Assembly (NCBI GenBank): GCA_025998875.1
Contig: AP024675.1
Location: 1 to 64,000 of the forward strand
Origin: Bacteroidota bacterium
GTDB taxonomy: Bacteria; Bacteroidota; Rhodothermia; JANXDC01
Reading direction: 5' to 3'
DNA: 64,000 bases
The position numbers and the translations under genes were made by a program. Position 1 is the first letter of the stretch; every line of letters starts with the position of its first letter. The notes below the pieces were generated by a model, which ran no database searches, was not told where the DNA came from, and saw only the letters and a list, made by a program, of their open reading frames with translations. This document shows, piece after piece, positions 1 through 64,000 of the stretch.

Positions 1-544
1 GGAGCCTGCGTGCAAGTCGCTCAGTTGCACGATCCGCAGCCCGTCAAAGGCCCGGGGTAAGGTGGGCAGATACACGGTCTCCCGAAAGAGCGTAACGGCA
101 TACGTATCCCGGATCAGCCCTCGACCGGTCAGCACAAACGGCACCCCTGCCAGCGCCCAACCGGCCGTGCGCAGAAAGTGCCTCCGCGCCTCCGGTCCCG
201 AATCCAGAGAGGCCGACAAAGACCTCCTCCGAAGCCGGCTCCAGCAGGCTCGCCCCCTGCGCAAGCAGAAGCACGGGAGCTAGAAAGAGCTTGGGCAGAT
301 ACCACAGCACCCACAGACCGGAGAGAATCGCCCGCGGTAGACGGGGTTCGACCTCCCAGAATCGCCACAGCAGGATGTACAGGGGCATGAGCAGAGCGGC
401 CAGAGGGATCAAGACCGCATAGAGCCGATACCCGAACTCCGGCCATCCCGCCTCGCGCACGAAACGACGCCAGCGCCGGTATACGTATACGTCCAGCAAC
501 AAGCCCACCAGGGTCAGCGCAAGACCGAAGAGCAGAAACCGCAT
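1..544 (-). pseudogene. Membrane-anchored metallophosphoesterase, N-terminal part, apparent frameshift, runs off window
   Basis: The start is ATG at 544 with GGGAGAAG just upstream. The first part gives several hydrophobic helices (starting MRFLLFGLAL) typical of the YkuE-like calcineurin phosphoesterases that sit in the membrane. The catalytic half is in another frame: the reverse complement of 1-60 reads FDGLRIVQLSDLHAGS, containing the family's first metal-binding motif D-x-H, preceded by RHFLRTAGW and an aliphatic helix. The two frames must join between about 185 and 255, where GGAGGAGG occurs, so there is a one-base shift. Either the gene is broken or the assembly has an indel. The remaining metal-binding motifs lie outside the window. 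Substrate unknown; some relatives act on UDP-diacylglucosamine or phospholipids, which cannot be decided here. Confidence 0.7.
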
Positions 545-605
545 CAGGCTTCTCCCGAACTCGATCGGAATCCTTAACGCCTCACATCCTGGAGGGTTTC
601 CCGGC

Positions 606-1253
606 TCACGGAAGCCCCCCCAGCCGCTCTTCGGCCCATTGCTCCAGCTCCGCGATCCAGGCCCAGGAGCCGGTCCGAAGCTCATGATCCGCCCCGGCAA
701 CGGAACAGAGCCGCCAGTTCGGACGACCCGCCAGCACCGCCCGAAGCTCCTCCGGGCTTCCGAAGGGGTCCCGCTCTCCCTGGGCTATGAAAAGCGGTCC
801 CCTATAGGCGAGCAGTTCCTGGCGGCGCATCTGCGACCGTCTTCCGGGCCGGTAGAGAGGATAGCCCAGGGCGAAGACGCCCAGGGGAGAACCCGCTCCC
901 TCGGCCGCGGCGCGCAAGGCCAGCCGTGCGCCCAGGGATCGCCCTCCCCAGAGAGCGGGAACGGATCGCAAAAGCGCACAGCCGACCGCCTCCCGCACGG
1001 CGGCCAGCAGCACCGACATGGGATCCGGAGGCCACCTCCTGCCGAGGACTTGATAGGGATACTCCAAATGCCCCACCCTCCATCCGGAGGCGACAAAACG
1101 CTCCCCTAGCACCTGCAAAACGGGATGCTCGCTCCCGGACCCCGCACCGGGAAGCAGGAGCATGGCCCCCCGAACCGGACCCGAAGGTCCATACCACCGC
1201 AGGCGCGCCCGGGTCCGCGGACCGAGCCAGAACTCCCTCAGTTCAGCGTGCAC
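606..1253 (-). CDS. Alpha/beta hydrolase (dienelactone hydrolase/KANL3-Tex30-like)
   Basis: A protein of about 215 residues with the compact alpha/beta hydrolase layout: an early LLLPGAG oxyanion-type loop, a nucleophile elbow GGRSLGAR with Ser at the centre, an acid in the AQGERDPFG segment, and a histidine in GADHEL near the C-terminus. This matches the small bacterial hydrolases related to KANL3/Tex30; the substrate is unknown. The GTG at 1253 is preferred because AGGG lies 5-8 nt upstream and it overlaps the end of the ridA-like gene by only 11 nt. An in-frame ATG at 1292 is possible but has no ribosome-binding site. It is probably co-transcribed with the upstream RidA gene. Confidence 0.75.
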   Translation of the reverse strand: MHAELREFWLGPRTRARLRWYGPSGPVRGAMLLLPGAGSGSEHPVLQVLGERFVASGWRVGHLEYPYQVLGRRWPPDPMSVLLAAVREAVGCALLRSVPALWGGRSLGARLALRAAAEGAGSPLGVFALGYPLYRPGRRSQMRRQELLAYRGPLFIAQGERDPFGSPEELRAVLAGRPNWRLCSVAGADHELRTGSWAWIAELEQWAEERLGGLP

Positions 1254-1707
1254 CGACCCTGATCGCGACACAGGCGATCTCCACGCGCACATTGCGCGGT
1301 AGACCCGCCGCGGCTACGGTCACGCGTGCCGGAGGATTCTGCCGGAAGTACTCCGCATATACCCGGTTCATGGCGGCAAAATCGGCCATGTCGGCCAGAA
1401 ACACCTGGCACTGGACCACATCCTCGTAGTCCATACCGGCGGCCCGGAGCACCGCACCCAGGTTCTCGAGAACCTGACGCGTCTGCTCCTCGATCCCGCC
1501 GGAAACGATCTCTCCGGTTTTCGGATCGATGGGGATTTGTCCGGAGCAGAAGAGCATGTTCCCCACCTGCACAGCCTGACTGTAGGGACCGATGGCGGCA
1601 GGTGCTTCCGGAGTCTGAATAATGCGACGTTCCATAGGGACTCCTTGCTGGGCTTGTCCGTACAGGGGAAACCAAAGTAGCACGATGAGTCCGAAACAGG
1701 CACGCAT
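1243..1707 (-). CDS. RidA (YjgF/YER057c/UK114) family protein with signal peptide
   Basis: The C-terminal 125 residues are a complete RidA domain: AAIGPYSQAVQVGN at its start, FCSGQIPIDP, the QVLENLGAVLRAAG helix, and a final PRNVRVEIACVAI strand carrying the Arg that binds the substrate carboxylate in active RidA proteins. Classical RidA hydrolyses reactive enamine/imine intermediates made by PLP enzymes in the cytosol. Here the ATG at 1707, which has a good GGAAGGAG site, adds a hydrophobic leader ending LYGQAQ, a convincing signal peptide. The protein should therefore act in the periplasm. An internal Met (PMERRIIQ) could give a cytosolic form but has no clear ribosome-binding site. Confidence 0.85.
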   Translation of the reverse strand: MRACFGLIVLLWFPLYGQAQQGVPMERRIIQTPEAPAAIGPYSQAVQVGNMLFCSGQIPIDPKTGEIVSGGIEEQTRQVLENLGAVLRAAGMDYEDVVQCQVFLADMADFAAMNRVYAEYFRQNPPARVTVAAAGLPRNVRVEIACVAIRVGAR

Positions 1708-1860
1708 AGCCACTCCTTCCGGCTTGAGGCTCAGAAAAATACGCATCCCCATCCGCAGACCGAACCCTCTCCAGGAGGAAAATCCCCTGTTACTCCCCCT
1801 GCCCGGAGGCGAAAAGCAACCGGGCGCCGCACACTTGAGGCCCGCCCGGAAACGGAAGTC

Positions 1861-1892
1861 TTGCGCCTCCCGTAAGAGAGGCCGTATCTTTG
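1861..1892 (+). promoter_or_regulatory. Promoter of rpsU
   Basis: TTGCGC, an 18-nt spacer, then TATCTTTG (1885-1892), 27 nt ahead of the rpsU start. The downstream box matches the Bacteroidota -7 consensus TAnnTTTG and is identical to the boxes in front of both tRNA genes of this window. Confidence 0.55.
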
Positions 1893-1918
1893 CTCCTGCT
1901 CAGAAAAGGGGAGCAACC

Positions 1919-2116
1919 GTGATCGGCATTCAGGTACGGGAAGGAGAACCGATCGATAAGGCGCTGCGCCGCTTCAAGAAGAAATACGAGCGCAGCGGGA
2001 TCCTGCGCGAATACAAGCGCCGGACCGCCTACATCAAGCCATCGGAGGAGCGGCGCATGGCGCGCCTGAAAGCCATCCGACGGCTGCAGCGTGCGCTCAA
2101 GGAACAGGAATCCTGA
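1919..2116 (+). CDS. rpsU: 30S ribosomal protein S21
   Basis: A protein of 65 residues with the S21 hallmarks: REGEPIDKALRRFKKK near the start, then RSGILREYKRRTAYIKPSE and a very basic tail. S21 binds the small-subunit platform near the 3' end of 16S rRNA and helps initiation. The GTG at 1919 is chosen because AGGGGAG lies 6-7 nt upstream and the protein then begins exactly where the family does (VIGIQVREGE). The longer reading frame upstream overlaps the opposite ridA gene and is not used. The gene is monocistronic, with its own promoter and a terminator ten nucleotides after the stop. Confidence 0.93.
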   Translation: MIGIQVREGEPIDKALRRFKKKYERSGILREYKRRTAYIKPSEERRMARLKAIRRLQRALKEQES

Positions 2117-2125
2117 AGGCGCGCT

Positions 2126-2155
2126 GCCCGTTCCGGAGGGAACGGGCTTTTTGTT
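2126..2155 (+). terminator. Rho-independent terminator of rpsU
   Basis: Perfect 9-bp stem GCCCGTTCC/GGAACGGGC with a GGAG loop, followed by TTTTTTG and further Ts. Confidence 0.9.
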
Positions 2156-2657
2156 TGCTCCCCAACGACCTCTGGCCAAACCAATCCCCAGAGCACGGCA
2201 GCACAGGCTCCCCACGCGGGCTTCCCATCCGCCTGCCTGCTATTACCCAAGCCCCGCCCTGAGGACCGGACACTCCTGAGCGGGCAGTTGGAGGCGCCGC
2301 ACAGCGGGCCCGGTGATCCTGCTTGCCCCGGATGCATGCGTGCGTACGGGTTTGGGCTAAAATCGGCTGGGGAGGGACACGCTCCAGAAGCCGATCTGCT
2401 CCCGGCTTCCCCCGGCACGTGGGCGGGTAGCCGTTGGCCGTGCTCGTGGTAGCAAACGCCCTCGTGGAGGCAGTGGAGCGGGCCGTTCCGCCCCCGTCGA
2501 ACACGCGGGAGCCTACGCTGGGCTCGCAAACGGGCGCGTTGTCTTCTGGGGCGAGCTCCGGGCTGAAGAGGGCACTGGCCAGCCGGCTCTCAATCGGATC
2601 GGCTGTCGGGTGTGCCGGCCGAAGGGCGCCAACCCCCTCCTGGGGGGCGGAAACGGG
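2156..2657. other. Unexplained 0.5-kb gap, no supported gene
   Basis: No reading frame here has a start, a ribosome-binding site and a recognisable product. The open frames found on both strands are rich in Ala, Thr, Arg, Gly and Pro and look like translated non-coding DNA. One clear structure is present: a hairpin at 2362-2395 with arms ATCGGCT/AGCCGAT and an inner GGAG/CTCC stem. RNase P RNA, tmRNA and SRP RNA signatures were looked for on both strands and not found. It could be a decayed gene or mobile element, or hold an unrecognised RNA. Confidence 0.5.
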
Positions 2658-3473
2658 TCAGGCCTTCTCCTTTTGCGCCCTCATGGCCTGTCCGTAGCGC
2701 TGGGCCCGGAAATAGAGGCTTCTGGCGATGCGGTCGACAAGCCCGGGCGCAAGCCGGCTGGCGTAGTAGACCAGCCGACCGAAGCCGTCCACAAAAACGA
2801 CCGATCGGCGTCGGGCACAGCCATCCAGGATACGGCGGGCGACCTCCTCGGGCTCGGCCACGGGCAAAGGCAGGCGCTCGAACCCCCGCATGTTCGCGTT
2901 GCGGAAGAACGCCGTGCGTACGGGTCCGGGCATAACGAGCAGCACATGTACCCCTCGCCCCTGGAGCTCGGAGCGCAGGGAGCGGGAAAAGGCGATGACC
3001 GCGGCCTTGGTGGCTCCGTAGACAGCCTGAAAGGGCAGCCCCATCAACCCGGCCAGCGAGGCAACCTGCACGATTACGCCCTCCCCCTGCCGGAGCATAA
3101 CGGGCACGGCCAAACGGCTCATGTACAGAAGCCCGAGCATGTTGGTGCGCACCATGTTCTCGATGCGCCCGGGATCTTCTCGCTCCAGAAGCGACCAGTC
3201 CCCGACCCCCGCGTTGTTGATAAGCAGATCCAGCCGGCCGAAGACCTCCAGGGTGCGATCCAGTAGCCTCTGACAGGCCTCCAGATCCCGCACGTCCGTG
3301 GGCTGGACAAGCACCCGGGCCCCGGCGCGTTCGAGCTCTCGGGCCAGACGTTCGAGTCGCTCCTCGGAGCGCGCCGCCAGCACCAGATGCGCTCCCCTGG
3401 TGGCCAGGGCGCGCGCGGTGGCCTCGCCGATTCCGGAAGAGGCCCCGGTCACGATGGCAACCCGATCCTGCAT
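2658..3473 (-). CDS. Classical short-chain dehydrogenase/reductase (SDR)
   Basis: A 271-residue NAD(P)-dependent oxidoreductase. It shows the nucleotide-binding TGASSGIG (9-16), NNAG (86-89), and the catalytic Ser139, Tyr152 and Lys156 in VYGATKAA. The C-terminal part (SRLAPGLVDRIARSLYFRAQRYG) resembles the membrane-associated SDRs that reduce ketones or acyl groups in lipid metabolism, but the substrate cannot be named. The ATG at 3473 is preferred over a GTG two codons upstream because GAGGAGG lies about 7 nt before it. It follows the PolX-like gene on the same strand with a 12-nt gap, so the two are probably co-transcribed. Confidence 0.88.
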   Translation of the reverse strand: MQDRVAIVTGASSGIGEATARALATRGAHLVLAARSEERLERLARELERAGARVLVQPTDVRDLEACQRLLDRTLEVFGRLDLLINNAGVGDWSLLEREDPGRIENMVRTNMLGLLYMSRLAVPVMLRQGEGVIVQVASLAGLMGLPFQAVYGATKAAVIAFSRSLRSELQGRGVHVLLVMPGPVRTAFFRNANMRGFERLPLPVAEPEEVARRILDGCARRRSVVFVDGFGRLVYYASRLAPGLVDRIARSLYFRAQRYGQAMRAQKEKA

Positions 3474-3485
3474 ATCCACCCCTCC

Positions 3486-5150
3486 TCAGGTTTTCCGCTG
3501 CCGTCGCTCCCTGAGCCAGCGCTCAAACAGCGCCGGTGTGCGGGTGTTGAGCACGTGTTCCGGACCCAAGCCGGCCTTCTGGGCGACCATAACGCCATAG
3601 CGCACGTCTTCAAGCCCCTCCAGATCGTGCGCATCCGGATCGATGGCCACGGGCACGCCCAGCTCGACGGCCAGCGGTAAATACGTCCAATCCAGATCCA
3701 GGCGATACGGATTGGCGTTGAGCTCGATGGCCACCCCGTGTGCGGCACAGGCTTGCAAAACCTCCGGCACGTTGACTGGATATCCTTCTCGCTCCAGCAA
3801 CAGCCGGCCTGTGAGATGACCGAGAATACAGGTGTGGGGGTTTTCCACGGCGCGGATGAGCCTGCGCGTGGCCTCCTGCTCTGTCATGCGAAAGCCGGAA
3901 TGGATGGAGGCCACCACGAAGTCAAAACGACGGAGGATTTCCTCCGGATAATCGAGCGAACCATCCGGCAGGATGTCGGATTCGATGCCCTTGTAGATGC
4001 GGAACGGAGCCAGTTCCGCGTTCAGCTCCTCGATTTCAGCCTGCTGGCGCAGGAGCCGCTCCGGATCCAGACCGCGCGCATAGCGGGCGCTCTGGCTGTG
4101 ATCACAGATGCCCAGATAGGCATACCCCAGATCTCGGCAGGCTATGGCCATCTGGCGTAGGGGGACGATTCCGTCAGAATAGGTGGTGTGCACATGCAGA
4201 AGGCCGCGCAGATCGCGTACCTGCACAAGACGTCCCAGCCGACCCCGGGCGGCCCGCTCGATTTCCCCCCGCCCCTCCCGCATGGGGGGCGGGATGAAGG
4301 CCAACCCCAGCGCGGCATACACGGCCTCCTCGGTGATGGCCTCCGGAAGCGGTCCCCGGCTGCGAAGCGCCTGCAGATGGGCTTCTGAGCCGGTGGCCAG
4401 GATCCAGCGCGTACCAAAGCGTCGAAAGTCTGTGATCCAGCACCGGATGGGCATGCCTCCGGGGGTGCGCCCCTGAAGTTGATCCGGTTCCCCCTCCTCC
4501 CACCCGAACTCTGGGAGCCGTTGCCGGATCCCTTCCGGTCGGGAGGTAACCACAAGCAGGTCGTATCCGGACACGACCGGGCAGTGCCGACGCAGCTCTC
4601 CGGCCAGCTCCGCGCGCGCGACCCCGGGGAGGGCGCGGATCCGGCGCAGTATGGGCTCGACTTCGGCCAGCGCCTCGGAGAGGCGGCGCAGCCCCCGATA
4701 GCGGCGGTACTGACGAAGGGCCTCCAGCAGTTGTCCCTCCAGGGCCGGCCCAAACCCCTCGAGCTCCCGGATTCGCCCTTCCAGACAGGCCCGTTCCAGC
4801 TCCTCCAGGGAATCGATCCCCAGCCTGCGCCAAAGCACCCCCGCCCGCTTCGGGCCCAGCCCCTTGAGCCGGAGCAGCTCCTGCACCCCGGCCGGTACGG
4901 CGTCCCGGAGCTCCTCCAGCCGATCTATGCGTCCGGATCGGACCCAGTGGACGATCTCCTCCAGAACGGACCGCTCCAGCCCGGGGATCACTGCCGGTGC
5001 CCTGGAGAGGACCTCTGCGATCGGGGTCTCCAGCTCCCGGAGGCGTACCGCCGCGCGCCGGTACAGCTGGGCGCGATCCAGGTCCCGGTTGAGCAGTTCT
5101 AGCAGGGCGGCCATTTCCTCCAGCCCCTGCGCGAGCTGACGGTTATCCAT
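3486..5150 (-). CDS. polX: PolX-like protein: degenerate DNA polymerase beta-type core plus intact PHP phosphoesterase domain
   Basis: A 554-residue protein with the bacterial PolX order: an N-terminal 8-kDa-like domain with helix-hairpin-helix segments (LKGLGPKRAG at about 95-104, LEGFGPALEG at 130-139), a nucleotidyltransferase core (about 160-290), and a C-terminal PHP domain (315-554). The PHP metal motifs are intact: HVHTTYSDG from 319, ICDHS, KGIESDI, ASIHS, ILGHLTGR and DPDAHD, so 3'-5' exonuclease or AP-endonuclease activity is likely. The polymerase palm is not canonical: the family's GDxD pair reads SGYDLL, with Gly195 in place of the first catalytic Asp; Asp197 and the later Asp241 remain. 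DNA synthesis may be lost. Confidence 0.85.
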   Translation of the reverse strand: MDNRQLAQGLEEMAALLELLNRDLDRAQLYRRAAVRLRELETPIAEVLSRAPAVIPGLERSVLEEIVHWVRSGRIDRLEELRDAVPAGVQELLRLKGLGPKRAGVLWRRLGIDSLEELERACLEGRIRELEGFGPALEGQLLEALRQYRRYRGLRRLSEALAEVEPILRRIRALPGVARAELAGELRRHCPVVSGYDLLVVTSRPEGIRQRLPEFGWEEGEPDQLQGRTPGGMPIRCWITDFRRFGTRWILATGSEAHLQALRSRGPLPEAITEEAVYAALGLAFIPPPMREGRGEIERAARGRLGRLVQVRDLRGLLHVHTTYSDGIVPLRQMAIACRDLGYAYLGICDHSQSARYARGLDPERLLRQQAEIEELNAELAPFRIYKGIESDILPDGSLDYPEEILRRFDFVVASIHSGFRMTEQEATRRLIRAVENPHTCILGHLTGRLLLEREGYPVNVPEVLQACAAHGVAIELNANPYRLDLDWTYLPLAVELGVPVAIDPDAHDLEGLEDVRYGVMVAQKAGLGPEHVLNTRTPALFERWLRERRQRKT

Positions 5151-5162
5151 CGCCGCTCCGTA

Positions 5163-6686
5163 CTACAGGATTTCCCAAATATTGGCCTCGTAGGGCTCCA
5201 TATTCAGTTCGACCCCTGTCTCGAACCATACCGATCCCGGACCGATGAGCTCTTTTCCGGAGAGCCGGTCTCGTAGCTTGGCCGTGCGCCCGGAGATGCC
5301 CAGCACGTCCACGCGCAGACGCAGGCGTGCACGCCGGGCCTGGTAGTTCACGGTCACCAGCAAACGCCCCTGCCTGCCCGCATCCCAGCGATAGGCGATC
5401 ACGTTCCGGTAGGCCTCATCTTCCCCGGGCAGGCGCTCTGGACTGAGCAGGCGCCACCACCCCTGCTGCAGGGCGGGGTGTTCCTGGAGCGCCAGGAGCA
5501 TATCGTACCAGGTGGCCAGCACGAAATTGGGCTCTTCCTCTGGCCAGCGCACCAGCTGTATCGGGGCGCGCAGACGTCGCCCCTCGCGCTGACCCTGATA
5601 CCAGAAGCGCATCCCGGGCACCGTGGCCAGCAGCACGGCTGCGGCCCGGTGCTGGGCCGGGGAGAGTCGACTGGCGACGCGGGCTTCATCGTGGTTCTCC
5701 AGAAAACGCAGGCAACGGATCTGATAATCCCAGTCCGCCACCAGATGGGCGCGGATCATCTCCCCCGTGCTCGTCATGACCCGATCGTAGAAGCGCTTAT
5801 CGTAGGTGTAATCGAAGCCCAGCTGCTGGAGGCGATACTCCAAGTCCCAGTACACCTCGGCCAGAAAGAGGAAATCCGGCCACAGACGGCGGATCTCGAA
5901 GATGGCCTCGGGCCAGAACTCCGTCTCCGGCATACCCCGTCCGTCTAGCCAGGGCCACCAGGTCCGGCCGAAGACGTCGTTCAGAAGCAGCATGGCCATA
6001 TCGCAACGCACCCCGTCGCACTGGCGGGCGATCTCGTGCAGGGTGGCGATGAGCCGGCTCCGCGTGGCCGGATGGAAAATGTTCAGCTGCGCCGTATCCG
6101 TCCAGGCCGGAAAATGCGGATCCCGGCCATGGGCAATACGCCACATGCCGCGCCGGGTATCGACCAGAAAGCTCTGGGCCACGTCCGGGGCCGGACGCTC
6201 GGCCGGCAAACCCACGTAGTACTCCGGATGCTCCCGGACCCAGGGATGATCGCAGGCGGTGTGATTGGGCACGAAATCCAGGAGGCAACGCACGCCCCGC
6301 GCCTGTAGCCGACGCCGCAGAGCGGCCAGCGCCTCAGGTCCCCCCAGATCGGCGGCCACCCGGTAGGCGCTCACGGCGTAGGGAGAGCCCTCCACGTCCC
6401 GATCCGGATCCAGATCGGGCAGGACGCGGCGGTATTCCGGGCTCTTGTGGGCCAGCTGGCGGGCGATGGCCCGTGAAGCCGGGCTCAGCTCCCAGACCCC
6501 CATCAGCCAGATGAAATCCACCGGCGGGGAGGTGATCTCCTCTAGCGCCTCATCCGGCAGATCGGCCAGCGTGAGCCCTTCTTTGCCCGTACGCCGCCGC
6601 CAGGTGTTCAACCAGAGGCGGGTGTGCAATTCCAGTGTGACCGGATGGTCGGTCTGTCGCCGCATACGCAGAGATGAAAAATCCAT
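5163..6686 (-). CDS. Glycoside hydrolase family 13 alpha-amylase-type enzyme
   Basis: A 507-residue enzyme with all GH13 catalytic-barrel motifs: DFVPNH (137-142), GVRCDMA with nucleophile Asp229, FLAEVYWD with acid/base Glu277, and ENHDE with the transition-state Asp333. It acts on alpha-glucans, but the exact specificity (amylase, maltase, glucanotransferase) cannot be read from motifs. There is no signal peptide, so it probably works in the cytosol on glycogen or imported maltodextrins. The ATG at 6686 is chosen because an upstream GTG (6710) would enter the divergent promoter region. The divergent neighbour encodes a glycogen-binding CBM48 domain, which supports a role in glycogen metabolism. 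Confidence 0.88.
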   Translation of the reverse strand: MDFSSLRMRRQTDHPVTLELHTRLWLNTWRRRTGKEGLTLADLPDEALEEITSPPVDFIWLMGVWELSPASRAIARQLAHKSPEYRRVLPDLDPDRDVEGSPYAVSAYRVAADLGGPEALAALRRRLQARGVRCLLDFVPNHTACDHPWVREHPEYYVGLPAERPAPDVAQSFLVDTRRGMWRIAHGRDPHFPAWTDTAQLNIFHPATRSRLIATLHEIARQCDGVRCDMAMLLLNDVFGRTWWPWLDGRGMPETEFWPEAIFEIRRLWPDFLFLAEVYWDLEYRLQQLGFDYTYDKRFYDRVMTSTGEMIRAHLVADWDYQIRCLRFLENHDEARVASRLSPAQHRAAAVLLATVPGMRFWYQGQREGRRLRAPIQLVRWPEEEPNFVLATWYDMLLALQEHPALQQGWWRLLSPERLPGEDEAYRNVIAYRWDAGRQGRLLVTVNYQARRARLRLRVDVLGISGRTAKLRDRLSGKELIGPGSVWFETGVELNMEPYEANIWEIL

Positions 6687-6693
6687 GATCCCG

Positions 6694-6725
6694 TTGCCCG
6701 ATCGGCACACGACGGCCTAGTTTGG
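6694..6725 (+). promoter_or_regulatory. Candidate promoter of the CBM48 gene
   Basis: TTGCCC, 18 nt, then TAGTTTGG, one base away from TAnnTTTG. It is 48 nt ahead of the start codon, in the divergent gap with the GH13 gene. Confidence 0.4.
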
Positions 6726-6773
6726 ACCGTCCCGAAATACGTCCCTGGCCCCCAGAAAAACAAGGAGCCGGCC

Positions 6774-7070
6774 ATGATCCGCAAGCAGTACAGTCCCAAA
6801 GGCCAATCCTGCCGCGTCACCTTCGAGCTGCCCGCCGGGGCGGCCCGCGAACGGGTGGCTGTCGTGGGGGATTTCAACAACTGGGACCGGGAAGCCCACC
6901 TCATGTCCCGGACTCCCGATGGAGGCTGGCGTCTGGAGATCCGGCTCAAACCGGGCCGCTCCTATCGCTTCCGCTACTACGCCGACAACAGCGTCTGGTT
7001 CAACGACGAGATGGCGGACCGGTACGTGCCCAACCCCTTCGGCAGCGACGATGGGGTGCTGGATCTCTAG
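6774..7070 (+). CDS. Stand-alone isoamylase early-set (CBM48) domain protein
   Basis: A 98-residue protein that is a single E-set/CBM48 fold: a VTFELPAGAARERVAVVGDF strand pair, the typical GDFNNWD turn (32-38), then RSYRFRYYADNSVWFND and a short tail. CBM48 modules normally form the N-terminus of branching and debranching enzymes and bind glycogen or starch. Free copies of this size occur in Bacteroidota and in AMPK-beta-like proteins; function as a separate protein is uncertain. The ATG at 6774 has AAGGAG about 8 nt upstream. The gene is divergent from the GH13 gene and its stop codon overlaps the uvrC stop in the shared tetranucleotide CTAG. Confidence 0.85.
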   Translation: MIRKQYSPKGQSCRVTFELPAGAARERVAVVGDFNNWDREAHLMSRTPDGGWRLEIRLKPGRSYRFRYYADNSVWFNDEMADRYVPNPFGSDDGVLDL

Positions 7071-8914
7071 GGGCCGGGACCGGAGGCGGAGTCGAAATAG
7101 GCGCGCAGCGCACGGGCTCGGGCTGGACCAATGAGCGCGGCAAGCTCCTCCTCCGTGGCGTTGCGCACCGCCTCCGGGGAGCCCAAGTGCTCCAGAAGAC
7201 GCCGTATCGTCTTCGGCCCGATACCGGGCACCTTCTCCCATTCGAGCACGAGCAGCTCCCGAAGGCGCCTGTGGCGATGAAAGCGAAGCGCGAAACGGTG
7301 CGCCTCATCTCGTATGCGCTGCAGGAGCCGCAGAGCCGCCGAGGTGCGGGGCAAAAGCAGGGGCTCCTCCCGATCGGGTAGATAGAGCGCCTCCAGGCGC
7401 TTGGCCAGCCCCACGACGGGAACCCTGCCGAGAAGCCCCAGCGCGGCCAGCGACTCCAGCGCGGCCCCCAGTTGAGTCCTTCCTCCATCGATGAGCACCA
7501 GATCCGGGAGCTCGCCCCCTTCGTCGAGCAGGCGGCGATAGCGGCGGTAGACCGTCTCCCGCATGGCGGCCAGGTCATCGGGTCCGGAGGCCGTTCGGAT
7601 GCGATAATGCCGATACTGGCTCCGGGCGGGCCGACCGTCGACAAAACAGACCATCGCGCCCACAAAGGCGTGTCCGTGCAGGTGGGAGTTATCAAAGCAC
7701 TCGATGCGGCGCGGGATTCGCTCCAGACCCAGAACTTGCTTGAGCGCGCGCAGGGCCTCCGGCAGACGGGCCTCCGCGCGCCGGGCCTGCTCCAGGTGCC
7801 ACTCCCCGAGCAGGAGCTGGGCGTTTGTAACCGCCATGCGCACCAGCTCTGCCTCCTCCCCCTCCTCCGGCACGCGTATGCCGACCGGCTGGGCCCGCTG
7901 GGCCTCCAGGTAGGCCCGCAGGGGCTCCGGATCGGGCAAAGCGTGGCTTACCAGGATCTCCTCAGGCACGAGGGTGGCCTCATTGAGGTAATAGCGTTCG
8001 GCGAAAACCTCCAGCAGTTGCCCCGGACTTCTGCCCTCCACGTTGGTCAGATAGGCATGCCGGCGGCCCACAAGACGACCCTCTCGGATGAAAAAGGCCA
8101 CGGCACAGGCCACGTGCTGGGAAGCATCCACAGCCAGGGCCAGTACGTCCCGGTCAGAGGGGCTCTGGAGCAGGACCTTCTGCTGCGCGCTCAGGCGCTC
8201 CAGAGCACGAATACGATCCCGCAACCGGGCGGCCTCTTCAAAGCGCATTTCCTCGGCCAGGGCCATCATGCGCCCCTTGAGTTGCTCGATGAGCGCGCGG
8301 GTATGCCCGCGCAGGACGGCCTCCACCTGCCGGAGCGTCTCCTCGTATTGCTCCGGGCTCTCCAAGCCCACACAGGGGGCATGACAACGGCCTATGTGGT
8401 AGTCCAGACAGGGACGATATCGACCCGAGGCGATTTGCTCCGGGGCCAGATTGAGCGAACAGCTGCGCAGCGGAAAAATCTCCCGAATGGCCCGCACCAG
8501 CACGCGCAGGGCGCGCCCATCCGTATACGGGCCGAAATACCGGGACCCGTCCCGAACGAGGCGACGGGTCAGGATCAGCCGTGGAAAGGGCTCGTTTTTG
8601 ATGCAAAGAAAGGGATAGCTCTTGTCATCCCGGAGGCTGATGTTGTACCGGGGCCGATGCATCTTAATGAGCGTGTTCTCGAGAATGAGCGCCTCGGCCT
8701 CCGTGTCCGTCACAATCCATTCCAGATCCGCAATCCGGGCCAGGAGCGCGGCCGTCTTGCCATCCCGGTGCCGGTTTTCCTGAAAATAGGAGCGCACGCG
8801 CTGCCTCAGAGAACGGGCCTTGCCCACATAGAGCACCTTGCCGTGGCGGTCACGGAATATATAGACCCCTGGACGCGCCGGCAGGGCCTGCAGTTTGGCC
8901 TTCAGCTCCTGCAT
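7067..8914 (-). CDS. uvrC: Excinuclease ABC subunit C
   Basis: A 615-residue UvrC. It has an N-terminal GIY-YIG nuclease (PGVYIFRDRHGKVLYVGKA, about 14-32) that makes the 3' incision, a UVR helical pair (about 205-240) that contacts UvrB, a Cys-rich stretch (CLDYHIGRCHAPC), an RNase-H-like endonuclease domain (ECFDNSHLHG, LVLIDGG) for the 5' incision, and C-terminal helix-hairpin-helix motifs (VPGIGPKTIRRLLEHLGS). It cuts around bulky DNA lesions in nucleotide excision repair with UvrA and UvrB. The ATG at 8914 gives the family N-terminus; the open frame continues upstream only as the antisense of fumC. It is monocistronic, divergent from fumC. Confidence 0.96.
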   Translation of the reverse strand: MQELKAKLQALPARPGVYIFRDRHGKVLYVGKARSLRQRVRSYFQENRHRDGKTAALLARIADLEWIVTDTEAEALILENTLIKMHRPRYNISLRDDKSYPFLCIKNEPFPRLILTRRLVRDGSRYFGPYTDGRALRVLVRAIREIFPLRSCSLNLAPEQIASGRYRPCLDYHIGRCHAPCVGLESPEQYEETLRQVEAVLRGHTRALIEQLKGRMMALAEEMRFEEAARLRDRIRALERLSAQQKVLLQSPSDRDVLALAVDASQHVACAVAFFIREGRLVGRRHAYLTNVEGRSPGQLLEVFAERYYLNEATLVPEEILVSHALPDPEPLRAYLEAQRAQPVGIRVPEEGEEAELVRMAVTNAQLLLGEWHLEQARRAEARLPEALRALKQVLGLERIPRRIECFDNSHLHGHAFVGAMVCFVDGRPARSQYRHYRIRTASGPDDLAAMRETVYRRYRRLLDEGGELPDLVLIDGGRTQLGAALESLAALGLLGRVPVVGLAKRLEALYLPDREEPLLLPRTSAALRLLQRIRDEAHRFALRFHRHRRLRELLVLEWEKVPGIGPKTIRRLLEHLGSPEAVRNATEEELAALIGPARARALRAYFDSASGPGP

Positions 8915-9013
8915 GCCGGTTGCTCCGGTTTCGGCACTTGCTTGAACTTTTCTTCCGGGACCCAGGATTCCTCTGGGCCTCGCTGGCCATAGCAACGGAA
9001 AGGAGCAGAAACC

Positions 9014-10429
9014 ATGGACTACCGGATCGAACGCGACTCCCTGGGGGAGGTGCGCGTGCCCGCCTCGGCTTACTGGGGGGCCCAGACGCAGCGGGCCATC
9101 GAGAACTTCCCCATCAGCGGCATCCGCTTTCCCCGTCGGTTCCTGGAAGCCCTCGCCCTGATCAAAGAGGCCGCCGCCGTGGCCAACCGGGACCTGGGCC
9201 TGCTGGAGGCGCGCATCGCGGAGGCGATCATCGCCGCGGCCCGGCGGGTGCGCTCCGGGGAGCTGGAGGCGCAGTTTCCCCTGGATATCTACCAGACGGG
9301 CTCGGGCACCTCGACGAACATGAATATGAACGAGGTACTGGCCAACCTGGCCACGGAAATGCTGGGCGGGAAGCGGGGTTCCCGCCTGGTGCATCCGAAC
9401 GATCACGTCAACATGAGCCAGTCCTCCAACGACGTGATCCCGACGGCCATGCACATCTCCGCCCGCCTGGCCCTGGAAAGGGAGCTCCTTCCCGCCCTGG
9501 AGAAGCTGGCCGAAGCGCTGCAGGAAAAGGCCCACGCCTTCGATGAGGTCATCAAAAGCGGCCGCACGCACCTCATGGACGCCACCCCCGTACGCCTGGG
9601 ACAGGAGTTCGCCGGCTACGCGGCCCAGATCCGGAAAAACATCAACCGACTGCGCCAGGCCAGCGAAGAACTCTCCGAGCTGGCCCTGGGCGGAACGGCC
9701 ACGGGCACGGGGATCAACCGACACCCCGACTTCCCCCGGCGGGCGATCGCCTACATCTCGGCCGAAACCGGGTTGGCCTTCCGGGAAGCCGAAGACCACT
9801 TTGAAGCCCAAGCCGCCAAAGATGCTTTCGTCCAGACCGCCGGGGCGCTTAACACGCTGTCCACCAGCCTGATGAAGATCGCCAACGACATCCGCTGGAT
9901 GGGTTCCGGCCCGACAAGCGGACTGGCCGAGCTCCGGCTCCCGGACCTGCAACCGGGATCCTCGATCATGCCAGGCAAGGTCAATCCGGTCATCAACGAA
10001 GCGCTCATGATGGTCTGCGCCCGCGTCATGGGCAACCATCTGGTGATCACGATCGGCAACCAGCACGGCAACTTCGAACTCAACGTCATGATGCCCGTCA
10101 TGGCCCACGCCATGCTGGAATCTCTGACCATCCTGAGCAACGCCGTGACCGTATTTCGGACCAGGGTCATCGAAGGCCTGGAGGCCAATCGGGAGCGATG
10201 CCGCGAACTCCTGGAGCGCAACCCCTCGATCGCCACAGCGCTCAACCCCGTAATCGGCTACGACCGGGCAGCCGAAGTGGCCAAACGCGCCGCACGCGAG
10301 GGCAAGTCCGTCCGCCAGGTGGTGCTCGAGATGGGGCTGCTCTCCGAATCCGAACTGGATCAGTACCTGAACGTGCGCCAGATGACCGAGCCCGGATTTA
10401 CGGCCTCAGGAGCCGCAGGGGGGGGCTAA
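9014..10429 (+). CDS. fumC: Class II fumarate hydratase
   Basis: A 471-residue member of the aspartase/fumarase superfamily. It carries the signature GSSIMPGKVNP (about 316-326), the flexible loop with the catalytic Ser, together with SGRTHLMDATP near 187 and TGSGTSTNMNMNEV near 97, both of which form the active site of fumarase C. It interconverts fumarate and malate in the TCA cycle without an iron-sulfur cluster and is usually heat- and oxygen-stable. The start ATG has AAAGGAG 8 nt upstream. It is followed by a strong terminator, so it is transcribed alone. Confidence 0.96.
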   Translation: MDYRIERDSLGEVRVPASAYWGAQTQRAIENFPISGIRFPRRFLEALALIKEAAAVANRDLGLLEARIAEAIIAAARRVRSGELEAQFPLDIYQTGSGTSTNMNMNEVLANLATEMLGGKRGSRLVHPNDHVNMSQSSNDVIPTAMHISARLALERELLPALEKLAEALQEKAHAFDEVIKSGRTHLMDATPVRLGQEFAGYAAQIRKNINRLRQASEELSELALGGTATGTGINRHPDFPRRAIAYISAETGLAFREAEDHFEAQAAKDAFVQTAGALNTLSTSLMKIANDIRWMGSGPTSGLAELRLPDLQPGSSIMPGKVNPVINEALMMVCARVMGNHLVITIGNQHGNFELNVMMPVMAHAMLESLTILSNAVTVFRTRVIEGLEANRERCRELLERNPSIATALNPVIGYDRAAEVAKRAAREGKSVRQVVLEMGLLSESELDQYLNVRQMTEPGFTASGAAGGG

Positions 10430-10443
10430 ACGCCCCGCCAGAG

Positions 10444-10473
10444 GCCCGGGCGGTGGTCCGTCCGGGCTTTTTT
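10444..10473 (+). terminator. Rho-independent terminator of fumC
   Basis: A 10-bp stem GCCCGGGCGG/CCGTCCGGGC (one G-U pair) with a TGGT loop and six Ts. Confidence 0.9.
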
Positions 10474-10537
10474 CATCTCTGCCCCGCTTAACCCTGCCCG
10501 AAACCCCGGAGCGGAGAAAGCCCGGCATCCTGCATAC

Positions 10538-10570
10538 GGCTTCTTTCTGGACGAAAAAGAAAGCAAAGCC
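10538..10570. repeat. Imperfect inverted repeat in the fumC-yceI gap
   Basis: GGCTTCTTTCT and AGAAAGCAAAGCC form inverted arms with a 2-nt insert in one arm and a 9-nt loop. The rest of the 10474-10690 interval holds no supported gene. Similar purine/pyrimidine-biased hairpins are common as intergenic repeats in Bacteroidota; copy number in this genome is unknown. Confidence 0.4.
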
Positions 10571-10690
10571 CCGATCCGGCGGGCCGTGCTCTCTACGCCC
10601 AGCTGTTCCGCTGCGGCACCCGTACTTCGGTGCAAATGGGCCGGTTCGTGAAAAACGCATGAAGGGCTATCCTGGCGAGGGAAAACTGCG

Positions 10691-10725
10691 TATAATCGCA
10701 AGGAGATAAAAAGAGTTTTATCTCC
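10691..10725 (+). promoter_or_regulatory. TATAAT box followed by a perfect 10-bp inverted repeat, leader of yceI-porin
   Basis: TATAAT at 10691-10696 without a clear -35 box. It is followed by GGAGATAAAA (10702-10711), AGAG and TTTTATCTCC (10716-10725). The repeat would cover the start of the transcript, so it may be an operator or an RNA hairpin just before the ribosome-binding site of yceI. Confidence 0.4.
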
Positions 10726-10749
10726 AATAAACCAAAAAGGAAGCACGCC

Positions 10750-11430
10750 ATGAGACCGATTCGCCTTCGCCCATGGACCTGGATTTCCGGCCTGTTGATC
10801 TTCTTCGGCTCCGGTCTGCTGGGGCTGGCGCTACAGGCGCAGCCCGGGCTTCGGCTACAGGCCCATCTGGCCTATGCCGAGCCGGCACCAGCGGGTCTTC
10901 GGGCGCCTCGTCTGGAGCTCAAAGCCGGCAGCCGCCTCTGGCTGGAGGGCAATTCGACCCTGCATCCGTATTCCGTGGAGGCCACACGGCTGCTTCTGGA
11001 GGGCACCGTAGAACCCTCCAGCGGCCCACTGAACTGGCGCATCGTGGAGCTCAAGGTGCGCATCCCCGTTGCCGGGCTTAAATCCGGCATCGAGGGCCTG
11101 GACCGCAACATGTATCGGGACCTGAAAGCGGACCAGCATCCGGAGATTCGCTTTATCCTTACCGGCTACACCACGCTGAGCCCCACCTCGGCTGAGGGCA
11201 ACACCATCCAGGCCCGGGGCAGGCTCCTTGTAGCCGGGGTGGAGCGGGACATCGAGCTACAGGCCCAGCTTACCATCTCGGGCAACGAGATCCGGGTTGA
11301 GGGCTCCAAAGAGCTTTTCATGACCGACTTCGGCATCACGCCCAGACGCTTTCTGGGCTTCATGCGGGTGGACAACAAGATCACCGTCCGTTTTGCCCTG
11401 GTATTTCTGGTGCAGACGGAGCAGAGTTAA
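10750..11430 (+). CDS. YceI-like family protein, exported
   Basis: A 226-residue protein with an N-terminal hydrophobic segment (ISGLLIFFGSGLLGLALQAQ) that looks like a signal peptide or anchor, then a YceI lipocalin-like barrel. The family features seen are SRLWLEGNSTLHPYS near the start of the domain, GLDRNMYRDLKADQHPEIRF in the middle, and GRLLVAGVERDIEL. YceI proteins bind isoprenoid or lipid-like molecules in the periplasm; the ligand here is unknown. A good AAGGAAG site precedes the ATG. Only 24 nt separate it from the downstream porin-like gene, so the two probably form an operon. Confidence 0.88.
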   Translation: MRPIRLRPWTWISGLLIFFGSGLLGLALQAQPGLRLQAHLAYAEPAPAGLRAPRLELKAGSRLWLEGNSTLHPYSVEATRLLLEGTVEPSSGPLNWRIVELKVRIPVAGLKSGIEGLDRNMYRDLKADQHPEIRFILTGYTTLSPTSAEGNTIQARGRLLVAGVERDIELQAQLTISGNEIRVEGSKELFMTDFGITPRRFLGFMRVDNKITVRFALVFLVQTEQS

Positions 11431-11454
11431 CCGGAAAAAAGGAGGGAGCACGCC

Positions 11455-12750
11455 ATGAAACGTCTGCTGAGTCTATCCCTGCTTGCAACCCTGGTCGCTG
11501 CAGCCGGCCTGCGGGCGCAACCCCGAGGCGAAGACAAGCCCACCCTGACCGTGGGCGGTATGATCCGGCCCGTCTGGCTCCTCCAGCGGGTGGACGATCC
11601 GTTCCGGGACAAAACCCAGGTGTATCATTTCTTCGGCCGAGCCCGCCTCTACGCCCAGGGCACCTACAGAGATGTGCGCTTCTACACGGAGCTAGCCCTG
11701 GCCGGGCGCGAGGTTGAGATCCCGACCTCAGGGGGTGGCACCTGGGGGCCGAACACGGTGCTTCTGGATTTCTACTTCGATCTGCTGGAGCCCCTCTCCC
11801 TGCCCTTCCATGTGCGGCTCGGGCAGTACAGGACCCCCTTCGGCCTGGAGCAGATAACCCGCTACCGGGATCTGCCCTTTGTAGAGCGCTCCCTGCCCTA
11901 TCTGTTCTTCGGGCTGGGCCGGGATTATGGGGCGACCCTCTACGGCACCTATGGGGAATGGCTGGATGTGGCGCTCACCGTGCAGAGCGGCACGGGTCGG
12001 AACCTGCCGGAGCGCTACATCCCTATGAGGCTCGGCACCCCACTTCTGGCCGCCCGGGTGGGTCTGAACAGCGGCTTGCCTGATGGGTTCAGGCACGAAG
12101 GCGGAACGGAAAAGCCTCTTGCGGGTTCCGTATACCTGAACGCGCTTTACGTGAAGGACTCCTTCGTGGGCCATTCCTCGGCCCTACAGGTGCGGCTCAA
12201 GGACAAGCCGCTCCTGCTCAACGGCAACTGGAATACCTTCCTCTCCCGGCGGCCGCTGGATCGGGGCACGCTCCGGATGTTCGGCCTGGACGGCGCGCTG
12301 CGGTACCGCTCCGAAAGATGGACGCTCAGCGCTGAAGCCGAGTACACCCAGGGCGCGTACAAAAACACCTACGGAGAGCTCTCCCTCTCCGGTGGCCGGC
12401 TGCAGGCCGTCCTGAGCACAGAGAAGCTGGATCTGGGTCTGCGGTATGCGTTCGTGCGTCCGGACGCGGACCTGGGTAAGGGCCTGAACGCGCAGGTGCC
12501 CGAGCCCATCGGGGATAAGGGGATGGGCGAGCTCACGCCCATGCTGGCCTACCGATTCATGCGGGCTCCGGTCAAGCTCATCCTCGAGCTCCCGGTCTGG
12601 TTTGATGTGCCGGTGGCCATCGAGAACGGGATCGGCGCCTATCCTCTGCACCAACAGCCGGACCAGATCACCTACATCCGCACGGCGGGCAACCGGATCG
12701 AGCGGCAGACGATCTACGGCTTGCAGGCCACGCTCCAGCTGCGCTTCTAA
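11455..12750 (+). CDS. Outer-membrane porin-like protein (phosphate-selective porin O/P type)
   Basis: A 431-residue protein with a clear signal peptide (MKRLLSLSLLATLVAAAGLRAQ) and alternating beta-strands ending in Phe (TLQLRF), as expected for an outer-membrane barrel. The segment VRLGQYRTPFGLEQ followed by a conserved ERS region is typical of porin O/P-like barrels of Bacteroidota. It probably lets small anions or other solutes pass the outer membrane; selectivity is not readable. It follows yceI by 24 nt and has its own AGGAGGGAG ribosome-binding site. Past its stop lies a 34-bp perfect palindrome. Confidence 0.8.
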   Translation: MKRLLSLSLLATLVAAAGLRAQPRGEDKPTLTVGGMIRPVWLLQRVDDPFRDKTQVYHFFGRARLYAQGTYRDVRFYTELALAGREVEIPTSGGGTWGPNTVLLDFYFDLLEPLSLPFHVRLGQYRTPFGLEQITRYRDLPFVERSLPYLFFGLGRDYGATLYGTYGEWLDVALTVQSGTGRNLPERYIPMRLGTPLLAARVGLNSGLPDGFRHEGGTEKPLAGSVYLNALYVKDSFVGHSSALQVRLKDKPLLLNGNWNTFLSRRPLDRGTLRMFGLDGALRYRSERWTLSAEAEYTQGAYKNTYGELSLSGGRLQAVLSTEKLDLGLRYAFVRPDADLGKGLNAQVPEPIGDKGMGELTPMLAYRFMRAPVKLILELPVWFDVPVAIENGIGAYPLHQQPDQITYIRTAGNRIERQTIYGLQATLQLRF

Positions 12751-12752
12751 GC

Positions 12753-12786
12753 AGCAGGCAGGCCCCCGATCGGGGGCCTGCCTGCT
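12753..12786. repeat. 34-bp perfect palindrome downstream of the porin gene
   Basis: Each arm is AGCAGGCAGGCCCCCGA, meeting at a central GATC with no spacer. No T-tract follows, so it is not a standard intrinsic terminator, although an RNA hairpin would be extremely stable and may protect the 3' end or block transcription. Confidence 0.85.
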
Positions 12787-12827
12787 ATCCGGATAGGAAC
12801 AGCTTCGGATCACAGGGAGGTGGAAAG

Positions 12828-12857
12828 AAAAAACCCGACCGCACGGTCGGGTTTTTT
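12828..12857. terminator. Bidirectional terminator between porin and tRNA-fMet
   Basis: A6, stem CCCGACCG/CGGTCGGG with a CA loop, then T6. It is symmetric, so it serves the tRNA gene from the right and, if needed, the yceI-porin transcript from the left. It lies directly at the tRNA 3' end. Confidence 0.85.
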
Positions 12858-12858
12858 G

Positions 12859-12931
<73 letters not shown>

Positions 12932-12947
12932 ATCGTTTTCGGGACAG

Positions 12948-12978
12948 CAAAGATAAACACATCCGGCTCCTCTGTCAA
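12948..12978 (-). promoter_or_regulatory. Promoter of tRNA-fMet
   Basis: TTGACA, 17 nt, then TATCTTTG on the minus strand; the box ends 17 nt before the tRNA 5' end. A perfect -35 hexamer combined with a TAnnTTTG box. Confidence 0.7.
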
Positions 12979-13023
12979 GCCCATCGCATCGGGGATGCCT
13001 GTTTCTGGAGCGTCGGCTCAGCT

Positions 13024-15021
13024 TCAGGCCGGCTCCAGCCGCAGCAGACCGCGGCGGGGATCGATCTGGAGTGGACGCACAGGGAGCACCTCACCCGGCT
13101 GACGGAGCGCATACTCCACCAGCACCCCCAGCAGGCCATAGGGCCTCAGTTCCACCCGGTAGCCCAGCGGATGACGGCCCAGCACGACCGCCTCGTAGGA
13201 GGTCAGTCCCTGTCGGGAAAGCCACACCAGCATCCAGTATCGAGAAGCGCGCGCTTCAAGGGCGCGCATTCGGGATTCAGCCGCTTCGGCCGTGGCCAGC
13301 ACCTCCAGGAGGGCCATTCCCTCGTAGGGCGGCGCTTCTCCTCGGAGGGCGGCGCGGAGCTGACGGCCCAGAACCAGATCCGCATACCGCCTCAGGGGCG
13401 AGCTGATCTGCACGTAGGCCTCCAGGCCCAATCCGGCGTGGGCCTTGGGATGCGTGCTCAGATGTGTGCGGCGCAGGAGGCGCGTCCACTGCCCCCATCG
13501 AAGGGGATCGTAGGCGAGGATTTGCCCCTGCAGATCCGGATCCTCGGGCGGATCCTGAGCCCGGTAGATCATGGGCACCCCGTGATCGAGCGCCCACCGG
13601 GCGGCCATGGCATTGGCCCAGATCATCCACTCGCTGACCAATCGACGGGCCGGAGAGCCCGGATCGACGGGCTTGAGCACAACCTCCCCCTCCTGGCCAC
13701 GCACCCGCACCTTGTACTCCGGTCGGAGCAACACCGTGGCACCCCGGGCGAGCCGTTCCCGGAGCAAGCCCTCCGCGGCTCGATAGAGGACGCTCAGCGC
13801 CTCCTTGAGGGGATGTGCTCCGGTGTCTTCGAGCAGGGTATCGGCTTCCTCGTAGCTCAGACTGCTCTGGATGCGGATCTGACCGAGCACGAGATCCCGG
13901 AACCGAACCCCGCCGCCGGGGTCTACCTCAGCCAGAAAGCTTAGCGTGGGCCGGAGCTCGCCGGGCCGCAGGCTGGCCAGGTCCGTTCCGAGCCGTTCGG
14001 GAAGCATCCAAATCGGACCCGTGGGCAGGTAAATGGTCAACGCCCGGCGAAGGGCTTCTTGATCCAGAGCGGTGCCGGGGGGAAAGAAGTACGCCGGATC
14101 GGCCAGGTGTACGCCCACGCGCCATCGCCCATCGGGCAGGGGCTGCAGGGTAAAGGCGTCGTCGACCTCGCGTGTTTCCGGATCATCGATGTGAAAAGCG
14201 GCCAGATCGGTAAAATCCTCGCGTCCCTCTTCCGGGGTGAACGGGCTCAGCGCCCGTGCCTCGGCCAGTACCTCCTCGGGAAAGGCGACCTCCAGACCGG
14301 CCGACCAGGCATAGGCCTCCGTGGAGGGCTCCAGACGACCGGCCCGCACCAGGATTTCGAAGGCCGCCTCGCGGGCCGTCATCCCGGCCCTGCCGGCCAG
14401 CTCCTCAAGGAGTTGGCCGATCTCCGATGGCTCCCCGCGCCGCAACAGGCCCTCCAGGGCCTCCAGCACCGCGGGCTCCAGCTCGGCCTCTTCTTCCTCG
14501 AGGGCTTGCCGCAAGACGTCCTGGAGCGCTTGCCGCCTCTGGGCGCACGCTCGACGGCGCTGTTCTGCCTCCTGCAGGGCGGCCACCTGCTCCGGAGTAC
14601 GGGGACGAAAACGCAATCCGTGGCGGCTGAAGCTGAAATAGTACGCATCTGCCCAGAGCCGGCGCAGGAGGGCCGATCGGGCCACCGGGCTGGCCCCGGC
14701 ACCGAAGTAGACGGAGGCGAGCGCCTCCAGATCCTGCTCATCCCCTCCGTCTCGGACGGCTTCCCAGAGCAAGCCCAGATCGATCTCCTCGGCCTGCTGT
14801 CGAATGCGCTCCTCCAACTGCCGCACCTTCTCGGCCAGAAGGTCCGGATCTCCAAGTCGCCCATGTTCCAGCAGGAGGCATCGCTCCGGCACACGAAGCC
14901 GTTTGCCCGTAGGGGTGAGCACCCCCAGGGTGGACCCCCGTACCTCGAGCACAAGCCCCCACTGCAGGCGATCACCGTCGAGAAATTCGATGAGGCTACC
15001 CGGCTCCGCCATCTCCTCCAT
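13024..15021 (-). CDS. RNB-domain exoribonuclease (RNase II/R superfamily, short form)
   Basis: A 665-residue protein. The N-terminal 260 residues hold a small barrel-like start (GSLIEFLDG...GVLTPTGKRLRVP) and a helical region rich in Gln and Glu. The RNB catalytic domain begins near 270 with the metal motif FHIDDPETREVDDAF and continues to YVQISSPLRRYADLVLGRQL. It lacks the long S1 and cold-shock modules of E. coli RNase R, and resembles the shorter cyanobacterial/chloroplast type. It should degrade RNA 3' to 5'. The start at 15021 follows GGGAG; a second ATG three codons later is also possible. The gene is divergent from scpA with only 19 nt between starts. Confidence 0.85.
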   Translation of the reverse strand: MEEMAEPGSLIEFLDGDRLQWGLVLEVRGSTLGVLTPTGKRLRVPERCLLLEHGRLGDPDLLAEKVRQLEERIRQQAEEIDLGLLWEAVRDGGDEQDLEALASVYFGAGASPVARSALLRRLWADAYYFSFSRHGLRFRPRTPEQVAALQEAEQRRRACAQRRQALQDVLRQALEEEEAELEPAVLEALEGLLRRGEPSEIGQLLEELAGRAGMTAREAAFEILVRAGRLEPSTEAYAWSAGLEVAFPEEVLAEARALSPFTPEEGREDFTDLAAFHIDDPETREVDDAFTLQPLPDGRWRVGVHLADPAYFFPPGTALDQEALRRALTIYLPTGPIWMLPERLGTDLASLRPGELRPTLSFLAEVDPGGGVRFRDLVLGQIRIQSSLSYEEADTLLEDTGAHPLKEALSVLYRAAEGLLRERLARGATVLLRPEYKVRVRGQEGEVVLKPVDPGSPARRLVSEWMIWANAMAARWALDHGVPMIYRAQDPPEDPDLQGQILAYDPLRWGQWTRLLRRTHLSTHPKAHAGLGLEAYVQISSPLRRYADLVLGRQLRAALRGEAPPYEGMALLEVLATAEAAESRMRALEARASRYWMLVWLSRQGLTSYEAVVLGRHPLGYRVELRPYGLLGVLVEYALRQPGEVLPVRPLQIDPRRGLLRLEPA

Positions 15022-15040
15022 TGCTCCCGGCCGAGGTCGG

Positions 15041-15817
15041 ATGGTAATTTACATCACCATGCGTCCCGTCTACGAAGTACAGCTGGAGGTCTTCGAGGGT
15101 CCCCTGGATCTGCTGCTGTTTTTCATCCGGCGCCAGGAGCTGGACATCCGGGACATTCCCCTGGAGCGCATCACGGGCCAGTTTCTGGACCATCTCATCG
15201 AAACCGGCCAGATTGATCTGGAACTGGTTGGCGAGTTCCTCTACGCGGCGGCGGCGCTACTGGAGCTGAAAGTGCGCACCCTGTTGCCCGGTTCCGATGT
15301 AGCCGGAGAGCCATCCTCCGAGCAAGAGCTCCCGCGGGAGGAAAAGGCCGAAGGCCCCCTCGCTGCCCTGGAGCCGTTTCGCCTGGCCGTCCAGGCGCTA
15401 CAGGAGCGGCGGACCCGGGCGGGATTTCGGCGCGGACGCATCGCCGAGCTTGAAGCCGAAGAGGCCCCTCCCCCTACGCTATCGCTCACGCTGTATCAGC
15501 TTCTGGGGGCCTACGGTCGGGTGCTTGTGCGTTTGCGTCCCCAGCCCACCCTGCTCATAGAGCCCTGGCCCACCACGGTGGAAAGACAGTCCCGATGGTT
15601 GCTAGATCGGCTTCAGCGGGAGGGCACCCTCTCTTTTCAGCAGCTTATGCGCGAGCTACCCGACCGGATGTGGGTGGTGATCACCTTTCTGGCCCTGCTG
15701 GATCTTGTCTACGAGGGCCGGCTCCGGCTGCGGATCGAGTCGGACCCGGAACGGTTTGCCATAGAGCTACCTCAGAGCGAGCGCACCGCATATGTACACG
15801 CTGGAACAGGCCCTTGA
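15041..15817 (+). CDS. scpA: Segregation and condensation protein A
   Basis: A 258-residue kleisin. The N-terminus (YEVQLEVFEGPLDLLLFFIRRQELDIRDIP) is diagnostic, followed by the ITGQFLDHL...FLYAAAALLELKVRTLLP helices; the C-terminal winged-helix part contacts the SMC head. With ScpB and SMC it forms the bacterial condensin complex that folds and segregates chromosomes. The ATG at 15041 is preceded by GAGG; a second ATG six codons later (MRPVYEV) also fits. It overlaps scpB by 26 nt, showing translational coupling. Confidence 0.92.
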   Translation: MVIYITMRPVYEVQLEVFEGPLDLLLFFIRRQELDIRDIPLERITGQFLDHLIETGQIDLELVGEFLYAAAALLELKVRTLLPGSDVAGEPSSEQELPREEKAEGPLAALEPFRLAVQALQERRTRAGFRRGRIAELEAEEAPPPTLSLTLYQLLGAYGRVLVRLRPQPTLLIEPWPTTVERQSRWLLDRLQREGTLSFQQLMRELPDRMWVVITFLALLDLVYEGRLRLRIESDPERFAIELPQSERTAYVHAGTGP

Positions 15818-16415
15818 GGCGCTTCTGTTCGTGGCGCCCGAACCGGTCTCTCTGGATCGTCTGCTCAGCGCCCTCGAGCCCGATTTTCCGGATCTGGATC
15901 CGGGGTCGCTACAGGCCGCCTGCCTGCGCCTGAACGCCTTGTACGCGCAGACGGGGCGTGTTTTCCGGATCCGTCCCCTTGCGGGAGGCTGGGAGTTGCG
16001 TACGGAGCCAGAGTTCGGTCCGCTGATCGAGCGCTTCCTGGCCGAGGATCGTCGGGTGAGCCTGAGCCCGGCCGCGATGGAGGTGCTGGCCATCATCGCC
16101 TACCGACAACCCATCACGCGCCCGGAGATCGAGGCCATCCGAGGTGCGGGCGCCGAGCATGCGCTGCGCAGGCTGCTGGAGCTGGACCTTATCCGCGTGG
16201 TGGGCCGCAAAACCGAAATCGGCCGGCCCCTGCTTTACGCCACCACGGATCGGTTTCTGGCCCATTTCGGTTTGCAGAGTCTGGACGATCTTCCGAAATT
16301 ACGAGAACTGGAATCCCTGCTCTCCGAGGAACATGCCCACGCAGCAGGCCAGACCGCACCGACGACCATGGCGGAAGACCTTTCCTCCGCCCCCTCTGCC
16401 GATTCCGGAGCTTAA
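15792..16415 (+). CDS. scpB: Segregation and condensation protein B
   Basis: A 207-residue protein with two winged-helix domains. It begins MYTLEQALEALLFVAPEPVSLDRL and has the conserved LSPAAMEVLAIIAYRQPITRPEIEAIRGA segment and the GRPLLYATTDRFLAHFGL motif. ScpB dimers bind ScpA and regulate SMC. The last 30 residues are a low-complexity Ala/Ser/Thr tail not needed for the fold. The start lies inside the 3' end of scpA. The pseudouridine synthase gene follows within 10 nt, a common arrangement in bacteria. Confidence 0.93.
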   Translation: MYTLEQALEALLFVAPEPVSLDRLLSALEPDFPDLDPGSLQAACLRLNALYAQTGRVFRIRPLAGGWELRTEPEFGPLIERFLAEDRRVSLSPAAMEVLAIIAYRQPITRPEIEAIRGAGAEHALRRLLELDLIRVVGRKTEIGRPLLYATTDRFLAHFGLQSLDDLPKLRELESLLSEEHAHAAGQTAPTTMAEDLSSAPSADSGA

Positions 16416-16422
16416 AGAGCCC

Positions 16423-17163
16423 ATGCGGCTCAATCGGTACCTGGCCCGGGTTGCGGGCATCGGGCGCCGGGAGGCAGAGAACTGGATCCGTCAAGGGCGC
16501 CTGCGGGTCAATGGAGAGCCCGTAACGCATCCGGCCCTCCGCCTCAAAGCCGGAGACCGCATCGAGATCGATGGTCGGCTTCTCGGATCGGAACCCCTGG
16601 TCTACGTACTGCTGCGCAAGCCGGCCGGCATCGCCCCGGAGGTGGTTATGGGGTCGGAAACAGAGCGAGGTCTTGTGCGCACGCACCTGGGCGTTCGGCT
16701 CCGGCCCCTGGGTTGGCTCGATCCGGAGGCGGCAGGGGCGCTGGTGCTGACCAATGACCCCGATTTGCTCGATGCCCTTCCGCCGGGGAAAGGCGGTCTC
16801 CTTTCCCTGTACCGGATCGAAAGCCGGAGTCCGATATCCCCCGATCAGGTGGCCCGCATCGCAGAGGGCCTCATAGATGGGGGCATGCGGCTGCGCCCGG
16901 AACGCGTCGAGCTGGTCGAGGCTTCGGGCCGTGTACTGGGACTGGAGTGGCGCCCGGAGGGACCCGGTCTGCTTATGCGTCTGCTGGCCGCCGCGGGTCT
17001 GGAGTCCTGCTCCATCGAGCGCCTCGCCTACGGAGGGCTGCGCGTGCATCGACTGCGCATGGGCCAGTGGCGCTACCTGTCCGAGGGGGAAATCCGCACC
17101 CTGCGCCGCCAGCTGGGCCTGCGGGCTCAGCCCTCCCTGTTCGTCCGGTGGCCTTCACAGTAG
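16423..17163 (+). CDS. RsuA/RluB-family rRNA pseudouridine synthase, divergent active-site motif
   Basis: A 246-residue protein with an N-terminal S4 RNA-binding domain (MRLNRYLARVAGIGRREAE) and a RluB/RsuA-type catalytic domain. The family's GRLDxxTxGL motif is present as GWLDPEAAGALVLTND: the catalytic Asp is kept, but Arg becomes Trp and TxGL becomes AAGA. It probably isomerises a uridine in 23S rRNA, but the altered motif leaves activity open. The ATG at 16423 starts the S4 domain exactly; AAAGAG lies about 7 nt upstream. An upstream in-frame ATG at 16333 inside scpB is less likely. Confidence 0.85.
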   Translation: MRLNRYLARVAGIGRREAENWIRQGRLRVNGEPVTHPALRLKAGDRIEIDGRLLGSEPLVYVLLRKPAGIAPEVVMGSETERGLVRTHLGVRLRPLGWLDPEAAGALVLTNDPDLLDALPPGKGGLLSLYRIESRSPISPDQVARIAEGLIDGGMRLRPERVELVEASGRVLGLEWRPEGPGLLMRLLAAAGLESCSIERLAYGGLRVHRLRMGQWRYLSEGEIRTLRRQLGLRAQPSLFVRWPSQ

Positions 17164-17174
17164 GGAACTCACCT

Positions 17175-18503
17175 ATGTGGATAGCGACCATGTTCATGAC
17201 GATCTCCCTGCTTACTCCCGTCGACAGCACCCTGCGGCCCCTGGAGCTGGAGGTCTACCGATTGCCCAACGGGCTTACGGTCATCCTCCATGAGGATCGA
17301 TCGGCTCCCATCGTGACCGTAGACGTGGTCTATCGTGTCGGATCGCGCGACGAGAACCCGGAGCGGACGGGATTTGCCCATCTCTTTGAGCACTTCATGT
17401 TCGAGGGATCCCCGAATGCGCCGGGCAACACCTTCGACCGGCTCCTGCAGGAAGCCGGCGGGGAGAACAACGCCTACACGACGCTGGATTACACGAACTA
17501 CTACGAGACCCTGCCGTCCCATCAGCTGGAGCTGGCCCTGTTCCTGGAGGCCGATCGCATGCGCATGCTCGACTTTTCCGAGGAAAATCTGGCCAACCAG
17601 CGCGCGGTCGTACAGGAGGAATACCGGCAGAGCTACCTCAACCGGCCCTACGGACAGGCCTATCTGCGTATATTGCCTCTGGCCTTTCGCGTGCATCCAT
17701 ACCGATGGCCTACGATCGGCATGACGCTCGATCACATCGCGCAGGCCACTCTGGATGAGGTCAAGGCGTTTTTCTTCCGCTACTACCGTCCCAACAACGC
17801 CGCGCTCATCATCGTCGGGGACATCGACCGGGAGCAGACCCGAAAGCTGGTAGCGCAGTATTTCGGCGATATCCCGCCGGGTCCTGAACCGGAGCGTCGC
17901 TATCCACCGGAGCCGGAGCAAGAGGAGGAGCGCACGGAGACGTTTCACGATCCGGCCTCTCCCCTGCCGGCCCTTTTTTATGCCTACAAGATCCCCGGCG
18001 TGAGGCATCCGGATTACCCCGCGCTGGAGTTTCTAAGCGAGCTCCTGGCCGGCGGGAAGAGCTCCCGGCTCTACCGCAGGCTGGTTTACGAAAAGCAGGT
18101 CGCCCTGAACGTGGGCGCCTACACGCTGGAGACCATCGATCCCGGCCTGCTCATCCTGCAGGTTATCGCCGCTCCCGGGGTGGGGCTCGAGGAGGTAATA
18201 CCCCTCTTGGAAGAGGAGCTGGCGCGGATCGGCAACCACCCTCCCTCCGAAGAGGAGCTGGAGCGGGTCCGCAACCGCTATGAGACCCAACTCTACCAAG
18301 CCCGGCAGACCACGCGGGGGAAAGCCGACGAGCTGGCCCGCACCTGGGCGCAGTTTGGCGACCCCGGTCTGGTCAACAGCCGACCCCTGGCCTATTTGCG
18401 CTTGCGTCCGGAGGACATCCAACGCGCAGCTCAGCGCTATCTGGTGCCCCAACAGCGCTCCGTGTTGCGTTATCTACCCGGATCACGGGGAGAAGAGCGA
18501 TGA
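17175..18503 (+). CDS. M16 family zinc metallopeptidase (active subunit)
   Basis: A 442-residue pitrilysin-type peptidase. The inverted zinc motif HLFEH is complete (His69, Glu72, His73), with the downstream Glu in the NQRAVVQEEYRQ helix. The C-terminal M16 domain is also recognisable (GGKSSRLYRRLVYEKQ). A short hydrophobic N-terminus (ATMFMTISLLTP) suggests export to the periplasm. The stop overlaps the start of the next M16 gene (ATGA), which lacks the zinc site. Such pairs form heterodimers in which one partner supplies catalysis and the other the substrate-binding residues. Confidence 0.92.
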   Translation: MWIATMFMTISLLTPVDSTLRPLELEVYRLPNGLTVILHEDRSAPIVTVDVVYRVGSRDENPERTGFAHLFEHFMFEGSPNAPGNTFDRLLQEAGGENNAYTTLDYTNYYETLPSHQLELALFLEADRMRMLDFSEENLANQRAVVQEEYRQSYLNRPYGQAYLRILPLAFRVHPYRWPTIGMTLDHIAQATLDEVKAFFFRYYRPNNAALIIVGDIDREQTRKLVAQYFGDIPPGPEPERRYPPEPEQEEERTETFHDPASPLPALFYAYKIPGVRHPDYPALEFLSELLAGGKSSRLYRRLVYEKQVALNVGAYTLETIDPGLLILQVIAAPGVGLEEVIPLLEEELARIGNHPPSEEELERVRNRYETQLYQARQTTRGKADELARTWAQFGDPGLVNSRPLAYLRLRPEDIQRAAQRYLVPQQRSVLRYLPGSRGEER

Positions 18504-19915
18504 GGCAACTGCTCTGGCTGGCCCTGCTGGGCCTGGTATATGGGGGATGTGTGCCACGAGGCCTCGAAAAACCGGAGTCGATCATGACCGCAAGCCGTAT
18601 ACCGGAGCCGGCCCCTCCACGGCCGGTCCGTTTTCCCGACATACACAGGCAGACACTGCCCAACGGGCTACGGCTGTATACGATCACCCAGCCCGAACAG
18701 CCCCTGGTGCACTTCCTGCTCACCTTCCGGGGGGGGCGCAGCGTGGAGGAGCCCGAGGGAGCGGCCGATCTGGTGGCGCAGCTGCTCACAGAGGGCACCC
18801 GACGGCGCTCTTCGACGGAGCTGGCCGATGCCATCGATCGCCTCGGAGCCGAGCTTTCCGCCTCGGCCGGCTGGGATGGCCTCTCCATCGAGGCCTCGGG
18901 CCTTGCCCGGTTTGCGGACCAGCTCATGGCGCTCATGGCCGAGGTCGCTCTGGAGGCGACCTTCCCGGAAGAAGAGCTCGAACGCATCCGAAGGGAGCGT
19001 CTGGGCCAGCTGGCCATCGCCCGCAACCAGACCCGGTTTCTGGCTTCGGTAGCCACCACGCGCCTGCTCTTCGGACCCGGCCATCCCTATAACCGGGTCA
19101 CCGATGAACGGGCCCTGCAGGCACTGCGACGCGAAGACCTGGTGGCCTATCACCGGCGCTGGTTCCGCCCGGACAACGCCTTTCTGATCGCCGCCGGCGA
19201 TATCCGGCCCGAAGAGGCGCGCGCGCTGGCCGAACGCTTCCTGGGTTCCTGGAGCGCACCCCCGGATCCCCTTGCCGATCCCGCTATGCCCGAAAGTTCC
19301 CCCCGCCCCGGGTTGTACCTCATTGACCGACCCGGAGCCGTGCAATCCACCGTACGCGCCGCCTGTCGGCTCATCCCGGCCTCGCATCCGGACTACTTGG
19401 CCCTGCAGGTACTCAACACCCTGCTGGGCGGTTATTTCGGTTCGCGCCTGAACATGAACCTGCGCGAAACCCGGGGGTACACCTATGGAGCGGGCAGCTT
19501 TGTTGACGCCCGCCGATGGGATGGCCTCTGGGTCGCCTCTGCCGACGTGCGCACCGAGGTCACGGATTCCGCGCTGGCGGAGATCCTCCATGAGGTCCGG
19601 CGTATTCGCTCAGAGCCCATCCCGATCGAAGAGCATCGGAACGTGATCAACTACCTGGCCGGCTCGTTTGTGATGGATCTGGAAACCCCGACCCAGATCG
19701 CCCGCCTGGTCCAGGAACAGCTACTACGCCAGTTGCCGGAGGACTTCTTCGTCCGCTATCGGGATCGGGTGCTACAGATGAGCCCCCAAGAGCTGCAGCG
19801 CGTGGCCCGGATCCACCTGGATCCGGATCGCCTGCTGCTCATCGTCGCCGGAGACCGGGAACGCCTTCGCCCTCTTCTGGAACGCATAGGACCGGTCGAG
19901 GAGGTGGATTTCTAG
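18500..19915 (+). CDS. M16 family peptidase-like lipoprotein (inactive partner)
   Basis: A 471-residue M16 protein with a lipoprotein-type signal (LGLVYGGC, Cys17). Where the zinc motif should be, the sequence reads EGAADLVAQLLTEG, with none of the His or Glu ligands, so it cannot be a metallopeptidase by itself. The C-terminal domain keeps the substrate-clamping residues in SRLNMNLRETRGYTYGA. It overlaps the active M16 gene by 4 nt, so the two are made together. The anchor would hold the heterodimer on a membrane facing the periplasm. Confidence 0.92.
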   Translation: MRQLLWLALLGLVYGGCVPRGLEKPESIMTASRIPEPAPPRPVRFPDIHRQTLPNGLRLYTITQPEQPLVHFLLTFRGGRSVEEPEGAADLVAQLLTEGTRRRSSTELADAIDRLGAELSASAGWDGLSIEASGLARFADQLMALMAEVALEATFPEEELERIRRERLGQLAIARNQTRFLASVATTRLLFGPGHPYNRVTDERALQALRREDLVAYHRRWFRPDNAFLIAAGDIRPEEARALAERFLGSWSAPPDPLADPAMPESSPRPGLYLIDRPGAVQSTVRAACRLIPASHPDYLALQVLNTLLGGYFGSRLNMNLRETRGYTYGAGSFVDARRWDGLWVASADVRTEVTDSALAEILHEVRRIRSEPIPIEEHRNVINYLAGSFVMDLETPTQIARLVQEQLLRQLPEDFFVRYRDRVLQMSPQELQRVARIHLDPDRLLLIVAGDRERLRPLLERIGPVEEVDF

Positions 19916-19917
19916 AG

Positions 19918-20796
19918 ATGATCGAGAGCATGACGGGATTCGGCCGCGGCGAGGCCTCCGAAAACGGGCTGAGCGCGGTCGTGGAGATGCGTTCCCTTAA
20001 CAGCCGCTTCTGCGAGGTGCAACTGCGCCTGCCCCGGAGCCTGTCCCACTACGAGGCCGAGTTCCGGGAATGGGTTCGTCGGGAACTCAACCGGGGCAAG
20101 ATCACCGTAAGCGTCGAGGTGCGCCGGGACGAGCTCCCCCAGGTGCCCCTGGTCATCGATGAGCAGGCAGCCCGTTCCGTGTACGCGATCCTGGAACGCC
20201 TCCGCAGCGTATGCGGTATTGCCGATCCGGTCCGCCTGGAACACGTACTCCAGTTCCGGGAGGTCTTCACCCCCACGGAGGAGAACGAGGCCCTGGAGCA
20301 GCAGTGGGAGCTGGTGCGCCGCGCCGCCCAGGAGGCCATGGAGGCGTTACGCGCCATGCGACGCCGGGAAGGTCAGGTGCTTCTGGAGGACCTGCGAACG
20401 CGCCTGCAGAGCATCCTCGCCCATCTGGAGCAGATCGAGGCCCGGAGCCGGGAGCGGATATACGAATACCGGGACAAGCTCAGGCAACGGGTCCGGGAGC
20501 TGCTCGCCGAGGAGCACATCGATCCGAACCGGCTGGAGCTGGAAATCGTGCTCCTGGCCGATAAGATGGACATCACCGAAGAGTGCGTGCGCCTGCGCAG
20601 CCACTGCCGCTTTTTCTCTGAAGCCCTGGAGGACACCGAGCCGGCGGGCCGTCGGCTCAACTTTCTGTTGCAGGAGATGAACCGCGAGGCCAACACGATC
20701 GGCGCCAAGGCCATGGACGCGGCGATCTCCCAGCAGGTGGTGGCCATTAAGGAGGAATTGGAGCGCATCCGCGAACAGGTGCAGAACATCGAATGA
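19918..20796 (+). CDS. yicC: YicC family endoribonuclease
   Basis: A 292-residue protein starting with the family signature MIESMTGFGRGE and containing NSRFCEVQLRLPR, and ending with the DUF1732 part (KMDITEECVRLRSHCRFF, GRRLNFLLQEMNREANTIGAK). YicC proteins are hexameric endoribonucleases involved in small-RNA turnover. The gene is just 2 nt past the preceding M16 stop and overlaps gmk by 4 nt, the same yicC-gmk-rpoZ order seen in many bacteria. Confidence 0.93.
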   Translation: MIESMTGFGRGEASENGLSAVVEMRSLNSRFCEVQLRLPRSLSHYEAEFREWVRRELNRGKITVSVEVRRDELPQVPLVIDEQAARSVYAILERLRSVCGIADPVRLEHVLQFREVFTPTEENEALEQQWELVRRAAQEAMEALRAMRRREGQVLLEDLRTRLQSILAHLEQIEARSRERIYEYRDKLRQRVRELLAEEHIDPNRLELEIVLLADKMDITEECVRLRSHCRFFSEALEDTEPAGRRLNFLLQEMNREANTIGAKAMDAAISQQVVAIKEELERIREQVQNIE

Positions 20797-21377
20797 GGGG
20801 CCGACTGATCATCCTCACCGCTCCCAGCGGGGCGGGCAAAAGCACAATCGCCCGCGCGCTCCGCGAGCGGTTTCCCGAACTCGTCTTCTCCGTATCCGCC
20901 ACCACCCGTCCCCCCCGGCCCGGCGAGCAGAACGGGCGCGACTACGTCTTCCTGTCCGAAGAGGAATTCCGACGCTGGATCGAGGAGGGCAAACTGATCG
21001 AATACGAGGAAGTCTACCCGGGCCGTTTCTACGGCACCCCGCGTGAGCCCCTGGAGCGCGCCCTACAGGCCGGTCAGACCGTGTTGCTGGATGTGGACGT
21101 ACAGGGTGCCCGCCACCTGAAGAGCCTCTACGGGGATCGGGCGCTGGCCATCTTCATCGCCCCGCCTGATCTGCAGGAGCTGGCCCGACGGCTTCGAGCG
21201 CGCGGTACGGAAACAGAGGAAAGCCTGCGCACCCGACTGGAGCGCGCCCGCATGGAGATGGCCGCCTCCGGAGCATTTGATCTTACCATAGTCAATGCCG
21301 ACCTTTGTCAGGCTATCGAGGAAACCGCCCGCGCCGTGGCCGCGTTTATGCAAAAGCCCATTTTCGAACAGCAATGA
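20793..21377 (+). CDS. gmk: Guanylate kinase
   Basis: A 194-residue kinase with the P-loop APSGAGKST near residue 10, the GMP-binding SATTRPPRPGEQNGRDY segment, and VLLDVDVQGARHLK. It phosphorylates GMP to GDP and so also feeds the (p)ppGpp and GTP pools. The start overlaps the yicC stop by 4 nt (ATGA). Length and motif order are typical. Confidence 0.95.
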   Translation: MRGRLIILTAPSGAGKSTIARALRERFPELVFSVSATTRPPRPGEQNGRDYVFLSEEEFRRWIEEGKLIEYEEVYPGRFYGTPREPLERALQAGQTVLLDVDVQGARHLKSLYGDRALAIFIAPPDLQELARRLRARGTETEESLRTRLERARMEMAASGAFDLTIVNADLCQAIEETARAVAAFMQKPIFEQQ

Positions 21378-21387
21378 GGGTGTGCTT

Positions 21388-21744
21388 ATGCCGCTGAAAA
21401 CCGTCGATCCTGTGGACTTTGAAAAGGAAACGGGCAACCTGTATCTGTCCATCGTGATCATGGCCAAACGCGCCCGCCAGATCGCTGCCAACCTCAAAGC
21501 GGAGCTGGATGCGCGGCTGAAGCAGTTCGAGATGGAAACCGCATCGGTCGGAGTGGAGGCGGACGAAGAACGTCCGGAGTTCAACGAAGAACAGGCCCGG
21601 GTGAGCCTGGAGTTCGAGCTTATGCCCAAACCCACGCAGTTGGCCATGGAAGAGATGCTGCGCGGGGAGATCTACTTCCGCATGCCCGAGCGCGGCGGGG
21701 AACGCCCCCTGCTGCTGAGCGAAGAGGAAGAGTCGCTATCCTGA
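21388..21744 (+). CDS. rpoZ: RNA polymerase omega subunit
   Basis: A 118-residue protein with the Bacteroidota-type omega pattern: ETGNLYLSIVIMAKRARQIAANLKAELDARL, matching the helix that wraps the beta-prime C-terminus, followed by an acidic linker and a PTQLAMEEMLRGEIYFRMPE tail found in this phylum. Omega assists assembly of RNA polymerase and forms part of the ppGpp site. The position between gmk and coaBC is the usual one. The start ATG (21388) has GAGGG about 10 nt upstream. Confidence 0.85.
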   Translation: MPLKTVDPVDFEKETGNLYLSIVIMAKRARQIAANLKAELDARLKQFEMETASVGVEADEERPEFNEEQARVSLEFELMPKPTQLAMEEMLRGEIYFRMPERGGERPLLLSEEEESLS

Positions 21745-21751
21745 AGCCATA

Positions 21752-22966
21752 ATGCCCGATCTGGAACGGGTCGTCCTGGGGGTCACAGGGGGCATTGCGG
21801 CCTACAAGGCGGCCGAGTTGATCCGGCTGTGCAAACAACACGGCGCCCAGGTCCGGGTGCTTATGACCTCCACGGCGACCCGCTTTATCTCCCCGCTTAC
21901 GCTGGGCACCCTGGCCGAATCCGAGGTGCTGATAGATCTTTTTCCCGCCTCAGAAACAGGCCTATCGGGATCCTGGACACAGCATGTGCACCTGGGGCGG
22001 TGGGCCCAGCTGATCACCATCGCCCCCCTTACCGCCACCACGGCGGCCCGCTTGGCCTGGGGGATGGCCGACGACATGCTCACGGCCACCGTGCTCTCGG
22101 CCCGCTGTCCGGTGCTGCTCTGCCCGGCCATGGACGAGGACATGTACCGACATCCGGCCACACAGGCCAACCTGGAGCGCCTGCGCGGCTACGGCTATTA
22201 CGTGCTGGAGCCGGAATACGGCCCGCTGGCCAGTGGCCTTATCGGATGGGGTCGATTGCCCGAGCCGGAGACCATCTTCGCCCGCATGCTCGAGCTGGTG
22301 CGCGGTGATCCCCGCTGGCAGGGTCGGAAGGTGCTCGTGACCGCGGGCCCCACGATCGAGCCCATCGACGCGGTGCGCTTTATCAGCAACTTCTCCAGCG
22401 GCAAAATGGGGTTCGCCCTGGCGGAACAGGCCGCCCAGCGCGGCGCCCGGGTGGTGCTCATTACGGGGCCAGTCCAATTGCCCACCCCGGCCGGCGTAGA
22501 GCGGGTAGATGTGCGCACCGCCGAGGAGATGTTTCGGCTCGTCCAGGCCCGCTCCCCCGAGGCGGACGTGGTGATCATGTCCGCCGCCGTGGCCGATTTT
22601 ACCCCCCTGCAAACCGAGCGCGGCAAAATCAAAAAAAGCCGCTACAGCCGCGGCCTGACGCTCCGGCTGCGTCCAACCCCGGACATCCTGGCCTGGCTGG
22701 GCGAACACAGGCGACCCGAACAGCGGCTCATCGGCTTTGCGCTGGAGACGGAAAACGGGGAATCCTACGCCCTGGAAAAACTGCACAACAAGCACCTGGA
22801 TGCGATCGTGCTCAACAATCCCAACGAACCCGGGGCCGGTTTCGGGCACGACACCAATCGGGTCACGGTTTTCTTCGCCACTGGAGAGGCCGTGCATCTG
22901 CCGCTGCAGAGCAAGCACCGGATCGCCGATCACCTGCTTGATCTCATCGCCGACCGACTCCTATAG
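21752..22966 (+). CDS. coaBC: Bifunctional phosphopantothenoylcysteine decarboxylase / phosphopantothenate-cysteine ligase
   Basis: A 404-residue fusion. The N-terminal CoaC flavoprotein ([43 protein letters not shown], the Bacteroidota form of the PXMNxxMW motif) decarboxylates. The C-terminal CoaB part ([25 protein letters not shown]; the KIKK lysine region; [11 protein letters not shown]) joins cysteine to 4'-phosphopantothenate. Together they perform two steps of coenzyme A synthesis. It is the last gene of the M16-yicC-gmk-rpoZ run, only 7 nt after rpoZ. Confidence 0.95.
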
Positions 22967-23199
22967 AAGCGCCCCTCTTTCCTGAGCGGAGGAACAGACC
23001 GCCGAACACCACCTTTGCCCCCCGCGCCCTGCACGTCCCTTTCCCCCTGAGGCGGTCCGCTCCGGGCCCCGACAGGGGCGCAAGCTTTCCGATACATGAA
23101 GCCGGCAACGGGACCCATCGGCGGAGAGGTTGCCTCTCCGGTTTGGCGACCTTCGGGGGTCCCGCTTTTCAGCGACCGCCCCTCGGGGCTGCCTGCAAC
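22967..23199. other. coaBC-groL convergent gap, no gene seen
   Basis: No supported reading frame. A short hairpin GGAGAGG-TTG-CCTCTCC (about 23124-23140) and a second GACC/GGTC pairing just after it suggest some RNA structure, but no known family was recognised. Confidence 0.4.
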
Positions 23200-23229
23200 A
23201 AAAAACCCCCGCCCCGAGGGGCGGGGGTT
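23200..23229 (-). terminator. Rho-independent terminator of groL
   Basis: On the minus strand: a 10-bp stem CCCCCGCCCC/GGGGCGGGGG with a TC loop followed by six Ts, 20 nt past the groL stop. Confidence 0.9.
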
Positions 23230-23249
23230 GGGAGATCGCGATCCGGTGA

Positions 23250-24875
<1,626 letters not shown>

Positions 24876-24903
24876 TTATCCTCCTTCTTTTTTTGTTTTT
24901 TTC

Positions 24904-25212
24904 TTACTTCTCGATGATACCGAAGATATCCGATTCGCGCATGATCAGATACTCTTCCCCGTCGATCGTGACCTCGGTGCCGGCGTATTTGCCATAGAGC
25001 ACCTCATCGCCCACCTTGACCGTCATCTCGATCTTGACCCCGTTTTCGATCTTGCCGGGCCCGACAGCCACGACCGTACCCCGCTGGGGTTTCTCCTTGG
25101 CCGTATCCGGGATCACAAGCCCGCTCTTGGTCACCTCCTCCGGAGGAGCCGGCTTGACGATGACCCGATCAGCGAGTGGACGAATGGCGATCTTCTCCGC
25201 AACGGCAGCCAT
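24904..25212 (-). CDS. groES: Co-chaperonin GroES
   Basis: A 102-residue Hsp10 with [17 protein letters not shown], the mobile-loop region [18 protein letters not shown], and [23 protein letters not shown]. It caps the GroEL ring. The ATG at 25212 has AAGGAGGG 8 nt upstream; the open frame continues 11 codons upstream without support. Upstream there is no CIRCE element (TTAGCACTC-N9-GAGTGCTAA), so HrcA control is not indicated. Confidence 0.96.
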
Positions 25213-25331
25213 ATGTGTACCCTCCTTTTTGGTGTTTGTATTCACCTTCGCTTGCGGGACGCCGTGCCATTTAGTAAAAAACGTGCCAGATCCCCCTGGC
25301 CTGCCGGATTTGGCAGAGCTCTACCGAAATT

Positions 25332-25349
25332 TGTCAGGGCGATCTGACA
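25332..25349. promoter_or_regulatory. TGTCAG-N6-CTGACA inverted repeat upstream of groES
   Basis: Perfect 6-bp arms 120 nt upstream of groES, close to an AGAGCTCT palindrome (about 25317-25324). It is a candidate operator in the groES/tRNA-Val divergent gap; the regulator is unknown. Confidence 0.3.
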
Positions 25350-25397
25350 GCCCTTCCCCACCGCGCGCATAACCTGTCCGAGAGCAACGGTCGGAGC

Positions 25398-25429
25398 TTG
25401 ACAGCCCCTCCGGCGCGGATCTATCTTTG
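25398..25429 (+). promoter_or_regulatory. Promoter of tRNA-Val
   Basis: TTGACA, 18 nt, then TATCTTTG, ending 9 nt before the tRNA 5' end. It matches the tRNA-fMet promoter in both boxes. Confidence 0.7.
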
Positions 25430-25438
25430 GCCCTTGCT

Positions 25439-25513
25439 GGGCCGTTAGCTCAGGTGGTCTAGAGCGCTACCTTGACACGGTAGAGGTCAGTGGTTCGACT
25501 CCACTACGGCCCA
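25439..25513 (+). tRNA. tRNA-Val (GAC)
   Basis: Acceptor GGGCCGT/ACGGCCC, anticodon arm CTACC-TTGACAC-GGTAG with anticodon GAC, T-arm with GGTTCGACTCC. Length 75 nt; the discriminator A is followed by CAAC, so CCA is not encoded. Confidence 0.95.
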
Positions 25514-25519
25514 CAACTA

Positions 25520-25547
25520 AGCCCGACGCCGCTGTCGGGCTTTTTTT
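25520..25547 (+). terminator. Rho-independent terminator of tRNA-Val
   Basis: An 8-bp stem AGCCCGAC/GTCGGGCT with a 6-nt loop and seven Ts. Confidence 0.88.
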
Positions 25548-25554
25548 AGGGCTC

Positions 25555-26556
25555 TCAGGGAATCCACACCACCCCGTCCGGTTCCGGTCCCGTCCGGTAG
25601 CTGGCGATCAGGCGCAGGGCGATCAGATCCAGCACATGGATGCGGTCGGCGTAGCTGGCCGCCACGAGGGCGTATCGGCCCTCGGGGGAGGGCGCGATAC
25701 CGATCGGCACCGGGCTGCGCCCGAAGCGGGAGCCGAAGAGGCGATCTTCCGGCACATCGGCTTCCGGAGGGGGAATCGGAATCCGGCCCAGCAGGCGACG
25801 GGAGGCGGCCTCGAAAACGGCCACATCCCCGCTTGCGGCGCAGGAGACGAGCGCCAGCGTTCCGTCAGGGGTAAAGGCAACCCGTATCGGAAAGGCCGGG
25901 CAGGACAGGGAATCGAGCGGGCGCAGGTGCTCGGCATCCAGAATTGTGATCGTGTTGGCCGCGCGGTTGCTCACCCAGAGCTCCCGTGTTCCCGGCCGCA
26001 GGGCGATTCCCTCCGCCCCCGCCCCGGTTGGGATCTGTTGCACCCTTTCTGTATCCAGATCCAGCGCGCTCACAGAGCCGGATCCGATGTTGGCCGTAAA
26101 GGCGCGCCTTCCCTCCGGCCAGGCGACCACCATGTGCGAGACCCGGGCTTCCGTGGGCAGTGCCTTCTGGATCCGGCCCTCCTGGAGAGAGAGGACAAGC
26201 AACCGGGCCTGCGCTTCGGCCGTCACCAGCACCGTGTCCCCTCGCCACCAGGCCAGCCCATGGGGTCGGCTGTAGGAGCCGAGGGGAACGTAGCGAACCG
26301 GCTCCCTCCCCTCCAGATCCAGCACCGCCAGCGCCGATCCCGGCCGCGTGGACGTGCCGTAGAGGGAAACCACGGCCCGACGTCCATCCGGGGAGAGGAG
26401 CACCTCATGCGGTCCTTCGCCCACGATCCAGCGCGCCTCCAGGGCGCCTGTGCGCAGGTTGATCTTCCAGACCGTGCCGTCGGACTTGTTGAGCACCAGG
26501 GCTGAACCGGAAGGCTCCTGCAGAAGGAGCAGGGCGGCCAGCAACGGGATCCCCAT
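25555..26556 (-). CDS. YncE-like beta-propeller protein, exported
   Basis: A 333-residue protein with a short hydrophobic leader (MGIPLLAALLLLQEPSGS) and about seven repeated blades of the surface-layer/YncE type, for example VLNKSDGTVWKINLRTG, VLLSPDGRRAVVS, VSNRAANTITILD and VAFTPDGTLALVS. Such propellers bind ligands or proteins in the periplasm or at the surface; no enzyme motif is visible. An AGGAGAAG site precedes the ATG. It lies downstream of the TonB receptor on the same strand, separated by a terminator, so it is probably expressed separately. Confidence 0.8.
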   Translation of the reverse strand: MGIPLLAALLLLQEPSGSALVLNKSDGTVWKINLRTGALEARWIVGEGPHEVLLSPDGRRAVVSLYGTSTRPGSALAVLDLEGREPVRYVPLGSYSRPHGLAWWRGDTVLVTAEAQARLLVLSLQEGRIQKALPTEARVSHMVVAWPEGRRAFTANIGSGSVSALDLDTERVQQIPTGAGAEGIALRPGTRELWVSNRAANTITILDAEHLRPLDSLSCPAFPIRVAFTPDGTLALVSCAASGDVAVFEAASRRLLGRIPIPPPEADVPEDRLFGSRFGRSPVPIGIAPSPEGRYALVAASYADRIHVLDLIALRLIASYRTGPEPDGVVWIP

Positions 26557-26593
26557 TTTTCTTCTCCTGTTTGGCGCACCGGACCGAAAAAAT

Positions 26594-26627
26594 AAAAAAA
26601 CCCCACCCTTTTCGGGCAGGGTTTTTT
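26594..26627 (-). terminator. Terminator after the TonB-dependent receptor gene
   Basis: A hairpin flanked by A and T runs (A7...T6): a CCC-rich arm and GGGCAGGG separated by TTTTC, imperfect but with a good T-tract on the minus strand, 18 nt past the receptor stop. Confidence 0.65.
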
Positions 26628-26644
26628 CTGAGGCGCATCGCCCC

Positions 26645-29305
26645 TCAAGGCAGCACGTACGTCAGCCGGCCCGTGATGAGGCGCCCGATCTTGGGCGCGC
26701 CGATGTACTGTCGATGTCGGTGATCGAGCACGTTCTGCACAAGGACGTCGAGCCGCAGTCCGGGAAGGAGACCCTTCAGGTCATACCCTGCCCCCAGGTC
26801 CAGGAGGAAGTAGCTGTCCACGCGGCCAGAAAAGATTCCGGAGCGCACCTCGAAGGCATCCACGTACTGGGAAGCCACATTCAGGGACCAGCCCGCCGGC
26901 GCTGTGTAGTCCACCCCGGCCCGGACTTTCCATTGGGGTGCGTTCATGGAGACCTCACGCCCCGTTCCGGGTTCACCGAGCTCCTGATCGTCGAAATACG
27001 TATCGCTGAGCCAGGACAGGTTCCCCCACAGGCTCCAGTTCGGGTTTGGGAACCACTGCAGGGCCAGATCCGCCCCGTAGTAGGAGACGCGCCCGAAGGT
27101 AATGTAGCTGAGCAGAAGCTCGGGTTTACGATTCGGGTCGAAGTTCTCCTGCGGCTCGATGAGCCCGATGGGGTTGGCCGCGATCTGCGAGGCCGCCTGC
27201 CGATAGATGGCCGCCAGCTGGGCGCGCGTCAGGCCATAGCGCTGTAGCTCCGCATCGGTAAAGGCGGCTGCCACGGCGTTGGCCAGATCATCCGGCAACC
27301 GGGGCACGACGACAAGCGGGGTAAAGGGCTGAAGCTCGCTCAGGAAATTGCGTTTGCGCGTGTAGTAAAAGTCCAGATTTACGGCTAGCCGATTGAAGAA
27401 AATCCCCTTGTAGCCCAGCTCCCAGCTGTTGGTGATCGTCTGCCGGGCCTGGGGAACTGGCTCCAGCCGGGTTATAGGCCGACCCTGCACATCGATCATG
27501 GCGCCGGCGGAAAAGCCCCCGATCTGCTGCGCCTTGCTCAGCAGCAGGGCCCGAAGCGGGGCCAGCGGTTGACCGGAGGCCGTAATGACGTTCGTCACGG
27601 CCGCGTAGGCGATCTGGATCGGGATCCCGATACCGGGCCAGCTGCGCACGCCGGGGATAAAGCTCGAGGTCTGAGGTTGGGCGGCAAACGTCCAGCCATC
27701 CACCGTCCCCACACCCCGCACCCCGAAGGGTCCGCGATCTTCGATGAAGAGGTCGATGAAGAAGTTGATTCCGGCCGGGGTGGTGAAGGCCCGGTTGTAG
27801 GTGGCCCGCAGACTGTGGCTCGGAGAGGGCTTGTAGACCAGCCCCAGACGCGGGGAGAACTGCACCTTCCGGATCACGTTATCCCGATCCAGTCGGCCGG
27901 TCAAGAGCACATCCAGCGTGGGAAAGAGCGCGGTCTGGGACTGCAGATAGCCGCCGATCTCCGTCATGTTATCCCGACCCTCGAAGCGGCCGTGGATCGT
28001 GCCCCCTGTTCGAGGCACGGTGCGCCGGTAATCGAGCCCGAGCACAAACTGCTGGCGATCGCCCCACAGGGACCAGCTGTACTGGGCCTGTCCGGACATC
28101 AGGAAGGAACGTTCGACGACCTCGATGGGGCTGCGGTAGAAGTGCGTCTTGCCCCCGTCGTTGACCGTGTAGAAGAACTGCCCGAAGAAGCCGCCTGCGC
28201 GCAACCGGAGCTGGGCATAGGTGGTGGCGAAATCCTTGACCGCGTTTTCCCCCGTGTTGGCCAGCACGGTCTGCCGGAAGATCGAATATCCGGCCGAACC
28301 CGTGAGCATCGCCTCCGAGCCCAGGCGATACTGCACCGTGGCGCTCGCATATCCGTTGTAGGTCGTATAATCACGGCTTCCCCATTTCGGGTGGATGGCG
28401 TTGAGCAAGGCCCTGTCGTGCGGATCGTTGGGATCCAGCTTCCAGTCCTGGCCCCGACTGTACTGGCCCACGAGCTTGTAGGCCAGGCGGTTGTGCACCA
28501 CAGCCGCATGCCGCAGGGCGCCCTGGAAGATGGAGCGCTGGCCTCCGCCGACCATGAGCGAGGTGCCCGGATAGGAGAAGGGGTCCTTGGTGATGAAGTG
28601 AATGACCCCCTGCTCGACGCCCGCCCCGTAGAGGGCCGATCCGGGACCGCGCACCACTTCGATGCGCGCGATGTCCAGAGGCGAGATGGGCATGGCAGAA
28701 AACTCGTTGATCCCCAGACTCGGCGTGGTCGCCTGCCGGTAGTCGACCAGCGCATAGGTCTTGGCCACAAAAACCGTATTGAACCCCCGCAGGGAGATCT
28801 GGTAGCGGTTCAGGGCCGACTGGGAGACGTCCACGCCGGGCACGGTGCGCAGCACGGCGGCGGTATGAGGGACAGCACTGCGCTCCAGATCCCGGGCTTC
28901 GAGAACCGAGATAGACATGGGGGCTTCGAGGACTTTCTCCGGACGCCGGGAGCCTGTAACCACCACGGGGTTGAGGAGCAACGCCGTCGCCCGCAAGGTG
29001 AGCTCCACATTGAGCACCTCCCCTGAGGAAAGGCTCACGGTACGCTCAGCCTCCTCATAGCCCACAAAACGCGCCACCAGACGGTATGTGCCGGCCGGAA
29101 CCTGCAGACGATATCGCCCCAGAAGGTCGGTTGCGCTGCCGGCCACCGGGTTTTGCTCTCCCGGACGTAGAAGCAGCACGTTGGCCCCTGGCAGGGGCTC
29201 TCCCGTACTGGCGTCCAGCACGCGTCCCTGCAGGGTGGCTTGCTGGGCGAGCGCGGAAGGCAAAATCCCCAGCCACCAAACGGACAGTAAGGCAATCAGG
29301 CGCAT
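26645..29305 (-). CDS. TonB-dependent receptor with carboxypeptidase-regulatory-like N-terminal domain
   Basis: An 886-residue outer-membrane receptor. It has a signal peptide (LIALLSVWWLGILPSALAQ) and then a CarboxypepD_reg-like domain (LQGRVLDASTGEPLPGANVLL) typical of Bacteroidota. The plug domain contains VVVTGSRRPEKVLEAPMSI, and the large beta-barrel contains VVRGPGSALYGAGVEQGVIHF. It should import a scarce ligand (siderophore, cobalamin, peptide or oligosaccharide) using TonB energy; the ligand is not readable, and no SusD partner is next to it. The ATG at 29305 has GGAGGAGG 7 nt upstream; the 29 codons upstream in the open frame have no support. Confidence 0.93.
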   Translation of the reverse strand: MRLIALLSVWWLGILPSALAQQATLQGRVLDASTGEPLPGANVLLLRPGEQNPVAGSATDLLGRYRLQVPAGTYRLVARFVGYEEAERTVSLSSGEVLNVELTLRATALLLNPVVVTGSRRPEKVLEAPMSISVLEARDLERSAVPHTAAVLRTVPGVDVSQSALNRYQISLRGFNTVFVAKTYALVDYRQATTPSLGINEFSAMPISPLDIARIEVVRGPGSALYGAGVEQGVIHFITKDPFSYPGTSLMVGGGQRSIFQGALRHAAVVHNRLAYKLVGQYSRGQDWKLDPNDPHDRALLNAIHPKWGSRDYTTYNGYASATVQYRLGSEAMLTGSAGYSIFRQTVLANTGENAVKDFATTYAQLRLRAGGFFGQFFYTVNDGGKTHFYRSPIEVVERSFLMSGQAQYSWSLWGDRQQFVLGLDYRRTVPRTGGTIHGRFEGRDNMTEIGGYLQSQTALFPTLDVLLTGRLDRDNVIRKVQFSPRLGLVYKPSPSHSLRATYNRAFTTPAGINFFIDLFIEDRGPFGVRGVGTVDGWTFAAQPQTSSFIPGVRSWPGIGIPIQIAYAAVTNVITASGQPLAPLRALLLSKAQQIGGFSAGAMIDVQGRPITRLEPVPQARQTITNSWELGYKGIFFNRLAVNLDFYYTRKRNFLSELQPFTPLVVVPRLPDDLANAVAAAFTDAELQRYGLTRAQLAAIYRQAASQIAANPIGLIEPQENFDPNRKPELLLSYITFGRVSYYGADLALQWFPNPNWSLWGNLSWLSDTYFDDQELGEPGTGREVSMNAPQWKVRAGVDYTAPAGWSLNVASQYVDAFEVRSGIFSGRVDSYFLLDLGAGYDLKGLLPGLRLDVLVQNVLDHRHRQYIGAPKIGRLITGRLTYVLP

Positions 29306-29391
29306 ACGTACCTCCTCCGCATGTCTGATTTTTTGTGGAAGAAAGGCGGAAACATGCCTCCGCCAGACAACCTCCTCCAACAGAGACGGCA

Positions 29392-29422
29392 AAATAATAC
29401 ATCACCTGGGCTCAGCGTGCAA
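29392..29422 (-). promoter_or_regulatory. Promoter of the TonB-dependent receptor
   Basis: TTGCAC, 17 nt, then TATTATTTTG on the minus strand. It begins inside the last codons of the HAD-like gene and is about 90 nt before the receptor start. Confidence 0.55.
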
Positions 29423-30254
29423 GTCCTTTCGGATACCCACCGTGGAGACGCAGTCGGACCTCCAGCCACCTGCGGGCTTCCTCAAGCCGGGCCCTATAGG
29501 CTATCGGGGCCGCTGCGGGATCCCGAGCGAGCTCGGGCACGCCAAAGGCGAATCCCTCAACCGGCACGCGCCAGCTCTGCGCGATGGCCTCCAGCATGCG
29601 TTGTTGTCGCCTCTGGGCCTCCCGGGTGTATGGGTCCTCGGCCCGCTCGTTGGCCCCGAAGTCGTCGATGACCCAGACGCGGGCCGGCCGATCAGGCAGC
29701 AACCGGCGCAAACGGGCCCAGAAGCGGGGCGAATCCTTGGGGGCACCCAGATCGGCGGAGTTGGCCAGCCGAATCACATTCCTAGCTTCGGCAACGGCGG
29801 GGGAGGCCTGTGGACGCAGAACCTCTACCCCGTACCCCCAGGCCTGTAGATGACGGGCAAAGGCCTCCGTGGCCTCCGCATAATGATCGGTGGCCACAAG
29901 CAGGCGCACCGCATGGTGCAACAGCAGATCCAGTATCGATTTCCAGCCCGCATCGGGGGCCGAGGCCTCCAGATACATCTGCACAAAGCGCCGAGCCGCT
30001 TCCAGATACCCCTCCTCTGCTTCCTTGCCCTCCCGACGGGCCAGTTGCCGGGCGATCAGCCGGGCGTAGCCGATCGAGGTGGTGCTGCCCTCCGGCCAGG
30101 TGGGCACGACCACCTCGGCCCAGAAGCGCTCCGGATCCTGCAGGGGCAGGCCCGCCTCCTGCAGGGCGCGCCGAAGCGTTTCCGGCTCTCCGAAGGCCAC
30201 AGCTCCGGGACTGAGCGTGCCGGACCAATCGAGGACCACCCATACAGCACGCAT
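29412..30254 (-). CDS. HAD-like hydrolase with DWSGT motif, last gene of the thiamine salvage operon
   Basis: A 280-residue protein. The first strand reads VVLDWSGTL: nucleophile Asp9 is followed by Ser11 where HAD phosphatases have a second Asp. Motif II is ATDHYAE (Thr122), a candidate motif III lysine is Lys173 in APKDSP, and motif IV is VIDDFGANE (Asp197, Asp198). A helical cap lies between residues 20 and 110. Phosphonoacetaldehyde hydrolases (DWAGT) and haloacid dehalogenases also replace the second Asp, so this may not be a plain phosphatase. The start is 6 nt after the tenA stop, with GAGGAG ahead of the ATG. By context it should act on a thiamine precursor, phosphate ester or breakdown product. 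Function unproven. Confidence 0.75.
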   Translation of the reverse strand: MRAVWVVLDWSGTLSPGAVAFGEPETLRRALQEAGLPLQDPERFWAEVVVPTWPEGSTTSIGYARLIARQLARREGKEAEEGYLEAARRFVQMYLEASAPDAGWKSILDLLLHHAVRLLVATDHYAEATEAFARHLQAWGYGVEVLRPQASPAVAEARNVIRLANSADLGAPKDSPRFWARLRRLLPDRPARVWVIDDFGANERAEDPYTREAQRRQQRMLEAIAQSWRVPVEGFAFGVPELARDPAAAPIAYRARLEEARRWLEVRLRLHGGYPKGLAR

Positions 30255-30260
30255 GGCTCC

Positions 30261-30914
30261 TCAGGGAGGCCAACGCTCCAATCGATAGGCGCTATCCCAG
30301 AACATCCACTCCAGGCGGGAGCTCAGCACGAAAGCCTCCCGCATCAGAGCGCGCCCCTCCTCGGAGGTCGATTCAGAACAGCGCTCCGTGAGCGCGATGG
30401 CCCGATCGACCCAGACGGAGAATTCCTCGCTGGCATAGGTATCGATCCAGCGCTGGTACGGGTTCCCCGCAGAAGCATGCCGGTAGATGTAGCGGCCCAC
30501 CTCCCGATAAATCCAGAAACAGGGAAGCAGGGCAGCCATGCCTTCTTCGAAGCTGCGGCAGGAGACGGTGGCCAACAGGAAATTCGTGTACGCAAAACAG
30601 GCCGGCGCCTGCACCCGGGTCGGGGTGCTTAAGCCGAATTCCTGAAAATAGGCTTCGTGCAGCGCGCGCTCGACGCGCACCGCTCCCTCAGCGAACTGAA
30701 CAAATTGCAGCACCTCCTCGGTCCGGCGCGCCCGGGCGGCCATCAGGGCGAGCGCACGACCAAAATCGGCCAGGTACAGGGCATCCTGCTGCAGGTAGAA
30801 TAAAAACCGCTCCCGGTCCAACGTGCCCCGCATGAGTTCCTGATTGAACGGATGGGCCAGAATGGCCTCATAGATGGGGCTTATCTCTCGCCAGAGCACC
30901 TCGGTAAAGCGCAT
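30261..30914 (-). CDS. tenA: TenA family aminopyrimidine aminohydrolase (thiaminase II)
   Basis: A 217-residue all-helical TenA. The catalytic Cys is in ALLPCFWIYREVG (Cys132), and the C-terminal Glu in SSRLEWMFWDSAY (Glu202) matches the family's acid residue. This is the Cys-containing TenA class, which hydrolyses aminomethyl-pyrimidine products of degraded thiamine to HMP so that ThiD can reuse it. The ATG at 30914 has GGAG/AGGAAG upstream and lies 5 nt past the thiD stop; the 18 codons upstream in frame overlap thiD and are not used. Confidence 0.93.
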   Translation of the reverse strand: MRFTEVLWREISPIYEAILAHPFNQELMRGTLDRERFLFYLQQDALYLADFGRALALMAARARRTEEVLQFVQFAEGAVRVERALHEAYFQEFGLSTPTRVQAPACFAYTNFLLATVSCRSFEEGMAALLPCFWIYREVGRYIYRHASAGNPYQRWIDTYASEEFSVWVDRAIALTERCSESTSEEGRALMREAFVLSSRLEWMFWDSAYRLERWPP

Positions 30915-30918
30915 CTTC

Positions 30919-31728
30919 CTACTCCCAGTAGCGGTAAAAGTGATGCACAGGCCCGTGTCCGGAGCCAAGCTGATAGTCAGCCCCGGCGCGCAGGGCTTCG
31001 CTCAGATAGCGTTTGGCCGCCTCTACAGCGTCCGGAATCGAAAAACCTCGAGCCAGATAGGCGGCGATGGCCGAGGAGAGGGTACAGCCCGTGCCGTGCG
31101 TGTTGCGCGTCGGGATGCGTTCGGCCTCCAGCCAGATCGGCTCCGGATGCGCGCGCCACAGCAGCACGTCCGGGCTTCGCGATCCGCCCAGATGGCCCCC
31201 TTTGAGCAAGACGGCCTCCGGACCCAGCTCCAGAAGCTCGCGCGCCGCACGGGGCATATCCTCCTCCGAACGGATCTCCCAGCCGAGCAATACGCCGGCC
31301 TCGGGCAGATTCGGGGTGATCACCGTAGCCAGCGGTAGCAGAGCGGTTCGCAGTGCCCGCACGGCCTCCGGCTCCAGAAGCCGGTCTCCGGACTTGGCCA
31401 CCATGACGGGATCGAGCACCACGGGACCGGCCGCGTAACGACGCAACTGCTCGGCCACGGTGCCGATCACCGGCGCCGTGTGCAACATGCCGATTTTGAC
31501 CGCATCAACCCCGATATCCTCCAGCACGGCTTCCAGCTGGGCCGCCACGAAATCCGGCGGCACAGGATAGACGGCACAAACCTGGCGCGTGTTCTGGGCG
31601 GTGAGCGCGGTGAGCACACTCATCCCATAGCAGCCCAGCGCGGAGAAGGTCTTCAGGTCCGCCTGTATACCGGCCCCCCCACCGGAATCGGAGCCGGCGA
31701 TGGTCAGCACCCGCACATAGCGCTTCAT
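30919..31728 (-). CDS. thiD: Hydroxymethylpyrimidine/phosphomethylpyrimidine kinase
   Basis: A 269-residue ribokinase-like enzyme with the HMP-binding start TIAGSDSGGGAGIQADLKTF, the conserved DPVMVAKSGDRLL, and the ATP/anion-hole motif NTHGTGCTLSSAIAA. It phosphorylates HMP twice to HMP-PP for ThiE. Its start overlaps the thiE stop by 4 nt, so the genes are translationally coupled. There is no fused ThiE or ThiN domain, so it is the simple single-domain form. Confidence 0.95.
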   Translation of the reverse strand: MKRYVRVLTIAGSDSGGGAGIQADLKTFSALGCYGMSVLTALTAQNTRQVCAVYPVPPDFVAAQLEAVLEDIGVDAVKIGMLHTAPVIGTVAEQLRRYAAGPVVLDPVMVAKSGDRLLEPEAVRALRTALLPLATVITPNLPEAGVLLGWEIRSEEDMPRAARELLELGPEAVLLKGGHLGGSRSPDVLLWRAHPEPIWLEAERIPTRNTHGTGCTLSSAIAAYLARGFSIPDAVEAAKRYLSEALRAGADYQLGSGHGPVHHFYRYWE

Positions 31729-32363
31729 CGGTCCTGATCTCCGCTTTCGAACCGGTCGATTTCCTTCCGAAGAAGGCCTGCGGCCTCTTCGGGATCCGGA
31801 GCGGCGCAGATAGCCGAGACCACGGCTATGCCATGGGCACCGGCTTCAAGCACCTGGCGCACGTTGTGCGGACCGATACCGCCGATGGCCACCAGCTTGT
31901 GTCGGGATCGCCTTCTAGCTTCTCGGAGCCCTTCCAACCCCCAGGCCCCCCGCGTATCCGGTTTGGTCGGAGTCGGAAAGACCGGGCTGATGCCCAGATA
32001 ATCCACATCATAGGCCTCGGCCTCCTGGAGCTCCTCCAGGGTTTCCACCGAGAGCCCGATGATGGCTTTCGGACCCAGAAGCCGGCGCGCGATGGGATAC
32101 GGCATATCCTGCTGGCCGATGTGCACCCCGTCGGCTCCGACGGCCAGGGCGACATCGACCCGATCGTTGATGATCAGCGGCACCCCGAGGGGTCGGAGCC
32201 GCTCCAGCAGCCTCCGGGCCAAATCGATAAACTCCCGCGTACTGGCCTCTTTTTCGCGCAACTGCACCATCGTCACCCCGCCCCGCACGGCTCCGAGCAC
32301 CACCTCCTCAAGCGACCTGTCCCCGATAAGCCCGCGATCCGTGACCAGATACAGCCAGGCCAT
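31725..32363 (-). CDS. thiE: Thiamine-phosphate synthase
   Basis: A 212-residue TIM barrel. It starts LYLVTDRGLIG and has GGVTMVQLREKEAS, INDRVDVALAVGADGVHIGQQDM, PVFPTPTKPD and AIGGIGPHNV, all standard ThiE active-site loops binding HMP-PP and thiazole phosphate. It couples the two moieties to thiamine phosphate. The ATG at 32363 is chosen because the protein then begins at the family's first strand and GGAG lies upstream; an open extension of 20 codons runs back into thiM. Confidence 0.95.
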   Translation of the reverse strand: MAWLYLVTDRGLIGDRSLEEVVLGAVRGGVTMVQLREKEASTREFIDLARRLLERLRPLGVPLIINDRVDVALAVGADGVHIGQQDMPYPIARRLLGPKAIIGLSVETLEELQEAEAYDVDYLGISPVFPTPTKPDTRGAWGLEGLREARRRSRHKLVAIGGIGPHNVRQVLEAGAHGIAVVSAICAAPDPEEAAGLLRKEIDRFESGDQDR

Positions 32364-32367
32364 AGGC

Positions 32368-33168
32368 CTACTCCATACACAGACGGGCGCGCACATCGGA
32401 TTGCGAAAGCCTGTAGAGGGCATCTAGAAAACGCATCTGGAGGCTACCTGGCCCCTCTGCCCGCTCCGCTGCCAGCTCCCCCGCTATCCCCATAACAGCC
32501 ATCGCGTGCGCCGTGGCCTGTCCCGGATCCGGATTAACGGCCAGAAAGGCGCCGCAGAGCGCCGTGGCCGTGCACCCCATGCCCGTCACCCGGGCCATAA
32601 GGGGATGGCCGTTGCGGACAGTCCAGATCCGATCCCCCTGGGCCACGTAATCGGTCTGCCCGCTTACACAGACGACGCAGTCCAGCTCCCCGGAAAGGGC
32701 ACGGGCCAGATCCAGCGCCTCTTCCGAGGCGATCGTACTATCCACCCCCCGAGTGCGCACCATGGCCCCGGCGAGAGCGGCTATCTCGGAGGCGTTTCCC
32801 CGGATCACGGCGGGTGTGGCGACCCGAAGCAGGGCGCGCACGGTTTCCGTCCGATATCGCGTAGCCCCCGCGCCCACGGGATCCAGTACGATCGGAATGC
32901 TTCGTTCTGCGGCGCGCCGCATGGCGCGCTCCATGGCCCGCACCCAGTGTGGGCTGAGCGTGCCGATGTTGACCACCAGCGCCGCGGCCAGATCCACCAT
33001 GGCCTCTACCTCTTCCTCGGCGTGGGCCATCACCGGGGAGGCGCCGATGGCCAAGAGCGCATTGGCTGTGGTGTTCATGACCACGTAATTGGTGATGTTG
33101 TGCACCAGCGGATTGCGGGCTCGAATGGCCTCTACATCGGCCCAGAGTGCGCTTACCGGATCTCCCAT
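32368..33168 (-). CDS. thiM: Hydroxyethylthiazole kinase
   Basis: A 266-residue ribokinase-fold enzyme: NPLVHNITNYVVMNTTANALLAIGASPVM at the start, LDPVGAGATRYRTET, RGNASEIAALAG, and VTGMGCTATALCGAFLAV with the active-site Cys of ThiM. It salvages the thiazole alcohol by phosphorylation. It is the first gene behind the TPP riboswitch, 70 nt from the terminator hairpin, and leads thiE-thiD-tenA-HAD. Confidence 0.95.
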   Translation of the reverse strand: MGDPVSALWADVEAIRARNPLVHNITNYVVMNTTANALLAIGASPVMAHAEEEVEAMVDLAAALVVNIGTLSPHWVRAMERAMRRAAERSIPIVLDPVGAGATRYRTETVRALLRVATPAVIRGNASEIAALAGAMVRTRGVDSTIASEEALDLARALSGELDCVVCVSGQTDYVAQGDRIWTVRNGHPLMARVTGMGCTATALCGAFLAVNPDPGQATAHAMAVMGIAGELAAERAEGPGSLQMRFLDALYRLSQSDVRARLCME

Positions 33169-33238
33169 ACCCCATCCCCTTGCTGTGTGTTGTGTGCCAA
33201 GGGTCGGGGGGTGCTATCTCGGGGTGTTTGAGAAGGGG

Positions 33239-33270
33239 AAAAAACCGGAGGCAGCAGATGGCTTCCGGTT
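33239..33270 (-). terminator. Terminator in the TPP riboswitch expression platform
   Basis: On the minus strand AACCGGA pairs with TCCGGTT over a 14-nt loop, followed by TTTTTT. It lies between the aptamer and thiM; its first four bases are also the end of aptamer stem P1. Confidence 0.75.
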
Positions 33271-33360
33271 CCGTATTCCCTTCGCCGGTATTACCCGGAT
33301 CAGGTTCTAAGGGTATCCTCTCAGCCCCGCCCACAGGAACGGAGCACCCCCAACGGAACC
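33267..33360 (-). ncRNA. TPP (THI-box) riboswitch aptamer upstream of thiM
   Basis: Minus-strand RNA with all TPP aptamer signatures in order: P1 arms GGTTCCGT/ACGGAACC, the GGGGGTGC turn, GGGGCTGAGAGGATACCC (pyrimidine sensor), AGAACCTGATCCGGGTAA, and TACCGGCGAAGGGAA (pyrophosphate sensor). It senses thiamine diphosphate and controls thiM-thiE-thiD-tenA and the HAD-like gene. Confidence 0.95.
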
Positions 33361-33366
33361 CGCTCG

Positions 33367-33396
33367 AAAATAAGTTGCCCTCCCTATCAGGGGCAA
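33367..33396 (-). promoter_or_regulatory. Promoter of the thiamine salvage operon
   Basis: TTGCCC, 18 nt, then TATTTT on the minus strand. The predicted start of transcription falls at about 33360, the first base of aptamer stem P1. Confidence 0.5.
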
Positions 33397-33401
33397 GGGA
33401 A

Positions 33402-33584
33402 CTATTCCTCCGGCAGCACAAGGGCCAGCAGCAAGTAGACGAGCAGGCCGGTGCCCACGCTGAAGAGCGTAAGCAGCGCATACACCGCACGCACCAGGGT
33501 GGGATCAAGCCCGAAGTACCGGGCCAGCCCTCCGCAGACCCCCAGCAGTTTGCGCTCGGTACGGGAACGGGTCAATTGCCGCAT
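33402..33584 (-). CDS. PspC domain protein, short form
   Basis: A 60-residue protein made of one PspC domain: the LTRSRTERKLLGVCGGLARYFGLDP start, then TLVRAVYALLTLFSVGTGLLVYLLLALVLPEE, a hydrophobic helix pair. PspC domains are membrane-bound parts of envelope-stress systems, but in many bacteria they stand alone with no known function. It lies 11 nt after a longer PspC gene on the same strand and probably arose by duplication of that C-terminal domain. Confidence 0.85.
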   Translation of the reverse strand: MRQLTRSRTERKLLGVCGGLARYFGLDPTLVRAVYALLTLFSVGTGLLVYLLLALVLPEE

Positions 33585-33595
33585 GATTCATCCCT

Positions 33596-34129
33596 TTACT
33601 GGATGGGAATTTCCACAGATCGGGATGCCCGAGGCATGATGAACCAGAGGATCACGTAAAGGGCTATTCCCGATCCCCCGAAAAAGAGCGTGAGCACCAC
33701 AAACAGCAGGCGCACCAGGGTGGGATCCACCCCGAAGTACTGAGCCAGCCCCGCGCACACCCCGGCGATCTTGCCTTGTCGGGAGCGCTCCAGACGCTTC
33801 GGAGCGGGTTTCGAAGACGCCGCAGGGGCAGGTCGGTTTGGAACCGGTTCGGGGGAACGGCGGGGACGGGATAGCACGCCCAGGCCGAGCAGGATGATGA
33901 GCACCCCGCCCAGGATGGGCAACAGGCGCATCAACCAGGATAGATCCCAGCCAATGGGCATGCCCATCTGCTGAGCCAGGTAGGCGACCCCAGCGGCAAC
34001 GAGCAGCAGCCCTGTTAAGGTGGCCAGATTCCACGGCCCCGGTTGCTCTGAGGAGGCGCGCAGGCGGGCCAGATAGGCCTCTACTTCGGCATCCGAAGCC
34101 CGGGGTTGACGCACAGCATCGTCGGCCAT
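33596..34129 (-). CDS. PspC domain membrane protein, long form
   Basis: A 177-residue protein: a charged N-terminus, two transmembrane helices (LTGLLLVAAGVAYLAQ; LPILGGVLIILLGLGVL), a Pro/Arg-rich linker, and a C-terminal PspC domain (RSRQGKIAGVCAGLAQYFGVDP). The ATG at 34129 is preferred, with GGAGGAG upstream; a second ATG at 34147 would overlap that site. It is paired with the short PspC gene just downstream. Probable envelope-stress or membrane role, unproven. Confidence 0.85.
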   Translation of the reverse strand: MADDAVRQPRASDAEVEAYLARLRASSEQPGPWNLATLTGLLLVAAGVAYLAQQMGMPIGWDLSWLMRLLPILGGVLIILLGLGVLSRPRRSPEPVPNRPAPAASSKPAPKRLERSRQGKIAGVCAGLAQYFGVDPTLVRLLFVVLTLFFGGSGIALYVILWFIMPRASRSVEIPIQ

Positions 34130-34185
34130 AGCGGGGCTCCTCCACATTGTTTTGCTACACTTCTACGCACACGGCACAACGGGGG

Positions 34186-34746
34186 TTACGGACGCCATAC
34201 TCCCTCTTCGGTCACCAGCGCGCGCACGGGCACATCGTGCGCCTCTGCCTGCAGCCGATCCGTCACGCAGGCCGCATATACGGGGGCGACCGTAAAGCCC
34301 TCCTCCCCGGCCAGCAGGCGATCATAATACCCCCGTCCGTAGCCGATGCGATAACCGCGCCGATCCGCACCCAGAGCGGGAACCACGATCAGTTCCGGCG
34401 CGGAGGGGGGTGCAGAAGACGACTCCGGTTCCTCGATGCTATACGGTCCCGGCCGCCATCGGGTTTCCGGGTTCACGGCCGCCCAGCGCAGCCCCTCCGC
34501 CTCGATTACGGGCACGAGTACCGTTTTGCCTTGAGCCCACGCCTCGGAAAAAAGCGGGCCGATATCCACCTCACGCCGATCCCGCAGAGGCCGGTAGAGC
34601 GCCACCACGGAAGCCGAGGTCCACTCAGGGAGATGAAGCAGATGGGCTACGATACGCGCACTTAGCGCTCTGTAGCGCCCCTCACTCAGGCCCGCTCGAT
34701 AAGCACGACAGTGCGCACGCCAGCGCGCCTTTTCCAGGATGATCAT
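34186..34746 (-). CDS. 5-formyltetrahydrofolate cyclo-ligase
   Basis: A 186-residue MTHFS-type enzyme. It has KARWRAHCRAYRAGLSEG near the start (ATP/anion binding), VALYRPLRDRREVDI, and the signature GADRRGYRIGYGRGYYDRLL. It converts 5-formyl-THF to 5,10-methenyl-THF with ATP, keeping the folate pool usable. It overlaps the bshC stop by 4 nt, so the two are co-transcribed; no functional link is known. Confidence 0.93.
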   Translation of the reverse strand: MIILEKARWRAHCRAYRAGLSEGRYRALSARIVAHLLHLPEWTSASVVALYRPLRDRREVDIGPLFSEAWAQGKTVLVPVIEAEGLRWAAVNPETRWRPGPYSIEEPESSSAPPSAPELIVVPALGADRRGYRIGYGRGYYDRLLAGEEGFTVAPVYAACVTDRLQAEAHDVPVRALVTEEGVWRP

Positions 34747-36383
34747 GGCACCGGAAGCAGATGATGCACCTCGGGGTTAAGGGCTCTGGGCTCGAGTTGC
34801 TGGCGGAGCCACTCCTCACCCCACCGAAGCCAGCCATAAAGCGCGCTCCAGATGCGTTCCTGCATTTTCCCCTCGGGGGCTACCCGGACTCGCAGCCGCC
34901 GCAGCGCGTGGTGTAGCTCTCCGTGTCGGCGTTTCTGCGCCCGATAGGTACGCACCTCCAGGTCCTCGAAGGCCTCCAAGATGCGCGCGCGCACTCGCCC
35001 CCAGGTCCCCTCCAGGGAGGGATCCAGTTCCGCGATGGGCGCCCGGAGCCGCTCCAGCGCCGCCTCCAGCTCGGTCCGCACCTCCGGGAAGGGAGCAGAA
35101 AGGGGAAAGCGGCGCGCCAAGACGTGGGCCAATAGCTCCTCCTCGGGGGCGAAGAGCTCCCCAAAGCGCAGCCCGAGCCTTTCCATAAGCCGCAGGGCGG
35201 CCGTATCCAGAAGCGTTGCGCTCAGCCGGGGCCACAGTACGGGAGGGTCGAGCCCGAAACAGGGATATAAGGCCAGCACCTGAGCCCAGTAGGCCACCTC
35301 GGCCGGGCCGGCTACGTAGGCCGCTGTGGGCAGAAGCCAGTCCTGCACAATGGGCCGCAAAGCCACCCCGGGACTGAAGCGCTCCGGCTGGCTCCGGCTC
35401 AGCTGCAGAAGCTCGGCATGCGACCAGGTACGCGCGCCGCCGCGCCAGCGCAGCCTTCCGTCGGGATCAGGGTCCAGTGCCCGGCGCTCTCCATCGGGCT
35501 CTACCCAGAAAAGGAACAGGCCCTGCGGCCGGATCTGTGGCTTGTATCCGGCCTGATGGAGGCGCTCGGATTGCTTCTGTAGCTCATGCAGCCACCGGGG
35601 CCATTGCACAAGCGCGCGAAAAAAGACCTCCCCGAGGAGCCCCTTCAGCTCCGGATCGGTGGGATCAAGCACCAGAAGGCCCGTCCCTGAGAACACGCGG
35701 TAAAGCAACCGGGCAAAGGCTTCCGGTACCGACGTACCGGGCCGATATGCCTCCTCGACCCAACGGCGGACGACCTCCGATCCGGCCGGAAGACGCCGGA
35801 AAAGCGCCTCAAGCCAGGGCGTGATCGCCTCCGGCAAGCGGCGGGCCCACATGGCCAGGGGACGCTCATCCCAGCCTTCCAGAGCGGCCTCTTCCAGCTC
35901 CCCATCGGCTGGCCAGGCGACGCGGTTAATCTCCCGCAGATCATGGTCTTCCCCCTCGAGCCAGAAGACCACGACCACAGGACGATCCGGATGCCGGGAG
36001 GCGAGCTCACGACCCAACTCGAGAGCGGTCAGGATCTTGTAAAAGGTGTATAAAGGGCCACCGAGCAAGCCGGCCTGTTGTCCGGTCACGATGGCCAGGG
36101 CTCCGGGCTCGGCCAGCAGGCGCGCGGCACGCTCGGCCTGTTCGTCTCCGCCCAGACGGCGCACCTGGCGCCGCAACACCTCGCTTACGGCACCCGCCTC
36201 GGCGCAAGCCGATCGCCCCGGTGGGGCAAATCCTCCACGACGCCAGTCCTGGTAATGCGGCCCTGGCCAGAGGAGACGTAAATCCTCCGCACCCGATACG
36301 TAGTGGCGAAATAATGTGCCCGAAGGGATCTGATCCCAGGAACAGAATGCCTCCGAGAGCGCAGGGGAAGTGTGCTCCTGCAT
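34743..36383 (-). CDS. bshC: Bacillithiol biosynthesis cysteine-adding enzyme
   Basis: A 546-residue BshC with the family signature TGQQAGLLGGPLYTFYKI (about 110-127), FWLEGEDHDLREINRV, and a C-terminal coiled-coil/helical region. BshC adds cysteine to glucosaminyl-malate, the last step of bacillithiol synthesis, in Firmicutes, Deinococcus and many Bacteroidota. Its presence implies that the organism makes bacillithiol as its low-molecular-weight thiol; bshA and bshB are not in the window. The ATG at 36383 has GGAGG 7 nt upstream. Confidence 0.93.
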   Translation of the reverse strand: MQEHTSPALSEAFCSWDQIPSGTLFRHYVSGAEDLRLLWPGPHYQDWRRGGFAPPGRSACAEAGAVSEVLRRQVRRLGGDEQAERAARLLAEPGALAIVTGQQAGLLGGPLYTFYKILTALELGRELASRHPDRPVVVVFWLEGEDHDLREINRVAWPADGELEEAALEGWDERPLAMWARRLPEAITPWLEALFRRLPAGSEVVRRWVEEAYRPGTSVPEAFARLLYRVFSGTGLLVLDPTDPELKGLLGEVFFRALVQWPRWLHELQKQSERLHQAGYKPQIRPQGLFLFWVEPDGERRALDPDPDGRLRWRGGARTWSHAELLQLSRSQPERFSPGVALRPIVQDWLLPTAAYVAGPAEVAYWAQVLALYPCFGLDPPVLWPRLSATLLDTAALRLMERLGLRFGELFAPEEELLAHVLARRFPLSAPFPEVRTELEAALERLRAPIAELDPSLEGTWGRVRARILEAFEDLEVRTYRAQKRRHGELHHALRRLRVRVAPEGKMQERIWSALYGWLRWGEEWLRQQLEPRALNPEVHHLLPVP

Positions 36384-36546
36384 ACGAATGCCTCCGGAAA
36401 ATCCGGATTAAGAAACAACAGCCCCGGAGATGGATGCCAGCCGCTCCGATCATCAGGCCGGCAACAACGCGGAGCGAGGAGCCGGCTTGTCTTCCTGGCC
36501 CGCATTGTGCAATTTACCGGGAGCGCAATGAGGGAGATCATGGCGG

Positions 36547-37248
36547 ATGCGCAGCTTCTTCGTGTTCCTCTCCACCGGCTGCCTTTTTCTTGCCGGCTGC
36601 CAGCGCGAGGACAGCCCGACAGCATGGGTGCGGCTCCTGCACCTGAACACGGAATATCCGGCTTCCGTGGACGTGCGGGCTGACGGCAAGCTGGCCTTTG
36701 TCGGCATCGCTTTCGGGGACGGCACCCCTTATCAGAGTTTCCCCGCGGACGCCACCTTTCAGGCTTTTCCAGAAGGCCGAACGGGCCCCATGCTCTTTAG
36801 CGCACATCCCCCTATGGAGCCGGAGCACCGGTACTCGATTCTCTTTCTTTCCGGCCTCCCCGGCCAGGTGCTTGTGCTTGCAGATGACACAACCGCCCCT
36901 CCCAGCGGAGGAGCGTACGTACGTTTTGTGCACGCTGCCGTGCGCGTCCCTCAGCTTGTGATCACGGATATCCCCCTGAGCGGGGGCGGTGGAGGACAAC
37001 CCCGGGTGAGCGCCGATGGGGAGATGCGCATCTGGCTCCGTCGACCAGGACAGACGACGGGATATCGGGCTTTTCCGGCCGGAGATGTGGTGCTGTACCT
37101 GAGTCCAGACGGACTGCGGTCGACCGGGAGCGCACGCTTGAGCCTGCGAGCCGGAAGCCTGTACACGGTCGCCATCACGGGAAGCGGCAGCACGCAGGAC
37201 GGAATCCCGCTACGCTTCCGGGCCTACGAGCATCTGCTCATCCCCTAG
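36547..37248 (+). CDS. DUF4397 domain lipoprotein
   Basis: A 233-residue protein with a lipoprotein signal (FLSTGCLFLAGC, Cys18). The body shows two DUF4397-like repeats: WVRLLHLNTEYPASVDVRADGK and, later, YVRFVHAAVRVPQLVI, each followed by a YxxFPAGD-type strand (TTGYRAFPAGDVVLYL). These are beta-sandwich exported proteins common in Bacteroidota; function unknown. The ATG has GGAG about 10 nt upstream. The 3' end overlaps the convergent FeoB-associated gene by 11 nt. Confidence 0.8.
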   Translation: MRSFFVFLSTGCLFLAGCQREDSPTAWVRLLHLNTEYPASVDVRADGKLAFVGIAFGDGTPYQSFPADATFQAFPEGRTGPMLFSAHPPMEPEHRYSILFLSGLPGQVLVLADDTTAPPSGGAYVRFVHAAVRVPQLVITDIPLSGGGGGQPRVSADGEMRIWLRRPGQTTGYRAFPAGDVVLYLSPDGLRSTGSARLSLRAGSLYTVAITGSGSTQDGIPLRFRAYEHLLIP

Positions 37249-37441
37249 CTTGATCCTCCGCGCGGGCGATCGCCTCCCAGTCCAGGCGGGCCAGATCCGC
37301 GGCGGCTGTGCACCCACGACAGGCAGCAACACAGCTCTCCGCTCCAGAACTCCTGACGGAGCGGAAGAAGTATCGGAGCACATACCCCAGAGCCCAGAAC
37401 CCCAGAGCGGCCAGCACGATGTATTGCAGCACGGCTTCCAT
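37238..37441 (-). CDS. FeoB-associated Cys-rich membrane protein
   Basis: A 67-residue protein with one N-terminal transmembrane helix (LQYIVLAALGFWALGYVL) and a Cys cluster CVAACRGCTAA, as in the small proteins encoded after feoB in Bacteroidota. It starts 6 nt after the feoB stop. The cysteines may bind iron or help FeoB; the role is not proven. The short length fits the family. Confidence 0.85.
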   Translation of the reverse strand: MEAVLQYIVLAALGFWALGYVLRYFFRSVRSSGAESCVAACRGCTAAADLARLDWEAIARAEDQARG

Positions 37442-37447
37442 ATCGGT

Positions 37448-39637
37448 TCAGGCCCCCAGCGCGCGTCCCAGTTGATAGACCAAGAGCGTCACCACGTAAG
37501 CCAGCGTGTTCATGTACAGCAGCAGCACAAGGGGCCATTTCCAGGACCCCGTCTCCCGCCGCACCACGGCCACCGTGCTCATGCATTGACAGGCCAGGGC
37601 GAAGAAAATCATCACGCACAGGCCCACAAGCCAGTCATAGGCCGGACGTCCCGTCTCCGGATCACGGGCCTCGCGCAGACGTTGCCGCAGGGTGGGGGCG
37701 TCCTCTTCCGCATCTCCGACGCTGTAGATCGTGGCCATGGTGCTTACGAAGACCTCCCGGGCGGCAAACGAGGTCACCAGCGCAATCCCGATCTTCCAGT
37801 CAAAGCCCAGGGGTTCGATCAGGGGCTCGAGCACGTGCCCGATCCGGCCGGCCAGGCTCTGTTCCAGCTGCTCGGCGGCCTGCTGGCGTTCGAGCTCCAA
37901 ACGAGCCTCCTCGCTCGGAGCCACCGCCTTGAGCGCGGCATAGCGATCGATCACTTCCCGAGATACGGGGAAGGTGGCCAGAAACCAGAGCACAATGGAA
38001 ATGGCCACGATGATCGGACCCGCCTCCACCAGGAAAGCTCGCGCCCGATCGAACATCTGCCACAGCACCTGCCGCAGGGAGGGGATCTTGTAGGGCGGGA
38101 GCTCAAGGAGGAAAACCGGCGCCGGTCCCCGCACCAGAAAGCGCTTCATCATCCAGGCGGCCAGCAGGGCCATACCGATGCCCAGCAGGTAGATGCCAAG
38201 CAACACAAGCCCGGCGGCGGTAAACACCCCGGCAATGCGCCGCTCCGGTATAAAGGCCCCGATCATGAGCGTGTAGACGGGCAAGCGGGCGCTGCAGCTC
38301 ATCAAGGGCACCACGAGAATGGTGATGAGCCGATCGCGCCAGTTCTCAATTGTGCGCGCGGCCATGATGGCCGGAATCGCGCAGGCGAAACCGCTCATCA
38401 GCGGGACCACGGAACGCCCGTGCAAGCCCAGCCGGGACATGAAGCGATCCATGATGAAGGCCGCACGGGCCATATAGCCGGAGTCTTCCAGAAGCCCGAT
38501 AAAGAAAAACAGGGCCATGATCTGGGGCAGGAACGTAACAACCGCCCCGAAACCGGCCACCACACCATCGGCAATCAGGCTGGCCAGCCACGGCCCGGGT
38601 AGATGGGCACGGGTCTGCTCCTGCAGCCAGCCGATCAGGGCTTCTATGCCCTGCATGGGGTATTCAGCCCAGGAGAAGATAGCCTGGAACATGAGCGCCA
38701 GCAGCAGCAGGAACAGCACCGGCCCCCAGATCCGATGCACAGCGATCCGATCGATGCGATCGGAAAGGGTCTCCTGGACTACCTGCCGCTGCTCTGTAGC
38801 TTCGCGCGCCACCTCGGCCAGCCAGCGATACCGATACAGGGCCTCCACAGAACGCCAGTCCAGCCCCGCCTGCGCTAGGGCCTCTCTGCCTTCCCGGACG
38901 AGCCCCTGCAGGCGCTCGCCTTCGGGCCTGCGCCCCCACTCCTGCAGCGCTTCCTCATCGGTGAGCACACGCAGAGACTGACTGAAATGCACCCGCTCGT
39001 CCAGATCCGTGTAGGGGTCAAACCAGCCCTGATCGATGCGCCGACAGATGCCTTCGAGCACCTCGGGAGGCCCCCAGCGCCTGGGCGCTATGGAGGGATG
39101 CCGCATCTGCTCCTGTATGGCCGCCCGGAGCCGATCCAGTCCCCTGCCCTTGTTGGCCTGAATGGGCACAACGGGCACCCCGAGCCGCTTCTGGAGAACC
39201 TCGGCACGCACCACAATCCCCCGCGAGGCCGCAATATCGAGCATGTTGAGCGCGATCACGACGGGGATCTCCAGATCCAGCACCTGGCTGGCCAGGTAGA
39301 GATTGCGCTCCAGGTTGCTCGCATCCACGATAACCAGGGCCAGGTCTGGTAGCCCGCTCCCCGGCGCCTGCCCGATGATCGTCTCGTATGCTATGGCCTC
39401 ATCGACAGACTTCGGGTTGAGGCTGTACATGCCGGGCAGGTCGGTGAGCTCCACGATCGTGCCATCCGCAAGGCGAAAACGACCCGTGCGGCGCTCCACG
39501 GTCACCCCGGGATAATTGCCCACTTTCTGGCGCAGCCCGGTGAGCGCGTTAAAGAGCGTGGATTTTCCCGAGTTCGGATTTCCGACCAGAATGGCGCGCA
39601 CAAGGCGAGCCGCAGAACGGAGCCCGGGAGCTGTCAT
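37448..39637 (-). CDS. feoB: Ferrous iron transport protein B
   Basis: A 729-residue FeoB. The N-terminal GTPase has G1 GNPNSGKST, G3 DLPGMYSLNP and G4 NMLD, followed by the helical GDI domain and about eight transmembrane helices with Gate motifs (FFIGLLEDSGYMARAAFIMDR and PLMSGFACAIPAIMAART). It imports Fe2+ across the inner membrane. The ATG overlaps the feoA stop by 4 nt. The operon order is feoA-feoA-feoB-Cys-rich protein. Confidence 0.96.
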   Translation of the reverse strand: MTAPGLRSAARLVRAILVGNPNSGKSTLFNALTGLRQKVGNYPGVTVERRTGRFRLADGTIVELTDLPGMYSLNPKSVDEAIAYETIIGQAPGSGLPDLALVIVDASNLERNLYLASQVLDLEIPVVIALNMLDIAASRGIVVRAEVLQKRLGVPVVPIQANKGRGLDRLRAAIQEQMRHPSIAPRRWGPPEVLEGICRRIDQGWFDPYTDLDERVHFSQSLRVLTDEEALQEWGRRPEGERLQGLVREGREALAQAGLDWRSVEALYRYRWLAEVAREATEQRQVVQETLSDRIDRIAVHRIWGPVLFLLLLALMFQAIFSWAEYPMQGIEALIGWLQEQTRAHLPGPWLASLIADGVVAGFGAVVTFLPQIMALFFFIGLLEDSGYMARAAFIMDRFMSRLGLHGRSVVPLMSGFACAIPAIMAARTIENWRDRLITILVVPLMSCSARLPVYTLMIGAFIPERRIAGVFTAAGLVLLGIYLLGIGMALLAAWMMKRFLVRGPAPVFLLELPPYKIPSLRQVLWQMFDRARAFLVEAGPIIVAISIVLWFLATFPVSREVIDRYAALKAVAPSEEARLELERQQAAEQLEQSLAGRIGHVLEPLIEPLGFDWKIGIALVTSFAAREVFVSTMATIYSVGDAEEDAPTLRQRLREARDPETGRPAYDWLVGLCVMIFFALACQCMSTVAVVRRETGSWKWPLVLLLYMNTLAYVVTLLVYQLGRALGA

Positions 39638-39870
39638 GAGCAGAGCTCTACCTCCACCGCCTCGGCCTCGCGTCGACGAAGGGAGAGATAATATCCCCGT
39701 ACCCGGATCTCCATGGGATCCCCCAGCGGGGCGAAACGCACCACGTATACTTCCGTGCCTTCGAGCAGGCCCATCTCCCGGAGCCGTCCGGGCGCCTCCG
39801 GGCGAAGATGACGAACGATGGCCCGCGTACCGGGCACAAGACGAGCCAGAACGGTGACGGTCTCGGTCAT
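39634..39870 (-). CDS. feoA: FeoA domain protein (copy 2 in operon order)
   Basis: A 78-residue SH3-like FeoA protein: LVPGTRAIVRHL, RLREMGLLEGTEVYVVRFAPLGDPMEIRVRGYYLSLRRREAEAVEV. FeoA is a small cytosolic partner needed for FeoB-dependent iron uptake. Its start overlaps the preceding feoA stop (ATGA), and its stop overlaps the feoB start. It has the full PLGDP-like loop and is the more canonical of the two FeoA copies. Confidence 0.92.
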   Translation of the reverse strand: MTETVTVLARLVPGTRAIVRHLRPEAPGRLREMGLLEGTEVYVVRFAPLGDPMEIRVRGYYLSLRRREAEAVEVELCS

Positions 39871-40106
39871 GGACGAACGACCTCCTCCAGCTGAATCGGC
39901 TCTACCCAGATCCTGCGCGCCAACTCGCGCCCCAGAGCCAGCCGGCTCTCCCGCACATGGAGGAGCAGGGGATCCGGACCCCGCAGCACCCGAAGCTCCA
40001 TCCCCTCCCCGATGCCCAGCTCGCGCAACCGAACCCCGTAGGATTCGTCCAGAATGTGCCTTACCAGAACACGCACCCCCGCAGCACAATCGGCAAGCGA
40101 AACCAT
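39867..40106 (-). CDS. feoA: FeoA domain protein (first gene of the feo operon)
   Basis: A 79-residue FeoA-like protein: AAGVRVLVRHILDESYGVRLRELGIGEGMELRVLRGPDPLLLHVRESRLALGRELARRIWVEPI. It is more divergent than its neighbour (the loop reads GPDPLLL), so the two copies may have different jobs or form a heteromer. It is the promoter-proximal gene of the operon, 56 nt after fur, with a TAGATTTG box in between. Confidence 0.88.
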   Translation of the reverse strand: MVSLADCAAGVRVLVRHILDESYGVRLRELGIGEGMELRVLRGPDPLLLHVRESRLALGRELARRIWVEPIQLEEVVRP

Positions 40107-40126
40107 ATGACAAACCCAATTTAGAC

Positions 40127-40134
40127 CAAATCTA
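40127..40134 (-). promoter_or_regulatory. Candidate -7 box of the feo operon
   Basis: TAGATTTG on the minus strand, a perfect TAnnTTTG match 20 nt before feoA. No -35 hexamer; the region upstream is the fur terminator. A short TAGA-N5-TCTA repeat overlaps it and might be an iron-regulator site. Confidence 0.35.
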
Positions 40135-40145
40135 CTGTTATCCCG

Positions 40146-40169
40146 AAAAAAATCCTCTGCATTCAGAGG
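40146..40169 (-). terminator. Rho-independent terminator of fur, starting inside its stop region
   Basis: Stem CCTCTG/CAGAGG with an AATG loop followed by a T-run on the minus strand. The first arm includes the last codons and stop of fur, which makes it very compact. Confidence 0.8.
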
Positions 40170-40642
40170 GCGGTCGACCGATTCGGGCAGTTTTCACGGC
40201 GGCAATGTCCGTAAAGTTCCAGCGAATGGTGGGTCACCTCGAAATTGTAGACCTCCTCTACAAGCTGCTGTACATCCTGCAGGCGTGGATCGCAGAACTC
40301 CCACACCTGTCCGCAATCCAGACAGATCAGATGATCATGCTGGCGATATCCGTAGGAAGGTTCGTATTTGGCCTGATTCCGACCGAATTGGTGGCGGGCG
40401 ACCAGGTTACATTCCCGGAGCAGCTCCAGGGTGTTGTACACCGTGGCCCGCGAAACCGAGGCCCCCTTCTGGCGCAGGCGCAGAAAGAGCTCATCGGCGT
40501 CGAAGTGGCCTTCGGAGGCGTAGACCTCCTCCAGCACGGCAAAACGCTCTGGCGTTTGCCGCAGGTTCTTGCGACGCATATAGGCTCGGAAGATTTCCCG
40601 GACCTCGCGCAGGAGCGCCTCGGGGTATTTTCCCTGTGCCAT
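40163..40642 (-). CDS. fur: Ferric uptake regulator family repressor
   Basis: A 159-residue Fur-family protein: winged helix with LRQTPERFAVLEEVYASEGHFDADELF and SRATVYNTLELLRECNLV, the metal site YGYRQHDHLICLDCG, and structural zinc Cys pairs C107/C110 and C147/C152. Iron, zinc or peroxide sensing cannot be separated by motif alone, but the feo operon right after it argues for iron. The ATG at 40642 has no clear Shine-Dalgarno; a TTG start at 40681 would extend it by 13 residues. It is separated from feo by its own terminator. Confidence 0.92.
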   Translation of the reverse strand: MAQGKYPEALLREVREIFRAYMRRKNLRQTPERFAVLEEVYASEGHFDADELFLRLRQKGASVSRATVYNTLELLRECNLVARHQFGRNQAKYEPSYGYRQHDHLICLDCGQVWEFCDPRLQDVQQLVEEVYNFEVTHHSLELYGHCRRENCPNRSTAL

Positions 40643-40700
40643 GGCGAGGAGAAAATACGCGCTCGGGGGGCAAGAGATCAACGTATTGTGGCTTTACCCT

Positions 40701-41324
40701 TCAGCAATAGCCCCGGTTCCGGAGCACTTCCCAGACCGCATCCAAGAGGGCCTCCGGAGGGCGGGAGGCCGGGAGGCGGACGATGCGCTCTCCCTCCCGT
40801 TCCTGGAGCCAGCGGTACCCATCCCGTACGCGTTCGAAGAAGGCGAGATCGGCCTGCTCCATGCGATCGCCCGGAAGACCGGCTTTTCGTCGCAAGGCTT
40901 CCTCAAGGGGCAGATCCAGCCAGAACGTCACATCTGGCCTGAGCCCGCCGGTGGCCAGCAGATTCAGCTCCAGACACCGTTCCGCATCCACCACGTGGCG
41001 GCCAAAGGCCTGATAGGCCACCGTGGAGTCCCAGAAGCGATCGGCCAGCACCCAGATCCCCTCCTGCAGGGCTGGACGGATGCGTTCGTGCACCAGCTCA
41101 GCCCGGGCAGCCAGAAAGAGAAACAGCTCCGCCATCGGGCTTAATTCCCGCAGGGAGGTGGCCAGCAACCAGCGTCGGATCTCCTCGCCCAGCTCCGTGC
41201 CCCCGGGCTCGCGTACCCAGAGCACCCGCACCCCTATTGCCTCAAGCCGTCCGGCAAGGGCCCGCGAAAGGGTGGTCTTCCCCGCCCCGTCGAGGCCCTC
41301 GAAGCTGATCAAACGTCCCCGCAC
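40701..41324 (-). CDS. tmk: Thymidylate kinase
   Basis: A 207-residue kinase with the P-loop FEGLDGAGKTT near the start, VREPGGTELGEEIRRWLL (dTMP binding) and LADRFWDSTVAYQAFGR (DR(Y/F) motif); LID-type sequence GDRMEQ follows. It makes dTDP for DNA synthesis. No ATG is available: the GTG at 41324 gives the normal family length, and a TTG at 41381 is an alternative that adds 19 residues. Neither has a good ribosome-binding site, so the start is uncertain. Confidence 0.9.
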   Translation of the reverse strand: MRGRLISFEGLDGAGKTTLSRALAGRLEAIGVRVLWVREPGGTELGEEIRRWLLATSLRELSPMAELFLFLAARAELVHERIRPALQEGIWVLADRFWDSTVAYQAFGRHVVDAERCLELNLLATGGLRPDVTFWLDLPLEEALRRKAGLPGDRMEQADLAFFERVRDGYRWLQEREGERIVRLPASRPPEALLDAVWEVLRNRGYC

Positions 41325-41420
41325 GTCGCGAAGGTCCAGAACTCCCCGCTTGGTATGCAACCAATCCCGGAACGGGTGCAATTTTCTTGTAACCCGCCGC
41401 CTGCTTTTGCAAGGGGTGTG

Positions 41421-41428
41421 TATTTTTG
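41421..41428 (+). promoter_or_regulatory. Candidate -7 box of the DUF5916 gene
   Basis: TATTTTTG, a perfect TAnnTTTG match 31 nt before the start codon; the -35 region is weak. Confidence 0.35.
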
Positions 41429-41458
41429 GCTTGCCGGCAGCTCATGAGGAGATGGCCT

Positions 41459-43678
41459 ATGCGCCCGGAATGTATAGGTCTTTTGCTCCTGCTCAGCTCC
41501 CCTCTTCAGGCGCAGATCACCGCCGTGCGCTTGGAGGCCCCTGTGCTGCTTGATGGCCGGATCGAGGAACCGGCCTGGCAGGCCGTATCCCCCCTACCGG
41601 ATTTTCGCCAGAACAACCCCGTCGACGGAGCCGAACCCACCGAACGCACCGAATTGCGCATCGCCTTTGATGAGCGCTACCTGTACGTGGGCTTTCTGTG
41701 CTTTGACTCCCAGCCGGAGGCCATCATCGCCAATGCGCTGGAGCGGGACGGCGATCTCAATCAGGACGACCACGTCACGATCGTCCTGGACACGTACCTG
41801 ACCCGATTGAGCGGGTTCGGGTTTGCCACCAATCCCAACGGCGCACGACGCGATTTTGCCATCTTCAACGATGCGGCCGATCGGGTGCCCACGGACCCGA
41901 ACTGGAACACGTTCTGGGATGTGGCCACCGCGCGCGGCCCGTGGGGATGGTCGGCCGAATTCCGTATCCCCCTCTCCAGCCTGCGTTATCAGGTGCAAAA
42001 CGGTCAGGTCCGGATGGGCCTGATCGCCTCACGCATGATTCGGCGCAAAAGCGAGCTCCTCATTCTGCCCCATATCGGGCGGGAATTTCGCAACGCCCAG
42101 TGGCGGGTTTCCCGCGCCATAGATCTTATTCTGCCCATGGACCGCCCCTCCCGTCCCCCACTGTATCTGACTCCGTATGTGCTCGGCGGCTACGGGCAGA
42201 ACGCGCAGCTAGTGGGCCCCCGATACCGGCTCGATCCCAGCTGGGTGCGCAACGCGGGGCTGGATATGAAATACGGGCTTTCGAGCAACCTCACGCTGGA
42301 TCTCACCGCGAACACGGATTTTGCTCAGGTTGAGGTCGATGATCAGCAGATCAACCTGACCCGATTCTCCATTTTCGTCCCGGAAAAGCGGGACTTTTTC
42401 CTCGAATACGCCAGCCTTTTTGATGTGGGCTTTCTGTTCCGCATCGGGCAGCAGCAGAACCGGCTCTTCTACAGCCGCTCGATCGGTATCGAGCAGGGCA
42501 GGCAGGTGCCCATCCTCGGTGGAGCCCGTCTGACCGGCCGGATCGGCGAATGGGAAGTGGGGCTTATCGAGATGCAGACCGGCGCGGTCAAAGCACCAGA
42601 CCTGCAGGTGGGTTCCCGAAACTTCGGCGTCCTGCGCCTCAAGCGCCGGATGTGGAACGAGAATTCTTTTCTGGGCGGGCTTTTGACCTCGCGCTTTGAT
42701 GTGGAGAGCCGATCCTGGGATCTGACCTACGCCCTGGACGGTTCGATCCGCTACACGGGCACGCAATACGTATCTTTTCTGGCCGCCCAAACCCGTAATA
42801 CGACGGCCAACGGAACCGCGCAGGATCCAGGCTGGGGGAACAGCCTCTTACATCTGAGCATCGAAAACCGGCGCAACAGCGGCTTTACACACAACGTGAT
42901 GCTCACCTACGTGGGGGAGCACTTCGAGCCCCGTCTGGGCTTTCTGGGCCGCAGGGGGTATTATCGTGCGGCCGGGGAGTTTTCCCAGTACTTCTTCCAG
43001 CCCGCCCGCTCGCCTGTGCGCAACTACATGCTCAACTTCGATCCCACGTTTTTCTGGAACACGGAGGGAAAGCTGGAAACGGCGGAGATCACCCTGGGCT
43101 GGGCCATCGATACGAAAACCGGCGCGCACATCCATCCCATGCTCCAGTACACCTTCGACCGGGTTCCCCGGGCCTTTGTCATCTACGCGCCGAAGAACAT
43201 CCAGGTGCCGGCCGGCTCTTACCGCTTTCTGGGGCTGGATTTCCACGGCTTCCTGGGCGGAGCGAGCCGACTGAGCGGAAACTGGCGCATCAACGTGGGA
43301 TCCTACTACGGAGGATGGCGCTGGTCGAGCAACCTGTCTCCTTCCTGGGTGGTCAACCGGCACATGGTGCTGGGGCTGCAGCACAATCTGGGTTACGCAG
43401 ACCTGCCTGGGGGCGCTTTTACCACGCAGGTACTGCGCCTGCGTGCTCAGTATGCCTTCAACACGCAGTGGACGGCCAAGACGTTCGTGCAGTACACCTC
43501 GGCGCTGCGCACAGTAGACGTCAACTTCCGGTTACGCTTCACCCCGCGGGAGGGCATAAATCTGTACGTGGTCTACAACGAGACGCTCAACACGGACAGG
43601 AAGCGGACACACCCCAGTCTGCCCTGGACGCACAACCGGGCTTTCATGATCAAATACAGCTATACTTTTGGCTGGTAG
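41459..43678 (+). CDS. DUF5916 outer-membrane protein with CBM9-like N-terminal domain
   Basis: A 739-residue exported protein (signal MRPECIGLLLLLSSPLQAQ). Residues about 25-210 form a CBM9-like sandwich (LDGRIEEPAWQAV, TELRIAFDERYLYVGFLCFD, WGWSAEFRIPLSSLRY). The rest is a DUF5916 region with strands and outer-membrane barrel character (FSIFVPEKRDFFLE near 325, C-terminal YSYTFGW ending in an aromatic). Function is unknown; such proteins are widespread in Bacteroidota and may bind or admit carbohydrate-like ligands. The ATG at 41459 has GAGGAG 8 nt upstream; upstream TTG/ATG codons in frame are less likely. Confidence 0.85.
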   Translation: MRPECIGLLLLLSSPLQAQITAVRLEAPVLLDGRIEEPAWQAVSPLPDFRQNNPVDGAEPTERTELRIAFDERYLYVGFLCFDSQPEAIIANALERDGDLNQDDHVTIVLDTYLTRLSGFGFATNPNGARRDFAIFNDAADRVPTDPNWNTFWDVATARGPWGWSAEFRIPLSSLRYQVQNGQVRMGLIASRMIRRKSELLILPHIGREFRNAQWRVSRAIDLILPMDRPSRPPLYLTPYVLGGYGQNAQLVGPRYRLDPSWVRNAGLDMKYGLSSNLTLDLTANTDFAQVEVDDQQINLTRFSIFVPEKRDFFLEYASLFDVGFLFRIGQQQNRLFYSRSIGIEQGRQVPILGGARLTGRIGEWEVGLIEMQTGAVKAPDLQVGSRNFGVLRLKRRMWNENSFLGGLLTSRFDVESRSWDLTYALDGSIRYTGTQYVSFLAAQTRNTTANGTAQDPGWGNSLLHLSIENRRNSGFTHNVMLTYVGEHFEPRLGFLGRRGYYRAAGEFSQYFFQPARSPVRNYMLNFDPTFFWNTEGKLETAEITLGWAIDTKTGAHIHPMLQYTFDRVPRAFVIYAPKNIQVPAGSYRFLGLDFHGFLGGASRLSGNWRINVGSYYGGWRWSSNLSPSWVVNRHMVLGLQHNLGYADLPGGAFTTQVLRLRAQYAFNTQWTAKTFVQYTSALRTVDVNFRLRFTPREGINLYVVYNETLNTDRKRTHPSLPWTHNRAFMIKYSYTFGW

Positions 43679-45217
43679 CTACCAGTCTTTCTCCCGCTGC
43701 CCCGTTGGCGGGGGCGGCAGGCGGCGGTGCAGGCGATCAAGCACGCGCGCCTCATAGGCCCGAAGCCTCTGGAGCACACTTTCGGCCGTGACCTGATCGA
43801 TGCCCTCGGGGGGCTTTGCCGAAAAGCCGGGGCCTTCAGGGCCTGCGGGTCGGGAAAGAGGGGTGCCGGATCCGTGTTCCGGTCGAGGGACTGGGATGCG
43901 GATCCGGCGCCACAGCCATTCGTAGCGTTTGCGCGTTTCCTCATCCGGATAACGGGCAAGCGCTTCCCGGTAAGCCTTCAGGGCCGCGTCCGGCGCTCCG
44001 GCCCGATAGTACGCCCCTCCGGCGTTGTAGAGGGAGAGCGCCTGGTTTTCGGGAATCCGGAAACGCCTACTTGCCCGGACGAACAACTCGGCCGCCTCCC
44101 GGAAGCGCCCGGTTTGATACGCCTCCAGCGCGGCGCGGAAATCGGCCACCGCTCTCCTGTCCTCCCCGGGCACAACGGCCTGTGCGCGCAGCTCCGAACC
44201 GGGTCCCAGGCCCCAGACCAGGATCAGCAGGGCCATGCTCAACGTCCGCCATCCGGAACCATACCAGTAGCCCAGCCATCCCAGCAGGCTCAGCAACAGG
44301 AAAGGCCGGTAGAGCGGTTCGCGCTCGTAGCGGGCGCGCTGTGTTTCGCTCTGAGCGGGCAGCTGGCGCAGATGCCGGAGGAGTTCCGGGAGTTGAGCAG
44401 CATGGTAGTATCTGCCCCCGGTCTGTTCGGCAAGCCCGCGCAGCCGATCCTCTTCCAGGCGGGTGCGCACCACCTGACCGGCGCGATCGAGTTTGTATCG
44501 GGGCTGGCCCTCCTCCGCCGGAAGAGGGATGGCGACGGGCTGACTTCCGCCCACGCCCAGCACAAAGACGGGTATACGCAGGCGCCGGAGCTCTTGGAGC
44601 GCGGAACCGAGACGGTTTTCGTGGTCCTCCCCGTCGGTGATGAGCACGATGGCCCGCGCTCGGATCCCTTCGTTGGGGGGAAAGAGTTCGCGGGCCCGAT
44701 CGAGCGCCGCCCCCAGATCCGTACCCTGCACGGGCATCCAGCTCGGATCGGCCACCGAAAGAAGTAGCTGGACAGGCTCCGGATCGGTCACCAGAGGACA
44801 GTGGGGAAAGGCCGTCCCGGCAAAGGTGACCAGCCCCCAGCGGGCTTCTGGAAGGGCTTGCAACAGGGCCTGGGCGCTCTGGCGTGCTTGCTCCAGGCGC
44901 GTGGGCGTCCCATCCGGCGCATACATGCTCAGCGACAGGTCCAGCGCAAGCACGATATCCGGAGCGCGCTGCCGGACTGACTGCATGCGGGGCGGACCCA
45001 GAGGTCCCAGCAGGGCGATCCATGCGCTCAGCAGGGCGATGCCCAGAAAGAACAGGCGCGTGGGGGATAAGCGGAGCGGAATCCCATAGCGCGTCCAGAA
45101 GGCGCGATCCGCCCAGCGTATCATATCCCGCAGCCGGCGCCGCTCAAAGAGCCAGGCCAACGCCAACAACAGCGGGATAGCCAACCCCAGCGGCAGGTAT
45201 TGCGGATGGGCCCACAT
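43679..45217 (-). CDS. VWA domain membrane protein fused to TPR repeats (BatB/BatC-like)
   Basis: A 512-residue protein. Two transmembrane helices at the N-terminus are followed by a von Willebrand A domain with an intact metal site (DLSLSM from 93, then GTDLGAALDRA and LITDGEDHE). A further hydrophobic stretch lies near residues 315-350, and a TPR region (AVADFRAALEAYQTGRFREAAELF; LYNAGGAYYRAGAPDAALKAYREAL) follows, with a Pro-rich tail. In Bacteroidota Bat operons BatB (VWA) and BatC (TPR) are separate genes; here they look fused and no moxR, batA or batD is adjacent. The start abuts the gamma-glutamyltransferase stop (TGAATG). Confidence 0.85.
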   Translation of the reverse strand: MWAHPQYLPLGLAIPLLLALAWLFERRRLRDMIRWADRAFWTRYGIPLRLSPTRLFFLGIALLSAWIALLGPLGPPRMQSVRQRAPDIVLALDLSLSMYAPDGTPTRLEQARQSAQALLQALPEARWGLVTFAGTAFPHCPLVTDPEPVQLLLSVADPSWMPVQGTDLGAALDRARELFPPNEGIRARAIVLITDGEDHENRLGSALQELRRLRIPVFVLGVGGSQPVAIPLPAEEGQPRYKLDRAGQVVRTRLEEDRLRGLAEQTGGRYYHAAQLPELLRHLRQLPAQSETQRARYEREPLYRPFLLLSLLGWLGYWYGSGWRTLSMALLILVWGLGPGSELRAQAVVPGEDRRAVADFRAALEAYQTGRFREAAELFVRASRRFRIPENQALSLYNAGGAYYRAGAPDAALKAYREALARYPDEETRKRYEWLWRRIRIPVPRPEHGSGTPLSRPAGPEGPGFSAKPPEGIDQVTAESVLQRLRAYEARVLDRLHRRLPPPPTGQREKDW

Positions 45218-46912
45218 TCAGTATCCCACGGCCGTATCCTCTCCGCGTGGATCGGCTCCGCCATACAGGCGCCCGTCTGGTCCGACGAGAATCCCGTCGG
45301 CTCGCCCGGAATAGCCCGACCGCTCCACAACCTGCCAGCCCCGGCGCCGGAGGTTTTCCACCACATCTCGAGGCAGGCCTCGCTTCTCGTAGTAGAGCAC
45401 GTCGGGCAACCATTGATGATGAAACCGTGAAGCGTCGATGGCCTCCTGGATGTTCATACCGAAATCGATGACGTTGACCAGGATCTGAAAAACGGTCGTG
45501 ATGATGGTCGAGCCCCCTGGCGTACCGATGACCATAAAAAGCCGTCCATCTCGGGTTACGATCGTAGGCGTCATGGAGCTGAGCATGCGCTTGCCCGGCG
45601 CGATGGCGTTGGCCTCCCCCCCTAGGAGCCCGAACATATTCGGCACACCGGGCTTGGCCACGAAGTCGTCCATCTCGTTGTTGAGCAGAAACCCGGCTCC
45701 TTCGACAGCCACGTAGGAGCCATAGCTGCCGTTAAGCGTGGTCGTACAGGAGACCGCATTGCCTTCGGCGTCCACGATGGAATAATGCGTCGTCTGCTCG
45801 GATTCATAACCAAGGGGGTTGCCGTGCCGGACCTGGGCGCTCGGGGTGGTGCGCTCCGGGTCGAAATCCCGCATCCGATGCCGCGCGTAGGCCTTGCTGA
45901 TGAGCTGAGGGACAGGCACGGGATAAAAATCCGGATCCCCTAGAAATTCGGCCCGATCGGCGTACACGCGCCGCATGGCTTCGGCCATGAGGTGAATGGA
46001 AGCTGAGCTATGAAAGCCCATGGCGGCCAGATCATAAGGCTCGACCATGTTGAGCAACTGCAGCAGAGCGACCCCACCGGAGCTGGGCGGGCCCATGGAG
46101 ATGATCTCATATCCCCGATAGGTGCCCCGCACAGGCTCCCGCCAGAGGGGCCGATACCGGGCCAGGTCTTCGTGCGTGATCAATCCTCCCCCGCGGCGCA
46201 TCTCAGCCACGATGAGGTCGGCCGTCTGACCGCGGTAAAATCCGTCTCGTCCATGGTCCCGGATGCGCTTGAGCGTCTCGGCCAGATCCCGCTGTACGAA
46301 CCGATCTCCCTCCTGCCAGGGTCGGCCGTCGGGACGCAGGAAATACTTTCGGGATCCGGGGAAGCGGGCAAAATATGGGGCGGCTTCGTTCAAGTTCTCG
46401 GCCGCGATCCGACTCAGCAGAAAGCCCTCCTGGGCCAGCCGAATAGCGGGCTCCATGACCTCGGCCCGGCTCAGGCGCCCGAATCGCTCGTGTGCTTCCA
46501 GCAATCCGGCCACAGAACCCGGCACCCCCACAGCCAGGTATCCGATCCGACTCCTTTCGGGCACGTACTCCCCCCGCTCATCCAAGTACATATCCCGATG
46601 TGCCTGCAGAGGGGCGGTCTCCCGGTAATCGAGCGTATAGACGGATCCATCCCGGAGTCGGATCACCATAAATCCGCCCCCGCCCAGGTTTCCGGCTTCC
46701 GGATAGACCACGGCCAGGGCAAAGCCCACGGCCACGGCGGCATCGACGGCGTTACCCCCTTTTTTGAGGATCTCCACCCCGGCCTCGGAGGCGAGCCGGT
46801 GGGCGGAGACCACCATCCCGTTGCGGGCCTCTACGGGCCGCCGTTGCGCCCAGGCAAGTAGAAGCGGACTCCCCAGACAGAGCAGGAGCACAAGGGCCCA
46901 TCGAGCGCGCAT
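45218..46912 (-). CDS. ggt: Gamma-glutamyltransferase
   Basis: A 564-residue Ntn-hydrolase with a signal peptide (ALVLLLCLGSPLLLAWA). The autoprocessing and nucleophile Thr374 is in ESEQTTHYSIVD; the large subunit has NAVDAAVAVGFALAVVYPEAGNLGGGG and the small one NNEMDDF and GTPGGSTIITTV. It cleaves gamma-glutamyl bonds of glutathione or other gamma-glutamyl compounds in the periplasm. GGGGAG precedes the ATG. With BshC suggesting bacillithiol rather than glutathione, the substrate may be external peptides. Confidence 0.95.
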   Translation of the reverse strand: MRARWALVLLLCLGSPLLLAWAQRRPVEARNGMVVSAHRLASEAGVEILKKGGNAVDAAVAVGFALAVVYPEAGNLGGGGFMVIRLRDGSVYTLDYRETAPLQAHRDMYLDERGEYVPERSRIGYLAVGVPGSVAGLLEAHERFGRLSRAEVMEPAIRLAQEGFLLSRIAAENLNEAAPYFARFPGSRKYFLRPDGRPWQEGDRFVQRDLAETLKRIRDHGRDGFYRGQTADLIVAEMRRGGGLITHEDLARYRPLWREPVRGTYRGYEIISMGPPSSGGVALLQLLNMVEPYDLAAMGFHSSASIHLMAEAMRRVYADRAEFLGDPDFYPVPVPQLISKAYARHRMRDFDPERTTPSAQVRHGNPLGYESEQTTHYSIVDAEGNAVSCTTTLNGSYGSYVAVEGAGFLLNNEMDDFVAKPGVPNMFGLLGGEANAIAPGKRMLSSMTPTIVTRDGRLFMVIGTPGGSTIITTVFQILVNVIDFGMNIQEAIDASRFHHQWLPDVLYYEKRGLPRDVVENLRRRGWQVVERSGYSGRADGILVGPDGRLYGGADPRGEDTAVGY

Positions 46913-46974
46913 ATCCGATCTCCCCTTTCGGTCTGATCGGTCGAATATGCCTCTTGGCAGGTGGCGCGGGCAAG

Positions 46975-47003
46975 AAAAAAAGAGGCCTCCTCCAGGAGGC
47001 CTC
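46975..47003 (-). terminator. Rho-independent terminator of the redoxin gene
   Basis: A 9-bp stem GAGGCCTCC/GGAGGCCTC with a TGGA loop (minus strand), then seven Ts. Confidence 0.9.
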
Positions 47004-47029
47004 CCCGGGTTTCACATCCCTTTTCCCTA

Positions 47030-47659
47030 TCAGGTCTTTTCGCGGAACTTGATCGTGCAGCCGATGCTCTTGGTCTGCGCCACCGGTACGGGCCGGCCGG
47101 CCAGCAGGGCCTCGATGGCGTTGCGCACGTAGCGCTCCTTTACGGCCTCGGGGTTGCGCGCATTGTCATCGAGCGCACCCGTGTAGACGAGCTTACCCTG
47201 GGCATCGAAGAGGAAAAATTCCGGCGTGTGTGTTGCTCCGAAGGCGCGGGCCACATCGCTGGTCGCATCCACCACGTAGGGAAATTCAAACCCCCGCTCC
47301 CGGGTGCGCTGCTGCATGACCTCGTAGCTGTCCTCGGGGTTCTTGGTCGGATCGTTGGAGTTGATCATGATCACCCCGATGCCCTGTTTCTGGGCCCAAT
47401 TGCCCACCTCGGCAATGCGGCTCTCCCAGGCTTTCACCCAGGGACAGGAGTTGCAGGAGAAGATCACCATCGTCCCTTTCGGCCCCCGGACGTCAGCAAT
47501 GGAGAGCTGGCGACCGTCGACGTTGAGCATCTTGACGTCCTTGATAGAGGCCGGCAGCATGTCTCCGGGCTTGAGTTTCGGGTTAGCCGCTCCGTTACCC
47601 TGCGCCCAGAGCGCAACGGGCAACATGAGCGCAACGAGCAAACTGGCGATGCCACGCAT
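47030..47659 (-). CDS. Exported thioredoxin-fold (redoxin) protein, CNSC type
   Basis: A 209-residue protein with a signal peptide (LLVALMLPVALWAQ) and an AhpC/TSA-like thioredoxin fold: MVIFSCNSCPWVKAWE with Cys69 and Cys72, then MINSNDP and ATHTPEFFLFDAQGKLVYTGALDD. Relatives with a CNxCP motif are common in Bacteroidota and in planctomycetes; they are thought to be periplasmic thiol-disulfide or peroxide-reducing proteins. The ATG at 47659 has GAGGAGGG 8 nt upstream. It follows the TlpA-like gene on the same strand with 25 nt between. Confidence 0.85.
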   Translation of the reverse strand: MRGIASLLVALMLPVALWAQGNGAANPKLKPGDMLPASIKDVKMLNVDGRQLSIADVRGPKGTMVIFSCNSCPWVKAWESRIAEVGNWAQKQGIGVIMINSNDPTKNPEDSYEVMQQRTRERGFEFPYVVDATSDVARAFGATHTPEFFLFDAQGKLVYTGALDDNARNPEAVKERYVRNAIEALLAGRPVPVAQTKSIGCTIKFREKT

Positions 47660-47684
47660 AGGATGCCCTCCTCTTATGGGGTTT

Positions 47685-48221
47685 TTAGGACTGCTCAAGC
47701 ACACTTTGGATCATCTGTTCGAAGGTGGCGTAATCAGCCTTGCCCTCATGAAAATGACGTAGCCGCCCGGCCTGATCGAAGATCAAGGTGGCCGGGATCG
47801 CGCCCGACCAGTTCGGATTCAGCGTATTGATGAACGCGTTATCGTCGTCCTGAGCCTTGATGTAGGTGGGAAAATCCACCCCCTGCTCGGCCAGAAAACG
47901 ACGAACCGCCCCCAGTTCGGAATCAAAGTCCACGGAAACAAACAACACCCGCAGCCCCCGATCCCGGTAGGCCCGCTGTAGCCGTACGAGATCCGGGAAC
48001 TCCTCGACACACGGCTGACACCAGGTGGCCCATAGGTTGACCAGCGTAACGGGCGCCCCGCCGGCGCGCACCTCCTGGAGAATACCCTCAGCCGTAATGG
48101 GGCGCACCTCGATGCGGTTTGCGTCCTCCTGCGGCGGCGCTCCGGAAGCGGTCTGCTCGGAAGCCTGCCGAGCACAACCGGAAAGCCCCACGGCAATAAG
48201 CACAAGCCAGGAAAAACGCAT
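47685..48221 (-). CDS. TlpA-like thioredoxin lipoprotein
   Basis: A 178-residue protein with a lipobox (VGLSGC, Cys16), a short Ser/Glu-rich linker, and a TlpA/ResA fold: VNLWATWCQPCVEEFPDL with Cys68 and Cys71, FVSVDFDSELGAVRRFL, and the cis-Pro strand GAIPATLIFD. It should reduce periplasmic disulfides, for example in cytochrome c maturation. The ATG at 48221 is the one that gives the lipoprotein signal; the upstream ribosome-binding site is weak. It forms a redox gene pair with the next gene. Confidence 0.9.
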   Translation of the reverse strand: MRFSWLVLIAVGLSGCARQASEQTASGAPPQEDANRIEVRPITAEGILQEVRAGGAPVTLVNLWATWCQPCVEEFPDLVRLQRAYRDRGLRVLFVSVDFDSELGAVRRFLAEQGVDFPTYIKAQDDDNAFINTLNPNWSGAIPATLIFDQAGRLRHFHEGKADYATFEQMIQSVLEQS

Positions 48222-48317
48222 ATGCCAATCTACCCAACCCAACACACCCTCTTTAGACCAGGGCAAGGGGCCGAAAAGTTCCCTGCCTCCGCCGAAGGGG
48301 GATCCGTAATCAGATTT

Positions 48318-49616
48318 TCACATATCCGGCTCTTCCTCATAGCGTTCCGGCCACCGGCGGCGCAGGAGGGCTCGCAGGCGGGCCTCATATCCCAGCTCTG
48401 TGGGCTCATAGTAGCGGCGTGGGGAGAGGCCTTCGGGGAAGTAATGCGCCCGCACGAAGTGCTCAGGGGCATCGTGCGGGTAGCGGTAGCCCTTTCCCCA
48501 GCCCTGTTGGCGCATGAATTCCGTAGCGGGGTTGCGCAGATGCAGGGGAACCGGACGGGCCCCCTCTCGGCGCACCTCTTCGAGCGCGCGCTCGATGGCC
48601 AGGTAGGCGGCGTTGCTTTTCTCGCAGGCGGCCAGAAACGTGGTCACCTGGGCCAGGATGATGCGTCCTTCGGGAAGCCCGATCCGTTCCAGGGCTTCAC
48701 AGGCGGCGGTGGCCAACAGGAGCGCATTCGGATTGGCATTGCCCACGTCCTCGGAGGCCAGGATGATCAGCCTGCGAGCGATGAAGAGCGGATCTTCCCC
48801 CGCCTCGAGCATGACGGCCAGCCAGTACAGAGCCGCATCAGGATCCGATCCCCGGATGCTTTTGATAAAGGCGCTGATGGCGTCAAAATGCTCATCTCCG
48901 GTCCTGCTGTAGCGGGGTAGGTTCTGCTGGAAGGCCGCCTCCAGATCTGCCAGACGCACCCGACGCCGGCCCTCCTCATCGGGCAGCGCCAGGGAAAGAG
49001 CCAGCTCCAGCCCGTTGAGCATACGACGCCCGTCGCCGCCGGAGAGGCCAAAGAGCGCCTCCTCGTCTTCCAGCACGGGCTTGAGCATCTGCACGTATGG
49101 ATCCTCCAGAGCGCGCTGCAGCATGCCGTGCAACGCCTCTCGACCCAGCGGAAAGAGTCGGTATACCTGACAGCGGGACAGCAGGGCGGGGATAATGGAA
49201 AAGCTCGGGTTTTCCGTAGTAGCCCCGATCAGGATCACCTCCCCTCGCTCCACGTGGCCCAGGAGGGCGTCCTGCTGCGTGCGATTGAACCGGTGCAGTT
49301 CGTCGATGAACAGCACGGTCCGCTCCCCGAAGGCGCGCCGGCGCGCGGCCCGCTCCAGGGCGGCTCGCAGCTCCTTGAGCCCATCCCAGACGGCGCTCAG
49401 CGCTTCCCAGTGCGCCCCGGAACCGGAGGCCAGCAACCGGGCAAGGGTTGTTTTGCCCGTCCCCGGAGGGCCCCACAGGATCAGAGAAATGCCCAGTCGC
49501 TGCTCCATCCAGCGCCGCAGCGGCTTGCCGGGACCGGTCAGGTGTTCCTGTCCGAGCACCTCATCCAGGCTCCGGGGCCGAAGCCGTTCGGCCAGGGGTT
49601 CTACAGGTCTGTTCAT
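48318..49616 (-). CDS. rarA: Replication-associated recombination protein A (MgsA/RarA AAA+ ATPase)
   Basis: A 432-residue AAA+ ATPase: LRPRSLDEVLGQEHL, Walker A WGPPGTGKTT, Walker B FIDELHRFN, sensor GATTENPSF, and the C-terminal tetramer domain (ASEDVGNANPNAL; GKGYRYPHDAPEHFV). It acts at stalled replication forks with SSB. The start lies 56 nt inside the 3' end of the upstream YihY gene in another frame, so the two are translationally close. Confidence 0.94.
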   Translation of the reverse strand: MNRPVEPLAERLRPRSLDEVLGQEHLTGPGKPLRRWMEQRLGISLILWGPPGTGKTTLARLLASGSGAHWEALSAVWDGLKELRAALERAARRRAFGERTVLFIDELHRFNRTQQDALLGHVERGEVILIGATTENPSFSIIPALLSRCQVYRLFPLGREALHGMLQRALEDPYVQMLKPVLEDEEALFGLSGGDGRRMLNGLELALSLALPDEEGRRRVRLADLEAAFQQNLPRYSRTGDEHFDAISAFIKSIRGSDPDAALYWLAVMLEAGEDPLFIARRLIILASEDVGNANPNALLLATAACEALERIGLPEGRIILAQVTTFLAACEKSNAAYLAIERALEEVRREGARPVPLHLRNPATEFMRQQGWGKGYRYPHDAPEHFVRAHYFPEGLSPRRYYEPTELGYEARLRALLRRRWPERYEEEPDM

Positions 49617-50508
49617 AGGCGGCGGCGATCGTTACGCTCAACACGAACGTCAGCGCCACATAGTAGCACCAGAGCACAAGTAACAGAAGCAGACTGTACG
49701 ATCCGTAGAGGGCGTTGAGCCGGGGAAAGGCATGGGCCAGATAGAATCCAACCCCATAGCGGGCCAGCTCCAGCAGGAGGCTGAAGCCCCCCGATCCCAC
49801 CCAAGCGGTGGACCAGGGCAGGCGAACCTCGGGCACGAAACGGAACAGCAGGGCGAAGAGTCCGACGTTCACGCCCAGAGCCAGCAGAGGCCCCAGGAGG
49901 CCGATGAGCCGCATCCAGACCGAAAAGGCCACTTCGAACCCCTGTCCCCCCAGATGTCGCAGGGGCTCCCAGAGGATCCCGATCAGGGTGCCCGATACGC
50001 CCAGAATCACCACGATCGACCCCAGTATACCAAACCAGAGAACGTCATAGAGTTTGCTCACCAGCAGGTGCCGACTCTCGGAGAATCCAAAAACAGCGTG
50101 TAGCGTGGTGCGCAGGGTGGCAATCAGGCTCGATCCGGTCAGAAACAGGGATCCGAGCGCCACCAATCCCGTAACGCGCCTGCCTTCGATGAGGGAAAAC
50201 AGCAGGGCTTCCAGATGCTCTCTGCTCAGGCCCCGCTCGGGGGTGAAGCGTTCCAGCACCGGCAAATAGGCCTCCAGCCAGTCCCGCACACGCGCATAGG
50301 CCACCTCGCTGGAGGAGAGCACAAAGCCGAGACCGGAGAGCACAAACAGCAACAGGGGCAGTATGGCCAGCCCCAGTGCGAAGGCCAGCGCGGAAGCCAT
50401 ATAGAAAATGGGCTCCCGCTGCACCACCCGCCACCATGTATACCAGAAGGCCTTCCAGCAAGATCGACCCGCTTGCGCAGACCGAGCTTTTTTTCCAACT
50501 TCTCGCAT
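49561..50508 (-). CDS. YihY/UPF0761 family inner-membrane protein
   Basis: A 315-residue protein with about six transmembrane helices: WWRVVQREPIFYMASALAFALGLAILPLLL (two), then SGTLIGILWEPL, LGVNVGLFALLFRFVPEVRLPWSTAWVGSG (the conserved P...W..AW.GA segment) and YGSYSLLLLLVLWCYYVALTFVL. Once called BrkB or RNase BN in error; function is unknown. The ATG at 50508 gives the family start; the open frame extends upstream only as the antisense of the osmC gene. It overlaps rarA by 56 nt. Confidence 0.9.
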   Translation of the reverse strand: MREVGKKARSAQAGRSCWKAFWYTWWRVVQREPIFYMASALAFALGLAILPLLLFVLSGLGFVLSSSEVAYARVRDWLEAYLPVLERFTPERGLSREHLEALLFSLIEGRRVTGLVALGSLFLTGSSLIATLRTTLHAVFGFSESRHLLVSKLYDVLWFGILGSIVVILGVSGTLIGILWEPLRHLGGQGFEVAFSVWMRLIGLLGPLLALGVNVGLFALLFRFVPEVRLPWSTAWVGSGGFSLLLELARYGVGFYLAHAFPRLNALYGSYSLLLLLVLWCYYVALTFVLSVTIAAAYEQTCRTPGRTASAPEPG

Positions 50509-50560
50509 GCCGCTGATCCTCGGTTTAAGGTCTACAGAAAACCCAGGAGGAGACAACCGC

Positions 50561-51022
50561 ATGCAGGCTCGCCTGAAATACCTCGAGGGTCTCGCCTTCG
50601 TCGGACAGGCCGGATCCGGCCACTGGACCGTGCTTGACTCCCCGCACGGGGAACGTCCGGCTGGGGCTACCAGCCCTATGGAGATGGTCCTGCTGGCCCT
50701 CATGGGCTGCTCGGCCATGGACGTCGTGGCCATTCTCCATAAGATGCGGGCTCCGTTCGTGGATATGGAAGTGGAGGTCTCTGCAGACCGGGCCGAGACG
50801 CACCCCCGCGTCTACACGCGTGCCCATCTGGTCTATCGGGTCAAGGGCAGAGGGCTCAAGCCCGAACAGGTAGCGCGAGCCGTGCTCCTGTCTCAGGAGA
50901 AATACTGCTCCGTGGCCGCCATGTTGCGCCCGACGGTGCCCATCACCTACGAGGCCTGGATCGAAGACGTGGATACGGGGCAACGGGAACCGGTTTCTTT
51001 CGAAGGTATCTCCATCGCTTAG
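50561..51022 (+). CDS. OsmC/Ohr family peroxide-reducing protein
   Basis: A 153-residue OsmC-fold protein with the two redox cysteines in LLALMGCSAMDVVAIL and SQEKYCSVAAML and the usual PMEMVLLAL helix. OsmC-type enzymes reduce organic hydroperoxides; this YhfA-like member has an unknown native substrate. A strong AGGAGGAG site is 9 nt upstream of the ATG. It is divergent from YihY. Confidence 0.9.
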   Translation: MQARLKYLEGLAFVGQAGSGHWTVLDSPHGERPAGATSPMEMVLLALMGCSAMDVVAILHKMRAPFVDMEVEVSADRAETHPRVYTRAHLVYRVKGRGLKPEQVARAVLLSQEKYCSVAAMLRPTVPITYEAWIEDVDTGQREPVSFEGISIA

Positions 51023-51102
51023 CCGGGATTGTCGGAACTACTCGGGATCCCGGACCAGGTGGGTCTATGAGGCCAGCTACCCGCACACAGGGGGATCTGA
51101 AC

Positions 51103-52557
51103 ATGAGGCGATCGGCAGTTCCGTTAGCCCTGCTTGGTTCCGTGCTCCTGGGCTTCATCGGGGAGTGGTTGTTTTTCGAGGCCGAGCCGGGTCTGAACGT
51201 GCCGCTCTGGACCGGGCTCGTCGGCTCCGTATCCGTATTGCTCCTTCGCAGGCAGGGTCTTGCCGTCGGGCGCGCCCAGCAGGTTTTGCTCTTAGTGGCC
51301 TGGCTGTTTACCTGGAGCCTGGCCTGGCGAGATGGATCCGGGCTGCACGGCCTTTCGCTTCTGGCCAGCGCGCTTCTGTTGGGCATGGCCCTCTATCCCT
51401 GGTCATCCAGCCCCTCAGGCGGCCGCCTGCGCGAATACGCCCTGCTTATGCCCATGCACATGGGTCTGGGCATGCTGACCGGACTGCCCGCTTTGCTTCT
51501 GCAGGGGATCGAACAGCAGGGCGGGGCCCGCGAAGGGCTACGCGCCAGGGCCCTCCGGATTCTGATGGGCCTCGGGCTGGCCCTGCCCTTTCTGTTGCTC
51601 TTGGGCGCCCTGTTCGCCTCGGCCGATCCGGTATATCGGCGGCTGATGCAGCACCTGCTGGATCCGGAGGATCTGCTCCCTCGCCTCATGCTGATTGTGT
51701 TGCTGAGCGGGGCGGCGGCCGGCTTCTGGAGGTTGCTCTCTGGTTTCCGGTTGCCCGCCTTGTCCGTCGCATTTGCCCTGCCCCGACTGGGCGCGCTGGA
51801 AGTAGGGGTGGCGCTGGGGTTGATCGCGGGACTGCTGAGCAGCTTCGTTTTTGTGCAGATCCGATATCTCTTTGGCGGCGCTTCCCTGGTCGCCCTCACG
51901 CCGGGGCTTACGTATGCCGCCTATGCGCGCGAGGGTTTCGGGCAGCTGGTGGCGGCTTCGGCTGTAACCCTCCCCATGTTGCTGGCCTTCCATGCGCTAC
52001 TGGATCGCAGGCGCAGGGAAGGGCTGCGGCTGTTCCGCATCCTGGCGGGTTTGCTCATCGGATTGATCCTGATCATCATGGCCTCGGCCGGATATCGGCT
52101 CTGGCTCTATCAGCAGGCATACGGACTCACCGAGGCGCGCTTCTATGGGGCCGCTTTCCTGCTCTGGCTGGGCTGGACTTTGCTCTGGTTCGCTATCACG
52201 GTGCTCGCGGTCCAACGGGAGGAGCGTTTTGCCTTCGGGAGCGCCGTGGCCTTCCTGCTGCTGGTCGTCCTGCTGCATGGGCTCAACCCCGATGCGCGTA
52301 TCGCGGACCTGAACATCAGGCGCGCGCTGGAAGGCAAACCTCTGGATACGGCCTATATGGCCAGCCTGAGCGCCGATGCGCTGCCCACGGTTCTGAGCCT
52401 TCTTAACCGGCTTCCGGAACCCGCACGGGCCGAACTCCTGGAACACCTCCGGCGGCATCCGGTGCGCGCGGGCATCCGATCCTGGCGAGAATGGAACGGG
52501 AGTCGCATGCGGGCCAGAGCGGAACTTGAGCGTCTGTTTGGGCAGGGGAAGGCGTGA
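51103..52557 (+). CDS. DUF4173 family polytopic membrane protein
   Basis: A protein of about 484 residues with roughly a dozen transmembrane helices. The YLFGGASLVALTPGLTYAAYAREGFGQL segment near the middle is the family hallmark, and the C-terminal cytoplasmic tail (about 410-484) holds charged helices with LNIRRALEGKPLDTAYMASLSADALP. Function unknown; the family is common in Bacteroidota and Actinobacteria. The ATG at 51103 has GGGGAT ahead and starts just before the first helix; ATG at 51067 is an alternative adding 12 residues. It overlaps the next gene at GTGA. Confidence 0.8.
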   Translation: MRRSAVPLALLGSVLLGFIGEWLFFEAEPGLNVPLWTGLVGSVSVLLLRRQGLAVGRAQQVLLLVAWLFTWSLAWRDGSGLHGLSLLASALLLGMALYPWSSSPSGGRLREYALLMPMHMGLGMLTGLPALLLQGIEQQGGAREGLRARALRILMGLGLALPFLLLLGALFASADPVYRRLMQHLLDPEDLLPRLMLIVLLSGAAAGFWRLLSGFRLPALSVAFALPRLGALEVGVALGLIAGLLSSFVFVQIRYLFGGASLVALTPGLTYAAYAREGFGQLVAASAVTLPMLLAFHALLDRRRREGLRLFRILAGLLIGLILIIMASAGYRLWLYQQAYGLTEARFYGAAFLLWLGWTLLWFAITVLAVQREERFAFGSAVAFLLLVVLLHGLNPDARIADLNIRRALEGKPLDTAYMASLSADALPTVLSLLNRLPEPARAELLEHLRRHPVRAGIRSWREWNGSRMRARAELERLFGQGKA

Positions 52558-53606
52558 TCCTCATCACCGGCTTTCCGGGCTTTCTGGGCACGCACCTGGT
52601 CCGCTCGCTTGCCGCAAGCGGGCGGGCCGGAGAGCTCAAGTTGCTCGTGCAGCCCCGATACCGGGCGCTGGCCCGGGCTACGATGGCCCGAATAGGGCTT
52701 GAGAACGCCGATCTGGTCGAAGGGGACATCACGGAGCCCGATCTAGGCCTGGGCGATCCGCCCTGGCGCAAGCAGATCCGGGAGATCTTTCACCTGGCCG
52801 CCGTTTATGATCTGCGGATCCGGCGCGAGCAGGGATGGCGGGTCAACGTCGAGGGCACCGAGCATGTGCTCCGGTGGGCGGGGCGGTGTCCCCGGCTAGA
52901 TCGGTTCCATTACGTGAGCACGGCTTACGTCTCCGGCCGCCGCAAGGGCCTCATCCGGGAACAAGAGCTCGAGCACGAGGCGGGGTTTAAGAACGCCTAT
53001 GAGGAGACCAAGTACTGGGCGGAGGTACGAGTTCGGGCCTGGCGTGATCGCTTGCCGGTAACGATTTACCGGCCCGCCATCGTGGTGGGTTCCAGCCAGA
53101 ACGGGGAAACGGAGAAGTTCGACGGGCCCTACTACGTGCTCCGCGCCATGCTGCGCATGCCCCGCTACGGGGTCCTGTTCCGGGTCGGATCCGGCCGCCA
53201 TCCGGTCAATATCGTGCCCGTCGATTACGTGGTGCGCGCCCTTCTGGCGCTGGGCCAGAAGCCGGAGAGCGCGGGCAAGACCTACCATCTCGTCGACCCC
53301 TATCCGCTGACCGTCCGGGAAGTGATCGCGCTCTTTGCGCGGCTCCTGGATCGGCGCTTTCTGTACATTCCCGTATCCGCCAGGATGGCCCGGGCGCTGC
53401 TGCGCACTCCCCTGGGTCGTTGGCTGGGTCTAGCCCCGGAGCTGGTGGACTATTTCGACTTCCCCGCCTACTACGATGCTACGCAGGCGTTGGGCGATCT
53501 GGCCGATACGGGAATCCGCTGTCCCCCGTTGCCGGAATATGCCCCCCGGCTGGTGGCCTTCCTGCGAGCGCACCTGGGTCGGGTGCGTGATGGAGCGCTA
53601 TATTAG
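52554..53606 (+). CDS. Extended SDR, NAD-dependent epimerase/fatty-acyl reductase-like
   Basis: A 350-residue extended SDR. It has the dinucleotide fold GFPGFLG (6-12), FHLAAVYD, and the catalytic pair Tyr149 and Lys153 in NAYEETKYWAE, then YRPAIVVGSS, typical of NAD-binding-4 (male sterility) type reductases. The substrate is unknown. It starts with GTG overlapping the DUF4173 stop (GTGA), so the two are coupled. The C-terminus (LDRRFLYIPVSARMARALLRTPLGRWLGLAPELVDYF) is amphipathic and may touch a membrane. Confidence 0.88.
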   Translation: MILITGFPGFLGTHLVRSLAASGRAGELKLLVQPRYRALARATMARIGLENADLVEGDITEPDLGLGDPPWRKQIREIFHLAAVYDLRIRREQGWRVNVEGTEHVLRWAGRCPRLDRFHYVSTAYVSGRRKGLIREQELEHEAGFKNAYEETKYWAEVRVRAWRDRLPVTIYRPAIVVGSSQNGETEKFDGPYYVLRAMLRMPRYGVLFRVGSGRHPVNIVPVDYVVRALLALGQKPESAGKTYHLVDPYPLTVREVIALFARLLDRRFLYIPVSARMARALLRTPLGRWLGLAPELVDYFDFPAYYDATQALGDLADTGIRCPPLPEYAPRLVAFLRAHLGRVRDGALY

Positions 53607-53659
53607 GGTGGAACTTTGGCCGCAGGCCGTCGTCAGACGTTGTAAAGACGCATAAAACC

Positions 53660-55894
53660 ATGCCGGAACCGGAGACCCGCTATTCCCCACCCGCCTTCGG
53701 CGCCGCCTCTGAGACGGTTCTGCCGCCCGCATACCGGCAGATGCTGGAGGATCTGCTCGCCCTCTGCCGGCGTCATCTGCGCCGGGTCGATGAGGCGCTC
53801 ATCGGCAGGGCTTTTGTTACGGCCTATATCGCCCATGAAGGACACCTGCGCGCCTCGGGCGAGCCCTACATCACACACCCCATCGAGGTAGCCCGGATCG
53901 TGGCCCAGGAAATCGCCCTCGATGATATATCCGTGGCCGCCGCCCTGTTGCACGATGTGGTCGAGGATACGGAGTACTCCCTGGAGCTCATCCGCTCCGA
54001 ATTCGGAGAAACCATCGCACGCATCATCGATGGCCTGACAAAGATATCGGGCCTTTTCCGTAGCCGCGCCGTCACGCAGGCGGAGAGCTTTCGCAAGCTC
54101 CTCCTGTCCATGATTCAGGACGTGCGCGTGATCCTGATCAAATTCGCCGATCGGCTGCACAACATGCGCACCATCGAAGCCCTCCCCCCCGAGCGGCGGC
54201 TGCGCATTGCCTATGAGACACGAGACCTCTACGCCCCCCTGGCGCACCGCTTCGGCCTGTTCCGGATCAAAAGCGAGCTCGAAGACCTGGCGCTCAAGGT
54301 CATCGAGCCCGAAGCATATCGTTTTATTGCGCGCAAACTGAGGGAGAAAAAACAGGAACGCGAGGCCTATATCGAGCGCTTCATACGGCCCATTCGGGAG
54401 CGGCTGGAACAGACCGGGCTGCGCTTTGAGATCACAGGTAGGCCCAAGCACATCTACTCCATATACCGCAAGATGCGCACCCAGCAGAAGCCCTTCGAAG
54501 AGATCTACGATCTCTTCGCCGTGCGCGTCATTCTGGATGTGCCCGAGTCGGAAGGTAAAGAGGCCTGCTGGCGCGTCTACGGGATCGTGACGGATATCTA
54601 CACCCCCATTCCGGACCGCTTCCGGGATTTCCTCTCCGTGCCCAAAGCCAATGGATACCAGTCCCTGCACACCACCGTGATCGGACCCGATGGGAGGCCG
54701 GTGGAGGTGCAGATCCGCACCCGACAGATGCATGAAATCGCCGAACGGGGCCTGGCTGCGCACTGGAAATACAAAGAGGGCGTAGAGACGCAGAACGCGG
54801 AGCTGGATCGCTGGATCGGCTGGGTGCGGGATATCCTGGAGAGCCGGATGGAGGGGCCCACGGAATTCGTCGAAGACCTCAAACTCAGCCTCTATCAGGA
54901 CGAAATCTACGTCTTTACCCCGAAGGGGGATCTGGTCACCCTGCCGGCGGGGGCCACGCCGGTGGATTTCGCCTTCCACATCCACACGGAAATCGGGTTG
55001 CACTGCATCGGAGCCAAGGTCAACGGTCGCATCGTTCCGCTCAGCCACAAGCTCCAGAGCGGGGATCAGGTCGAGATCCTCACCTCCCGGCGGCAACAAC
55101 CCAACCCGGACTGGCTGGAGTTCGTCGTCACCCACAAGGCGCGCTCCAAGATCCGGCAGTTTCTCAACGAGCAGCGCCGTCAGAAGATCGAGGCCGGAAA
55201 GGCTTTGCTGGAGAAACGCCTGGAACGGCTCAAACGGCCCATATCGGATCAGGAACTCAACCGGGTCGCCGCCGCGCTGAAGTTTCCCAACGTGGCCCAG
55301 ATGTTCTACGAGCTCGGGGCGGAGCTGCTCAAGCCCGAAGAGGTGCTCCACACCCTGGAGCAACTGGAGCGCCATCCGGAACAGGCGGCTTCGCCTCCGG
55401 CGGAGCTTTCCTATCTGGAGGAAGCCCGTCAGGAAAGCCGAGACGCCATCTTGATCGAGGGCGAACCCTCCGGACGCCTCCTCTATGATTATGCCCGGTG
55501 CTGTAATCCCATTCCGGGGGATGAGGTGGTCGGATACGTGAGCCGCAACGGGATTCTGCGCATACACCGGACCAACTGCCGCAACATAGCCCATCTGGTG
55601 CAGACCGAACCGGAGCGCATCAAGCGCGTCGAATGGGCTCGGCACAAAGACCTCCAGTTCATCGCGGGCCTGCGCATTATGGGTGAGGACCGGGTGGGCA
55701 TGCTCAACGATATCACGGGCGTCATCTCACGCGGGCTGAAGACAAACATCCGCTCCATCAACATCGACACCCAGGACGGGATCTTTGACGGCACGATCAT
55801 CCTCTACGTACATGATCTGGAGCACCTCAACCGGCTCATCGAGCGGCTACGCCGTATTCCGGGTGTGTATGCCGTGACGCGTTTCGAGGGCTGA
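53660..55894 (+). CDS. Bifunctional (p)ppGpp synthetase/hydrolase (Rel/SpoT)
   Basis: A 744-residue RSH enzyme. The HD hydrolase domain (about 45-200) is intact (ALLHDVVEDTE; FADRLHNMRT). The synthetase domain follows (GRPKHIYSIYRKM; DRFRDFLSVPKANGYQSLHT; EVQIRTRQMHEIAERGLAAHWKYK), then a TGS domain (VFTPKGDLVTLPAGATPVDFAF), the helical/zinc-finger region (CCNPIPGDEVVGYVSR) and a C-terminal ACT domain. It makes and breaks ppGpp in the stringent response. The ribosome-binding site is weak. Confidence 0.95.
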   Translation: MPEPETRYSPPAFGAASETVLPPAYRQMLEDLLALCRRHLRRVDEALIGRAFVTAYIAHEGHLRASGEPYITHPIEVARIVAQEIALDDISVAAALLHDVVEDTEYSLELIRSEFGETIARIIDGLTKISGLFRSRAVTQAESFRKLLLSMIQDVRVILIKFADRLHNMRTIEALPPERRLRIAYETRDLYAPLAHRFGLFRIKSELEDLALKVIEPEAYRFIARKLREKKQEREAYIERFIRPIRERLEQTGLRFEITGRPKHIYSIYRKMRTQQKPFEEIYDLFAVRVILDVPESEGKEACWRVYGIVTDIYTPIPDRFRDFLSVPKANGYQSLHTTVIGPDGRPVEVQIRTRQMHEIAERGLAAHWKYKEGVETQNAELDRWIGWVRDILESRMEGPTEFVEDLKLSLYQDEIYVFTPKGDLVTLPAGATPVDFAFHIHTEIGLHCIGAKVNGRIVPLSHKLQSGDQVEILTSRRQQPNPDWLEFVVTHKARSKIRQFLNEQRRQKIEAGKALLEKRLERLKRPISDQELNRVAAALKFPNVAQMFYELGAELLKPEEVLHTLEQLERHPEQAASPPAELSYLEEARQESRDAILIEGEPSGRLLYDYARCCNPIPGDEVVGYVSRNGILRIHRTNCRNIAHLVQTEPERIKRVEWARHKDLQFIAGLRIMGEDRVGMLNDITGVISRGLKTNIRSINIDTQDGIFDGTIILYVHDLEHLNRLIERLRRIPGVYAVTRFEG

Positions 55895-55895
55895 A

Positions 55896-56627
55896 TTACA
55901 GCCGACCCAGCAGGCTGCGCAGGCGCAGCTCCAGGACCTTGAAAAACGCCTCCCAGATGATGGCCCCGGACATTTTTGAGACACCCCGACGCCGATCAAA
56001 AAAGATGATGGGCAACTCCCGAATGCGGAAACCCGCCTTCCAGGCCCGATAGGTCATCTCGATCTGGAACACATATCCGTTCGAGTGCACCCGCTCCAGC
56101 GGCAACGCCTCCAGCACCCGACGTCGGAAAACCTTAAAACCCGCCGTCGTATCCCGCACGGGCAGGCCGGTCACCAGGCGAACAAAGACGCTGGCCAGGT
56201 AGCTGATGAGCAGGCGCGTCATGGGCCAGTCGATCACGTTTACTCCGCGCACGTAGCGGGATCCGATCACCACATCAGCCCAACCGCGCCGTATGCGCCG
56301 GAGCATACGGGCCAAGTAGTGGGGGCGATGGGAGAAGTCGGCATCCATCTGCGCGATGAAAGCGTACTCCGGACGCCCCAGAGCATAGCGAAACCCCGCC
56401 ACGTAGGCCGATCCCAGCCCCATCTTACCCGGGCGCTCCAGCAGATGCACTCGCCCTGGATAGCGGGCCTGACGATCCCGTACGACATCGGCCGTTCTGT
56501 CTGGAGAATGATCGTCAACCACGAGCACATCGATCTGGCCTGAAAGCCGCAACAGGGCATCAATCAGGGCCCCGATGTTCTCTGCCTCGTTGTAGGTGGG
56601 AATGATGACCAGAGTACGAGGGGACAT
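55896..56627 (-). CDS. Family 2 glycosyltransferase, polyprenol monophosphomannose synthase (DPM1) type
   Basis: A 243-residue GT-A enzyme: VIIPTYNEAENIGALIDAL, VVDDHSPDRTADVV, QMDADFSHRP (the metal-binding DxD) and GSRYVRG, DTTAGFKVFRR. It lacks the C-terminal membrane part, so it is the soluble DPM1-like form. It should move a sugar from a nucleotide donor to polyprenyl phosphate, supplying a donor for the membrane GT39-like enzyme encoded next door. The stop is 1 nt from the convergent rel gene. Confidence 0.9.
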   Translation of the reverse strand: MSPRTLVIIPTYNEAENIGALIDALLRLSGQIDVLVVDDHSPDRTADVVRDRQARYPGRVHLLERPGKMGLGSAYVAGFRYALGRPEYAFIAQMDADFSHRPHYLARMLRRIRRGWADVVIGSRYVRGVNVIDWPMTRLLISYLASVFVRLVTGLPVRDTTAGFKVFRRRVLEALPLERVHSNGYVFQIEMTYRAWKAGFRIRELPIIFFDRRRGVSKMSGAIIWEAFFKVLELRLRSLLGRL

Positions 56628-56660
56628 TTCCAGGTTTCCCAGCGGCCGGCAAAAACGGAC

Positions 56661-57989
56661 TCAAAGATCCCTCCCTCCTCGCTTCAGGAGCAAGCGCCTC
56701 AGGAGCGCCTGATACCCTACGGAGGCGATGAACAGCAATACGGGCACGATACCGGTGCGGTATCGGGGCAGGACAATCGTGGCACTGTAGAGCAGCGTCG
56801 TATAGATCGGCGCGCCCAGCAGGATCCATCCCGCCGAGGTGGCGCCCAGGACGACATAGCCAGCCACCAGTCCGGGTATCAGAACCGCATGCGGCAACCA
56901 GTAGGCGGGCTCCCGGCTGAGGGGATGATGGGGCACCACAGTCCAGAAGGCCAACAGGCGCCGCAGAGACAGGGTCAGATACTGATCCGGATGATGCCGA
57001 ATAAAGCTCCAGGCCTCCTGCGCCAACCGGCGATCGATCTCCCGCTCTTGTAGGGGCAGGCGAGTCCAACCCCGCCGTTGCTCGAGGCTATAGGTCGTGA
57101 TCTCCCGCCGGTCCGGGGGATAATAGGCCATGCCCGTAGCGCCCGGATGGTTACCCCGAAGTAGGTTTAGCCCCCAGGCCGTGCGCAATACGGGAGCGCC
57201 CAGCACGCAGGCATTGCGCACCAGCCACGGGCTGAGCACGGCAAGAGATATGGCGAGCGCCACCAGAGAGCCGATGAGCACCCGCTTCTCCCGATTGCGC
57301 CCAATCCCCAGCAACAAAATAAGCGGGAAGTAGGCCACCGTACTGGGATTGAAAAGGGCAAACCCTCCCATGGCCAGACCCAACCCAACCGCCCTGGAAC
57401 GCTCGGGCCGCTGAACCCATCGCACGGCGCACCAGAGCAGCACCGTCCACCCGAGCGCCGTCCAGGGTGCATCGGTGAGCGTGGTCACGCTATAGGCCAG
57501 CTCCGGATATAGGGCCGCCGCCCATCCGGCAAGCCACCCCGCACGGCCATAGCCCATCCGACGGCCGATGTCCAGCAAGAACAGGGGGATGAGCGCCGTA
57601 AGGGCCCCTACGAAGAGCTGATAGAACAGGTAGGGCCGATCGGGGAAAAGGGCCAGAAAGGGCACCATGGCGAAGACCACCCCGGGCGCCATGAGGGCCG
57701 TGGGCAGGGTAAGACGCCGAAGCGGATAATCCGGATAGACGCGTTCCGGGTAGAGTACCAGGGGTCCAAAGGACCAGGACCCTTCCCGATAGAGCGGATC
57801 CTGCGGACCGATCACCCCCCAGGTGAGGCTGTAGCCCCGACCGGCAAGCCAGTTGCGCGCAATCAGGCTGAATTCGTATTCCTCGGGATGCGCGTAGCTG
57901 CGCACGTAAAACACCACGCCCCCGCGCACCAGCAGGGCCACCCCCAGCAGGAGCACATCGGCGCGCAGCCATCTGCGGGAGGGCTTCAT
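56661..57989 (-). CDS. GT39/ArnT-like polytopic membrane glycosyltransferase
   Basis: A 442-residue protein with about ten transmembrane helices. After the first helix comes a periplasmic loop with EEYEFSLIARNWLAGRGYS, the kind of acidic first loop seen in GT-C (PMT_2/ArnT) enzymes, and later YPELAYSVTTLTDAPW. GT-C enzymes use polyprenyl-phosphate sugars on the periplasmic side, fitting the adjacent DPM1-like gene. The acceptor (protein, lipid or polysaccharide) is not known. It overlaps the upstream sugar transferase gene by 4 nt. Confidence 0.82.
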   Translation of the reverse strand: MKPSRRWLRADVLLLGVALLVRGGVVFYVRSYAHPEEYEFSLIARNWLAGRGYSLTWGVIGPQDPLYREGSWSFGPLVLYPERVYPDYPLRRLTLPTALMAPGVVFAMVPFLALFPDRPYLFYQLFVGALTALIPLFLLDIGRRMGYGRAGWLAGWAAALYPELAYSVTTLTDAPWTALGWTVLLWCAVRWVQRPERSRAVGLGLAMGGFALFNPSTVAYFPLILLLGIGRNREKRVLIGSLVALAISLAVLSPWLVRNACVLGAPVLRTAWGLNLLRGNHPGATGMAYYPPDRREITTYSLEQRRGWTRLPLQEREIDRRLAQEAWSFIRHHPDQYLTLSLRRLLAFWTVVPHHPLSREPAYWLPHAVLIPGLVAGYVVLGATSAGWILLGAPIYTTLLYSATIVLPRYRTGIVPVLLFIASVGYQALLRRLLLKRGGRDL

Positions 57990-59392
57990 CGTCCCCGCGC
58001 GGTGAGCATGACGTAGATCGTGCGCAGCATGATCTTCAGGTCCATACGCAGGCTCATGTTGGCGATATAAAAGAGATCGTACTTGACCTTCTGGCGCACG
58101 TCTTCGATGGAGCTATCATACCTCCACCGCACCTGTGCCCATCCCGTAATGCCTGGTTTGACGCGCAGTCGGCGCCGGTAGAGGGGAATCTCCTGGCTGA
58201 GCTTCTCGACAAAATACGGCCGCTCCGGCCGGGGACCGACCAGGCTCATGTCCCCCTTGAGCACATTCCAGAACTGGGGGATTTCATCCAGACGGGTCTT
58301 ACGCAGCCAGCGGCCGATGCGCGTAAGACGCGGATCGTCCTCGGCGGCCCATACGGGGCCGGTTTCCCGCTCGGCGTCCTGGCGCATGGTGCGGAACTTG
58401 TACATGATGAACAGGCGCCCTCCCCGCCCCACGCGCTCCTGCCGGAATATGGCCGGACCCGGCGAGTCCAGACGAATCAGCACGGCGATCAGGACCCAGA
58501 GCGGAAGCCCCCCCACCAGGATGAGGAAGGAGACCCCCACGTCGATGAGCCGCTTGATATACCGTTCCCATACCGGCATGGGGGCGGGCATGAGGTCGAT
58601 AAAGGGCAGGCCGTAGATCTCGTTGGTGCGGGCAAATCCGCTGATGATGTCGTAGAAATCCGGCAACACCTTTAGCGAGACCGGCAGGCCGTCACATCGC
58701 TCGATGACCTCCAGAAGCCGCTCCCTGTCCGTAGCCTCTAGAGCCACAAGCACATCCTGGATCTGATACCGCTCCACCAGCCGGGTGATCTCCTGCAGGC
58801 GCCCTACCACGGGCAGCGTGCCCACCAACACCGGGCCCTCGCTACCCTCGGGCTCCTCGCCAACGGGCACAAAACCCACGATCTTGAGCCCCTGGGCCGG
58901 ATACTGCTCTACCTCCCGGTAGAGCATCTCGGCGCGCTCCGGAGTGCCCACGATAAGCGCCCGGTGCGCATCCAGCCCCCGCACCAGCCGCCACCGCTGA
59001 TAGGAACGGACCAGAAACCGAAAACCGGCCACAGTGCCGAAAACGGAAACCCAGTAGAAGGGGATGCTTTTGCGCGCCGAGCCGATGTTCGGATCGTCGA
59101 CAAAGAGCAGAAAAAACAATACCAACAACCCGATGGTGATCACCTTCGCCAGGTTGACCAGCTCATCGAACCGGGACTGGGCAAAACGGGGCTGATACTG
59201 GCCAAAAAACACAAAGAGCAGCAACCAGTACAGGCTCAACACCGCGATGGCCGGCCCCACCCACTCCGGTCGATTCTGCACCGGGCCCAACCAACCCCAC
59301 TGGAAACGGGCCATATAGAAGAGCCACGTGGCCAGTGCAAACGCCACCAGATCGGCTACAAGAAGCAGGCCGATTTCCAGACGTCGAGACAT
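57986..59392 (-). CDS. Undecaprenyl-phosphate glycosyl-1-phosphate transferase (WbaP/CpsE-like)
   Basis: A 468-residue initiating transferase: four or five N-terminal transmembrane helices, a CoA-binding-like cytosolic domain (about 125-260), a further membrane hairpin (IDVGVSFLILVGGLPLWVLIAVLIRLDSPGPAIFR split around the Pro), and the conserved catalytic part (YKFRTMRQDAE; RLTRIGRWLRKTRLDEIPQF; DMSLVGPRPERP; LRVKPGITGWAQVRW). It starts capsule, exopolysaccharide or glycan repeat synthesis by placing a sugar phosphate on undecaprenyl phosphate. First gene of the three-gene glycan operon. Confidence 0.92.
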   Translation of the reverse strand: MSRRLEIGLLLVADLVAFALATWLFYMARFQWGWLGPVQNRPEWVGPAIAVLSLYWLLLFVFFGQYQPRFAQSRFDELVNLAKVITIGLLVLFFLLFVDDPNIGSARKSIPFYWVSVFGTVAGFRFLVRSYQRWRLVRGLDAHRALIVGTPERAEMLYREVEQYPAQGLKIVGFVPVGEEPEGSEGPVLVGTLPVVGRLQEITRLVERYQIQDVLVALEATDRERLLEVIERCDGLPVSLKVLPDFYDIISGFARTNEIYGLPFIDLMPAPMPVWERYIKRLIDVGVSFLILVGGLPLWVLIAVLIRLDSPGPAIFRQERVGRGGRLFIMYKFRTMRQDAERETGPVWAAEDDPRLTRIGRWLRKTRLDEIPQFWNVLKGDMSLVGPRPERPYFVEKLSQEIPLYRRRLRVKPGITGWAQVRWRYDSSIEDVRQKVKYDLFYIANMSLRMDLKIMLRTIYVMLTARGR

Positions 59393-59538
59393 GCACAGCG
59401 GCGGGTTTTTGCCGACAGGGCAAACTTACGCCCGCCCTCCTACGGCGAGCAAGCGGCTCGGTGAGGAACCTCTTGACTTTGTCCGGTGAAATACTTTCTT
59501 AGCCTACTACGGGACCGGAGGTAAGGAGGAGAGGGGCG

Positions 59539-59730
59539 ATGATAGCGGAGATGGAACAGGTGCAGACGAAGGGACGCAAGCAGCGCCGCTGGCTGATCGA
59601 CTGGCTGGGCTCCTTCTGGCGGGATCCCGAACAGGAACCCCGGCGATACCGTTGCCGCATCTGCGGGCAACGCACCGCCCTGCCGGGCGTATGCGAGATC
59701 TGCCACCGGGAGCTGGGCTCAGGGGAATAG
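59539..59730 (+). CDS. Small zinc-ribbon protein
   Basis: A 63-residue protein with a basic N-terminal half (KGRKQRRWLIDWLGSFW) and a C-terminal CRICG...CEIC pair (CxxC-N9-CxxC) typical of zinc-ribbon or rubredoxin-like domains. A strong AAGGAGGAGAGGGG site lies before the ATG, which supports a real gene despite the short length. It may bind metal or nucleic acid; no function is known. It lies alone between divergent glycan genes and the threonine dehydratase. Confidence 0.7.
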   Translation: MIAEMEQVQTKGRKQRRWLIDWLGSFWRDPEQEPRRYRCRICGQRTALPGVCEICHRELGSGE

Positions 59731-59868
59731 AGAAGCCCAGCGGCGCTCCTGCCTTCCAGGCACTATTACCTGGTAGCTTCGAGCCAGCGCGGCGATACCC
59801 TTCTGCCTTGTGGCGGCCTTGAGACGCTGCAAAAAGCGACCTATCGGATTCGGGACGAGGCTTTTCCG

Positions 59869-59898
59869 TTGACCGCAACGGGATCGTTGCCGTAGATT
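59869..59898 (+). promoter_or_regulatory. Promoter of the threonine dehydratase-tadA operon
   Basis: TTGACC, 18 nt, then TAGATT(GC); about 45 nt before the start codon. The rest of 59731-59931 holds no gene; a CCAGG/CCTGG repeat at about 59757-59774 is the only other structure seen. Confidence 0.45.
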
Positions 59899-59943
59899 GC
59901 TTCCGGTATAACGGTAAACCCCTACCCGAACGTGTCTTCCCGC

Positions 59944-60918
59944 ATGCGTTTTCCTACCCTGGAGCAGATCCGACAGGCCCACGCCCAGCTGCAGGAGGTG
60001 ATCCACTGGACGCCCACGCTTACCTCCAGCCAGCTCAACCGGCGCACAGGAAACCGGCTATTTTTCAAGGCGGAAAATTTTCAGCGCACGGGATCTTTTA
60101 AAGTGCGGGGGGCCTTCTACAAAATCAGTCAGTTACCCGACGCCGCCCGAAACCGCGGAGTAATCACGTATTCCTCGGGCAACCATGGGCAGGCCACCGC
60201 CTTTGCCGCCGACTGGTGGGGGGTGCCCGCGGTGGTGGTCATGCCTGAGAACGCCAGCCGCGTCAAAATAGCGGCCACGCAGGGCTACGGGGCGCAGGTG
60301 GTCTTTGCCGGCCACACGTCGGAGGAACGCTACCAACGCGCACTAGAACTGGCCCAGGAGCACGGCTATACGGTCATCCCCCCGTATGACGATCCCGATA
60401 TCATCACCGGTCAGGGCACCATAGCCCTCGAGCTCTTCGAGGACGTGGGCGATCTGCACTACCTGCTCGTACCCGTCGGCGGCGGGGGGCTCATATCGGG
60501 TATCGCGATCGCGGCTCGGGCGCTCAATCCCGATATACGCATCATCGGCGTAGAGACGGAGGCGGCCAACGACCTGTATCTTTCGTTTCAGCGCGGCCAG
60601 CGGGTGCGTATTCCTTATCCGAACACCATAGCCGACGGCATACGCAACCTGGAGGTGGGTGAACTGAACTGGGCCATTATCCGCCAGTACGTCGATGAGG
60701 TGGTCACGGTCTCCGATGCCGAGGTGATTGAGACCATGCGCACTCTGCTGCATTACCTCAAGGTGCTCGTCGAACCCACAGGGGCCGTAGCGGCCGCGGC
60801 CGCGCTGAGCAACCGACTCGAGGTGCGGGACAAATGGATCGGGGTCATCCTCAGCGGGGGCAACGTGGATCTGGAACGGCTGGGTCGATGGTTGCTCGAC
60901 GATGCTGGGCGCCCTTGA
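59944..60918 (+). CDS. Threonine/serine dehydratase (fold-type II PLP enzyme)
   Basis: A 324-residue PLP enzyme with the Schiff-base Lys in TGSFKVRGAFYKI, the SSGNHGQATAFAA loop that binds the substrate carboxylate, and the PLP phosphate loop VGGGGLISG. It deaminates threonine or serine to the 2-oxo acid; a serine-racemase role is also possible as the fold is the same. There is no C-terminal ACT domain, so isoleucine feedback is not expected (catabolic form). A GTG at 59932 would add four residues; neither start has a good ribosome-binding site. Confidence 0.9.
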   Translation: MRFPTLEQIRQAHAQLQEVIHWTPTLTSSQLNRRTGNRLFFKAENFQRTGSFKVRGAFYKISQLPDAARNRGVITYSSGNHGQATAFAADWWGVPAVVVMPENASRVKIAATQGYGAQVVFAGHTSEERYQRALELAQEHGYTVIPPYDDPDIITGQGTIALELFEDVGDLHYLLVPVGGGGLISGIAIAARALNPDIRIIGVETEAANDLYLSFQRGQRVRIPYPNTIADGIRNLEVGELNWAIIRQYVDEVVTVSDAEVIETMRTLLHYLKVLVEPTGAVAAAAALSNRLEVRDKWIGVILSGGNVDLERLGRWLLDDAGRP

Positions 60919-61390
60919 GCGGGATCGACATTTCATGCGGCGCGCGCTCCAGCTGGCCGAAAGCGCCTGGCAACGGGGTGAGGTGCCCGTGGGCGCTGTG
61001 CTGGTCTCTGGAGATAGGGTTCTGGCCGAGGCGCACAACGAGGTCGAAACCCGCCGTGACCCCACCGCACACGCCGAACTGCTGGCCATTCAGCAGGCCC
61101 TGCGCATCCGGCAGGAAAAATGGCTCTCGGATTGCACCCTGTACGTGACGCTCGAGCCCTGTCCTATGTGCGCGGGCGCGATCCTGCTTGCCCGGGTAGG
61201 CCGCCTGGTCTTCGCCGCCTGGGATCCCCGAATGGGCGCCGCAGGCAGTCTGTACGACATACCCGGAGACAGGCGCCTCCCCCACCGTCCGAGGGTGCTA
61301 TCCGGATTGGAAGCAGAAGCTTCTGAGGCGCTGCTGCGCCGCTTCTTCCGCGAACTTCGCGCCTCGGGGCCTCCCCCTCTGGACAGATAA
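60902..61390 (+). CDS. tadA: tRNA adenosine(34) deaminase
   Basis: A 162-residue deaminase with the zinc/active-site motifs HAELLAI (His and Glu) and EPCPMCAGAIL (two Cys), preceded by GEVPVGAVLVSGDRVLAEAHNE. It converts A34 to inosine in tRNA-Arg(ACG), an essential step in most bacteria. The start overlaps the upstream dehydratase gene by 17 nt. Length is normal for TadA. Confidence 0.95.
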   Translation: MLGALERDRHFMRRALQLAESAWQRGEVPVGAVLVSGDRVLAEAHNEVETRRDPTAHAELLAIQQALRIRQEKWLSDCTLYVTLEPCPMCAGAILLARVGRLVFAAWDPRMGAAGSLYDIPGDRRLPHRPRVLSGLEAEASEALLRRFFRELRASGPPPLDR

Positions 61391-61422
61391 GCCCCCGGAG
61401 ATCAACCCGCACAAAACAAAAA

Positions 61423-61451
61423 GAGCGCCCTGTAAGAAGAGCGCCCTTTCT
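61423..61451. repeat. 11-bp direct repeat between tadA and rpsA
   Basis: AAGAGCGCCCT occurs twice, 8 nt apart, in the convergent gap, with A-rich DNA on the left and TTT on the right. Arms of this type would make a terminator if inverted; as direct repeats they cannot pair with each other. Confidence 0.7.
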
Positions 61452-61467
61452 GCCGCAAAAGGGATCC

Positions 61468-63456
61468 TCAGCTCTCTTCTGCCTCTTCGGAGGCGGTGGG
61501 CTCGGCCTTCTTGCCCGACCGTTTCTTCGGGGCCGATGGTTGTTCTGGGCCTTCTTGGGCCGTTCCCTGTTCGACAAGCCCCTCCAGCCCGCTCAGTTCG
61601 GCCAACGTGGGCGCACTCGGTTCGGAGCCCAGCATCTGGGTCAGCTCGGCCTGCTGGCGGGCCTGCTCCTCGGCTTCCGCCCGCTTCCGGGCCTCCCGCT
61701 GAGCCCGCTCCGCCTCGCGCCGCTCGCGCTCCCGAGCTTTTTGCAGGACGGTCTCGCTGAGAATGATTTTCTGCTCCTGGCGATCGAACTCAATGACGCG
61801 CAACTCCAGTTGCTCGCCGAGCTTGTAGAGCTGGCTCGGATCGCCCTCTTTAAGGCGGACCAGATGGTTGTTGGGCACAAACCCCTCTACGCCCCCATAG
61901 GGCAACTCGACCACGATGCCCTTTTCCATGAACTTGCGTACCGTGCCCTTGACATCCGTACCCACCGCATAGACCTGGGCAAACGTGTCCCAGGGATCTT
62001 CCTCCAGCTGCTTAATCCCCAGGCTGATGCGGCGGTTCTCCACGTCGATATCCAGCACCACCACCTCGACCTGCTGGCCTTTTTTGAGCATCTCGCCCGG
62101 ATGGCGAACCTTCTTCGTCCACGACAGGTCGCTTACGTGCACCAGCCCCTCGATGCCTGGCTCCAGCTCCACAAAAGCTCCATACTGGGCCAGGTTCTTG
62201 ACCGTGCCCAGATGGCGCGAGCCGATCGGGTATTTCTCCGGGATCTTGTTCCACGGATCCTCGGTCAGCTGTTTGATGCCGAGGGAGATCTTGCGGTTCT
62301 CTTTGTCTATAGACAAAATCACCACATCGACGAGCTGGCCCACGGAGAGCATCTGGGAGGGGTGCTTGATGTGCTGGGTCCAGCTCATCTCGCTCACATG
62401 CACCAGCCCCTCGATGCCCTTCTCCAGCTCCACGAAGGCCCCGTAGTCGGTCAGCGAGACCACGCGGCCCTGAACACGCATCCCCTCGGCGTAGCGCTCT
62501 TCGATGTTCTCCCACGGATGGGGCTGTAGCTGCTTGAGTCCGAGGCTGATGCGCTGCTTATTCTCATCGAAATCCAAGACCACCACCTGCAGCTTCTGAT
62601 CGAGCTGCACGACCTCGCTGGGATGGTTGACACGACCCCAAGACAGGTCGGTAATGTGCAGCAGCCCGTCGACCCCGCCCAGGTCGATGAAGACGCCGAA
62701 ATCCGTGATGTTCTTGACCGTACCTTCGAGTACCTGTCCGCGATCGAGGTTCTCCAGGATCCGCTGTCGCTGTTCTTCGAGGTCCTTTTCGATAAGCACC
62801 CGATGCGAGACGACCACATTTTCGCCGGCTCGATTGAGCTTGACGATCTTGAACTCCATGCGCTTGCCGATATAGGAATCAAAGTCCCGCACGGGCCGCA
62901 CATCGATCTGCGAGCCAGGCAGAAAGGCCTCGATGCCGAAAATATCCACCATCATGCCGCCTTTGACGCGGCGCTTGATCTCCCCTTCAATTACCTCATC
63001 GTTCTGGTAGGCCTGCTCGATGCGCTCCCAGATGCGCATGAGATCGGCCTTGCGACGGGAGAGCACCAAACGGCCTTCGGCGTCCTCAACGGATTCGATG
63101 TACACCTCTACCTCATCGCCGGGCTTAAGAGAGGTGATCTCCTTGAACTCCTGGATGGGGATGACCCCTTCGGATTTGAGCCCCACGTCCACGTACACCT
63201 CGCGGTCCGTGATAGCGGTAATCCGACCGCGTACGATCTCCCGCTCCTGGAAACGGGCCAGCGTGGACTCATAAATTCTGGCCTTCTCCAGACGCTCTCG
63301 CTCGCGCTCTTCTTCGAGCCGTTTCAGCTCCTCGAGCTTGATCACCCGGGAAGGGGCCTGGGGAGCCGAAGATACCCCCTCGGCAAGCAACTCAGGACCC
63401 TGTACTGCCTCGGATTCCACCGCCGTCTCGATCGTGCTTTTGTGCTCTTCCTGCAT
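61468..63456 (-). CDS. rpsA: 30S ribosomal protein S1
   Basis: A 662-residue S1 with six S1 (OB-fold) repeats, each recognisable by strands like GTVKNITDFGVFIDLGGVDGLLHITDLSW. A charged N-terminal extension precedes repeat 1, and a long Glu/Arg coiled-coil and Lys/Glu-rich tail (ARERERREAERAQREARKR) ends the protein. S1 recruits mRNA to the small subunit. The ATG at 63456 has GGGAGAG 9 nt upstream. It has a leader of about 120 nt with a stable stem-loop, which may serve autoregulation. Confidence 0.96.
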   Translation of the reverse strand: MQEEHKSTIETAVESEAVQGPELLAEGVSSAPQAPSRVIKLEELKRLEEERERERLEKARIYESTLARFQEREIVRGRITAITDREVYVDVGLKSEGVIPIQEFKEITSLKPGDEVEVYIESVEDAEGRLVLSRRKADLMRIWERIEQAYQNDEVIEGEIKRRVKGGMMVDIFGIEAFLPGSQIDVRPVRDFDSYIGKRMEFKIVKLNRAGENVVVSHRVLIEKDLEEQRQRILENLDRGQVLEGTVKNITDFGVFIDLGGVDGLLHITDLSWGRVNHPSEVVQLDQKLQVVVLDFDENKQRISLGLKQLQPHPWENIEERYAEGMRVQGRVVSLTDYGAFVELEKGIEGLVHVSEMSWTQHIKHPSQMLSVGQLVDVVILSIDKENRKISLGIKQLTEDPWNKIPEKYPIGSRHLGTVKNLAQYGAFVELEPGIEGLVHVSDLSWTKKVRHPGEMLKKGQQVEVVVLDIDVENRRISLGIKQLEEDPWDTFAQVYAVGTDVKGTVRKFMEKGIVVELPYGGVEGFVPNNHLVRLKEGDPSQLYKLGEQLELRVIEFDRQEQKIILSETVLQKARERERREAERAQREARKRAEAEEQARQQAELTQMLGSEPSAPTLAELSGLEGLVEQGTAQEGPEQPSAPKKRSGKKAEPTASEEAEES

Positions 63457-63540
63457 GCAGAGCTCTCCCTGTGGCTGTGCGCTCGCCACCACCGGCCAGC
63501 CACCACCGGCGATGGGATAGGGTTAGACATCCTCGCTCAG

Positions 63541-63576
63541 CTGCGGAAAGGCGCAACGAAATGAGGCGCTCCGCAG
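63541..63576 (-). promoter_or_regulatory. Stem-loop in the rpsA leader
   Basis: CTGCGGA-GCGC and GCGC...TCCGCAG pair over about 11 bp with a 2-nt bulge and an 11-nt loop, starting about 10 nt after the -7 box of the rpsA promoter and about 85 nt before the start codon. Confidence 0.5.
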
Positions 63577-63585
63577 TTTAGCATG

Positions 63586-63617
63586 TAAAAGTACGACAGA
63601 CCTGCCTGCTCAGGCAA
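63586..63617 (-). promoter_or_regulatory. Promoter of rpsA
   Basis: TTGCCT, 18 nt, then TACTTTTA on the minus strand. A TGCCT-N4-AGGCA inverted repeat overlaps the -35 box and may also serve the end of the upstream M48 gene. Confidence 0.5.
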
Positions 63618-63622
63618 GCCAA

Positions 63623-64000
63623 CTACCATCCCACCGCCTTCAGGCGCCGTTTGAAGCTCACGTAGCGCTCCCGAAAATCCGAACGCCCCTCCACCGGGGG
63701 GCCGGAGGCCAGCAGGCGCTCGATCTCCCGGATACGTCGCGCTGGATCCGGATGGGTGGAAAGCAATTCCGGGGGACGGGGCTCATTCTGGATACGGCGC
63801 AGGAAATCGGCCATCGCATCGGGTCGGTAAGGGGAGTTGAGCAACCACTGCGTGGCGGAGCGGTCCGCCTCCAGCTCGAAACCCCGGCTGAAACGCAGCG
63901 AGGCCAGCCCCACGCCCAAAGAAGCCACGATCTCTTCAAGAAGCCCCCGCTCTTCACCCAGCACGATCTGGCTGAGCACGCTCAGGCCGTAGCGGGCGGT
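63623..64000 (-). CDS. M48 family metallopeptidase, C-terminal part, runs off window
   Basis: The visible 125 residues read TARYGLSVLSQI...FELEADRSATQWL...YRPDAMADFLRRIQ...LSTHPDPARRIREIERLL. The Glu of ELEADR is the third zinc ligand of M48 peptidases; the HExxH motif is beyond the right edge. The THPDPARRIREIE segment is typical of the BepA/LoiP-like exported members that maintain outer-membrane proteins. Frame is open to the window end. It is upstream of rpsA on the same strand but separated by the rpsA promoter. Confidence 0.9.
   Translation of the reverse strand, partial: TARYGLSVLSQIVLGEERGLLEEIVASLGVGLASLRFSRGFELEADRSATQWLLNSPYRPDAMADFLRRIQNEPRPPELLSTHPDPARRIREIERLLASGPPVEGRSDFRERYVSFKRRLKAVGW

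Follow-up and report, generated by a model that had tools for sequence, protein, structure and literature searches.

The HAD gene of a thiamine operon in the window (the whole 64,000-nucleotide stretch of DNA analysed) probably encodes a C1-capped enzyme that hydrolyses thiamine monophosphate (ThMP) to supply thiamine pyrophosphokinase (TPK), with its general acid relocated from the usual position. ThMP is the likely substrate because, in relatives, TPK is present, ThiL is absent and the HAD gene lies in the same operon. More broadly, we propose an undescribed HAD family, outside the Pfam and NCBIfam models, that hydrolyses ThMP through an aspartyl-phosphate despite an invariant Ser, its acid having moved to a DHYAE loop or to the cap, and that in Syntrophia and part of the Bacillota has taken the place of ThiL and was exchanged, operon included, with the window's genus; to this whole proposition we give even chances.

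The 280-residue protein (ATG start, beginning MRAVWVVLDWSGTLS...) is encoded on the minus strand, and the plus-strand frame at the same positions is interrupted by a stop (Table 1). An earlier sequence-only reading had described this open reading frame without its strand and had read D9-W-S-G-T, T122, K173 and D197-D198 in its product; all are found. The gene order is thiM-thiE-thiD-tenA-HAD, with overlaps, counted from the longest ORF starts, of 56 nt (thiM/thiE), 4 nt (thiE/thiD) and 50 nt (thiD/tenA), and profile and riboswitch matches bear out the placement of the HAD gene 6 nt behind tenA in a TPP-riboswitch operon. That it is the last gene, as was also supposed, is uncertain. The next gene on that strand, for a TonB-dependent receptor, begins 19 nt away if its longest ORF is taken, the pair is preserved in the sister species, and the weak terminator-like hairpin between the two is not, alone, evidence of a transcript end; the receptor is possibly co-transcribed with the HAD gene. 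Further downstream on the minus strand lies a gene for a YncE-like beta-propeller protein (25555-26556), and a role of the receptor and this protein in uptake of thiamine or a precursor is possible. Neighbouring minus-strand ORFs at 23250-25245 read as GroEL and GroES by sequence appearance, an ordinary pair.

Table 1. Features of the thiamine operon and the HAD gene, in window positions
Feature	Position	Strand	Basis
HAD-fold protein of the D9-x-S-G-T family, predicted ThMP phosphatase	29412..30254	-	ORF, family alignment, AlphaFold2, Foldseek
HAD motif I codons, D9-W-S-G-T13; D9 nucleophile, S11 replacing the general acid/base Asp	30216..30230	-	homologues
A121-T-D-H-Y-A-E-A-T-E130 codons; motif II Thr122 and acid/base candidates D123, H124, E127	29865..29894	-	alignment
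Lys173 codon, HAD motif III position, core domain	29736..29738	-	48/48 homologues; after third core strand in model
Motif IV and neighbours codons, I196-D-D-F-G-A-N-E203	29646..29669	-	homologue alignment
tenA (aminopyrimidine aminohydrolase / thiaminase II)	30261..30968	-	TIGR04306, 157 bits, cut-off 130
thiD (HMP/HMP-P kinase)	30919..31728	-	TIGR00097, 357 bits
thiE (thiamine phosphate synthase)	31725..32423	-	TIGR00693, 218 bits
thiM (hydroxyethylthiazole kinase)	32368..33168	-	TIGR00694, 294 bits
TPP riboswitch aptamer, head of operon	33259..33361	-	RF00059, 70.5 bits, cut-off 54.3
TonB-dependent receptor, directly downstream of the HAD gene	26645..29392	-	Pfam; same adjacency in the sister species (L104)
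Weak hairpin resembling a terminator, between the HAD and TonB receptor genes	29345..29364	-	2 found vs 2.5 expected by chance

The altered motif I is a uniform property of the homologues. Ser occupies the +2 position in all 46 that span the site and the second Asp, which defines DxD-type HAD phosphatases, in none, while the nucleophile Asp9 is kept in 45/46. Motif II Thr122 is found in 47/48 homologues, the remaining one having Ser, and K173, D197 and D198 are each present in 48/48, which satisfies HAD motif III and the acidic pair of motif IV. Additionally, D123, H124, Y125 and E127 after motif II (48/48) and F199, G200 and E203 around motif IV are invariant, and N202 is kept in 47 of the 48. 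Because Ser11, Asp9 and the other motifs are conserved across homologues, the loss of the second Asp is an old family property, not decay. Single copies deviate: the homologue at L088 has Glu for Asp9 (EYSGT), which may be a sequencing error, a dead copy or a variant, and the matches L071, L078 and G443:C25:110539-111315 each contain a single in-frame stop, as possible pseudogenes or match-end artefacts. A catalytically dead HAD relic or a regulatory partner would accommodate the lost general acid/base position, this Glu and these stops in a few copies; with the nucleophile, Thr, Lys and acidic pair 98-100% conserved across divergent homologues, such a reading is scarcely credible.

Single-sequence searches of Pfam and NCBIfam gave sub-threshold HAD matches only, PF00702 among them under its cut-off, and no HAD family model of either collection reached its curated cut-off in these searches for any of the 19 members of the family alignment. 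Likewise, a search of the PDB by sequence yielded no solved-structure relative, PHROGs gave no significant match, plasmid records no match, and nothing in the viral structure library matched at E <= 0.001. The AlphaFold2 model obtained from the family alignment (pLDDT 88, pTM 0.85) combines a Rossmannoid core and a helical C1 cap; the cap helices (16-112) separate motif I from motif II and are flanked by strands 3-9 and 116-122. K173 comes after core strand three, where HAD motif III usually lies. The invariant residues of the cap are rich in aromatics (F21, W45, W53, Y63, F90, Y94 and W104) and include no Lys. The sequence-only reading had hinted at phosphonatase-like chemistry and had turned to structure prediction for Lys173; the prediction puts this residue at the motif III position of the core and not where a phosphonatase would have it. 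Phosphonatase-like Schiff-base chemistry is thus rejected, as the cap has no invariant Lys and K173 belongs to the core. Phosphonoacetaldehyde hydrolase (DWAGT) does share the HAD fold, the C1 cap and a motif I without the second Asp, but its +2 residue is Ala and its cap supplies a Schiff-base Lys, whereas the window family has Ser at +2.

Foldseek with this model retrieves HAD enzymes (best E 3.4e-4), and these matches place the fold while leaving the chemistry undecided. The nearest are L-2-haloacid dehalogenases and cis-epoxysuccinate hydrolases, some of which have no Asp at +2, and a dehalogenase- or epoxide-hydrolase-like reaction, in which the Asp nucleophile attacks carbon to cleave, for example, the methylene bridge of thiamine or to hydrolyse a breakdown product, would suit them. 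Yet YfnB and beta-phosphoglucomutase are nearly as close, the TM-scores are only ~0.4-0.5, the family retains T122, K173 and D197/D198, and a degradative enzyme would be hard to explain beside thiC and thi4 in operons for biosynthesis, all of which makes carbon chemistry very unlikely. The two enzyme groups, although they are the nearest solved folds and share the absence of an acid Asp at +2, also have 10-18% identity to the window HAD protein and an unrelated gene context; L-2-haloacid dehalogenases carry an aromatic residue at +2 where the window family has Ser, and no Pfam or NCBIfam model matches the latter above its cut-off.

From 84,980 species genomes, 18 further loci were recovered at 33-40% identity, labelled Deltaproteobacteria/Syntrophales and Syntrophomonadaceae. 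The homologues are mostly from Syntrophia, with some from Bacillota, and their usual place is directly after thiE. Among the 18 loci, thiE is just upstream of the HAD gene in 16 and thiM in 15; L020 starts inside the HAD gene, and L019 has TPK, thiDN, thi4 and thiC in place of thiM and thiE (ThiDN, Thi4, ThiC and TPK were assigned via identified reference proteins). Common neighbours are thiE, thiM, thiC, thiDN and TPK, and several of these clusters are headed by TPP riboswitches. Specifically, L085, L087 and L089 have the order TPK-thiDN-thi4-thiC-thiM-thiE-HAD, L088 has TPK-thiDN-thi4-(tenA)-thiC-HAD, and in L080 to L084 the outer genes TPK, thiD, thiM, thiE and HAD run as in L085, with no query-set match in between. 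Operons such as L085, L087 and L089 encode the full thiamine pathway with TPK, and the sole step left without a gene is ThMP dephosphorylation. A ThiN domain, representing another type of ThMP synthase, is part of the thiDN product of L014. L113 and L114 (TPK-thiDN-thi4-thiC-HAD) keep the HAD gene without thiM and thiE; the gene therefore tracks the making of ThMP rather than ThiM or ThiE themselves.

The homologue search that had been suggested thus ties the family to thiamine genes across phyla. A thiamine precursor or breakdown product had been proposed as substrate, and, with this linkage upheld, the pattern favours ThMP as the predicted one. The link to tenA, by contrast, does not extend to the family: of the loci read, only those of the window's genus and L088 have tenA close to the HAD gene, and tenA is rejected as a general functional partner. 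HAD genes distant from thiamine genes also occur (L110, L111, L115 and L116). As a separate observation, a gene of metallo-beta-lactamase fold directly follows the HAD gene at L018:3817-4821, L012:4610-4924, L020:771-1796, L110:3301-4314 and L111:2919-3986, with Pfam Lactamase_B_2 matched at L018 and L110; this partner persists at L110 and L111, away from thiamine genes.

To place the family against ThiL, we surveyed 149 genomes from the class of G302 (Syntrophia), many of them incomplete MAGs whose counts are not independent by descent. HAD is present in 73/149 and canonical thiL over its cut-off in 10/149, with no overlap (Fisher P = 0.0014); thiL and TPK do not overlap either (P = 6e-8, on counts not independent by descent). 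Of the 73 HAD genomes, 59 have thiE no more than 600 bp from the HAD gene (median gap 69 bp), 17 have TPK no more than 10 kb away, 65 have TPK somewhere in the genome, and none has thiL; the window's genus, by contrast, carries thiL as well as TPK. Two of the thiL genomes have thiL itself next to thiE, as thiM-thiE-thiL (L097) and thiE-thiL-thiM (L096). The exclusion of thiL and HAD and their shared slot beside thiE are the pattern of non-orthologous displacement. In line with this, the 17 genomes behind the first homologues contain no thiL, and 14 have TPK over the cut-off and one more a weak match. HAD would not be the only solution, because 37 surveyed genomes have thiE and TPK without either thiL or HAD; at eight loci judged by eye in such genomes, no phosphatase was evident beside thiE.

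Genetic linkage to thiamine genes would equally fit a HAD phosphatase acting on HMP-P, on thiazole phosphate or on a thiamine phosphate that has been damaged or oxidised, in overflow or damage control, and a ThMP phosphatase is dispensable in the window's genus, where ThiL and TPK are both encoded. Such a substrate would nevertheless leave unexplained why HAD and thiL never occur together in the 149 genomes and why thiL occupies the same slot beside thiE, and the absence of thiM from L113 and L114 means that thiazole salvage is not the common factor. We consider this alternative unlikely, though it deserves some weight.

For ThMP hydrolysis we propose the following course. Asp9 would attack the phosphorus to form an aspartyl-phosphate, which Thr122 and Lys173 would steady; Asp9 and Asp197/198 would bind the Mg2+. 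The invariant Ser11 would occupy the usual +2 site of the general acid/base, and the proton would probably be transferred by D123, H124 or E127, invariant in the loop that follows motif II (D123-H124-Y-A-E127), or by a residue of the cap, whose invariant aromatics may grip the thiazolium and pyrimidine rings. ThMP, made by ThiE or ThiN, would thus be converted by the HAD enzyme to free thiamine and the latter by TPK to thiamine diphosphate, so that HAD would complete the TPK route in relatives without ThiL. The objection to this course is chemical: the thiazole-ethanol is a poor leaving group that normally needs an acid, and the +2 Asp is missing. For this reason a transferase or another substrate keeps some probability. 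In P-type ATPases, whose DKTGT motif also has no Asp at +2, hydrolysis is suppressed. By analogy, the HAD protein might be a phosphotransferase whose long-lived aspartyl-phosphate, formed from ThMP or another donor, gives up its phosphoryl group not to water but to an acceptor, for example hydroxyethylthiazole or HMP, the missing +2 Asp suppressing hydrolysis. Retention of Asp9 next to a constant Ser at +2 and the frequent neighbourhood of thiM and thiD would suit such an enzyme, but the thiM-less operons L113 and L114 also contain HAD and the sequence points to no acceptor, which leaves phosphate transfer quite improbable.

The window's own genome departs from the Syntrophia pattern. It has an intact thiL (267 bits, cut-off 184; C1:2006139-2007128) and TPK (125 bits; C1:1372098-1372694), and the sister species likewise has both. 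The sequence-only reading had held that the gene may replace or supplement ThiL and had named an intact thiL elsewhere, coupled with no activity on thiamine-related substrates, as one outcome against it; the intact thiL is what we found. Replacement of ThiL is thereby ruled out in this genome and retained for the relatives, and because thiL and TPK are both intact here, the predicted ThMP phosphatase would in the window's genus be a second route from ThMP, supplementing ThiL. Two TPP riboswitches were found in the genome, one heading the HAD operon and the other a locus of a TonB-dependent receptor, thiamine pyrophosphokinase and a sodium-solute symporter (L106:400-5164; G000:C1:1369400-1374164), which is probably a thiamine uptake operon. 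Neither riboswitch has thiC under it, which suggests thiamine salvage.

Within the window's phylum, HAD occurs in 2/296 genomes, both of the window's genus, and a wider Bacillota survey found it in 2/398, both already among the known homologues. The tree groups the window and sister sequences with four Bacillota sequences (99/92), two of which (L107 and L109) lie in thiM-thiE-thiD-HAD operons, the window's order minus tenA. Given this grouping and gene order, and the confinement of HAD to one genus among the 296 genomes, the simplest reading is that the operon was gained by horizontal transfer.

Bacterial HAD enzymes that dephosphorylate ThMP, whose genes are either fused to thiamine genes or share operons with them, are on record (Hasnain et al. 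2016, Biochem J 473:157, subfamilies IA and IB; as described in PMC5627462 and PMC4921024). The window family resembles them in thiamine-gene linkage and in its predicted role in the TPK route without ThiL; it appears set apart in being D-x-S throughout, where HAD phosphatases are normally D-x-D. Plant TH2, a TenA fused to a HAD that is a ThMP phosphatase, shares the predicted substrate and, in the window, the tenA neighbour; it differs in that the window HAD is a separate gene and tenA linkage is rare in its family. ThiL (thiamine-monophosphate kinase) acts on the intermediate predicted for HAD, never occurs with HAD in the 149 genomes, and in two of them is encoded in the slot beside thiE, yet it has an unrelated AIRS-family fold and adds a phosphate, whereas the window HAD would remove one. 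Characterised ThMP phosphatases reportedly include enzymes from Syntrophomonas wolfei, Dorea and Anaerotruncus. Literature searches found no precedent for a D-x-S HAD phosphatase. The class of function is thus already known, whereas the altered active site appears to be new.

The phosphatase step ahead of TPK is a long-standing hole in the annotation of the thiamine pathway, and strong genomic logic here assigns to that step a family without a curated model, in Syntrophia, Bacillota and one further genus. If ThMP hydrolysis by this family is true, the rule that a HAD protein that has lost the +2 Asp does not hydrolyse alkyl phosphates, which is widely used in HAD annotation, would fail.
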